Origin: a virus
Virus record (IMG/VR): IMGVR_UViG_3300046169_000053
Coordinates: 1 to 31,480 of that record
Length of the DNA: 31,480 nt
Strand: one strand, 5' to 3'
Shown: in pieces, positions 1-31,480 of the stretch
Numbering within the stretch: position 1 is the first letter of the stretch
How the letters are laid out: the number at the start of each line of letters is the position of its first letter
Position numbers and translations under genes: made by a program
The notes under the pieces: generated by a model
Seen by the model: the letters and a program-made list of their open reading frames with translations, nothing else
Told to the model about the DNA's origin: nothing
Database searches by the model: none

Positions 1-13
1 CTTATTGTAGCTT

Positions 14-53
14 AATGTTAACTTAATGTTAAGAAATACGCATCCAATGTTAA
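14..53 (-). promoter_or_regulatory. TTAACATT operator array at left end
   Basis: AATGTTAA (TTAACATT on the coding strand) begins at 14, 25 and 46, so the copies are 11 and 21 bases apart, one and two helical turns. Similar arrays lie at 1522-1551 and 30299-30328, directly against the -33 box of leftward promoters. Here no -7 box lies inside the window to the left. If position 1 follows 31480, the TATGTTTG box at 31467-31474 falls at the expected distance. It is probably the operator for the 31443 transcription unit. Confidence 0.6.
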
Positions 54-71
54 GAAATTGTAAACAGAAAA

Positions 72-112
72 GCCCTACACCAATGTAGGAAAAATCCTAC
101 GGGGTGTAAGGC
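72..112 (-). terminator. Long hairpin terminator of the left-end operon
   Basis: An outer stem (CCTACACC with GGTGTAAGG) encloses an inner stem (TGTAGGA with TCCTAC). On the minus strand the hairpin is followed by TTTTCTGTTT. It lies downstream of the last gene of the 1491-258 operon, as an intrinsic terminator should. Confidence 0.75.
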
Positions 113-120
113 AAAACCTA

Positions 121-212
121 CTGCGTTTAACGATAGACCTACTGCGTTTAACGATAGGGAAAACCCTACTGCGTTTAAGAACCTACTGCGTTTAAGAACC
201 TACTGCGTTTAA
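121..212 (+). repeat. Five tandem copies of CTGCGTTTAA
   Basis: Exact copies start at 121, 142, 169, 186 and 203, with spacings of 21, 27, 17 and 17. The longer unit is roughly CCTACTGCGTTTAAGA. All copies share one orientation. The array lies in the 3' untranslated part of the 1491-258 operon, between its last stop codon and the terminator hairpin. Spacers are absent or trivial, so this is not a CRISPR array. Confidence 0.9.
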
Positions 213-257
213 GAATTACATTTTTATTTTCTTAAGCACTCGAGCAAAAAAAATTTT

Positions 258-542
258 TCAAATATACATCGCATCGTAATCGTGAATCGATTCCCAATAT
301 TTTACTGCGTTCTTATAACTTCCTGTTGATCCTGCCCTGACTTCATCACGTGAAGGAATATAATTGCCATACGCATCCTTGTGGCTTTGCTTAGGCAGCA
401 TACAAGCTCCGGAGCTTAGTAACTCCATCGCTTGCCTTCCTACGGTACCTTCCAGGTGCCATACTGATCCATTGTCTATTAGGCGTTGCATCACATCAAC
501 GCCATTCTCCTTTTGCAGTTTTCTAATCTTCTGATAGTTCAT
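258..542 (-). CDS. Conserved phage hypothetical protein, 94 aa
   Basis: Last gene of the small-gene operon that starts at 1491. It is a soluble protein with no membrane segment. The central GRQAMELLSSGACMLP and the following HKDAYGNYIPSRDEV resemble a hypothetical family I associate with Bacteroidota phages, for which I know no function. Its start lies 20 bases inside the end of the 523-678 gene, suggesting translational coupling. The downstream gap holds the CTGCGTTTAA array and the terminator. Confidence 0.75.
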   Translation of the reverse strand: MNYQKIRKLQKENGVDVMQRLIDNGSVWHLEGTVGRQAMELLSSGACMLPKQSHKDAYGNYIPSRDEVRAGSTGSYKNAVKYWESIHDYDAMYI

Positions 543-678
543 TATCCATTAATTTATTCAGTTCGTGTATCTGTTTTTCTATTAGCTTCTTAAAGCTATA
601 TCTAGAGTCCGTGCAGGAATTTATACCTCTCAATAAATCCCTACAGTCCTCGACCAATTTAAGTGTCTCGTTATCCAT
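523..678 (-). CDS. Small hypothetical protein, 51 aa
   Basis: ATG at 678 opens MDNETLKLVEDCRDLLRGIN and the frame ends ...NKLMDNELSED. The sequence is mostly charged and helical, with no transmembrane segment. It overlaps the next gene (start 542) by 20 bases and begins 5 bases after the stop of the 684-788 gene, so it fits the tight operon packing. No function recognised. Confidence 0.55.
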   Translation of the reverse strand: MDNETLKLVEDCRDLLRGINSCTDSRYSFKKLIEKQIHELNKLMDNELSED

Positions 679-683
679 ATTGT

Positions 684-788
684 TTATTCTTCTATATAGT
701 CAAACTCAGCCCATTCAAGGCAATCTCCACATAACTCATCACTCATAAAACTCGGTGCTGCACCGCAGCAATTGCTTACTAATTCCAT
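684..788 (-). CDS. Mini zinc-ribbon-like protein, 34 aa
   Basis: Begins MELVSNCCGAAPSFMSDEL and continues CGDCLEWAEF. The paired cysteines (CC at 7-8, CxxC at about 20-23) match a very small zinc-ribbon pattern (SNCCGA...CxxC.E) common in phages of Bacteroidota. Probably binds zinc; partner unknown. It starts just after the stop of the 790-1062 gene. Confidence 0.65.
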   Translation of the reverse strand: MELVSNCCGAAPSFMSDELCGDCLEWAEFDYIEE

Positions 789-789
789 A

Positions 790-1062
790 TTATTCGCTTA
801 AAGATTTACGTCCACGCTTACCTTTATAATCGCTAGCAAGCTCCTTCTTGAAGTTTACGTACTTATTTAGTTCGTGAGCCTCTTCTTGTTCTATGGCCTG
901 CTTGGCCATTCTATATAGAGATGGAATATCTTCCAATAACGCTCTTGCGTCAAACTCTATATATGCAGAATCTTCAGGGTCAAACCCTATTGATTGTATA
1001 TGTACAACTCCTGGAGAGGTGTACAATTCTGTCGTCTTTAATATAAATAGTTCTTTACTCAT
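790..1062 (-). CDS. Hypothetical protein, 90 aa
   Basis: I place the start at the ATG at 1062 (MSKELFILKTTELY), just after the stop of the preceding gene at 1064; an upstream in-frame start at 1089 would overlap that gene. The N-terminal half looks like beta strands (GVVHIQSIGF, SAYIEFDARAL), the C-terminal half is helical, and the tail is basic (KGKRGRKSLSE), which may contact nucleic acid. No family recognised. Confidence 0.7.
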   Translation of the reverse strand: MSKELFILKTTELYTSPGVVHIQSIGFDPEDSAYIEFDARALLEDIPSLYRMAKQAIEQEEAHELNKYVNFKKELASDYKGKRGRKSLSE

Positions 1063-1063
1063 C

Positions 1064-1351
1064 TTATATAAATTTAATTGTTTTACCATTTACTTTTGCT
1101 TCTATGAGCGTGTTTAAATTAATCATCTTAAACGACTGCTGCTGCATATCGTATACGACCATCAATCCTTTTGATGCCGGATCAAAGGACATACCTTTGC
1201 CCGTCACACCTTTTTTAACGGCCCTGCGGCAGTTAATAGTTCTAATAGTGCCATCCTTCTTTTCGAATGTAGCACTGAAAATTTTACCACCTTTAGTGGC
1301 CTCCTTTAGTTTATCCACCTTTGTTTGTGGTGCTGTTAATATCCAAGTCAT
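1064..1351 (-). CDS. SH3-barrel (WYL_2/DUF2693-like) protein, 95 aa
   Basis: The core, FEKKDGTIRTINCRRAVKKG followed by VTGKGMSFDP and a YDM...FKMINLNTL strand, matches the pattern of small SH3-like beta-barrel phage proteins (WYL_2/DUF2693). The family is common in phages and its role is not established. Its ATG overlaps the TAA of the preceding gene (TAATG at 1351), so translation is probably coupled. Confidence 0.75.
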   Translation of the reverse strand: MTWILTAPQTKVDKLKEATKGGKIFSATFEKKDGTIRTINCRRAVKKGVTGKGMSFDPASKGLMVVYDMQQQSFKMINLNTLIEAKVNGKTIKFI

Positions 1352-1491
1352 TATATAGTGATTTTAAGTGTTATACCTTTATTATTTATTTTTACCTCTT
1401 TCGCTTCCTTAGCGAGATTAGCTACTGTCTTAGCGTCTTGCGGATTAAAGCCCTGGGCTTTCAATACGCTTTGTAGTGTTGGTTTCTTCAT
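1351..1491 (-). CDS. Small hypothetical protein, first gene of left operon, 46 aa
   Basis: Starts ATG at 1491 with MKKPTLQSVLKAQGFNPQDA and ends ...GITLKITI, overlapping the next gene at TAATG. The N-terminal 30 residues are probably helical. The start codon lies only 4 bases after the -7 box of the promoter at 1496-1523, so the mRNA may be leaderless or nearly so. No function recognised. Confidence 0.65.
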   Translation of the reverse strand: MKKPTLQSVLKAQGFNPQDAKTVANLAKEAKEVKINNKGITLKITI

Positions 1492-1495
1492 AGGG

Positions 1496-1523
1496 CAAAT
1501 ATATAAAGCCCTAGGTAATCCAA
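1496..1523 (-). promoter_or_regulatory. Bacteroidota-type promoter for the 1491-258 operon
   Basis: On the minus strand a TTG at 1523-1521 is separated by 17 bases from TATATTTG at 1503-1496, followed by C. This fits the Bacteroidota -33/-7 consensus (TTTG...TAnnTTTG). Only 4 bases separate the -7 box from the ATG at 1491. Confidence 0.7.
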
Positions 1524-1551
1524 TGTTACGTTAACGTTAAGAAATTGTTAA
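1522..1551 (-). promoter_or_regulatory. Three operator half-sites with 11-bp period
   Basis: Octamers AATGTTAC, AACGTTAA and ATTGTTAA start at 1522, 1533 and 1544, an exact 11-bp period. The first overlaps the -33 box. The layout repeats at 30299-30328, so these are probably sites for one shared regulator. Confidence 0.6.
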
Positions 1552-1552
1552 G

Positions 1553-1584
1553 TGTCGTTTCTGTCGGATGTGTCGGATGTGTCG
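1553..1584. repeat. Four TGTCG repeats with 9-bp period
   Basis: TGTCG occurs at 1553, 1562, 1571 and 1580, exactly 9 bases apart; the two middle units are identical TGTCGGATG. They sit between the operator array and the CTGCGTTTAA pair, as iteron-like binding sites would. Confidence 0.7.
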
Positions 1585-1593
1585 TTTACCCTA

Positions 1594-1624
1594 CTGCGTT
1601 TAAGAGTAACCCTACTGCGTTTAA
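1594..1624 (+). repeat. Two CTGCGTTTAA copies, 21 bases apart
   Basis: Exact copies at 1594-1603 and 1615-1624, each inside CCCTACTGCGTTTAA. They lie downstream of the terminase stop and upstream of the 1491 operon promoter. The 21-base spacing matches the pairs at 121/142 and 11647/11668. Confidence 0.9.
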
Positions 1625-1646
1625 TGATAAATCCCCGACTCTGAGA

Positions 1647-1669
1647 GGTCTTAAGTAAGCTGAAAGACC
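1647..1669. repeat. Inverted repeat after terminase gene
   Basis: GGTCTT (1647-1652) and AAGACC (1664-1669) form a 6-bp stem with an 11-base loop in the gap after the terminase gene. No T-tract follows on the minus strand, so a terminator role is doubtful. I see no gene between 1625 and 1751. Confidence 0.4.
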
Positions 1670-1751
1670 AAACAAAACCGAGGATGTTACCTTATGAATA
1701 AATATGTAACCCACATATCTTGACACAACAAATATACAAAAATATTTTAAA

Positions 1752-2964
1752 CTACCTAATAGTATAAGAACCTTTTGTGCGATTTACTAAAACATATTGA
1801 GCTGCATACCTGATAGCATCAATACAGTGATTCCATTTATCTACAGGCTTTGTCTGTCCTTTAGTAGCCCATACATAGTTATTAAGCTCTTTAATCAACT
1901 CTGTGGAGTCTGGGTCAATAATCAGGTCATAGTCTTGTAAGAGTGCGATACCGGACAAGATAGACCCACTGCGTTTAACGGTCGGTCTAATGTTACATCC
2001 CTTCAGCTTAATCTCCTTAATCAATCGTGGCTCTGCAGAGTCCGACACTATGAGGTGCGGACCTGCATAACGAATATTAAAGTCTGCTATTTGTGTAGTA
2101 GACATTCCTGTCCTGGCATACATTACCTTCAGGAATATCCGCTTATTGCCTTTATCGATGGCCAGCTTCACAAGTGTGGTGGGGTCAACAGAGAAACCGA
2201 AATCCTGTCCGAAGATGGTCTCATAGTTATCGTTAAACTCTCCTACTCTCCAGTTGGTAAATATAACCCCTTCTTGCTTTTCCATCCACCCACCAAGTAT
2301 TTGGTGTGTGTACTTCTCAGGTCTACGTCTACGTATCTCTGCTATCTGATTCAGGAACGACTGCGACAGGTTATCAGTGTTATCTAAGTATGTGGTATGT
2401 ATATATGTAATGCCTGACTTAATACCGTTGAATCCTTCAGGGATATCTCTGTTGGCGTAGAAGCGTCCCCAAATCCAGTGTTCTTTAGTGGTTGGGTTAA
2501 GTATCAGGATAACCCTATTAGGTTTAGTCTTCACCCTAACAGACTGGTCAATCTTATCGAATGTGTCCTCGTCTATCAGCTCCTCAGCTTCATCCAGGAC
2601 AAAGGTGGTTATTGCGTTTAACGACTTTGAGTGATGCTGTCTGATTCCCTGAGGCGGTGCGTATCCCCTTAAACATAATCGATGAGCCTGTCTTGATATT
2701 TGTTATCTCGTCCTTCGTTATGCGAAAGTCCTCGACAACTCCCATAAGCTCTAGCTTCTCAATGAACTCAGGTATAATCGATGAAGATGCAGATACCATC
2801 GTGTACCGTGTAAATAGTACCTTGTGTCCTTTCTCGTATGTTAGGAGCAACAGGAACACGTTAACAGCAAAAGACTTACCAGACCCTCGACCACCTGTGG
2901 TGATAAAGTATCTGGAGTCATTACCAAATGATTTATACTTCGGGTTCAGATTTGGTACCTTCAT
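1752..2964 (-). CDS. terL: Terminase large subunit, one frameshift
   Basis: DNA-packaging motor ATPase and nuclease, about 403 aa when repaired. N-terminal ATPase: Walker A TGGRGSGKSFAVN near residue 23 and Walker B FVLDEAEEL near residue 130. C-terminal RNase H-like nuclease: acidic residues in GQDFGFSVDP, IVSDSAEPRLIKEI and NHCIDAIRYAAQY. The frame breaks at an AAA run (2626-2628): before it reads ...NQTASLK, and after dropping one base it continues SLNAITTFVLDEAEEL. Without repair the protein stops after 124 aa and loses Walker B and the nuclease. It overlaps the small-subunit candidate by 32 bases. The 10-mer CTGCGTTTAA occurs inside it at 1969. Confidence 0.93.
1969..1978 (+). repeat. 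CTGCGTTTAA inside terminase gene
   Basis: Exact copy of the dispersed 10-mer, read on the coding strand as part of codons for VKRS in the nuclease domain. Confidence 0.85.
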
Positions 2965-3355
2965 CTTCGGGTGTAATGTCGATTATGTCTTCTATTTCTT
3001 TTGGCTTCTCTGAGCCTGTAAAGATGTTTACGATGGAGAAGTCTATATCCTTTGCTTGGGACAGGGCATCAGGATTATCCATTGCTTTACCGTATACGTA
3101 CTCAATAACCATCTTACGGTCGTACTGCGAGTCTTGTGCCTTTTCCGCAACCATCTTCCAGAAGTTAGCCTCAGACCCATAAACCTCTTCTATCGCATTG
3201 GTAGCAAGTATCTTTGACCTGTTCTTCTTAGCCTTGTTTATATTGGCAGGAGTAGCCATAGTCTTCCGAACAAGTGCATCGCCACGCTTTGCACCGTTGC
3301 CCTTCCGACCATCGGTCTTCTTCATATACTTACGCTCTGGCTTTCGTCTAGGCAT
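2933..3355 (-). CDS. terS: Probable terminase small subunit, 140 aa
   Basis: The protein precedes and overlaps the large terminase gene (start 2964). It has a very basic N-terminus (MPRRKPERKYMKKTDGRKG), a helical middle (KILATNAIEEVYGSEANFWK) and an acidic tail (EDIIDITPEDEGTKSEPEV). Basic DNA-binding and acidic ATPase-contacting ends suit a small terminase, but I recognise no diagnostic HTH motif, so the call rests mainly on position. The ATG overlaps the stop codon of the methyltransferase gene. Confidence 0.6.
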   Translation of the reverse strand: MPRRKPERKYMKKTDGRKGNGAKRGDALVRKTMATPANINKAKKNRSKILATNAIEEVYGSEANFWKMVAEKAQDSQYDRKMVIEYVYGKAMDNPDALSQAKDIDFSIVNIFTGSEKPKEIEDIIDITPEDEGTKSEPEV

Positions 3356-4355
3356 ACACTACTCTTTTTATTCTTTCAGCTACAGATGCAACAACATCTA
3401 CTGTTACTGCGTTTCCACACATCTTGTAACGCTGTGTGTCACTTATCATTCCTTCAGTACCTTGCTTAGTCCAATCATCTGGAAAGCCTTGTAGCCTTTC
3501 ACATTCGATTGGTGTTAGTCTTCTAATTTTAGTTGACTCTATAACCGCTTGATTACAAGCTGTATCTAAAGTCTGGGCTACACCCTTACCAACTCTTCCC
3601 CTTCTAGTTTTTGAATTAGGCACAGAATAATTTATACTATCACCTTCTTCAGCTACTTCATATCCTTTTGAGGTTGCTGAGTTTACTCTTATTTCTTGTG
3701 CATCGAGTTGACGTTCAATAATGTAACTTCCGTTTCCGTCTGCTCCGTATCTTGTTGTGAGCGTACAGGTGTTTCCTTGTTGTCCCTGTAGTTCATCAGT
3801 CTGTTTACTACTTTCTCTGATAGGAAATATTTGTCCTCTACTTCCGTCTCCAAGATATCCGACAAGGTAGATTCTCTCTCTGTTTTGGGGTAGAAACCAC
3901 TTTGTATTAAGCAATTGCCATTCGAGTCTATAACCCCCAATGTTGGCAAACGCTTGCAGGATTGCCGCAAAGTCTTGGCGATTGTTTGAGGAGAATGTTC
4001 CTTTAACATTTTCCCAGACAAAAACACGAGGTCTCTTTTCTCTGATGAGTCTAATTGCTTCACTGATAAGGCTACTTCGCTCGCCCCCAAGCCCTTTACG
4101 TTTTCCAGCAAGGCTGAAGTCTTGACAAGGGCTTCCGAAAGTGATAAGGTCGATGTCGGGGAGGTCTCCTCCACGAACATCCGTAACTGATCCGACATAA
4201 TTACTATCTTTAAATTTATCTTTATATACTTGTATTGCGTACTTATCTATCTCACTAAAGTAAGAGTTAATCTTGAATCCTGCACGCTCGAATCCTAAAT
4301 GGAATCCACCTATTCCTGAGAACAAGTCTAAGTGATTAATTTCTACTTCCTTCAT
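3348..4355 (-). CDS. C5-cytosine DNA methyltransferase (Dcm-like), 335 aa
   Basis: Transfers a methyl group from S-adenosylmethionine to cytosine C5. All main motifs are in order: I (HLDLFSGIGGFHLGFERAGF), IV with the catalytic Cys (FGSPCQDFSLAGKRKGLGG), VI (WENVKG), VIII (QNRERIYLVGYLG), the short target-recognition region, IX (LTPIECERLQGFPDDW) and X (KMCGNAVTV). I chose MKEVEINHLDL at 4355, which overlaps the preceding gene by 20 bases; a longer start at 4388 adds residues foreign to the family. No cognate endonuclease is adjacent, so it is probably an orphan enzyme protecting phage DNA. The recognition site cannot be read from sequence. Confidence 0.95.
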   Translation of the reverse strand: MKEVEINHLDLFSGIGGFHLGFERAGFKINSYFSEIDKYAIQVYKDKFKDSNYVGSVTDVRGGDLPDIDLITFGSPCQDFSLAGKRKGLGGERSSLISEAIRLIREKRPRVFVWENVKGTFSSNNRQDFAAILQAFANIGGYRLEWQLLNTKWFLPQNRERIYLVGYLGDGSRGQIFPIRESSKQTDELQGQQGNTCTLTTRYGADGNGSYIIERQLDAQEIRVNSATSKGYEVAEEGDSINYSVPNSKTRRGRVGKGVAQTLDTACNQAVIESTKIRRLTPIECERLQGFPDDWTKQGTEGMISDTQRYKMCGNAVTVDVVASVAERIKRVVYA

Positions 4356-4524
4356 ATATCCTATCGTATAATTCCCATATAGCATCATACCATTCGGTTT
4401 TGCTATATATCTTTTCTCCTAATTTAGTCTGACCCTTATACTCTATTTGTATACGGTAATCCAATCCTTCAGGGATTGGGTATATCTTATATCCTTTATT
4501 GAAACAATAACTTTGAGCTTCCAT
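4336..4524 (-). CDS. Small hypothetical protein, 62 aa
   Basis: I place the start at MEAQSYCFNKGYKIYPIPEG (4524), 4 bases after the stop of the DnaA-like gene; an upstream in-frame start at 4590 would give 84 aa and a 62-base overlap. The sequence looks like a small beta-rich domain (YRIQIEYKGQTKLGE) ending in a helix (WYDAIWELYDRIYEGS). It overlaps the methyltransferase start. No function recognised. Confidence 0.65.
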   Translation of the reverse strand: MEAQSYCFNKGYKIYPIPEGLDYRIQIEYKGQTKLGEKIYSKTEWYDAIWELYDRIYEGSRN

Positions 4525-4528
4525 ACTC

Positions 4529-5104
4529 CTAGAAGCCTGTAACCGTTTCGTAAGAGCCGATAACTTTGGTTTCTTGGTTCTTCGGTGCAATTTTAAATAC
4601 TTTTAACATTGTTAATATTCTGAACTCAGCAGTCTCTATGTGTTGGCTAGGAATTTGATTCACAAGGTCCACAAGTACCTCAACCTCTTCACGATAAGGT
4701 TTAGCATCCTTTAATCTTAACTGAAGGTCGGTTATTTTGTTTTTCAGTTCATCTATCATTAGGTCTCTTTCATCTACACTTGAATAGACATCTCCAACGC
4801 TTTCAAATACCTCAACGCACTTAGTGTACATCTTTTTGTTTAGTGGGGAACCAAGTATGTCATACTCGAATTTACTTAAAGAATACAGTGCCGTAGCGTG
4901 ATCCTTACCCATAAACTTAGCTACATAGGACTTAGCACCCTTCTCCATACCTATCTTACAAAGGTAGTTGTATGCCACCTTATAAAATATGGAACGGGCC
5001 ATAACATTCTTATGGTCTCTTACATCACTCTTTAAGTCTCTACCGGTTACAGTTGATACTATCTTTTCTATTCTACTTACCTCTTGGGCTATCTCATTAT
5101 TCAT
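4529..5104 (-). CDS. DnaA domain IV-like DNA-binding protein, 191 aa
   Basis: Residues about 9-80 resemble the C-terminal DNA-binding domain of DnaA: RIEKIVSTVTGRDL, then VMARSIFYKVAYNYL, then the signature-like GKDHATALYSLSKFE (DnaA has GRDHSTV...). There is no AAA+ ATPase domain. Residues 110-140 look coiled-coil (DLMIDELKNKITDLQLRLK). It may bind DnaA boxes and aid or redirect replication initiation. The gene overlaps its upstream neighbour by 8 bases. Confidence 0.75.
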   Translation of the reverse strand: MNNEIAQEVSRIEKIVSTVTGRDLKSDVRDHKNVMARSIFYKVAYNYLCKIGMEKGAKSYVAKFMGKDHATALYSLSKFEYDILGSPLNKKMYTKCVEVFESVGDVYSSVDERDLMIDELKNKITDLQLRLKDAKPYREEVEVLVDLVNQIPSQHIETAEFRILTMLKVFKIAPKNQETKVIGSYETVTGF

Positions 5105-5381
5105 CGTTGTCTTTGTTTAAATATATTTGAATTGTTAGTGTAGTACATAACTGACAGGCCAACAGTATTCCCTTACACTCCTCGTAAGCTTCCAGCTCCT
5201 CAAACAAGTTTATACTGACGTACAGCTCTTTTAATGGAACTCCGGCTATTATATCTTGGCAAGTAAGTATGAAGTAATCTCTTTCTATAGAAGTGTCAAA
5301 ATCCCACTCCGTCAATATAGTTTCCAATTGCCTCGCTAACTTTCTCGTAACCTCGTTGTATGTCATCGGGTGTTGCGTCAT
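5097..5381 (-). CDS. Hypothetical protein, 94 aa
   Basis: The frame overlaps the end of the nuclease gene by 86 bases, so the true start may be internal; in-frame TTG codons (for example at LETILTEWDF) lie nearer the nuclease stop. The body is helical and acidic, with three cysteines (EECKGILLACQLCTTLTI). The end overlaps the start of the DnaA-like gene. No family recognised. Confidence 0.55.
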   Translation of the reverse strand: MTQHPMTYNEVTRKLARQLETILTEWDFDTSIERDYFILTCQDIIAGVPLKELYVSINLFEELEAYEECKGILLACQLCTTLTIQIYLNKDNDE

Positions 5382-6075
5382 ATGTTTTTACTTTCAGTGT
5401 CTTTTTGTCTACAATAACAAAGGTAAACATTTTTTTCTTAAATATGGTCATATAAATGTATGCTTGTGCATCATATCCGTAAAATTCCATATTATAGTGC
5501 CAAGAATCTATATCGGATGTCGTCTTAAGGTCGACAATACGATCACCATTCAGGCAGTCTGCTTTGGCTCTGAAGGGGAGTCCATCAACGTATCCGATTC
5601 CTGGTAGCTCGTATTCACCTCCTGTAAATAATTCATTTGCTGTTGGGTTGTCCAAAACAGCATCAACAATGCTTTGCGCCCATACTTTCTCCTTAGATAG
5701 CATAATCTCTTTACCTTCCAAAGAAGGGTCTTTAACAGCTTCCTTATAGCCTTTGTTACGCCTAGTAGCCACATCAACAAAATGGTAATAGTCATCTAAT
5801 TTATCTTTTTCTAATAGTGAAACGTGAATAAGCCTACCATCTCTGAGCGGCTTCATATTACTATCTAAAGGTTCTCGGTTGCCTAAGTAGCTGTCGATAC
5901 CCTCTAGTAATTTCTTGCAGGACGATGAGGACAGGGATGCCTTGTTTAGGTATCCGTAGTAGAACTCATTATCGTGCATCTTTTCGACTATATCATCTAT
6001 AGCCCAGTCGGTACCATCAAGCAGCTTTATATTATCCACGATTGAGTAGTGTTTCCTATTGTTACATCTATCCAC
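5296..6075 (-). CDS. PD-(D/E)XK exonuclease (DUF3799/ExoVIII-like), about 259 aa
   Basis: Probably a DNA end-resecting exonuclease that pairs with the ERF annealing protein. Core motif: GLPFRAKADCLNGDRIVDLK (D in KADCL, then D-L-K) and the following YGYDAQAYIY, as in Cas4/RecB-type PD-(D/E)XK nucleases of the DUF3799 group. The N-terminal NKASLSSSSCKKLLEG is also typical. The frame opens with GTG at 6075 inside a 36-bp tandem duplication; ATG at 5979 (MHDNEFYYGY) is the alternative. I cannot decide the start from sequence. Confidence 0.85.
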   Translation of the reverse strand: MDRCNNRKHYSIVDNIKLLDGTDWAIDDIVEKMHDNEFYYGYLNKASLSSSSCKKLLEGIDSYLGNREPLDSNMKPLRDGRLIHVSLLEKDKLDDYYHFVDVATRRNKGYKEAVKDPSLEGKEIMLSKEKVWAQSIVDAVLDNPTANELFTGGEYELPGIGYVDGLPFRAKADCLNGDRIVDLKTTSDIDSWHYNMEFYGYDAQAYIYMTIFKKKMFTFVIVDKKTLKVKTYDATPDDIQRGYEKVSEAIGNYIDGVGF

Positions 6076-6320
6076 GATTGAGTAATGTTTCTTGTTGTTA
6101 CATCTATAATTCTTTTAAGGTCAGATTTAGAATCAATACTCACATCTAATCTACCTATAGAAAACGAAACAAAAAATGTATCCACAATAACATCGTGTAT
6201 ATAAGCATATAGAAGCGTGTTGTTTTTGTATATATATTCGTATTCTATACCGTCTTCATCTATTCTCTTAAATCCTAATTCAATTAAATCTTCTTTTTTT
6301 ATATCTCTAACTTTTTCCAT
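6027..6320 (-). CDS. Hypothetical protein with duplicated 12-aa tail, 97 aa
   Basis: Starts MEKVRDIKKEDLIELGFKRI and contains beta-like strands (EYEYIYKNNTLLYAYIH). The C-terminus repeats a 12-residue unit, DVTTRNITQSWI then DVTIGNTTQSWI, encoded by the tandem 36-bp repeat at 6033-6104. The duplication overlaps the start of the exonuclease gene, so it may have remodelled both ends. No function recognised. Confidence 0.7.
   Translation of the reverse strand: MEKVRDIKKEDLIELGFKRIDEDGIEYEYIYKNNTLLYAYIHDVIVDTFFVSFSIGRLDVSIDSKSDLKRIIDVTTRNITQSWIDVTIGNTTQSWII
6033..6104. repeat. 36-bp tandem duplication, two copies
   Basis: Copies at 6033-6068 and 6069-6104 differ at 3 of 36 positions. The length is a multiple of three, so the frame of the 6027-6320 gene is kept. 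It overlaps the exonuclease 5' end. Confidence 0.9.
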
Positions 6321-6444
6321 CTGTTCTGGCTTTAGTGTTTTCCTGCACCATTCTATATATATCTACAACCATTGACTGCAACTGTGCAACATTGCCTTCT
6401 AGTTGTTTAAGCTTCTGTGCTTGGGTAATTCGTTTAGCTTTCAT
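6307..6444 (-). CDS. Small coiled-coil-like protein, 45 aa
   Basis: ATG at 6444 opens MKAKRITQAQKLKQLEGNVA, followed by QLQSMVVDIYRMVQENTKA. The spacing of L, V and M residues suggests one amphipathic helix or coiled coil. It overlaps the stop of the 6434-6658 gene and the start of the 6027-6320 gene, the coupling seen throughout this operon. No function recognised. Confidence 0.6.
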   Translation of the reverse strand: MKAKRITQAQKLKQLEGNVAQLQSMVVDIYRMVQENTKARTDGKS

Positions 6445-6658
6445 TCTCTATTTCCTTTTGCAGATTAGCTAATGCTCTCCAGGCTACTTTAGCTGAGTGC
6501 CTTACGCCATCTGTATCTATTGTCCCTGCATCGATGAGGTGACGCATTAAAGCGTCTAACTCATCTCCAGACTTACTTCTGTCCCAAGCTAATGGCTTAT
6601 CAGGATTGTGCTGTTGCATGTCCTGCATAGCTGCACTTAGCAACTTCTTTAATTGCAT
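6434..6658 (-). CDS. dATP/dGTP diphosphohydrolase N-domain-like (DUF5664), 74 aa
   Basis: The pattern LDALMRHLIDAGTIDTDGVRH followed by KVAWRALANLQKEIE resembles the DUF5664 domain (helix, short loop with D-G-V-H, helix with AAW.AL..LE), found in phage dATP/dGTP diphosphohydrolases and as stand-alone proteins. Here it stands alone. The frame overlaps the preceding gene by 59 bases; later in-frame ATGs at 6628 and 6619 are alternative starts. The assignment is tentative. Confidence 0.55.
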   Translation of the reverse strand: MQLKKLLSAAMQDMQQHNPDKPLAWDRSKSGDELDALMRHLIDAGTIDTDGVRHSAKVAWRALANLQKEIENES

Positions 6659-7178
6659 CAGGAAAGTAATTAATTACCCCTGAATAAACAGGTATCTTTT
6701 TTCTATTCTCCTTCGGAGGATTTACATAGTCACTGTAATCGGACACATATCCTCCACCATAAAACGCTTTTTTAGGATCATTCATAATATTGTTCGCTTC
6801 TTTTATATCTAAGTATGCCACTTCCTTCTCTACTCTAGCCCCATTAGCGAACTCAGTAGTAGCTGGATTTCTTCTGTTGATTTCCCACTTAGGCTCAACC
6901 CAAAATAGATTAAATACGAATACGCCACTTGGAGTGCTACAAATATACATAGGTATATCGAGATTGTCTTCGCAAACCTCAATGATCGCATCAAACTTCT
7001 TTTTTTCAATAAGTAATGTGTCATAATGTTTTCTTCTGCATTTAAGTTCTATACGGTGCCTGCCCTTTGGCGAGTAACAATCCCATCTACTCATTTGGCT
7101 TTTAGCCTTGACAAGGTCCGGATACTTACTGCGTTTAAGAAAGTCGAATAAATCGGCTTCTTTATTTATAGGCTCCAT
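6600..7178 (-). CDS. PD-(D/E)XK-like nuclease, 192 aa
   Basis: Residues about 30-65 read SRWDCYSPKGRHRIELKCRR followed by KHYDTLLIEKKKFDAII. An acidic residue, then E-x-K on a predicted strand, then a helix with conserved K suggests a restriction-endonuclease-like fold. PMYICSTPSGVFVFNL would be the next core strands. The substrate is unknown; a role in recombination or genome processing is inference. The CTGCGTTTAA 10-mer at 7129 encodes part of LKRS near the N-terminus. Confidence 0.6.
   Translation of the reverse strand: MEPINKEADLFDFLKRSKYPDLVKAKSQMSRWDCYSPKGRHRIELKCRRKHYDTLLIEKKKFDAIIEVCEDNLDIPMYICSTPSGVFVFNLFWVEPKWEINRRNPATTEFANGARVEKEVAYLDIKEANNIMNDPKKAFYGGGYVSDYSDYVNPPKENRKKIPVYSGVINYFPDAIKEVAKCSYAGHATAQS
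7129..7138 (+). repeat. CTGCGTTTAA inside nuclease gene
   Basis: Exact copy; the coding strand reads CTTAAACGCAGTAAG (LKRSK) near the protein N-terminus. Confidence 0.85.
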
Positions 7179-7581
7179 ATAATGTTTTTAATGGTTTGAA
7201 TATACTATTAATAAAACAAGAGTTACAGTTCGTCTGCTTTCTATTTTCCCTGAAAACCCTGTTGTAAATCTCGACCATTCGCTTTACTTGGTCAGCATCT
7301 AATCTTCCGACTCCGCTTTCAATTATCTCACTAATGAAGTCATATTCACCCTCAAGTAAGCACTCAGGTTTCTTGTACCTGAATTTCTTATTAAGGATTT
7401 TCTTACGCTGATCACAACCGCAATCTTCTCCAGCTAAGAACTTTACAGCCTTCTTTATTCCTGTAGCTGTAGTTATCTTCTCTATGGTATCACCCAGCCC
7501 TTTTGGGGCTGAGTCATACTTGGCCTTCCACTCTTTGTATGCTTTGGTTCGTTTATCTTTTGGTGCTTCTGGTGTACTCAT
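7162..7581 (-). CDS. Conserved Cys-containing phage protein, 139 aa
   Basis: The segment GLGDTIEKITTATGIKKAVK followed by FLAGEDCGCDQRKKILN is a pattern I associate with phages of Bacteroidota. Cysteines in DCGCD and TNCNSC could form a metal site. The middle (DADQVKRMVEIYNRVF) is helical. No biochemical role is known to me. The ATG overlaps the stop of the small upstream gene, and the 3' end overlaps the nuclease start by 17 bases. Confidence 0.7.
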   Translation of the reverse strand: MSTPEAPKDKRTKAYKEWKAKYDSAPKGLGDTIEKITTATGIKKAVKFLAGEDCGCDQRKKILNKKFRYKKPECLLEGEYDFISEIIESGVGRLDADQVKRMVEIYNRVFRENRKQTNCNSCFINSIFKPLKTLYGAYK

Positions 7582-7718
7582 TTTCCTTTAATTAATGCCC
7601 TATCAACATAAGATGATTTTCTGTTAGTTCTACTGTAGTAGTATGTACTATTAAATTCAGTTGTAGGGATGAATTTTATGTTTTTATTTATCTCTGCTTT
7701 TGTTTTTCTGCGTTTCAT
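7578..7718 (-). CDS. Small basic protein, 46 aa
   Basis: Sequence begins MKRRKTKAEINKNIKFIPTT and ends RALIKGK. It is strongly basic, with a Tyr-rich middle (STYYYSRTN). Both ends overlap neighbours through ATGA junctions: its ATG with the stop of the sigma-factor gene, its TGA with the start at 7581. That arrangement supports translation. It may bind nucleic acid; no family recognised. Confidence 0.65.
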   Translation of the reverse strand: MKRRKTKAEINKNIKFIPTTEFNSTYYYSRTNRKSSYVDRALIKGK

Positions 7719-8275
7719 ATCTTATCGTAATCTTGGTTAAAAAAGTCTTCTATGTCCTCACCGAACTTTTCTTCAATAATCCTTCTGTAGTTCTTGCAAG
7801 AATTATATATGCTCGTAAGTGAAATCTTTGTATCGCTAGCAATGTCTCTAAGAGACTGATTAGTATAGTAGTATAGCTTGAATAGCTTTTGGTCGTACCA
7901 ATGCCAAGTAGAAACTTCCTTATCAATGGCTTCAAATATATTAAAATATGCCTCCTCCATAAGGTCATTTTCCTTTGTTTCTTCTGGAACTTCCGCAAGA
8001 GATGAAAGGATATTGATGCTTTCAGCATTGGAATAGTCTTTACTGATTTCTGTCTTCTGACTCTTTTTAGCATCATAGAACAGGTTGCGTAAAGTGATAT
8101 ATATAAAGTAAGAATTAACCTCACCATCTTTTATTATTTTTTCTGGGTTATCGATATATCTATTTAGTCTTAGGTACATATCTTGGACAATGTCATTAGC
8201 CAGGTGTACATCTTTACAGATAGACACGGCCATTGAAATCCACTCCTTATGCCTCTTGGTTAGTATCTCCCACAT
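7715..8275 (-). CDS. Phage RNA polymerase sigma-70 family factor (ECF-like), 186 aa
   Basis: Residues about 10-70 resemble region 2 (ANDIVQDMYLRLNRYI, then YFIYITLRNLFYDAKKS), which contacts core polymerase and melts the -10 region. Residues about 125-170 resemble region 4 with an HTH (QKLFKLYYYTNQSLRDIA, then ISLTSIYNSCKNYRRII). The acidic linker between them has no extra domain, as in ECF sigmas. It may direct host polymerase to phage promoters; the shared element before four structural units is the obvious candidate target, but that link is inference. Confidence 0.85.
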   Translation of the reverse strand: MWEILTKRHKEWISMAVSICKDVHLANDIVQDMYLRLNRYIDNPEKIIKDGEVNSYFIYITLRNLFYDAKKSQKTEISKDYSNAESINILSSLAEVPEETKENDLMEEAYFNIFEAIDKEVSTWHWYDQKLFKLYYYTNQSLRDIASDTKISLTSIYNSCKNYRRIIEEKFGEDIEDFFNQDYDKI

Positions 8276-8423
8276 AGTATATAAAGGTTATTCCAAATAT
8301 AAAAAAAAGAAGCTGAATCATAATATAATCCCCAACTTCTTCAAAGGTTTCGTCTAATGCTGCATCCTTAAAGTTAACTCCAGCGACACAACCGTAAATA
8401 GGAAAAAATGATATTCCGAACAT
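8247..8423 (-). CDS. Small membrane protein, 58 aa
   Basis: ATG at 8423 gives MFGISFFPIYGCVAGVNFKD, an acidic middle, then a hydrophobic segment (IQLLFFIFGITFIYYVG, residues about 36-52) and stop. It is probably a single-pass inner-membrane protein. The end overlaps the start of the sigma gene by 29 bases. Function unknown. Confidence 0.6.
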   Translation of the reverse strand: MFGISFFPIYGCVAGVNFKDAALDETFEEVGDYIMIQLLFFIFGITFIYYVGDTNQEA

Positions 8424-8438
8424 ATTAAATTGTTTGCA

Positions 8439-8858
8439 CTAATATAGTAATTTTATTTCAATATAATCGCTTTCTCCGTAAAATTTTCTTAAATCTCTTA
8501 CCTCAACGATATTTTGGTCCTGCTCGAATATAGTTCCTTCCAAAGCATCTATGAATGCTTTGTTCAGGTTGTCTAGTAAGTCTGGCTTAGTGGCCTTTGG
8601 CATACCTATTATTCTGCGTTTAAGAGCTGTGGACTTAGTAAAAGCAAAACAATAATGCAGATGCTCTACTATAATCGGAGTACCTGCTCTTATTATTTCA
8701 AACCCATCTTCTACTTGCGACATTGCGCTGTAGGCAATGGCCTTTTTAAAGTCAAGTATTTTCTTTGGTGTGTAAGCAATACCGTTCCGGCCCCTTCTAA
8801 AGGATTGGTGCGGTGTTGGTCTTATATCAAAATGAAGTGTCAATTCTGAGTATGTCAT
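8439..8858 (-). CDS. rusA: RusA-family Holliday junction resolvase, 139 aa
   Basis: Cleaves four-way DNA junctions during recombination and packaging. The family core is present: TKPDLLDNLNKAFIDALEG followed by IFEQDQNIVEVRDLRKFYG, with the catalytic Asp residues of KPDLDN and the later D. The basic N-terminus (RPTPHQSFRRGR) suits DNA binding, and the length is normal for the family. It overlaps the end of the RepA-like gene by 32 bases. CTGCGTTTAA at 8614 encodes part of ALKRR. Confidence 0.92.
   Translation of the reverse strand: MTYSELTLHFDIRPTPHQSFRRGRNGIAYTPKKILDFKKAIAYSAMSQVEDGFEIIRAGTPIIVEHLHYCFAFTKSTALKRRIIGMPKATKPDLLDNLNKAFIDALEGTIFEQDQNIVEVRDLRKFYGESDYIEIKLLY
8614..8623 (+). repeat. 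CTGCGTTTAA inside rusA
   Basis: Exact copy; it encodes LKRR on the coding strand. A one-mismatch copy (CTGCGTTTAC) lies at 8933 in the next gene, encoding CKRSRS. Confidence 0.85.
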
Positions 8859-9648
8859 CTATCTTATCTATTATTCGTGGAGTACCTTGCCTATCCACCT
8901 CAAAGCTGAATTGCTCAAAGGGGTAGGACCTACTGCGTTTACATATAACGTCAACTATGTCTTCGTTGTCTTCTTTTAGTTTAAGCTGTATCTGTGTCTC
9001 TGTTTTCTTCTCTAGGAACGAACCCAAGTGTCCTGTAGGTTTGTCGCTATTGAAGTTACTATGGATAACTACCATAATATGAACGTTATACTCTTCGCTC
9101 CATCTCATTATCTCTTGGACTATAGCTGCTGATTCCTTAATGTCGTTAACGTCTAACACTAAGGTCAGCAACACCATCGATAATAACAAGACCCTGTTTC
9201 GTCTTGGTATTTATGTAAGTACCAATCTATAAACTTTACCCTTTCATTTGCAGGCAATGTCCTCATTGCATACGGATCATAATCCAAGCCATCATATTTA
9301 GATATATCTAATACTCTTCGGAATACCTTTTGAGCGTGGAATATACCTTGCTCAGTATCAAAGTGTACTAACCTAAGGTCTTCTCTATGCCCTCTAATTG
9401 CGCCCGTGCAGTCCGTTTTACCGGACAGGTAGGCTCCTGCAATCATTGATATGAAAGAATGTCTTCTTACTTTTTGGTGGTGCTTGTACAAAGCTGAAGT
9501 TTCCATAGGTTCCTATGGGTGTTGGATATGTGTCGTCTTTTGATTTGTATGTGCCGTAGCTAACGGCTATTGGTGGGTACTCAACCTCTGCGTATGGGTT
9601 TACCGATAATTCTGTTCTTAACTGTTCGTATCTTTCGTCTAATGTCAT
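8827..9648 (-). CDS. RepA-like RecA-fold ATPase, three frameshifts
   Basis: Reconstructed as about 272 aa, similar to phage/plasmid RepA-type AAA_25 ATPases (hexameric helicase or recombination ATPase). Walker A variant: QAPPKSKKTFFISMIAGAYL. Walker B: GLVIIDGVADL, then VLDVNDIKESAAIVQEIMRW and MVVIHSNFNSDKPTGHLGS. Frame breaks lie at 9454-9456 (AAA), 9192-9194 (CCC) and 9161-9162 (AA) on the plus strand; dropping one base at each restores one continuous frame. Read literally, Walker A, the middle and the C-terminus fall in separate short frames and Walker B in none that is translated. Either the sequence has errors or the gene is dead. Confidence 0.8.
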
Positions 9649-9670
9649 CTCTCTTAAAATTAGTGGTTAA

Positions 9671-9700
9671 AAAAGGGTGAGGTTTTAAGCCCACCCTTTA
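9671..9700 (-). terminator. Terminator after 9722-10006 gene
   Basis: AAAGGGTG and CACCCTTT arms enclose a short loop; on the minus strand the hairpin is followed by TTTTTTAACC. It ends the ERF unit just before the RepA-like gene. Confidence 0.75.
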
Positions 9701-9721
9701 AGTAAAACAAAAGAGACAACA

Positions 9722-10006
9722 CTAGAACTCTAAATTAGAGTCAAGGGTTTCGGTTTCGGCTGGAGCTAAATCTCTAGCCGTTTTTATAATCCCATCAGTC
9801 CAGACAACTTTGCCGTTTCCGATATAGGCTTTTTTGGTTTTAGCTTCACGCTCCTCTTTTGATTGAGCGTAGAAGACGGATGCATTCTGACCGTATTCAG
9901 ACAACTCATCACGAGTTGCTACAGTTAGATTAAGGTATTGACCCTTATTTAATTTAGTTTTATCGATTTTCTTTACATCGATTGATATTTCAGTTAATGC
10001 TGCCAT
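9722..10006 (-). CDS. Conserved phage protein next to ERF, 94 aa
   Basis: The strand-rich middle (KGQYLNLTVATRDELSEYG) is followed by ASVFYAQSKEEREAKTKKAY and IGNGKVVW. The pattern (Y.nLtv...d.yG...s...Q.kEER.ak....yiGNGK) is one I associate with small proteins beside recombination genes in Bacteroidota phages. A single-strand DNA-binding or accessory recombination role is inference from position. It begins 2 bases after the ERF stop and is followed by a terminator. Confidence 0.65.
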   Translation of the reverse strand: MAALTEISIDVKKIDKTKLNKGQYLNLTVATRDELSEYGQNASVFYAQSKEEREAKTKKAYIGNGKVVWTDGIIKTARDLAPAETETLDSNLEF

Positions 10007-10008
10007 AT

Positions 10009-10572
10009 TTATTTATTTACAAGTTTAATTTTCGCTGCATCTGAAATGTTGTATTTCAGTTGCACCTTTTCTATGTTACCTCCATTATCCATATAGTTCT
10101 TTACTTTATCGAACTCAGGGGTATTCGGTTTAAGAATAGCTTTCTTTGTATCAACCTTTTGTGGTTGAGCAGTAGCTGTCTTTCCGTGTGTGTTAGTCGC
10201 ATCTGCATCTTTGGTGTCATCAATTAAGAATAAACCGTTTAACGCATACTTGCGAGCGTATGAAGAAGAAGAACCAAACGATTGGGCAATATCCATTCCC
10301 TTTCTGTTTGGGTCAACCCCAGCCTGCGCACTTACGGTAATTTCGTCTGTGCCGTCAGTAATCTTAGCCAATGCTTCAATAAATGGAATTTCTCCATTGT
10401 AGAATTGGTCGTCTATAGTCAGAACAATTCCTTGCTCTGCGAGAAGCGGTTTGACAGCCTCTAGGATGTCTTCACAGCTTCGGTAGTTATACTTGCCAAA
10501 GTTATTCCTTTGGTTCTTCGGTGCTTTCAGTCTCCCCTGAATAGCAACCAACTTATTTACTAGCGTAGTCAT
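10009..10572 (-). CDS. erf: ERF-family single-strand annealing recombinase, 187 aa
   Basis: Pairs complementary single strands for recombination and genome circularisation. N-terminal core: LVAIQGRLKAPKNQRNNFGK, then YNYRSCEDILEAVKPLLAEQ, then FGSSSSYARKYALNGLFLID, typical of ERF/Rad52-like annealers. The C-terminal third (from about residue 135) is a flexible linker plus a short helical tail. The start ATG lies 4 bases after a TATATTTG -7 box. Confidence 0.9.
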   Translation of the reverse strand: MTTLVNKLVAIQGRLKAPKNQRNNFGKYNYRSCEDILEAVKPLLAEQGIVLTIDDQFYNGEIPFIEALAKITDGTDEITVSAQAGVDPNRKGMDIAQSFGSSSSYARKYALNGLFLIDDTKDADATNTHGKTATAQPQKVDTKKAILKPNTPEFDKVKNYMDNGGNIEKVQLKYNISDAAKIKLVNK

Positions 10573-10576
10573 AGTG

Positions 10577-10605
10577 CAAATATATACATTATTTTTGATT
10601 TACAA
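10577..10605 (-). promoter_or_regulatory. Bacteroidota-type promoter for erf
   Basis: On the minus strand TTTG (about 10606-10603) precedes TATATTTG (10584-10577) by 18 bases, followed by C. The ATG at 10572 is only 4 bases further, the same spacing as at 1491. No TTAACATT operators are visible here. Confidence 0.65.
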
Positions 10606-10803
10606 AATAATATTTTTTTCCTTGTAATAACGTAATCTTTCAACGTCTAACAACTCTCTTTGCTTTTTGGTTATGTATTTGTAAAAACTCTTTCTACTTA
10701 CCGCTACAGCCTTTAAAGATAAGTCTAAACTAACTCCTTTACTAACCATATCGATTACAGTAGGAAAATTATCCTGAACCATACTCTTTTTCTTTTTATT
10801 CAT
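10600..10803 (-). CDS. Small HTH protein, 67 aa
   Basis: Residues about 20-45 (VSKGVSLDLSLKAVAVSRKS then FYKYITKK) look like a helix-turn-helix of the kind found in small terminase-like or regulatory proteins. The N-terminus is very basic (MNKKKKS). It may be a DNA-binding regulator; it is the only small free-standing HTH I see and so a candidate binder of the operator arrays. The gene ends within the erf promoter region. Confidence 0.6.
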   Translation of the reverse strand: MNKKKKSMVQDNFPTVIDMVSKGVSLDLSLKAVAVSRKSFYKYITKKQRELLDVERLRYYKEKNIIL

Positions 10804-10807
10804 AATA

Positions 10808-11054
10808 TTAAGAATTTATCTCTTCATACTCCTCACACTTAAAAGACAACATACCGACTTTTATATCACTTTCGTGGCACTCCTGTTTGAGGCTTTTAAT
10901 CAGCGTATTATTCTCTCTGCATTCTAAGTGTAAATTAGCCACATATACGGCTATCTCATTCAGTGATTGCACGACCTGAGGGTCGTGGTCTTTTAGTGTC
11001 TGTGATATTAAGTCGAAAGTTATTGTAAAAGTTTATTTCGTGTATTGCATCCAT
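10808..11054 (-). CDS. Small hypothetical protein, one frameshift, about 81 aa
   Basis: ATG at 11054 reads MDAIHEINF and then leaves frame; dropping one base from the AAAA run at 11027-11030 continues TITFDLISQTLKDHDPQVVQ, SLNEIAVYVANLHLECREN and on to a stop at 10808, just before the HTH gene. The C-terminal frame has no good start of its own and a helical, gene-like composition, so I join the two. No family recognised. Confidence 0.5.
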
Positions 11055-11113
11055 ATCTTTATGTTTTATGCTGCTAATATATAAAACTTTTTTCTAAATG
11101 CCTAATGTAATAT

Positions 11114-11142
11114 TATTACATACAATTTATTTGTATGTAATA
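11114..11142. repeat. 12-bp perfect inverted repeat
   Basis: TATTACATACAA (11114-11125) and TTGTATGTAATA (11131-11142) flank a 5-base loop. It borders the AT tract at 11143-11210 and may be a replication-protein or regulator site. Confidence 0.75.
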
Positions 11143-11210
11143 GTATATATAATATATAATATAATAATAATATATAATATAATAATAAAGTATAATATAT
11201 AATATAATAT
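11143..11210. other. Nearly pure A/T tract, candidate DNA-unwinding element
   Basis: About 68 bases of TATAAT/ATAATA repeats with only two G residues and no C, flanked by a 12-bp inverted repeat and a G/C hairpin. I see no gene between 11055 and 11243. Its place between replication and lysis genes suits an origin, but that is inference. Confidence 0.5.
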
Positions 11211-11211
11211 A

Positions 11212-11241
11212 GGGCGTAATCCCTTTAAAGGGGATTAGCCC
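11212..11241 (-). terminator. Hairpin after the M15-like gene
   Basis: GGGCTAATCCC and GGGATTACGCCC pair on the minus strand with one bulge, followed by TATATTATATT. It lies just after the stop at 11244, so it probably ends the late structural/lysis transcript. Confidence 0.6.
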
Positions 11242-11243
11242 AC

Positions 11244-11647
11244 TTATTTTATACTTCTTTCGTGTATTATTTCAAATGGAAATATGGAATCAGCCTTCAT
11301 ATCATCGTTATCTACATAGATGTAATTGTTGTGTATTCCTATACGGGTAAAGCCAGCTTCAAGCAAGGGCTGCTATTATCCGGTACCGTTTATATGTGTG
11401 TTTGCATTGTATTACGGCTGCTCTGCCGATCAAGTGTGATGAATGCTCAAGTTCGTTTATTTTGCCTCTGCACCCGTAACAGACAAAACCCTTAAGTACT
11501 TTGAACTTTAGCTCGGCTAAATCCCTTGCTTCGTCCAACATCTTCAGGAAATGTCTATCCATATTCTTGAAAGCCTGTAGAGTGCTTACTGCACCACTGA
11601 CAGTCAAATTCTTCGTATTCGAAGTTTTTAAGCTCGTGTATACCCAC
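11244..11647 (-). pseudogene. Degenerate M15-peptidase-like paralogue, two frameshifts
   Basis: Resembles the M15 endolysin at 12188-12544: MDRHFLKMLDEARDLAELKF against MDKRILVMLDEARDKFDKPI, and EAGFTRIGIHNNYIYVDND against DVGFKRIGVAKNFIHADID. Of the three zinc ligands, the His in SSHL remains, but the Asp of AVDIH is replaced (RAAVIQCK) and the last His is Tyr (YIYVD). Frame breaks at 11594-11595 and 11367-11369 are repaired by dropping one base each. The putative GTG start lies inside a CTGCGTTTAA copy. It is either decayed or a non-catalytic wall-binding relative. Confidence 0.65.
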
Positions 11648-11677
11648 TGCGTTTAAGAATTAGCCTACTGCGTTTAA
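11647..11677 (+). repeat. Two CTGCGTTTAA copies, 21 bases apart
   Basis: Exact copies at 11647-11656 and 11668-11677 fill the short gap between the stop at 11681 and the GTG at 11647. Confidence 0.9.
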
Positions 11678-11680
11678 TGA

Positions 11681-11806
11681 TTAACGCCCTTGACCTCTAT
11701 AAGCTTTCTTGTGTCCTCTCTTGCCTGGTGATGCATTTTTAGAATGCACACCTGGTCTTTTTGTTTTACCGCCTCCTCTGTATAGACTATCTATCTTCTT
11801 TGCCAC
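11681..11806 (-). CDS. Small basic conserved phage protein, 41 aa
   Basis: GTG at 11806 opens VAKKIDSLYRGGGKTKRPGV followed by HSKNASPGKRGHKKAYRGQG. Very basic and Gly-rich. The K..GVHSKN....YRGQGR pattern resembles small proteins I associate with Bacteroidota phage lysis/structural clusters, so I accept it despite its size. It overlaps the end of the holin-like gene by 20 bases. Function unknown; nucleic-acid or virion association is a guess. Confidence 0.65.
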   Translation of the reverse strand: MAKKIDSLYRGGGKTKRPGVHSKNASPGKRGHKKAYRGQGR

Positions 11807-12188
11807 TTTTCTTATTCTTTTCCCAAGTTCTACCTACGAAGTAAGCTCCATAAACCGTTATAAGTAAGCTCTGGAATATTGGAACGTACTGCTCCTGTAC
11901 CTTAAATCCCCCTATATTACCATCCGTAAAAGCTAGTAGGGTAAACATCACTGTCAGGAATACCAATACAAGAGGACGTATGTTCTTTGATAAGAACGAG
12001 TCCGATTGCATATCGTACTTCCAACGCTCCGTTACTTGGTCCTGTGCCTCCTTGTCAGCCTGCTCAAGCAGCTCCTGAAGCTTCTGCTTGGCTTCTAAGC
12101 GTTCTTCGTCACTTGTGTGGAGGTTGTCTATTACTTTCCCAATATCATTCAGTAAACCGCCTGTAATGGCTTGAAATAGCTTCTTCAT
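11787..12188 (-). CDS. Holin-like protein (GTA_holin_3TM type), 133 aa
   Basis: N-terminal helical, charged part (EERLEAKQKLQELLEQADKE), then RWKYDMQSDSFLSKNIRPLV leading into a hydrophobic segment (LVFLTVMFTLLAF), a short loop and a second hydrophobic segment (FQSLLITVYGAYFVG). The W..D..S.SFLS..IRP signature fits the 3TM holin family of gene-transfer agents and phages. Probably forms inner-membrane lesions for lysis. Start MKKLFQAITG at 12188 overlaps the stop of the M15 gene (TAATG). Confidence 0.8.
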   Translation of the reverse strand: MKKLFQAITGGLLNDIGKVIDNLHTSDEERLEAKQKLQELLEQADKEAQDQVTERWKYDMQSDSFLSKNIRPLVLVFLTVMFTLLAFTDGNIGGFKVQEQYVPIFQSLLITVYGAYFVGRTWEKNKKSGKEDR

Positions 12189-12544
12189 TAGTATAACCAA
12201 GTTAAGTTTTGTGATTTGTCTGTGTCGATATCAGCGTGAATAAAGTTTTTGGCAACCCCAATGCGTTTAAAGCCTACGTCTAAAAGGCAGGTAATTAAGT
12301 TGTGTCTGTCTCTTGAGTTATCGCAATGGATATCCACAGCCAATCCTTTGAGATGGCTGCTGGATTCTACACCACCAACCTCTTCATTCCAGAAAGGCGT
12401 TCTGAACCCACTAGTTATGTGAATGGGCTTGTCAAACTTATCTCTAGCCTCATCAAGCATCACCAAAATACGCTTGTCCATCATCTGACCACTACCTTGT
12501 ACATCAGGACTGTCAAACTCTGAATAGTTAAAGTATCTTAACAT
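12188..12544 (-). CDS. Peptidase M15 family endolysin, 118 aa
   Basis: Zinc D,D-/L,D-carboxypeptidase-type lysin that cuts peptidoglycan peptides. All ligands are visible: SSSHLKGLAVDIHC (His and Asp) and KNFIHADID (second His). I start at MLRYFNYSEFDSPDV (12544), as relatives do; a start at 12562 adds six residues. It lies directly upstream of the holin-like gene, forming a lysis cassette. No signal peptide, so release should need the holin. Confidence 0.92.
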   Translation of the reverse strand: MLRYFNYSEFDSPDVQGSGQMMDKRILVMLDEARDKFDKPIHITSGFRTPFWNEEVGGVESSSHLKGLAVDIHCDNSRDRHNLITCLLDVGFKRIGVAKNFIHADIDTDKSQNLTWLY

Positions 12545-12572
12545 AAACCGCAATAAATACAAATATCACACA

Positions 12573-12728
12573 TTATTTCTTCTTTTTTAACTCGTACCAC
12601 TTTTGAACCGTGTAGCCAATAGTAACAACAAGTAAAAGTATCTTAAGACTATCTTCTAATACATCCATAGTGCTGACTGTTATAGCTGATAAGTTGATTG
12701 CATAAAGTTTAACCGAGTTTAAGTCCAT
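12573..12728 (-). CDS. Small membrane protein, possible second holin/antiholin, 51 aa
   Basis: ATG at 12728 opens MDLNSVKLYAINLSAITVST, then an acidic spot (MDVLEDS), one transmembrane helix (LKILLLVVTIGYTVQ) and a basic end (KWYELKKKK). The single span, cytoplasmic-side charge and position next to the lysin suit a holin or antiholin. Starts 2 bases after the 12731 stop. Confidence 0.65.
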   Translation of the reverse strand: MDLNSVKLYAINLSAITVSTMDVLEDSLKILLLVVTIGYTVQKWYELKKKK

Positions 12729-12730
12729 AA

Positions 12731-13048
12731 TTAAAAGTTTCTACCTAAAAAGGTGTGTACACCGTTTCCTTCAACGGTTATTTCGTAAGACTTCCATCCA
12801 TAAGGACTTTCATCTAAATCGTTCCACAGCACGTCTATGCTGTACTTGTCTGCGTATTCAGGCTCTACTGACCACTCATCGTTTTCATCATCCCACACAG
12901 GCTCATTCGTAATGATATGTCCTATATGGACAATAGCGTGGTTGCCCTCCAAGTAAGAGTGTCCGTCTATCTCGCTATGTGGAAGTGAGGCAATCTTTTG
13001 CTCTGCCTGTTCCTTTGAGTTAAACTCGTATTTCTTGAATAGTTCCAT
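12731..13048 (-). CDS. Conserved structural-region hypothetical protein, 105 aa
   Basis: Begins MELFKKYEFNSKEQAEQKIA with the core HAIVHIGHIITNEPVW and YSIDVLWNDLDESPYGWKSY. Proteins with the order EF.SKEQAE..I..LP..........H.IVHLGHI.......Y.VDVLW are common among Bacteroidota phage tail-end genes; function unknown. Its start overlaps the stop of the 13048-14220 gene. Confidence 0.7.
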   Translation of the reverse strand: MELFKKYEFNSKEQAEQKIASLPHSEIDGHSYLEGNHAIVHIGHIITNEPVWDDENDEWSVEPEYADKYSIDVLWNDLDESPYGWKSYEITVEGNGVHTFLGRNF

Positions 13049-14220
13049 TACGTTGTTAGTGTTGTTAGTTCTGCGTCTGTTAGTGCTTCGTTAAATACCA
13101 TTAGTTGATGTATTTTAGCAAACATATTTTGTGAGCCACTTGTTGCTCTATTTTCAAAATTAACTCTATCCAAACCGCTTAATGTGAATGCTTCAGTTCT
13201 TGTAAGCACTTTAGTTCCATTTACAAAGCAATCTGTGTTGCCTGACTTATACTTTATAGCTATTTTATTTCTATTTTTTGGCGTTTGACCGCTTACCGCT
13301 ACACTACTAAAGAAAGTGTTGTTTGTGCTTCCTGCGGAAAAAGCTATAACTCCTGCAACAGTTGTAAATTCTATACTTACAAAATCTGTACTTCCGTCTG
13401 AAAGTGATATTTTTCTTGCGGTTGTTCCGTCTCCTAATGCTTCTAAATCAGCAAACAAAACACCCTCGCTATCGTTAAATAAAGCATCATCTCCACCATT
13501 TATACATCTATCTTGTGTTCTTGTAAGTACAGCACCTGTTGTTTCGATTACACTTGTACTGTATGTACCTTCTTCTAATTGCGCACCCCATACAGCTATT
13601 TTATCACCTGAAACACCACTTACCTCAATATCTACAAATATATTAACACCGAAATTGGTTGGTGTTACATTGTCTTTTGTATATCTCACCCATTCATCGG
13701 TAGGTGTAATACTAACCTGTGTATCTGTAACCCCAAAAGATACGGTAGGGTTTCCACTTAATTTTTTAATGTATACAGAAGCTGACCTAACTGTACTAAA
13801 ATTTGTGTGTGTTGTAAAAAATCGTAGTGTAGAATTGTCGCTACCTGTTTTTTTAATAGTTGCTGCTGTATTTGAACCGTTAGGTGCTACCGCATCATTA
13901 TTAGTAGTTGTTTCACTTCCATTCAAATCTGTCCAACCTTCTAAATCTCTTGATTTGGATATTTGGTTAGTCCTCTGTGGCTCTAATAGTAAAGTAGGGT
14001 CTTGTGGGTTTGTAGGGTTGTAGTCAAGCCTTGCTTGGTTTGCTAATACGCTTTCAACTAAACCGTCTTTGTTTACTCTTGTAGCATCTGCATCTACTGA
14101 CACGGTAAAATCCCCTGCGGTAGTATTAGGCACAACTGAATACAATTCAGCATCAGCAGCCTTGTAACCGCTAGGTATCTGTACTAATGTAGCTTTTTGA
14201 TATATGTCAGCTAGAGCCAT
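13048..14220 (-). CDS. Tail/receptor-binding protein with lectin-like domain, 390 aa
   Basis: N-terminal region MALADIYQKATLVQIPSGYK resembles virion-anchoring segments. The middle contains LLLEPQRTNQISKSRDLEGW, a motif typical of carbohydrate-binding jelly-roll modules in phage tail proteins. The C-terminal 180 residues look like a concanavalin A/LamG fold (GVLFADLEALGDGTTARKIS, KIHQLMVFNEALTDAELTTL). Probably binds host surface glycan. Low Cys, high Thr/Ser/Asn as in tail fibres. Its start shares one base with the preceding stop. Confidence 0.8.
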   Translation of the reverse strand: MALADIYQKATLVQIPSGYKAADAELYSVVPNTTAGDFTVSVDADATRVNKDGLVESVLANQARLDYNPTNPQDPTLLLEPQRTNQISKSRDLEGWTDLNGSETTTNNDAVAPNGSNTAATIKKTGSDNSTLRFFTTHTNFSTVRSASVYIKKLSGNPTVSFGVTDTQVSITPTDEWVRYTKDNVTPTNFGVNIFVDIEVSGVSGDKIAVWGAQLEEGTYSTSVIETTGAVLTRTQDRCINGGDDALFNDSEGVLFADLEALGDGTTARKISLSDGSTDFVSIEFTTVAGVIAFSAGSTNNTFFSSVAVSGQTPKNRNKIAIKYKSGNTDCFVNGTKVLTRTEAFTLSGLDRVNFENRATSGSQNMFAKIHQLMVFNEALTDAELTTLTT

Positions 14221-14351
14221 TATTCATCTGTTTCCTCCTCTTTACTCTCGTTGAATATCTTTACGATTTCCTGTACCTGTGCTATGTAAGCAATAGGCAA
14301 AGAGTTAAGAATTGCGTTTATACGTTGTATTTGTTCGTCTGTAATTTGCAT
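14220..14351 (-). CDS. Small hypothetical protein between tail genes, 43 aa
   Basis: ATG at 14351 reads MQITDEQIQRINAILNSLPI then AYIAQVQEIVKIFNESKEEE. One or two amphipathic helices with an acidic tail. It overlaps both neighbours at TAATG-type junctions, which supports translation. It may be an assembly cofactor for the adjacent fibre proteins; that is a guess from position. Confidence 0.65.
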   Translation of the reverse strand: MQITDEQIQRINAILNSLPIAYIAQVQEIVKIFNESKEEETDE

Positions 14352-15313
14352 TAGCCTTTTAATAATTCAACTTCTGCCTTTAAATCTTTTATAGCTTGTA
14401 CAAGAATAGGGACAAGTTTTCCGTAACTCATTTCTAACTTTTCAGGGTTTTCGTCATAGACAAGTCTTAATGTATCATCGTCTACTGACTGCACCTCTTG
14501 TGCTATAAATCCAAAATCTTTTTTGCCTTTGTTGGCTGAATAAAATTCTTCTCCGTCTTTATCCGTTTCTGCTCTATTATCCCAAACAAACTCTCTTGGT
14601 TGTAGGCTGTCGATAAAGTCTAAACCATAAGAGATGTTTTTTATATCTGTTTTATCTCTTTGGTCAGATAATGAAGTTATAGAGGTAACCGCACAACGTA
14701 AAGAAGCAACGGATGAGTTACCTAATGTTATTTCGTTACTAACAGAACCGCTGCTAGAAACTGCAGAATACCCTATATTAGTTATATTGTCTCCAGTTGC
14801 TCCGCCACCAGTTGAAGCACCTATACAAGTCCTTCCAAATCCACTTACATTAGCGTCGTCTGCGGCATATCCTACCGCAGTGTTCATAGGGCTAAAAGTT
14901 TGATTTTGTAGAAGCAATGCATTAACTCCAATTGCTACTGTTCTACCATCGCTTGTTGCAGCACCTAAAGCATTTGCACCAATAACAACATTGTCATTGC
15001 CATCAGTATTTACATCCATTGCTGATGAACCAATTACTGTGTTTCCATTTCCAGTTGTTATAGCATTTCCAGCACCTTCACCAAATACTACGTTATTTGC
15101 CGGATTGCCACTTAAACCACTTGGCACGTTAGAAACATATACCGATGTTCCGTCTACCGCACAATCACTTAATCCATTCAAGTCTGATGCACCTCCGCCA
15201 CCTAAATTATCAGGTGCTATCCTTACGTTATCAGTACCATCGTAACCTACTACGAAGTCTACGTTTGCACTATCTGTTTTGAGCGTAAACTCACTAAATT
15301 TTTTATTTGCCAT
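14351..15313 (-). CDS. Tail fibre/spike with S74 intramolecular chaperone, 320 aa
   Basis: N-terminus (MANKKFSEFTLKTDSANVDF, then VVGYDGTDNVRIA) is a virion-attachment type common in flavobacterial phages. Residues about 75-210 are Gly/Asn/Ala-rich beta repeats (NTVIGSSAMDVNTDGNDNVV). The C-terminus is a peptidase S74 chaperone: SLSDQRDKTDIKNISYGLDF, later DFGFIAQEVQSV and YGKLVPILVQAIKDLKAEVE. The S-D-x-R-D-K segment should allow autocleavage after trimer folding. Adhesin function is inferred from family. Confidence 0.88.
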   Translation of the reverse strand: MANKKFSEFTLKTDSANVDFVVGYDGTDNVRIAPDNLGGGGASDLNGLSDCAVDGTSVYVSNVPSGLSGNPANNVVFGEGAGNAITTGNGNTVIGSSAMDVNTDGNDNVVIGANALGAATSDGRTVAIGVNALLLQNQTFSPMNTAVGYAADDANVSGFGRTCIGASTGGGATGDNITNIGYSAVSSSGSVSNEITLGNSSVASLRCAVTSITSLSDQRDKTDIKNISYGLDFIDSLQPREFVWDNRAETDKDGEEFYSANKGKKDFGFIAQEVQSVDDDTLRLVYDENPEKLEMSYGKLVPILVQAIKDLKAEVELLKG

Positions 15314-15317
15314 TTTT

Positions 15318-15479
15318 TTATTCTTCTATAATTATATTGTCTCCATTTTCAGCTATTAGGAAATCTCCGTTTTCTGCTGTAACTCTGTTAAGGGTTTCTG
15401 CAATACTTTGGTAAATACTTCCCCAAGTGCTACTTACAAATCCCCAGTATGTTGTTTCGTATATCTTTCCGAACGCCAT
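15318..15479 (-). CDS. Small structural-cluster protein, 53 aa
   Basis: ATG at 15479 gives MAFGKIYETTYWGFVSSTWG then SIYQSIAETLNRVTAENGDF. The MA.GKIYETTYWG...GWG.IY pattern is one I associate with small virion genes of Bacteroidota phages. The C-terminus repeats a strand (AENGDFLIAENGDNIII). It begins at the stop of the preceding gene and is followed within 5 bases by the S74 fibre gene. Confidence 0.7.
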   Translation of the reverse strand: MAFGKIYETTYWGFVSSTWGSIYQSIAETLNRVTAENGDFLIAENGDNIIIEE

Positions 15480-15667
15480 TATTTCTCTCTATATTTTTTA
15501 TAACAAATAGCCAATGCTTGGTCCTTACCGTATTCCGAGCTTATTTGGACAATACATCTTTGTATAAATTCCTCTTTGCTCTTCTCCTGATTTTGGTTCT
15601 GGTATTGGCATATACTTAAAAACTGCTTTAGCTTAATTATGTTTTGTTTCTTTGGTTTATATCTCAT
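15479..15667 (-). CDS. Small conserved protein, 62 aa
   Basis: I start at MRYKPKKQNIIKLKQF (15667), whose ATGA overlaps the stop of the preceding gene; ATG at 15676 adds three residues. The C-terminal EEFIQRCIVQISSEYGKDQA followed by LAICYKKYREK matches a short motif (F..RC.......yp.DQA.AIC...W) found in many phage head-region proteins. Function unknown. Confidence 0.7.
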   Translation of the reverse strand: MRYKPKKQNIIKLKQFLSICQYQNQNQEKSKEEFIQRCIVQISSEYGKDQALAICYKKYREK

Positions 15668-16164
15668 AATACCCATCCGTTAAAATTATCTGACTTGTCA
15701 GGATACATTCCGTCTTGGCTAGAATCATTATATTCGGGATAGCTACTACTGTTGTCAATTATGTAATCTAAAAACCGTCTAGTGTAGAACTGAGCTTTAC
15801 TCTTTGAGTTCTCTACCAGATAGTGTATTTCTTCCATCGAAGGAGTCTCTGAAGACTCACTTCGATGTTTATAAACACCTCCGTTACTTACTTGGTAAGA
15901 TGCAAACATATAATAGTCTGACTGTGCAAACCAAATTAGCATCGGTGTTATATAGTCGTTCAGGAGTGTCTTGTAGGCTGCATTCGCAGGGTTGTCTATA
16001 GTGCCACCAGTAATCAGCGTTGATATCTTGTCGTATAGACTTGTACCCAGATAGTTCTGGATATGTATATCTTGGCTGACCTCGATGAACTGAATAAACT
16101 TATCAGCATCCACAGAGCCTCCCACAAGAGACTTTCTCCTTAAGTCGTTAGTCGTTACGAACAG
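15664..16164 (-). CDS. Head-tail connector (DUF6712-like adaptor), about 153-167 aa
   Basis: Core DADKFIQFIEVSQDIHIQNY then LGTSLYDKISTLITGG and NDYITPMLIWFAQSDYY matches a helical neck/adaptor family following the portal in Bacteroidota phages. The frame is open to 16164 and encodes LFVTTNDLRRKSLVGGSVDA, very like family N-termini, but no ATG is present there: the expected start codon reads AAG (next codons GCA CTG). A GTG at 16125 is the first usual start. Either CTG/GTG initiation or a base change at the ATG explains this. Confidence 0.75.
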   Translation of the reverse strand: MFVTTNDLRRKSLVGGSVDADKFIQFIEVSQDIHIQNYLGTSLYDKISTLITGGTIDNPANAAYKTLLNDYITPMLIWFAQSDYYMFASYQVSNGGVYKHRSESSETPSMEEIHYLVENSKSKAQFYTRRFLDYIIDNSSSYPEYNDSSQDGMYPDKSDNFNGWVL

Positions 16165-17385
16165 TGCCTTTCGCCATCTTCTTTCTTTTTAAATAGTGAT
16201 TTTACTCGGTCCATTGCAGACAACTTCTCACCTGTTTCTTCCTCACGTTTAATTTTAGTTTCGATATTGTCTAGCTGAGTAAACTCAATCGGCTGTAGAG
16301 TAACGAAGTATAGGTTGAGGTCAATCTCATTGAACATCAATATAGTCTTCAAGCACTCTATAATCTTTTCCTGGAATGGGCGTATAACAATGTTATCCAT
16401 AAGAACTGAAGCTGTCCTTAGCTCCTCTGCGTTATTACCGAATCCCTGTATTGTCCTTTATTCCAAGAAGTATCGGAGAAACAACTCTGTGACCGAGCAT
16501 AATCTTTTCACGAGCCTCATCAGCAAGGAACTGATACTGTGCGTGTGCATCTGGGAGGTGTATAGGCTCTATGTCCGCTTGACGGTCTGGGTCTTCATTG
16601 AACGCTAAAATGAACTTACCTGAGTTGGATGTCCCTCCGAATTTATCTTGGATTTTGCTTTCAATTAGTTGTTGAGCTTCTTCATCAGGAACTCCGTTGT
16701 TGAAGTTAATCAGTAATGATGGTTGTAGACCGTTTAGTATATTGTTAATGTGGTAGTTAGATACCTCTTCTTCTAATGAGCAATACTGTAAACATCCTTG
16801 ATAGTCTACAGGGGCATAGTAATAGAATCCAGGTCTATATGGCTTAATCACATAAAGCTCCCTTAATTCACTATCCTTTCCGTTTCCGAATGTTGGTATT
16901 CTCTTTGGGCTGTCAGATGGCTTATACTCATTCCACTTTGGGTGGTAGTAATACGCTCTTATCTTTCCTTCGTCTGCCTTTTCCGCTCTTAGCGTTTCCA
17001 TAGGGAAATGCGTAAGAGATGTAATTCTAGTTTTACTTTTATTATATACAACTTGAATAGCACCTTGACCAAGTAGTTTGTAATCATTAACTATCTTTTT
17101 TACCTCTTCGTCTTTTAGTATCATTTTAAAACGAGCAAACATCTCAGGCTTTTCTTCGCTGTCTGTCGCATTAAGCCCTCTTCCGTAAATCATATCTACA
17201 ATACCATTGATACAGCAAGAGTTTGTTGGGCTGCTCAGGTAATTGTCAATTAGTCCTCCAAAGTAATTGTTATCCTCCCCATAGGTAACCCAATCATTTC
17301 TGTAGTCCTCCTTAATTTCAGGAATAGTATAGCCCTGTAGGTTTACTACTCTAATTGTTCCTGTTGGTTTATTCTTTCTAGGCAT
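16155..17385 (-). CDS. Portal protein, one frameshift, about 410 aa
   Basis: Dodecameric ring at the capsid vertex through which DNA passes. Typical features: GRGLNATDSEEKPEMFARFK, then YKLLGQGAIQVVYNKSK, the helical NILNGLQPSLLINFNNGVPD and LADEAREKIMLGHRVVSPIL. The first frame stops after ...GIKDNTGIR; dropping one base from the CCC run at 16444-16446 continues TGFGNNAEELRTASVLMDNI and the family's C-terminus (VIRPFQEKIIECLKTILMFN) to 16155. Without repair the clip and crown helices would be lost. Confidence 0.88.
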
Positions 17386-17386
17386 A

Positions 17387-17743
17387 TTATATTGTTATAT
17401 ATTTTTCTCCAGTAGGAGCAGCACTATGCTCTGTGTATTTCCCTGTGTTTAGTGTGTGCTTTTGCGTTCTGTCGGTTTGTGCCGTAACATAAACCTTGTC
17501 CCTAAACAACAGTGTAGAGCCTTGCTTCAGCTCCATAAAATAAATACTACCTTCAGAAAGTATTGAGAATGTACAAGGGATGCTTATGTAGTTACCCACT
17601 ATCGTTGAGGTAAGGTTTGTAAGGGTCTCTGTAGTTCCCGTTCCATCTCTAGTAATCACCAAAGTAAGATTGCTAGCCTCGACATAAGTTCTTGGTATAA
17701 TCTTAATTATTTGTGAATCCGTGGATGGAAGTAATACTTTCAT
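17387..17743 (-). CDS. Small head/neck structural protein, 118 aa
   Basis: Starts MKVLLPSTDSQIIKIIPRTY at 17743; an upstream in-frame start at 17758 would lie inside the shared late element. Almost all beta strand (ASNLTLVITRDGTGTTETLT, YFMELKQGSTLLFRDKVYVT), suggesting a small virion protein or fibritin-like decoration. First gene of the portal-to-lysis transcript. No named family recognised. Confidence 0.65.
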   Translation of the reverse strand: MKVLLPSTDSQIIKIIPRTYVEASNLTLVITRDGTGTTETLTNLTSTIVGNYISIPCTFSILSEGSIYFMELKQGSTLLFRDKVYVTAQTDRTQKHTLNTGKYTEHSAAPTGEKYITI

Positions 17744-17773
17744 ATATATATAACTCAAAGATGTATTATTTGT
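17741..17773 (-). promoter_or_regulatory. Late element before 17743 gene
   Basis: Minus strand: ACAAATA (17773-17767), 11 bases, AGTTATATATATATG ending in the start codon. Same layout at 21614-21646 and 29241-29273, and its core at 19933-19954. Confidence 0.6.
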
Positions 17774-17781
17774 TTACAAAA

Positions 17782-17806
17782 AAGCCCCACCGTAAAGGTG
17801 AGGCTT
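17782..17806 (-). terminator. Terminator after tail-tube gene
   Basis: AAGCCTCACC and GGTGGGGCTT pair around a 5-base loop, followed on the minus strand by TTTT. It lies between two CTGCGTTTAA-type copies and the next late element. Confidence 0.85.
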
Positions 17807-17807
17807 A

Positions 17808-17834
17808 CTGCGTTTAAGAACCTACTATGTTTAA
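17808..17834 (+). repeat. CTGCGTTTAA plus variant CTATGTTTAA
   Basis: Exact copy at 17808-17817 and a one-base variant at 17825-17834, 17 apart. The TAA stop of the tail-tube gene lies at the edge of the variant. Confidence 0.85.
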
Positions 17835-18394
17835 GAGTTAGTTCCTTCAGTTACAATTACAGTAGCACTTGACATTCCTGCATATGGGTCAGTAGCCGTT
17901 GGGCTATCAACAAAGTTAGCAGGCGCAGTTTCCTGTGCAGTAAACGTAAGTGTATATCCGCTAAGGTCTCCCATTGTAGCACCCGTTACGATTGTACCAC
18001 CAGATACATCAGCACCGTGTTCTAAACCTACAACCATTACGTTTCCGTTATAGTCTTCTACAGCAATGTGAGGGCGACCAGCAGCCAAGATTTTAATCTC
18101 TTTGTGGTCTTCCTTACTTAGTTTGTGTAGGGTTAGATTTAGTGTTTGCTCATAAAAAGAAGTTCCATTCTCACGAGAAGCATTGATAGTTTGCTCAAGA
18201 GAAGAGTTTCCTTTTACGTCATATTTATAGGCAGTAAAAGTTCCTGACATATCAGAAATTTCGTAGTCTCCGCTAGCAGCATCCGTATAGGATACAGTTC
18301 CGAAGTCACCGAAATCAGTAAAGTAAACGGCTTTTATACCACCTACTACGTCTTTGCAGGGTTCTTTTCTACCTCTAGTTAAATCACAAGCCAT
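17831..18394 (-). CDS. Probable major tail tube protein, 187 aa
   Basis: Starts MACDLTRGRKEPCKDVVGGI then KAVYFTDFGDFGTVSYTDAA. The beta-rich body (YKYDVKGNSSLEQTINASRE, FYEQTLNLTLHKLSKEDHKE) resembles tail-tube proteins of flavobacterial siphophages. Encoded alone between two strong terminators, directly after the capsid gene, which suits a highly expressed protein. Identity as tube rather than another tail protein is inferred from this pattern and position. Confidence 0.7.
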   Translation of the reverse strand: MACDLTRGRKEPCKDVVGGIKAVYFTDFGDFGTVSYTDAASGDYEISDMSGTFTAYKYDVKGNSSLEQTINASRENGTSFYEQTLNLTLHKLSKEDHKEIKILAAGRPHIAVEDYNGNVMVVGLEHGADVSGGTIVTGATMGDLSGYTLTFTAQETAPANFVDSPTATDPYAGMSSATVIVTEGTNS

Positions 18395-18410
18395 AATTAT
18401 TTAAGTATTA

Positions 18411-18450
18411 AAAAAGGGTAGGTAGGCTCCAAGGCTTACCTACCCTTTTT
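18411..18450 (-). terminator. Strong terminator after major capsid gene
   Basis: AAAAAGGGTAGGTA and TACCTACCCTTTTT arms make a long near-perfect stem with T runs on both strands, so it could act in both directions. Located between capsid and tail-tube genes. Confidence 0.92.
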
Positions 18451-18469
18451 AGATTAATGTTTCAGTTTA

Positions 18470-19390
18470 TTAAGAATAAAGAACGATATCAGAACCGATT
18501 CCGAATTGTACACCTGCAGTATAGCGCATAACTACACGAACATTTTGTGAACCATCGATATCAGCCATATCAATCAACTTAACTTCGTTTCTGTCGTCTA
18601 ATAGACCTGTTCCGAAGAATAAGTTAGATTTCTGAGCTGCAACAGCAGTGTTGTCAGCAAGTCCTTTAGCAACAACTAGGTTGATGCCTTCAAAAGTAAG
18701 CTGTCCTCCGTTGTACCATTGTGAACCTTTGTTGTCAGTACCTGCACCACCGATAGTAGCAACGAATCCACCAAGCGCACGAACATAAGCTCTTGCGATG
18801 TTAGAAGATACATATAAAGTTAAGTCTTCTTTTCCGTATACAGCAGTTGGGATAGCATCAACGATAGCACCTAATTGTGCAATTACGTTAGATGAATCAA
18901 CAGCTACAGCAGTAACGTCTACAACAGTTGCGTCAGCAGTAAGTAGAGTTTCAAAGCCATCAAAAGACCCTTCTCCAGCAGAACCACTCCAGATAGAAGT
19001 TTCAGTTGCTTTAGCAACTTCAGCAGCTACTTGTCCGATTACGAAATCAGAGAATAGTGGAGGTAGGTTGTCAAAAGCAGAATAACCCATCTGAGCAGCT
19101 TCCCAGTCAGAGTGTAATTCTTTTTTACAGATTTGTAGGTTCACTTGCAACTCAGCAGGAGTTAACACTTTTTCAGTAAGCGTCATTCCTGAAGTTGTTG
19201 CATCAAAATCACAGTCCGCAGAACGAACAAGATTTGAAAAAGCACCTACTTTCATAGCTGCCTTGTACTTTACGTTAGGCAGAATAGTGATAGTACCTTG
19301 GTCTAAGGTATCAGCAGATAAAAGTGCAGCAGCTAAATACTTGCCAGCAAATTCGCCTGCGTATGAACTAGTAATAGTTGGATTTGGCAT
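18470..19390 (-). CDS. Major capsid protein, 306 aa
   Basis: Forms the icosahedral shell. Begins MPNPTITSSYAGEFAGKYLA; Ala/Gly/Val-rich with an HK97-like feel: an N-terminal arm, a spine-helix region (FSDFVIGQVAAEVAKATETS), a P-domain stretch (VYGKEDLTLYVSSNIARAYV) and a C-terminal strand (VRVVMRYTAGVQFGIGSDIV). It lies between the scaffold and a strong terminator, as capsid genes do. The fold is inferred from these features; I made no alignment. Confidence 0.85.
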   Translation of the reverse strand: MPNPTITSSYAGEFAGKYLAAALLSADTLDQGTITILPNVKYKAAMKVGAFSNLVRSADCDFDATTSGMTLTEKVLTPAELQVNLQICKKELHSDWEAAQMGYSAFDNLPPLFSDFVIGQVAAEVAKATETSIWSGSAGEGSFDGFETLLTADATVVDVTAVAVDSSNVIAQLGAIVDAIPTAVYGKEDLTLYVSSNIARAYVRALGGFVATIGGAGTDNKGSQWYNGGQLTFEGINLVVAKGLADNTAVAAQKSNLFFGTGLLDDRNEVKLIDMADIDGSQNVRVVMRYTAGVQFGIGSDIVLYS

Positions 19391-19401
19391 TTTATTTTAT
19401 T

Positions 19402-19890
19402 TTAGTTGTTTGTTATTTTTGACATTACTCTGTCAAGGGTTGATTTACTTCTATTTTGTGCGAAAAGGTGTGTTGGTTTCTTAGACACCTCTGCTTCTGG
19501 ACTGTGAGATAATGGCTCCACAGCAGGCTCTTGATTTGATAGTTCAGTTGGAACTTCCAATTCTTCCTTTTGTGCAGTAAGCTCTTCAATCATACCTTTC
19601 ATTTCAGCCATAGCTTTAGCAAGGTCTTCTTTAGTAGCATACTTATCCATCATATCTTCTTCTTCCATTACTTCTTCTGTGACTTCCTCAGTTTCTTCTA
19701 TCTCTTCAGTCATTTCAACTTCTTCAGTTTCTTTAACTTCTTCAGCAGCTTCAACTTGGATGTCCTTAACGTCTTCAGACAATTCTACTTGCTCTTCAGC
19801 TACGGGAGACTGCTCTTCAGCAGTTTCTTCCTTAACGTCAGTGTTAAGTAAAACATTCTTGAAACGCTCTACGATTTCGTTAGCTTTCAT
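19402..19890 (-). CDS. Probable capsid scaffold, 162 aa
   Basis: Strongly acidic low-complexity middle (repeated EEVEMTEEIEETEE-type units, residues about 20-80), then a coiled coil (KEDLAKAMAEMKGMIEELTA) and a short basic C-terminus (RSKSTLDRVMSKI). This is the usual look of a scaffold with a capsid-binding tail. It is directly upstream of the capsid gene and follows a late element at 19933-19954. Confidence 0.75.
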   Translation of the reverse strand: MKANEIVERFKNVLLNTDVKEETAEEQSPVAEEQVELSEDVKDIQVEAAEEVKETEEVEMTEEIEETEEVTEEVMEEEDMMDKYATKEDLAKAMAEMKGMIEELTAQKEELEVPTELSNQEPAVEPLSHSPEAEVSKKPTHLFAQNRSKSTLDRVMSKITNN

Positions 19891-19921
19891 ATACGAATTA
19901 AATAAGGTTAAACAATAATTA

Positions 19922-19954
19922 ACTATCTATTTAACTCAAAGATTATATGTTTGT
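19922..19954 (-). promoter_or_regulatory. Late element before scaffold gene
   Basis: Minus strand: ACAAACA (19954-19948), 11 bases, AGTTAAATAGATAG. Unlike the other three copies it lies about 43 bases before the ATG (19890), so its conservation is not explained by the start codon. Confidence 0.55.
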
Positions 19955-19961
19955 TGTATTT

Positions 19962-20114
19962 TTAACTAGTTCCGCTAGTTGGACCGATGCCTTGTGCTTG
20001 TAGAGAGCCGTCACAGCATTTTTTACTGTAACGTCTCCCGTCTTTGCATAAACATCCTCTGCGACCGCCCGTTGGGCTGCTATTTGATGGGGTAACGAAT
20101 TTCTTTCTGCTCAT
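19962..20114 (-). CDS. Cys-rich small protein, 50 aa
   Basis: ATG at 20114 overlaps the stop of the XkdF-like gene (ATGA). Sequence begins MSRKKFVTPSNSSPTGGRRG, then CLCKDGRRYSKKCCDGSLQA and QGIGPTSGTS. The CxC...CCDGS..AQGIG pattern is one I associate with short proteins in head clusters of flavobacterial phages. The four cysteines could bind a metal. It ends just upstream of the scaffold's late element. Confidence 0.75.
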   Translation of the reverse strand: MSRKKFVTPSNSSPTGGRRGCLCKDGRRYSKKCCDGSLQAQGIGPTSGTS

Positions 20115-21616
20115 TTTGAAGATTTAGGGTGTTTCTTTGGTAATAAATCGTAATCTGTAGTGTATTTAGCGTTCTGTGGTCTTCCATTCTTGATTAGGTA
20201 CAAAAACGCATTCACTCTTGCAAATGCCCACTGAGATGCTGACTTAACCTGCGGAGAACGGGAAGTATTGAACGCCCCTAAACCTCTCTGAAATACAGAA
20301 GATAACACTCCTACAGTCACTCCATAGCCTAGCTTACCTTTGTACTTCTCGTTAAACTCGTCTGCCTTCTTTTGTAGGGATGCACGGTCTTTTTGGGAGA
20401 CCTTAGCACCTGTCTTTCCAGATGCATCTCCTTTTGCGGACCCCTCACCCTTTGGTCTAGGGTTCGGAGTGTCCGATTTGGGAGCTTTAGGAGAGCTTTT
20501 TACGCCACCTCTTGGTCCTACTTCTGCTAGATTGTGCTTTTCGCAGGGCATATACCAAGTCTTGCCCTCAAAATCGTGTGTGTGATGTCCTTCGCAGCCG
20601 ATGTCTTGTGCTGCTTTCTCTGCAAGTTCTTTTGTTGCGTATGCAAGGCGGTCATCTATGATTGCCATATCATCGCTTATCACCATAGACTCTAATTCTA
20701 TCTCGCCTAACTCTTTTAGTTTGGAAGTAGCCCATCTAAGACCTGCTTTACCGCCCCAAGCATCATACATTAGCTTTCCACAGCCATCTGAGTAGCTGGT
20801 AGACACCTCTAAGTCTTTTGCGTGTCTAGCAAGGAAGCTACGCATTCTCTTGATAGTTCTAACGCTTAAATTCTCACCGGAAGCTAGTTGTGATGCTCTT
20901 GCTTTGCCTACAGGCGTTCCGCAAGATCCCCAACCATTCTCTTTAACGTATTCTAAGGCGTTCTTAGCGTTGTTCTTGACCGCATCGGGGTAATCAGAGT
21001 ATGTTTCCAATTCAGTGTCTATAGCGTCAGCTAATTCCTCTAATATATCAAGGGCTTCAAGCTCTGCTTGCTCAGGAAGTTGCTCTTGTGGTCTTTCCAT
21101 AGCATCTGCGAAGTGTCCTTCGATGCTAAAGCCTTTTACTTTGCCTGTTTTGACGTAGTTAGACCATAATGATTCGTCATATACCTTCATAGAGACCATC
21201 CAAGTACCATTAGGTAGGTCAAAGCCGTATTTACGGGACTTGTCTTGGTTTGTATCATCTATAATCCAAGATTCTACGACAGATAGGCCTTCTAACTCTC
21301 CATCGTGTTCTAAAGTAGCGTTGTTTTGATATCCTTTAGTCAGGAAAAGCTCTGAGGCTTTTCTGACGGTATCTTCAGAGAAATAAATATAGTATTCATC
21401 ATTTCCAGTTCTGCGATATATCTTTTTGTTAGGTATTAGAGCAGGACCCATAAGAATCTTCTTCTCCTTGTCCACTTCTGCTAGTTTTACCTCCTGTGAA
21501 CTGAGCATAATGAAGTCTTCCTGTATTGCAGGGTCGTCTACGATTGAAATAGCGTCTATTCCACTGATTTCGTTTTCCTCGTCAATTATAAGCTCGATTA
21601 CTTTTATTTCTTCCAT
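20111..21616 (-). CDS. XkdF-like prohead protease fused to C-terminal domains, 501 aa
   Basis: Residues 1-170 match XkdF/prohead-protease-like proteins (ISIVDDPAIQEDFIMLSSQE, then YYIYFSEDTVRKASELFL, and VKGFSIEGHFA). Residues about 205-300 (NALEYVKENGWGSCGTPVGK, SDGCGKLMYDAWGGKAGLRW) form a helical module common in these phages. The C-terminal region (GPRGGVKSSPKAPKSDTPNP, then FQRGLGAFNTSRSPQVKSAS) resembles DUF5872-type domains often linked to head proteins. Likely matures the prohead; catalytic residues cannot be fixed by eye. Preceded by a late element. Confidence 0.8.
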   Translation of the reverse strand: MEEIKVIELIIDEENEISGIDAISIVDDPAIQEDFIMLSSQEVKLAEVDKEKKILMGPALIPNKKIYRRTGNDEYYIYFSEDTVRKASELFLTKGYQNNATLEHDGELEGLSVVESWIIDDTNQDKSRKYGFDLPNGTWMVSMKVYDESLWSNYVKTGKVKGFSIEGHFADAMERPQEQLPEQAELEALDILEELADAIDTELETYSDYPDAVKNNAKNALEYVKENGWGSCGTPVGKARASQLASGENLSVRTIKRMRSFLARHAKDLEVSTSYSDGCGKLMYDAWGGKAGLRWATSKLKELGEIELESMVISDDMAIIDDRLAYATKELAEKAAQDIGCEGHHTHDFEGKTWYMPCEKHNLAEVGPRGGVKSSPKAPKSDTPNPRPKGEGSAKGDASGKTGAKVSQKDRASLQKKADEFNEKYKGKLGYGVTVGVLSSVFQRGLGAFNTSRSPQVKSASQWAFARVNAFLYLIKNGRPQNAKYTTDYDLLPKKHPKSSK

Positions 21617-21646
21617 ATATAAATAACTTACTAAGTTAGTTTTTGT
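21614..21646 (-). promoter_or_regulatory. Late element before protease gene
   Basis: Minus strand: ACAAAAA (21646-21640), 11 bases, AGTTATTTATATATG ending in the start codon. Distance from AGTT to ATG is 8 bases, identical to 17743 and 29243. Confidence 0.6.
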
Positions 21647-21648
21647 TC

Positions 21649-23520
21649 TTATCCACCGAATGAGGCAGTGTTGTTTATGTTCCTGTCAAGTTCTTGCTGT
21701 GTGCTCATATCTTTACCCACAACAAAAGCTCTTAATGGTTTGGATTGTTGACCAGCAACAGATTCAGCTAACTGATTGGTTGCTGAAGCACCTACTACGT
21801 TGAAGTCTGGGGCTTGTATTGTTGTTCCTGCTCCGCCACCACCTCCTGGCGAGGGTACTGCTGGGGCAGAACCTTTCTTTTTACCTTTAAACAAACCTAC
21901 AGCGGCTTTTAATTGTAATAAGAATGGAGATGCAGTTGCAATTTGACCCGCTATTAAAGGAAGGTTTAATGGAAACGGAGCTGCTTTTGCTGCGTTACCA
22001 ACCCCTTCAAAGAATTTAGTGGTGCCTGTGACAAGACTGTTTTTAAGACCTTCCCAAGTAACTCCATCGTTAATAGCTTTTTCTATATTAGCAAAGTTCA
22101 TCTTAAGAAGTAGAGATGCTTGACCGAATTTAGTCTCTTCGCCAAATAATCTAGCAAGGTCATCAAACCTTTGCTCCATCATTTTGTTTCTTCTAGCTGT
22201 ATCTTTTGCAGCCTGTTCTTCCTTACGAGCTTCTTCAAGCGAATCGTAATAAGCATTCGTTGCAAGTATTGCTTCACGTTTAGCGACCTCATCATTTGTT
22301 ATTGCTTCAATGTCAGCAATTGCTCTTGTGCGTCTTAATTCAATCCTAGCAACTTCATCTTCAGCGTCAAGTTCTTCTTTCTTTTCACGCATTGAGTCAG
22401 TAATCTTTTGAAGCTGGTTTTTAGCTTCATTCATTATTTCCTCAAGCTCCTCACCCGTAGGTAGTTCAAAGCCAAATATTGACTTGAGTTTAGAAGGTCC
22501 CTTCTTAGACATCTCTTCTCTAACTTTTTTCTCAGCGTCCATTTTAGCCCGCTCTAATTTAGCAACTAACTTTGCATATTCAGGCGATTTTATATATATT
22601 TGTTCGGCTACACTTTGTTGTTTTTGAGTTTCTATAAACAGGTCTAACCTCATTTGGGCTAATTCTGTAGGGGTTTTAGTTCCTTTTATTACAGCGACAT
22701 CTATTGCGGTCTGAAGGTCAACAAGTTTTCTGGCAATTAAATCTATTGGACCCTCAGCCTCTTTAAGTCTTTTAAACCACTTAGGGTCAGTAAAGTCTAT
22801 AACAACTCCATAAGTATCTTCTATTAATTTTTTTAATGAATTCATTGACTTATAGAAGGGACCATCCCTATCTATAGAACCTTGTGCAAGAGTGATACTT
22901 TGTCTCATATCTATGAGTTTATCTATGAGTTTTTGAAACTCTTCTTGCTCTTCTTTCAATTCTGGATTATTTTCTGCTAGTTTCTCCCTTAAATCATCTA
23001 TCGATTTAGTTAACTCTTTGGTGGCTTCATTAGCATCGTTTGTTCCTTTTATGAATCCTGTTATTTCCTTTTGGTATGCCTGTATTAAAGCTATTACGAC
23101 CTGAAATAACAAAATAAACCCTAATGGACCCATTAATTGTTTTCCAAGTAGCTTAAAGGCTTTACCAGCACCTTCTGTTTTCGACATAAGTGTAACGAAT
23201 AAAGTAGATAACTGAGATAAGTTGTTCGTTACCGCAGTAATACCAAACGGTAAATCTGATATAAATCTGCCTGTTTCAACAAGTGTAGCACCAGCAAGAC
23301 CCGAAGACGATATAAGGTCTTGATTTGCTTTGGTAGCTCCTTTTGCAGCATCGCCTACATTCTTAAAGCCTGAACTAGCTCCACTTGAGTTTGCTTTTAT
23401 CTTTTTAATTTCCGTGTTAACCTGCTTTAGTGACGTGGCAACCCCATTCATAGTCACTTCTACCTCTCCACCACCAACTTGTTTTATTTCAATTAAATAC
23501 TCTGATTTTCCTAGTGCCAT
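21649..23520 (-). CDS. Tail tape measure protein, 623 aa
   Basis: Sets tail length and passes with DNA into the cell. Begins MALGKSEYLIEIKQVGGGEV, then a helical region (VNTEIKKIKANSSGASSGFK), a hydrophobic segment (LLGKQLMGPLGFILLFQVV, residues about 125-145), long coiled coils rich in K/E (residues about 165-450), a second hydrophobic area (FPLNLPLIAGQIATASPFLL) and a Gly/Pro-rich C-terminus. It is short for a tape measure, implying a tail of very roughly 90 nm by the usual 0.15 nm per residue rule. It overlaps the 23511 gene by 10 bases. Confidence 0.88.
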   Translation of the reverse strand: MALGKSEYLIEIKQVGGGEVEVTMNGVATSLKQVNTEIKKIKANSSGASSGFKNVGDAAKGATKANQDLISSSGLAGATLVETGRFISDLPFGITAVTNNLSQLSTLFVTLMSKTEGAGKAFKLLGKQLMGPLGFILLFQVVIALIQAYQKEITGFIKGTNDANEATKELTKSIDDLREKLAENNPELKEEQEEFQKLIDKLIDMRQSITLAQGSIDRDGPFYKSMNSLKKLIEDTYGVVIDFTDPKWFKRLKEAEGPIDLIARKLVDLQTAIDVAVIKGTKTPTELAQMRLDLFIETQKQQSVAEQIYIKSPEYAKLVAKLERAKMDAEKKVREEMSKKGPSKLKSIFGFELPTGEELEEIMNEAKNQLQKITDSMREKKEELDAEDEVARIELRRTRAIADIEAITNDEVAKREAILATNAYYDSLEEARKEEQAAKDTARRNKMMEQRFDDLARLFGEETKFGQASLLLKMNFANIEKAINDGVTWEGLKNSLVTGTTKFFEGVGNAAKAAPFPLNLPLIAGQIATASPFLLQLKAAVGLFKGKKKGSAPAVPSPGGGGGAGTTIQAPDFNVVGASATNQLAESVAGQQSKPLRAFVVGKDMSTQQELDRNINNTASFGG

Positions 23521-23648
23521 CTCTTTGTTTTATTAAGTGATTCTTTTAATGTTCTTGGTGCTTGATACTTCCCTTTGGCGATGTCGATGTAAGGCGACAC
23601 GCCATAGTAATCATCTAACTTCAATAAATCTAAAATGTGTTTTATCAT
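23511..23648 (-). CDS. Small tail-cluster protein, 45 aa
   Basis: ATG at 23648 gives MIKHILDLLKLDDYYGVSPY then IDIAKGKYQAPRTLKESLNK. The YYG...YI.IAKGKY..PRT.KE pattern resembles short proteins encoded just before tape-measure genes in flavobacterial phages. Overlaps both neighbours. Role unknown, perhaps assembly. Confidence 0.7.
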   Translation of the reverse strand: MIKHILDLLKLDDYYGVSPYIDIAKGKYQAPRTLKESLNKTKRWH

Positions 23649-26134
23649 AATACGTTTAATAATTCTAATTGAGACTTTCCTGTCTTTAGATTGGTGTTTA
23701 TTGAGTTTATTGTGAATACTTTATCTCCTATCTGAAATCTGTCGTTTAGTTCGTAATTAACCAGCACACTGTTTGGCAGGTGTGCTGTTACTTTAAATAT
23801 CCTTTTCCTTGCATCAAAAACATCTTCTATGTATGTTTTGTAAAACCTCTTAAATAATGAGTTCGCATTAATACCATAATCCTCAAGACTATATTCATTT
23901 ATCTCTGAATCAAAGTTTATAGTAAATGTTGAATCACCATATATCTTATATAAATCTCCGCTAACAAATATGTCTCCTGAAATCAATAATTCTCCAGAAT
24001 TAACTACCTTAAGTACCGTTGCTGATAGGTTGGTTGTGGTGTTTACAACCACATCTCCTTCACTAACATTATCGAAATCAGCACCTGAATCAACAAGTGA
24101 ATTTGCTTTTGTAGATGTTGCATCTCCAGTTATTATTGCTTCATTTTGGCTTCTCCCCAAGTTTACTCCATTTGAGGGCATCCAATATGAGCTTAATGGA
24201 GAGTGAGTACCATTGTCGAGCCAACTAATCCTTTGGTCTGGGTTTGTAGACAAAAAAGACAATCTTGTTCCGTAAAACAACAATGGTGCGGTTAGCACAG
24301 AATCATAATCTCCTTCTGGAGGGGCTGCATCGGCATCTGGCTTGAAGTTATCTCCTGCCGAATAACCCCATACAATATCTGTCATAGTAGTTCCGTTTGA
24401 ATCAGCATCATCAAATAACCTTTCAAATTTAAGGTGTTCAAACTTTGTTTCAACCTTATAAGGCTTTCCTCTGTCAACATCATTTTCCTTGTATATAGAA
24501 TCGCCAAATGCCTCGTTTTGCGCTTCTTTGTGTTGAATCATTAGAAGTGTTTTTGCCTCTTTATATTTGAACTCAACTTCACTAAATGGTATTGTGGATT
24601 CTATGTCTGTTTCTGTTGAATCAACATATTTTGTTATGTCAAATATCTTTGGGTCATCGTCATAGTATTCGTCAAGTGGTAAAACCCTAATTTTACCGTA
24701 GTTATCATCGTTTAAGTCATTAATGTAATAAGCTGTTAGATTGAACATCTTAAATATACCTGTAAGAAAATCGTATATTTTCATTTTAGGCATCCTTTCT
24801 GTTGGTCTTATTGTGGAAACTGTCGCTACATTATCTGAAGTATAATATCCATCAGCAATAACATTAGTACCTGCTGTGAATGGTTTTTGGTAAATCTGTC
24901 TAACTCTTAATGAGGTGGTTGCCGTAAAAGCGGAATCAGCTTTTAATATAACTTTTACTCCACTAACAGAACCAGATTGGCTTGTTTTGCTTGATTCATA
25001 AGAAAAAGTTTTAGTACCCTCCTGTGATGAAAACTCTGCTATAATTTTATTATCATCAAGTGTGTCCACAACTATTAAGTCATAACTTAAATTAGATGCT
25101 GTTGTTATTGTTAAATCAAACTTAACTACGTAATAAAAAGCTGAGCGTGCGCCACCTCCTGTAAGTCCGTTCCATTGTTCTATATTAAATATTGAATCTG
25201 TGTCTGAACCAGCATCTTCTATACTTGGTGTTATATTCAATGTATTGAAATCAGCGAGTGTATCTCCAGAGGAATGGGTGAAGTTTTGTAACACGTATTC
25301 GGTTGCATCACCAGAGCCAATACCCCCTTTTTCCCTGCTTAACCACATATAAAGACCTTTACTTGGCTCTCCAGCTATACCAGAAAATGCTCTTGAATTG
25401 AAGTTAGATGTACTACTAAAGAACTCTTTTGTGAACTCTATTCCGTATTTTTCTTCAATGGCTCTTATTACCATTGTAAGCCTTACCGCTGGTTTTAAAT
25501 CCAGATAAGAAACTCCCCTAACAGGAGAACCTGCATCGTAACTTATATTACCCGACAATGTATTTGAATCATTGTTATTTGAGTTAAAGAAAAGTCTTTT
25601 TGTATGAGTAATTAGGGGTACTATTATTGGTGAACCAAACGTCTCCGAACCAACAGTAACATTTGACGTTGAACTGAATTTGTTTTTTGTTGTAATATTG
25701 TCGTATTCGTATGCAAAATTGTCAAGCCAAGTAAGTGATTCTAATTCATCATCGCCAAGCAAATCTTTTAGTGTAACGGTGTTACCATAGAATGTTAGGT
25801 TGTAGGCGAATGGCTTGTTGTTCTTCATCTTCACACCATTGAGGAATATCTTACCTTCTCTAAATGGTGTGTAATTTATCTCAAGTTTAGCATCAACTTT
25901 TTTTCTAGCGTCAAAACCACCATCAGTTATAAAGTAGTTGTAAAAGTGGCTAAATGTTTTATTGTTTTTTTTAGAGGCAGGTATTGTGAATGACTGCGAG
26001 AAATCAGTAAATATCTTAGATATATCTCTTATATCTTGTATTTTAGATGTTACCGATATAGTCTCATCGTCAAACAGGTCTGCCTGTTGAAAGTTACCAC
26101 TTGAGTCTTTTATGTATAGTGTTACTCTATTCAT
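23645..26134 (-). CDS. Large tail protein with inserted domain, 829 aa
   Basis: Largest gene. N-terminus MNRVTLYIKDSSGNFQQADL; residues 60-130 (INYTPFREGKIFLNGVKMKN, YNLTFYGNTVTLKDLLGDDE) look like a distal-tail/baseplate hub fold. The middle is beta-rich. Residues about 666-731 (GDATSTKANSLVDSGADFDN...DVVVNTT...GDLYKIY) form a module also found in the next protein upstream. The C-terminus (RFQIGDKVFTINSINTNLKT) is again beta. Probably a baseplate or tail-tip protein; exact role not assignable. Confidence 0.75.
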   Translation of the reverse strand: MNRVTLYIKDSSGNFQQADLFDDETISVTSKIQDIRDISKIFTDFSQSFTIPASKKNNKTFSHFYNYFITDGGFDARKKVDAKLEINYTPFREGKIFLNGVKMKNNKPFAYNLTFYGNTVTLKDLLGDDELESLTWLDNFAYEYDNITTKNKFSSTSNVTVGSETFGSPIIVPLITHTKRLFFNSNNNDSNTLSGNISYDAGSPVRGVSYLDLKPAVRLTMVIRAIEEKYGIEFTKEFFSSTSNFNSRAFSGIAGEPSKGLYMWLSREKGGIGSGDATEYVLQNFTHSSGDTLADFNTLNITPSIEDAGSDTDSIFNIEQWNGLTGGGARSAFYYVVKFDLTITTASNLSYDLIVVDTLDDNKIIAEFSSQEGTKTFSYESSKTSQSGSVSGVKVILKADSAFTATTSLRVRQIYQKPFTAGTNVIADGYYTSDNVATVSTIRPTERMPKMKIYDFLTGIFKMFNLTAYYINDLNDDNYGKIRVLPLDEYYDDDPKIFDITKYVDSTETDIESTIPFSEVEFKYKEAKTLLMIQHKEAQNEAFGDSIYKENDVDRGKPYKVETKFEHLKFERLFDDADSNGTTMTDIVWGYSAGDNFKPDADAAPPEGDYDSVLTAPLLFYGTRLSFLSTNPDQRISWLDNGTHSPLSSYWMPSNGVNLGRSQNEAIITGDATSTKANSLVDSGADFDNVSEGDVVVNTTTNLSATVLKVVNSGELLISGDIFVSGDLYKIYGDSTFTINFDSEINEYSLEDYGINANSLFKRFYKTYIEDVFDARKRIFKVTAHLPNSVLVNYELNDRFQIGDKVFTINSINTNLKTGKSQLELLNVL

Positions 26135-27534
26135 TATCGAATATTGTTTATTTTGTCAAACGCAAAGTCAAACTGCATAGTGTATTGAATAAGTTTTTCG
26201 TTGACCGACTTCTTAAGTTGTGTTGACTGACTCCTTAATCTTAACGGTATAATAGTTTCCTCATCTGTTAGCTTAGTCATCCATAATTGCTCAGACAACA
26301 TTAACTCCCTGATATGTTCGTTACAGGACTCGTCAATGTAATCTGTATTTAGTGTAATACTTTCCTTACCTACTAGGTTTAGCGTTCTCTGTTGGTGAGA
26401 TGTTGTATCGTAGGACAGTGTTGATAGGTCTACTATAGAAGCCTTGTAGTCTTCAGTTGTAACGCTTATAGAGTCATTGCTTCTTCTGTTGAAATATATG
26501 TCTTGTAATGCGCCATACTTATTCACAAAAGTAACCCTTATAGGTTCATACTTTGAGCAAGGGAATGTTTTAACCTTAAGTACAGTAGTCTTCGTTTCTG
26601 AGCTGGTTGTGTAATTTACATACACCTCATCTACCTCTCCTATGTCAAACGATTCGCTAAATGCTTCCAGTAATGAGTTGTCTTCAAATACACCCCCATC
26701 TTCAAGAACCCTCTCTTTGTAGCTATCTGCGGTTGAATTTCCGTCAGATGCGATGTATTGAATCTTTTGATTTGTGTTGCCATCGTCAGGTACTGCCTGT
26801 GTTTTTATTACAGTATTGTTATTTAAGAACGACACGCTGTTAGTTGTAGCTGCGTAAACAGGGATGTTTATACTCCTGTCGTCTATCCTATAGATAGTCG
26901 CAGGAGACATCATAAGACCTTTATCTATATCAGGATTGATACCCTCTTCAAAGTATCCGTAGCCTTCAGTGGCTAAAAGACTATAATATGTTTTTCTATA
27001 TATTGTATATCCACCTCCAGATTGAATTATATTGTCATCTAAAGTAAGTTCGGTATTAGTTACCGCAGTTACGTTCGCAAAGTTTCCGCTCTGTGTTTCA
27101 ACAGCAATATCTCCTACCGCTACGGTAGATGTGAAGGAAGCTGAACTGTCTATCAGTTTGTTAGTGTCTGTCCCATCTGCAGTCCCTGTAGCCTGAACTG
27201 AATTTTGTAGATTAGATGGTGTTGATGTCCAGTTGAAAACGGTATCATTTGTTGCGTTTGAAACATTTATATCCATCATTACCCAAACTGAATAACTATC
27301 GTACTCCCCATCGTATTTAGATTCTAAGTAATCCCTAACCAATTCTGCTACTTCAAACACAACGTAGTTGTCTGTACCTAAGGAGGCTTTCGATAAGGTG
27401 TATTTAAGGTTATTTGCATTTGGACTTGTAGCTAATGCTCCTTCATATATATATATCTTTAGCTCGGCACTAGCCATTGATGCTACTGATATCTTTACAT
27501 AAAAAGGACTTCTTGTGTTTATTATTACTGACAT
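26134..27534 (-). CDS. Tail protein with inserted domain, 466 aa
   Basis: Begins MSVIINTRSPFYVKISVASM, a beta-sandwich-like N-terminus. Residues about 113-179 (VQATGTADGTDTNKLIDSSA...VAVGDIAVETQ...GGGYTIY) form the small module shared with the 829-aa protein. The C-terminal half (YNRRSNDSISV-like strands, STLSYDTTSHQQRTLNLVGK, WMTKLTDEETIIPLRLRSQ) resembles tail-tip structural proteins. Start overlaps the stop of the gp10-like gene and the end abuts the next gene. Likely a baseplate component. Confidence 0.72.
   Translation of the reverse strand: MSVIINTRSPFYVKISVASMASAELKIYIYEGALATSPNANNLKYTLSKASLGTDNYVVFEVAELVRDYLESKYDGEYDSYSVWVMMDINVSNATNDTVFNWTSTPSNLQNSVQATGTADGTDTNKLIDSSASFTSTVAVGDIAVETQSGNFANVTAVTNTELTLDDNIIQSGGGYTIYRKTYYSLLATEGYGYFEEGINPDIDKGLMMSPATIYRIDDRSINIPVYAATTNSVSFLNNNTVIKTQAVPDDGNTNQKIQYIASDGNSTADSYKERVLEDGGVFEDNSLLEAFSESFDIGEVDEVYVNYTTSSETKTTVLKVKTFPCSKYEPIRVTFVNKYGALQDIYFNRRSNDSISVTTEDYKASIVDLSTLSYDTTSHQQRTLNLVGKESITLNTDYIDESCNEHIRELMLSEQLWMTKLTDEETIIPLRLRSQSTQLKKSVNEKLIQYTMQFDFAFDKINNIR
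26998..27198 (-). other. Shared inserted beta module, copy in 466-aa protein
   Basis: Encodes a segment with the pattern G-A-x-G-x..N-x-L-[IV]-D-S-x-A-x-F..V..GD-[IV]-[AV]-V-x-T....A-x-V..V-x-N...L....G..Y-x-I-Y. The same pattern occurs at 23940-24137 in the neighbouring gene. Confidence 0.7.
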
Positions 27535-28004
27535 TACTTAAGGTTTGGTATTTGTTTCTCTAATTGTTCTTCTAAGTCTAAGGTGTAAGCATCTCCTATT
27601 TCTTTTACTATCATACTTTCTGCGTTTAAGAATGCCTTGTTAACATACTCTATTCCTGGATAACCTCTTTCCATAAGTTTGTGGCTTACGGCAAAAGCAA
27701 ATTGCCTTATCGACCTGTTATTTTTAGGCACTATTCCTTTTATACTTGCCCATTGCATTAAAGGTGCAATTGGGGCAAATCTACCCGCTCTTCTTCCCTT
27801 GTCTACAACATTTGCCTTCAGGGGAGTTGTGCTGTATATACCTAATGAGTTTTCATCTATATCTGCCCTAAATGAGCTTTTAAGCTCTCCAGTAGCAACC
27901 CTACCAGTATATCGCCCAACCTTAGCAGTAACAATCTCATTGACCATCCTGTCTATGAGTTGTCTTGAAATCTTCTGAAACGTTCCCTGTACCCTTTGTC
28001 CCAT
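27534..28004 (-). CDS. HK97 gp10-like neck/tail-completion protein, 156 aa
   Basis: I start at MGQRVQGTFQKISRQLIDRM (28004), whose ATG overlaps the preceding stop; a TTG at 28010 is less likely. The TGRVATGELKSSFRADI motif, the VVDKGRRAGRFAPIAPLMQW segment and the C-terminal helix (LDLEEQLEKQI) fit HK97 gp10-type proteins (tube-end or neck factors). CTGCGTTTAA at 27620 encodes part of FLNAE. Confidence 0.75.
   Translation of the reverse strand: MGQRVQGTFQKISRQLIDRMVNEIVTAKVGRYTGRVATGELKSSFRADIDENSLGIYSTTPLKANVVDKGRRAGRFAPIAPLMQWASIKGIVPKNNRSIRQFAFAVSHKLMERGYPGIEYVNKAFLNAESMIVKEIGDAYTLDLEEQLEKQIPNLK
27620..27629 (+). repeat. CTGCGTTTAA inside gp10-like gene
   Basis: Exact copy of the dispersed 10-mer; the coding strand reads FLNAE, a different reading frame from the KRS copies. 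Confidence 0.8.
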
Positions 28005-28465
28005 TAGCAAATACTTACATCGTTATTAGGGAATGATACTACAATGTCAACAGCCCACCCAGCAAGCTGATTCTCATATCTGTCTAAGAATGGCTGTGCA
28101 GTAACATTACTCTCAATCTGAAACAGCTCAGTGAAACCGCTTCCCCTTCTCAGGTCCGACACTAAGATGTTGGCTTCCGCCAACAGAGTGTTTAGGATAT
28201 CTTGGAGATTGGTGTTACTGTAAAATTCGTCTTCTGTGCTTGGGTCTCTGTTATCGTCTACAATATCTAAAAGCATTACGTTCATAGTAAGTTCCAGCTT
28301 ATGTTCTAAAAAGGTCACGTTGCCCATCCCAATATGGGCTAACGGGAATATAGTAGTCTTATTCAGATCAACCTCAAACAAGTCTCCAAACGATACGGTC
28401 TGTATGTTAGGTGATGTTCTCAGTTTGTCCTTTATCTTATCTAATACTTGATAGGCTGCTCTCAT
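28004..28465 (-). CDS. Probable tail terminator/completion protein, 153 aa
   Basis: Begins MRAAYQVLDKIKDKLRTSPN, then a beta-rich middle (LAHIGMGNVTFLEHKLELTM) and the end LAGWAVDIVVSFPNNDVSIC. The size, an N-terminal helix followed by strands, and the position beside a gp10-like gene suit a tail terminator (gpU-like), but no diagnostic motif is visible. The ATG overlaps the stop of the preceding short frame (ATGA at 28465). Confidence 0.55.
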   Translation of the reverse strand: MRAAYQVLDKIKDKLRTSPNIQTVSFGDLFEVDLNKTTIFPLAHIGMGNVTFLEHKLELTMNVMLLDIVDDNRDPSTEDEFYSNTNLQDILNTLLAEANILVSDLRRGSGFTELFQIESNVTAQPFLDRYENQLAGWAVDIVVSFPNNDVSIC

Positions 28466-28536
28466 TGCTTATAGGCTTTCTTTATTCTTTTTGCTTCTAA
28501 TTCGTTTTTCTCTTTCTCAAACTCTAACCACATCAT
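28462..28536 (-). CDS. Short frame after chaperone gene, 24 aa or -1 frameshift extension
   Basis: ATG at 28536 overlaps the chaperone's TGA (ATGA) and encodes MMWLEFEKEKNELEAKRIKK then AYKQ; its own TGA overlaps the next ATG at 28465. The frame is the -1 frame of the chaperone gene and continues upstream as LSVHQCMM..., so it could be reached by reinitiation or by a -1 frameshift. Tail-assembly chaperones often have such extensions. No strong slippery heptamer is visible. Confidence 0.45.
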   Translation of the reverse strand: MMWLEFEKEKNELEAKRIKKAYKQ

Positions 28537-29243
28537 ACATTGATGTACGCTGAGTTTTGTAACTTCTTCAATTCTTCTGACATCGCTTCCAGCAAGCGCA
28601 TAGACTGATTGATACCATCCCCATTTACTTCCGAAGGATTCTTCATCTGTTCCTGCAGTGTCTCCAGTGCTTGTTGCTGTAAAGAGTCCATTGTAATTCT
28701 CAATAATTCTTTCCCTAAATGATAAAAAAAAACCATCGCCCCAAGTGCGACTGTAATAGGAGCATCCATCATTATCTCCGAATACTTGTCAGAACCCTTG
28801 TACTTCTCTATTTCATAGAACTGTTTCTTACCGGCAACTATAGGTCTGTACATTACCGCAAGTGCTTTATGCATATCCTCCCAGTTAGAAATATACTTCT
28901 CAAGGTCAATGTACTCCCCAAGAGACATCTCGTCCATATTAGGCATAAAACCGAACTCAACCGTTTTACCGTTTGGATCGGTCATAGTAAACCGTCTTTG
29001 CAAATCAGGCTTCTCAGCCATCATTGTCAGAATGTGCGTTACCACACCGTCTAATTCTTTTAGCGGAAGCGCATAGGCTTCCTTTAGTGTTATGTCGCAG
29101 AATATCTCAAGTATCTTAGCTCGGATGAAATCTTCTGCTAATTCTCCCTCTGCGTCCTGTACTATCTTAGCGTACTTTTGGTATTTCTTTAGAGGAATAT
29201 CTGCCTGCGTTGCAGGAACTTTAAGCTTAATTTCTTTACTCAT
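28533..29243 (-). CDS. Probable tail assembly chaperone, 236 aa
   Basis: Starts MSKEIKLKVPATQADIPLKK. Mostly helical: YQKYAKIVQDAEGELAEDFI, then ISNWEDMHKALAVMYRPIVA and VALGAMVFFYHLGKELLRIT. This is a pattern I associate with tail-assembly-chaperone genes of Bacteroidota phages. It would coat the tape measure during tail assembly. It is the first gene of the tail cluster and follows a late element ending at its start codon. A -1 frame extension is possible at its 3' end. Confidence 0.65.
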   Translation of the reverse strand: MSKEIKLKVPATQADIPLKKYQKYAKIVQDAEGELAEDFIRAKILEIFCDITLKEAYALPLKELDGVVTHILTMMAEKPDLQRRFTMTDPNGKTVEFGFMPNMDEMSLGEYIDLEKYISNWEDMHKALAVMYRPIVAGKKQFYEIEKYKGSDKYSEIMMDAPITVALGAMVFFYHLGKELLRITMDSLQQQALETLQEQMKNPSEVNGDGINQSMRLLEAMSEELKKLQNSAYINV

Positions 29244-29273
29244 ATATATATAACTTAGTTTATGTATATTTGT
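29241..29273 (-). promoter_or_regulatory. Late element before tail cluster
   Basis: Minus strand: ACAAATA (29273-29267), 11 bases, AGTTATATATATATG ending in the start codon at 29243. Identical downstream half to the copy at 17741-17773. Confidence 0.6.
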
Positions 29274-29828
29274 ACCATAGGCAATTTGTTATAAATATAA
29301 CAAAATAATAAACAAAAACGTACAACAAATCCAAAAAAAAACAGTTACTTATACGTAGTATCCGTGGCTACGGTCAAAAACGTAGACGCGGAACGCCACT
29401 GAGCGATACAAAAGTATATATGATATCGTATCTTACCGTATAAGGTGGTCTTGGGGTAACTCTATTCTTTTCTCAAATTTAGTATAATACAGATATATAC
29501 AGATGTCTACGTCCGCATTTGGGATGCTACCGTAAACATCCCTTTTAGCGGTCGGCTTAAGCCTGTTTCTATTTCGGTTGATTTGATTAAAGGTGGGTAC
29601 TTACCCCTAGCAAGATTGAATTTACATTAACTTATAAAGATACGTCTTTATTTCGATATAAACAAATATTTCTGAGGTTATTTACCAGCTTTATTACAAA
29701 AGATATTCGTATCTTTGCCGATTTTTTTGGGGTAATAGATAAAATTGATAGGAAAAGAGAGGCGGCATAAACCCAATTGATACCCATTTTTGATCCTCAG
29801 CTACTTACATTTTTTTACAGCCATAAAA
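29274..29828. other. Gene-free intergenic region, hairpin-rich
   Basis: No supportable gene in about 555 bases. It holds a 9-bp inverted repeat at 29285-29304, small hairpins (CCGTGGCTACGG; GGGATG...CATCCC; the palindrome GGCTTAAGCC; GGGTA..TACCC) and a rightward -7-like box TATCTTTGC near 29711. It separates the late and accessory transcription units and could hold promoters, a structured RNA, or a packaging or replication site. Confidence 0.6.
29285..29304. promoter_or_regulatory. 9-bp inverted repeat upstream of tail-cluster element
   Basis: TTTGTTATA and TATAACAAA flank AA, a perfect palindromic site 11 bases upstream of the late element. Operator-like; the binding protein is unknown. 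Confidence 0.55.
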
Positions 29829-29850
29829 AAACCCCCAATTAAGGGGGTTT
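29829..29850 (-). terminator. Terminator of the right-end accessory operon
   Basis: AAACCCCC and GGGGGTTT around a 6-base loop, with TTTTTTT following on the minus strand. The plus strand has only TTTATATT, so rightward termination would be weaker. Confidence 0.9.
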
Positions 29851-29873
29851 ATATTACCATATGTTTGGTGTTG

Positions 29874-30017
29874 TTAGTCGGGTATATTTATCAATCCCGT
29901 GCCAATTTTTATTTGTTCGATAACTTTGCAAATCGCCTCGTGGTCATCTAAGCGTAAGCCGTTTTTGCTTAGCTTATCTATTAGCGCATCGTGTATCAAC
30001 TGTTGATTCTTTGTCAT
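29874..30017 (-). CDS. Small hypothetical protein, 47 aa
   Basis: ATG at 30017 gives MTKNQQLIHDALIDKLSKNG then LRLDDHEAICKVIEQIKIGT. Helical and soluble, with no recognised motif. Last gene before the 29829-29850 terminator; it starts 11 bases after the stop of the 30029-30109 frame. Confidence 0.6.
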   Translation of the reverse strand: MTKNQQLIHDALIDKLSKNGLRLDDHEAICKVIEQIKIGTGLINIPD

Positions 30018-30028
30018 TATATTATATT

Positions 30029-30109
30029 TTAAAGTGAACCAATATATAAGGCAGCCATAAATATAAGGCCGCCCAATATAAACAGGAATATGTTTTTAGC
30101 TGCTTTCAT
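30029..30109 (-). CDS. Tiny membrane peptide, 26 aa
   Basis: MKAAKNIFLFILGGLIFMAA then LYIGSL. A single hydrophobic span after a short basic N-terminus. Its ATG overlaps the preceding stop (TAATG), which supports translation, but the size keeps this uncertain. Confidence 0.4.
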   Translation of the reverse strand: MKAAKNIFLFILGGLIFMAALYIGSL

Positions 30110-30243
30110 TATCCTAGTATACCAAATGTAGCGTTTGTAAATTCACCAGCTACCAGGGCAAATATAGCCCAAATAATTCCGGATGCTGCAAAGGCTGTTA
30201 ATGTGAAAGCTATTGTTTTAAGGGTAAAGTTTAAAAGTCTCAT
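30109..30243 (-). CDS. Small membrane protein, 44 aa
   Basis: I start at MRLLNFTLKTIAFTLTAFAA (30243); a longer frame from 30300 would run through the -7 box of the promoter at 30273-30300. One long hydrophobic segment (TAFAASGIIWAIFALVAG, residues about 15-33). First gene of the unit driven by the operator-bearing promoter. Function unknown; a role at the host membrane is possible. Confidence 0.6.
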   Translation of the reverse strand: MRLLNFTLKTIAFTLTAFAASGIIWAIFALVAGEFTNATFGILG

Positions 30244-30272
30244 AATTATATTATTTTTGTTTTTGTATACTA

Positions 30273-30300
30273 CAAATGTAGGCAATTTAATACTGCCCAA
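30273..30300 (-). promoter_or_regulatory. Bacteroidota-type promoter for 30243 unit
   Basis: TTG at 30300-30298, 17 bases, TACATTTG at 30280-30273 on the minus strand. The spacing is identical to the promoter at 1496-1523. The start codon follows about 29 bases downstream. Confidence 0.7.
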
Positions 30301-30328
30301 TGTTAACCCAATGTTAACAAATCATTAA
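30299..30328 (-). promoter_or_regulatory. Three operator half-sites with 11-bp period
   Basis: AATGTTAA at 30299 and 30310 and ATCATTAA at 30321; the first overlaps the -33 box. Same architecture as 1522-1551. Confidence 0.6.
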
Positions 30329-30522
30329 GTAATTGTATTGTATTTCTTGTCTAGTCTAGCGGCGCAATATTCCAAAAGTACAGAACGCAAACCGTGTGCG
30401 CCTGCATCAAGTATGTAGTATATTTCCTGCTCAAGTGTATACCTATCTTTGATGCTAGCCAGCTCGCCAGCTAATTTGATAAGGTCATTGTCTGTTATGT
30501 TATCTATGTTTTTATATGTCAT
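30325..30522 (-). CDS. Small hypothetical protein, 65 aa
   Basis: Begins MTYKNIDNITDNDLIKLAGE then LASIKDRYTLEQEIYYILDA. Helical and soluble. It follows the Gp88-like gene by 4 bases and ends within the operator array of the next promoter. No family recognised. Confidence 0.65.
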   Translation of the reverse strand: MTYKNIDNITDNDLIKLAGELASIKDRYTLEQEIYYILDAGAHGLRSVLLEYCAARLDKKYNTIT

Positions 30523-30526
30523 CGTA

Positions 30527-31282
30527 TTATGTATTTAAAATTGTAAAGCCTGTTGTATCCTTTCGCGCGGCTCCTTTCGCTTTGAGGCCTAATATAACCC
30601 CGTTGTATTTTAGCATTTGCAGGTCGCTTTTGTCGCCGTCTACCACATCAGTAGACCACCACCGTTTTGGTAGCTCATTAAAAACAGCGGCCACATTAAT
30701 ACCGTGCTTTATAGCCAATTCAGTTTTAACGGCGTTATCCTCAGCTCGTGAAAAAGTGACCGTGTAATTAGGGTGACCTTTGTAGCGGATAGCCTTTTGT
30801 ATATTTTTTGTGTAGTCATAAAATACGGCGTGGGGCTGCAGCGTCTCAATATCTAAAAAACCGTATTTTTTAAGCATATAAACGAAGTCAACATCGCTAG
30901 TCCCGTTTAAACGAAAAGCTACTTTATACCCGCCCCGCTTAGCCTTTGCGGTTTCCTGTACAATTTCGTCCGCTAATTTATTTAAAAACGCTAATTTGTT
31001 TTTGATGAATAGCTCCGTTTTATTTACTCTTGCTTTTATTACATTTGAAAAAGATCCACGGCCGGCGGATACTAAACAAGCAGCAGCGCAACCCTTAGAC
31101 GCGTGGGGGCATAAATTACGACCCGCGCTGTTTTGGTTGTATGGCATCAAATAAAGTATAAAAGTTTTGATCTCGTTTTTTGCGGTTTTCGCATTTGTAC
31201 TTCCTGGTGAAAGTAGTTTCTTTGGCATATTAGGTACGGCCGTTGCAACCGCGTCCCAAACATTAGTATTGAAATTTTTCAT
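30527..31282 (-). CDS. Gp88-family phage protein, 251 aa
   Basis: Matches the pattern of the mycobacteriophage gene-88 family: NLCPHASKGCAAACLVSAGR (paired cysteines), then KARVNKTELFIKN, and the signature RLNGTSDVDFVYMLKKYGF. The later region has FYDYTKNIQKAI and TVTFSRAEDNA. The family is widespread in phages and its function is not established; the cysteines may bind metal. Largest gene of the right-end operon and slightly richer in GC-rich codons than the structural genes, by eye. Confidence 0.85.
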   Translation of the reverse strand: MKNFNTNVWDAVATAVPNMPKKLLSPGSTNAKTAKNEIKTFILYLMPYNQNSAGRNLCPHASKGCAAACLVSAGRGSFSNVIKARVNKTELFIKNKLAFLNKLADEIVQETAKAKRGGYKVAFRLNGTSDVDFVYMLKKYGFLDIETLQPHAVFYDYTKNIQKAIRYKGHPNYTVTFSRAEDNAVKTELAIKHGINVAAVFNELPKRWWSTDVVDGDKSDLQMLKYNGVILGLKAKGAARKDTTGFTILNT

Positions 31283-31284
31283 AA

Positions 31285-31443
31285 TTATATTTTTTGTACT
31301 TTATTATAAATATTTAAACCAGCAGCAAAACCAAAAATTTTGCCCGTATATAATTGTATGGAACCGCCGCCCATATATATAGATGGTTTTGATCTTAAGC
31401 GGGTGCGGTTACTTTTGGGGTGTATGTAGAATTGAATTTCCAT
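31285..31443 (-). CDS. Small hypothetical protein, 52 aa
   Basis: I start at MEIQFYIHPKSNRTRLRSKP (31443), because a longer frame to 31473 would overlap the -7 box at 31467-31474. Basic, beta-like, with a Gly-rich middle (SIYMGGGSIQLYTGKIFGFA). First gene of the right-end operon, 2 bases before the Gp88-like gene. No function recognised. Confidence 0.6.
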   Translation of the reverse strand: MEIQFYIHPKSNRTRLRSKPSIYMGGGSIQLYTGKIFGFAAGLNIYNKVQKI

Positions 31444-31466
31444 TTTATTTATTTTTAGATTCCCTA

Positions 31467-31474
31467 CAAACATA
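31467..31474 (-). promoter_or_regulatory. -7 box of promoter spanning the window ends
   Basis: TATGTTTG on the minus strand, followed by TAG, matches TACATTTGTAG at 30273. The -33 and operators are not in the remaining 6 bases; they appear at 12-32 if the ends are joined. Confidence 0.6.
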
Positions 31475-31480
31475 TGGCGC

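Follow-up and report, generated by a model that had tools for sequence, protein, structure and literature searches.

In lambda, cosB is an asymmetric sequence in or next to the terminase genes, and the sigma A promoters of Bacteroidetes carry TTG as their −33 element. The stoperators of cluster A mycobacteriophages (L5, Bxb1) are polar repeats, which two reports describe as asymmetric 13-bp sites in many copies, mostly intergenic and in one orientation relative to transcription (PMC9283540, PMC3029335). For flavobacterial sigma A, the −7 motif TAnnTTTG is placed at −12 to −5 in Flavobacterium psychrophilum (PMC9723704), and intergenic direct repeats of TAACTGA in Beggiatoaceae and some Bacteroidetes were suggested to be the site of a regulator (PMC4679880). 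The locus described here is a 260-base gap that separates two gene sets; besides a promoter, it contains short repeats of two regularly spaced types and a further repeat that points one way. The TAACTGA repeats resemble those of the gap in being short, intergenic and direct, whereas they are 7-mers lying just before start codons and differ in sequence and place.

The window, i.e. the whole stretch of DNA analyzed, is a virus contig record of 31,480 bases from an uncultured marine phage; almost all of its genes are on the minus strand. It encodes terL, portal, holin, endolysin, ERF, exonuclease, RusA and a sigma-factor-like gene, together with a cytosine methyltransferase and GP88, and is taken to be a Bacteroidetes phage; the nearest isolates by terL were the Nonlabens phages P12024S and P12024L (53%), whose gene order is similar. 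Blastn of window positions 1–8000 against 50,697 phage records returned short matches only, in 35 records, and all matches among the 20 listed fell in the methyltransferase gene. This gene (3348–4388), which lies beside terS and was found in 3 of 16 relatives by tblastn, is best taken as a mosaic piece. The 16 relatives were chosen for carrying the repeat, two of them (G001 and G007) looking near-identical, and the ORF calls rest on a simple rule that takes the longest ORF. The ends of the window are joined without a gap in one relative, L151, in which position 7316 corresponds to minus-strand position 31471 and 7327 to position 3; since the ends are contiguous there, the record was interpreted as a circular genome whose sequence has been cut open within a promoter, and the genome looks circular or circularly permuted, though classed as linear. 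The record ends (1–58 and 31467–31480) meet inside a promoter with TAAC units. Regarding terL in other collections, that of phage record OQ791282 (Shigella phage Henu10) scores like the terL of Riemerella phages, suggesting that the host or the record is mislabelled, and terL relatives also occurred in assemblies titled Euryarchaeota and Sulfuricurvum (L278 and L284), which are probably phage contigs that binning assigned to a wrong organism.

Read on the minus strand, the gap runs from the terL stop through a promoter-like box (P1), a hairpin, two copies of TTAAACGCAGTAGG, four CGACA, three TAAC units and promoter P2 to the ATG at 1491. The first-pass annotation had described, within 1496–1624, a promoter with −7/−33 elements, three operators at 11-bp period, four TGTCG at 9-bp period (1553, 1562, 1571 and 1580) and two CTGCGTTTAA at 21-bp spacing, all of which are present at these places, the operator role of the 11-bp units being putative. 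The earlier observation is real, and its extent is larger than described, with the hairpin at 1626–1691, the promoter-like box at 1729–1744, further copies of CTGCGTTTAA and their single orientation in addition. P2 (1523–1496, minus strand) consists of TTGG at 1523–1520 and the −7 box TATATTTG at 1503–1496, with 20 nt from TTGG to the start of the −7 box, and fits the sigma A pattern of TAnnTTTG with TTG about 20 nt upstream. It shares the −7 consensus and the upstream TTGG with Bacteroidetes sigma A promoters, but additionally bears an 11-bp TAAC ladder. If its −7 box spans −12 to −5, as in F. psychrophilum (PMC9723704), the predicted transcription start coincides with the A of the ATG (1491). 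The position of P2 is the same in relatives.

The three 11-bp units (1552–1520, minus strand) are CTTAACAATTT at 1552–1542, CTTAACGTTAA at 1541–1531 and CGTAACATTGG at 1530–1520, the last of which overlaps the −33 element of P2. Three TAAC at 11 bp occurred once in the window (shuffle expectation 0.02, reached in 2 of 100 shuffles), and a TAAC ladder with a −7 box recurred at 30280 and, spanning the record ends, before the GP88 operon. In this latter region, region B (212–1, minus strand), five 14-mers at 212–117 are followed by a hairpin with a T-rich tail (90–73) and a TAAC series (58–14), and the −7 box of the promoter (31474–31467, minus strand) lies across the record ends. Elsewhere in the clade, too, promoters carry the 11-bp ladder. 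Among 63 distinct repeat-to-promoter segments from the window and its relatives, up to four TAAC at 11 bp were found, at least two being imposed by the search pattern. The one-helical-turn spacing and the overlap with the −33 element suggest that the units are operators; literature searches showed no such ladder named among the matches listed. The proposal that a control node stands between the terminase gene and the left operon was supported, in that the order of promoter and ladder is kept in relatives and a like arrangement also precedes the next operon.

P1 (1744–1729, minus strand; TATTTTTGTATATTTG) has no clear −33 element and is conserved across 22 distinct segments from the window and its relatives, which were collected with a search pattern that itself demanded P1. 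The long hairpin between P1 and the repeats (1691–1626, minus strand) is terminator-like with a poor T run, and its RNA fold was evaluated at −26.2 kcal/mol (z −6.4) in the window and −32.6 in a relative. Short forms of it retain a simple stem, 4 of 14 consensus pairs changed on both sides, and Rfam gave no match in window positions 1–3600 at E up to 10.

The 9-bp series of four CGACA (TGTCG on the plus strand; 1584–1553, minus strand) is the sole 4-copy 5-mer ladder of period 7–12 in the window, and none of 60 shuffles yielded one; exact TGTCGNNNNTGTCG was also restricted to this series within the window. The earlier statement that the TGTCG iterons appear only here is correct for the ladder; the 5-mer as such is not unique, with 27 copies on the plus and 16 on the minus strand. 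Conservation of the 9-bp series, whose lack the first-pass annotation had named as refuting, failed in part: over the 63 segments, which mix this node with other nodes, the GACA ladder had at least three steps in 16 (three steps in 3, four in 10, five in 2 and six in 1), two steps in 3 and one or none, i.e. no ladder, in 44. At this node the ladder was found in the closer relatives. The series varies between 2 and 6 units, changes in sequence and is absent in many relatives (L149, L158 and L159, for instance), and there are two 9-bp versions with a common GACA core (CGACACATC and TTGACAAAC); L154 holds a series of another sequence. Cumulative skew fell nearly throughout the window without a turn at the site, a weak test on genomes with genes on one strand, and no replication initiator was identified. 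Since the series is variable in number and sequence and often absent, an essential origin is unlikely, and the origin that had been suggested as an alternative to a control node was rejected on the poor conservation of the series and the skew without a turn. The stretch has the look of a control point rather than of an origin, and the 9-bp array appears to be a variable accessory of it.

The main discovery, and the item worth following, is the 14-mer. Its two exact copies in the gap, TTAAACGCAGTAGG at 1624–1611 and 1603–1590 (minus strand), lie 21 bp apart, and CTACTGCGTTTAA is found exactly at 1591 and 1612. With up to 3 mismatches, CTACTGCGTTTAA had 32 matches in the window, compared with a shuffle mean of 12.1 and a largest value of 20. 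Further pairs on the minus strand lie behind the lysis genes (11643–11677) and at 17804–17834, where the first copy holds the stop codon of the gene at 17831–18394 and an intrinsic terminator follows. All copies in the window point one way. All 16 relatives contained CTACTGCGTTTAA with up to 1 mismatch, 147 copies in total, and within any one record these shared a single orientation; the 14-mer with up to 2 mismatches gave 197 sense and 0 antisense copies over the window and relatives (6 to 17 per record), 136 of the 197 lying outside called ORFs. This 197:0 bias was observed on genomes with nearly all genes on one strand, so that polarity relative to transcription is inseparable from polarity of the genome; the reverse ORFs by which the two might be told apart were too few and doubtful. 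The tandem pattern of the 14-mer was found in 107 stretches of IMG/VR, and a slightly stricter one had 0 matches in the cellular genome collection. P12024S and P12024L carry no copy with 0 or 1 mismatch, and ten terL-bearing loci from cellular assemblies had none with up to 2 mismatches, except for one antisense match with 2 mismatches in L280. Literature searches returned, among the matches listed, only unrelated items for 10-nt pieces of the repeat and nothing on this 14-mer under phage or Bacteroidetes repeats.

The intergenic arrays come directly after gene ends, the first copy often containing the TAA of the stop codon, and are in many cases succeeded by a promoter. Spacings of 17, 21 and 27 bp were observed, which are not all helical multiples, and copy numbers vary among close relatives. 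Terminator-like hairpins accompanied 16 of 52 arrays versus 42 of 184 other gene ends and were thus not clearly commoner at the arrays. In one relative (G012; contig L265, near 3572–3640), the last 14-mer and an inverted copy of it combine into a perfect intrinsic terminator that has a T run, and in G002, as in G012, the last 14-mer forms a terminator-like hairpin with a short inverted copy. In region B of relatives such as L129, L135, L144, G014 and G016, an inverted repeat of the TTATTTAGAATNATTCTAAATAA type stands between the array and the next promoter. As for copies inside genes, the window had 3 with up to 1 mismatch versus 0 in each of 200 synonymous shuffles; in the 13 of 17 records covered by this test, the observed number exceeded every shuffle in 8, one of which (G009) concerns a doubtful ORF. 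In-gene copies mostly lie in the frame reading K-R-S, and some of them, in G004, G006 and G009, fall in short ORFs that overlie arrays and are themselves doubtful.

The 14-mer is closely linked to terL. In the window, terL (1752–2964, minus strand; assigned with PHROGs) is made up of two ORFs in different frames, 1752–2534 and 2590–2964, and that of relatives is a single ORF of about 403 aa; the split is either an assembly error or a real break. A copy lies inside the gene at 1965–1978 (minus strand; TTAAACGCAGTGGG, codons GTT AAA CGC AGT GGG). Among 106 loci found by DNA pattern alone, and not made unique by contig, a tandem array was located 0–700 nt behind the terL stop in 93, which is 93 of the 99 loci holding terL; in 6 the array lay 1.4–2.5 kb behind, and in 7 the fetched piece was without terL. 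In each of the 17 whole records an array adjoins terL; of 150 copies with up to 1 mismatch, 72 lay in the interval from −320 to +700 relative to the terL stop, and in four distant relatives (G009, G010, G013 and G015) all such copies were near terL. The terL gene stands at many distances from the contig ends among records. Both ends of the contigs L265/L266 (G012) hold terL plus an array, with 3 and 4 copies, which is wrap-around assembly with copy-number variation.

In 14 of 17 records, terL contains the in-gene copy at a distance of 213 or 210 nt from the end of the gene, and among 113 distinct terL sequences it was present in 58, lost in 51 and half-kept in 4. Seventeen representatives below 90% nucleotide identity, drawn from the 58 with the copy, had a 16-nt invariant run, TTAAACGCAGTGGGTC, of which 9 nt were the selection criterion itself, and no other invariant run of at least 8 nt. 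The copy is frozen at the nucleotide level while neighbouring codons drift, and its presence changed at least 8 times on a quick tree with the residues of the site masked. Within this essential gene, the copy appears to be subject to selection at the level of the DNA.

The left operon opens with a small ORF of 46 aa (1351–1491, minus strand), followed by a gene with a WYL_2 domain (1064–1351, minus strand; PF10902, E 1.5e-8, over the cut-off), which is found in 12 of 17 records and whose product is a possible regulator. Just before terL lies a candidate small terminase (TerS) gene (2933–3355, minus strand), present in 16 of 16 relatives and not found in P12024; its product is one candidate binder of the 14-mer. 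Its structure prediction by AlphaFold2 had a mean pLDDT of 66, Foldseek gave a best E of 7.3 with no PDB match, and neither a TerS fold nor a DNA-binding motif was demonstrable. An exonuclease homologue showed the same distribution, with 16 of 16 relatives positive in that search and P12024 negative. Phage integrase (PF00589) and HTH_3 repressor (PF01381) were found in 0 of 17 records, the scan for repressors and recombinases covering these two families.

Compared with stoperators, the 14-mer is likewise short, asymmetric, present in many copies and mostly between genes (136 of 197), but it forms tandem arrays at operon ends, has copies coded inside terL and other genes and has fewer copies, with 6 to 17 in a record when 2 mismatches are allowed. 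Stoperators also go with an immunity repressor and lysogeny, in contrast to the 0 of 17 records for integrase and HTH_3 repressor here. The 14-mer may work like a stoperator by analogy; since intergenic place, length and, on genomes with nearly all genes on one strand, polarity match but the lysogeny parts searched for are absent, we did not file it as one. With pac of P22 and SPP1 and lambda cosB it shares asymmetry and a place in or next to the terminase genes, whereas copies also occur at far operon ends and the terminase-linked ones sit in and behind terL.

We tentatively favour, with confidence somewhat short of even, the explanation that this stretch separates two transcription units. 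P2, as a promoter of the host sigma A type, would start the left operon, and a DNA-binding protein on one helix face of the 11-bp TAAC ladder, overlapping the −33 element, would switch it. The hairpin and the two 14-mers would jointly reduce transcription arriving from terL and P1, the 14-mers serving as putative asymmetric protein sites that act, stoperator-like, in one orientation only, and the 9-bp CGACA array would serve as a fast-changing accessory operator. Any such binding or effect is putative, presence, order, polarity and conservation of the elements and selection on the in-terL copy being taken as established. The order of elements kept in relatives, the TAAC ladder and −7 box before other operons, the 197:0 polarity, the arrays behind gene stops, the in-gene copies above shuffles, the terminator-like hairpins from the last copy in G012 and G002 and the frozen in-terL run are all consistent with a transcription boundary. 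On the other hand, hairpins are not clearly enriched at arrays, integrase and HTH_3 are at 0 of 17, operon ends leave the in-gene copies unexplained, the polarity may be one of the genome instead of transcription, and the copy is gone from 51 of 113 terL and half-kept in 4. In addition, about half of the copies (72 of 150) crowd near terL, which fits packaging equally. The link to terL, the terL-only copies in four distant relatives and the TerS-like gene in 16 of 16 make packaging the main rival: the 14-mers would be pac- or cosB-like recognition sites read by the small terminase, with the in-terL copy and the array behind it as the packaging start and other copies as secondary sites. The arrays 0–700 nt behind terL in 93 of 106 loci, with 6 more at 1.4–2.5 kb, and the confinement near terL in G009, G010, G013 and G015 speak for it, as do the TerS candidate, absent from P12024, which is itself without the repeat, and the varied terL-to-contig-end distances and L151 contiguity, as in circularly permuted genomes. 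P22 pac is a 22-bp asymmetric sequence in a terminase gene (PMC9611059). We consider packaging possible but on the unlikely side, as it does not predict the copies that follow lysis and capsid-region genes or lie within other genes, it has no need of the association with gene stops and promoters, and the TerS candidate shows no demonstrable TerS fold or DNA-binding motif.

That the repeats act as RNA, UUAAACGCAGUAGG in mRNA 3′ ends being bound by an RNA-binding protein or small RNA with an effect on message stability or processing, would agree with the mRNA sense of all copies, with spacings of 17, 21 and 27 bp that are not all helical multiples and with stop codons inside the repeat; the fixed frame of in-gene copies, a repeat without visible structure of its own and the lack of an Rfam match (window 1–3600) make this improbable to us. 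A length of 14 nt is long for Chi, and Chi-like or recombination-hotspot sites for a host or phage exonuclease, which would be polar because processing of linear DNA is polar, appear very unlikely given that length, the crowding behind terL and the 0 matches in the cellular collection, in a search that covered the tandem pattern and not single copies, even though one orientation in every record, nucleotide selection on in-gene copies and the exonuclease homologue (16 of 16 relatives, none in P12024) would suit them. Equally slim is the chance of neutral tandem expansion without function: the numbers of 9-bp and 14-mer copies do vary among close relatives, but polarity is fixed, the place behind terL is conserved and the in-terL copy is frozen. 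Least probable of all, to the point of being scarcely credible, is a stack serving as replication origin through 9-bp iterons, for which four short direct repeats in an intergenic gap are not matched by a copy number of 2 to 6, a sequence exchanged (TTGACAAAC type) or absent in relatives and a skew without a turn.

A bolder and rather doubtful idea joins the transcription boundary with packaging: the one-way 14-bp set might be a single recognition code coupling the termination of terminase transcription to the initiation of DNA packaging, its sites lying genome-wide, anchored in and behind terL and kept by selection on DNA, in a phage clade without a recognised integrase or repressor. Polar repeat systems in phages are known from a few cultured groups, and the present one is spread over a large uncultured clade, where it is easily found by the 14-mer. 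It offers a handle on how operons are separated or how DNA is marked for packaging, and the 14-mer provides a marker for assigning contigs to this clade.
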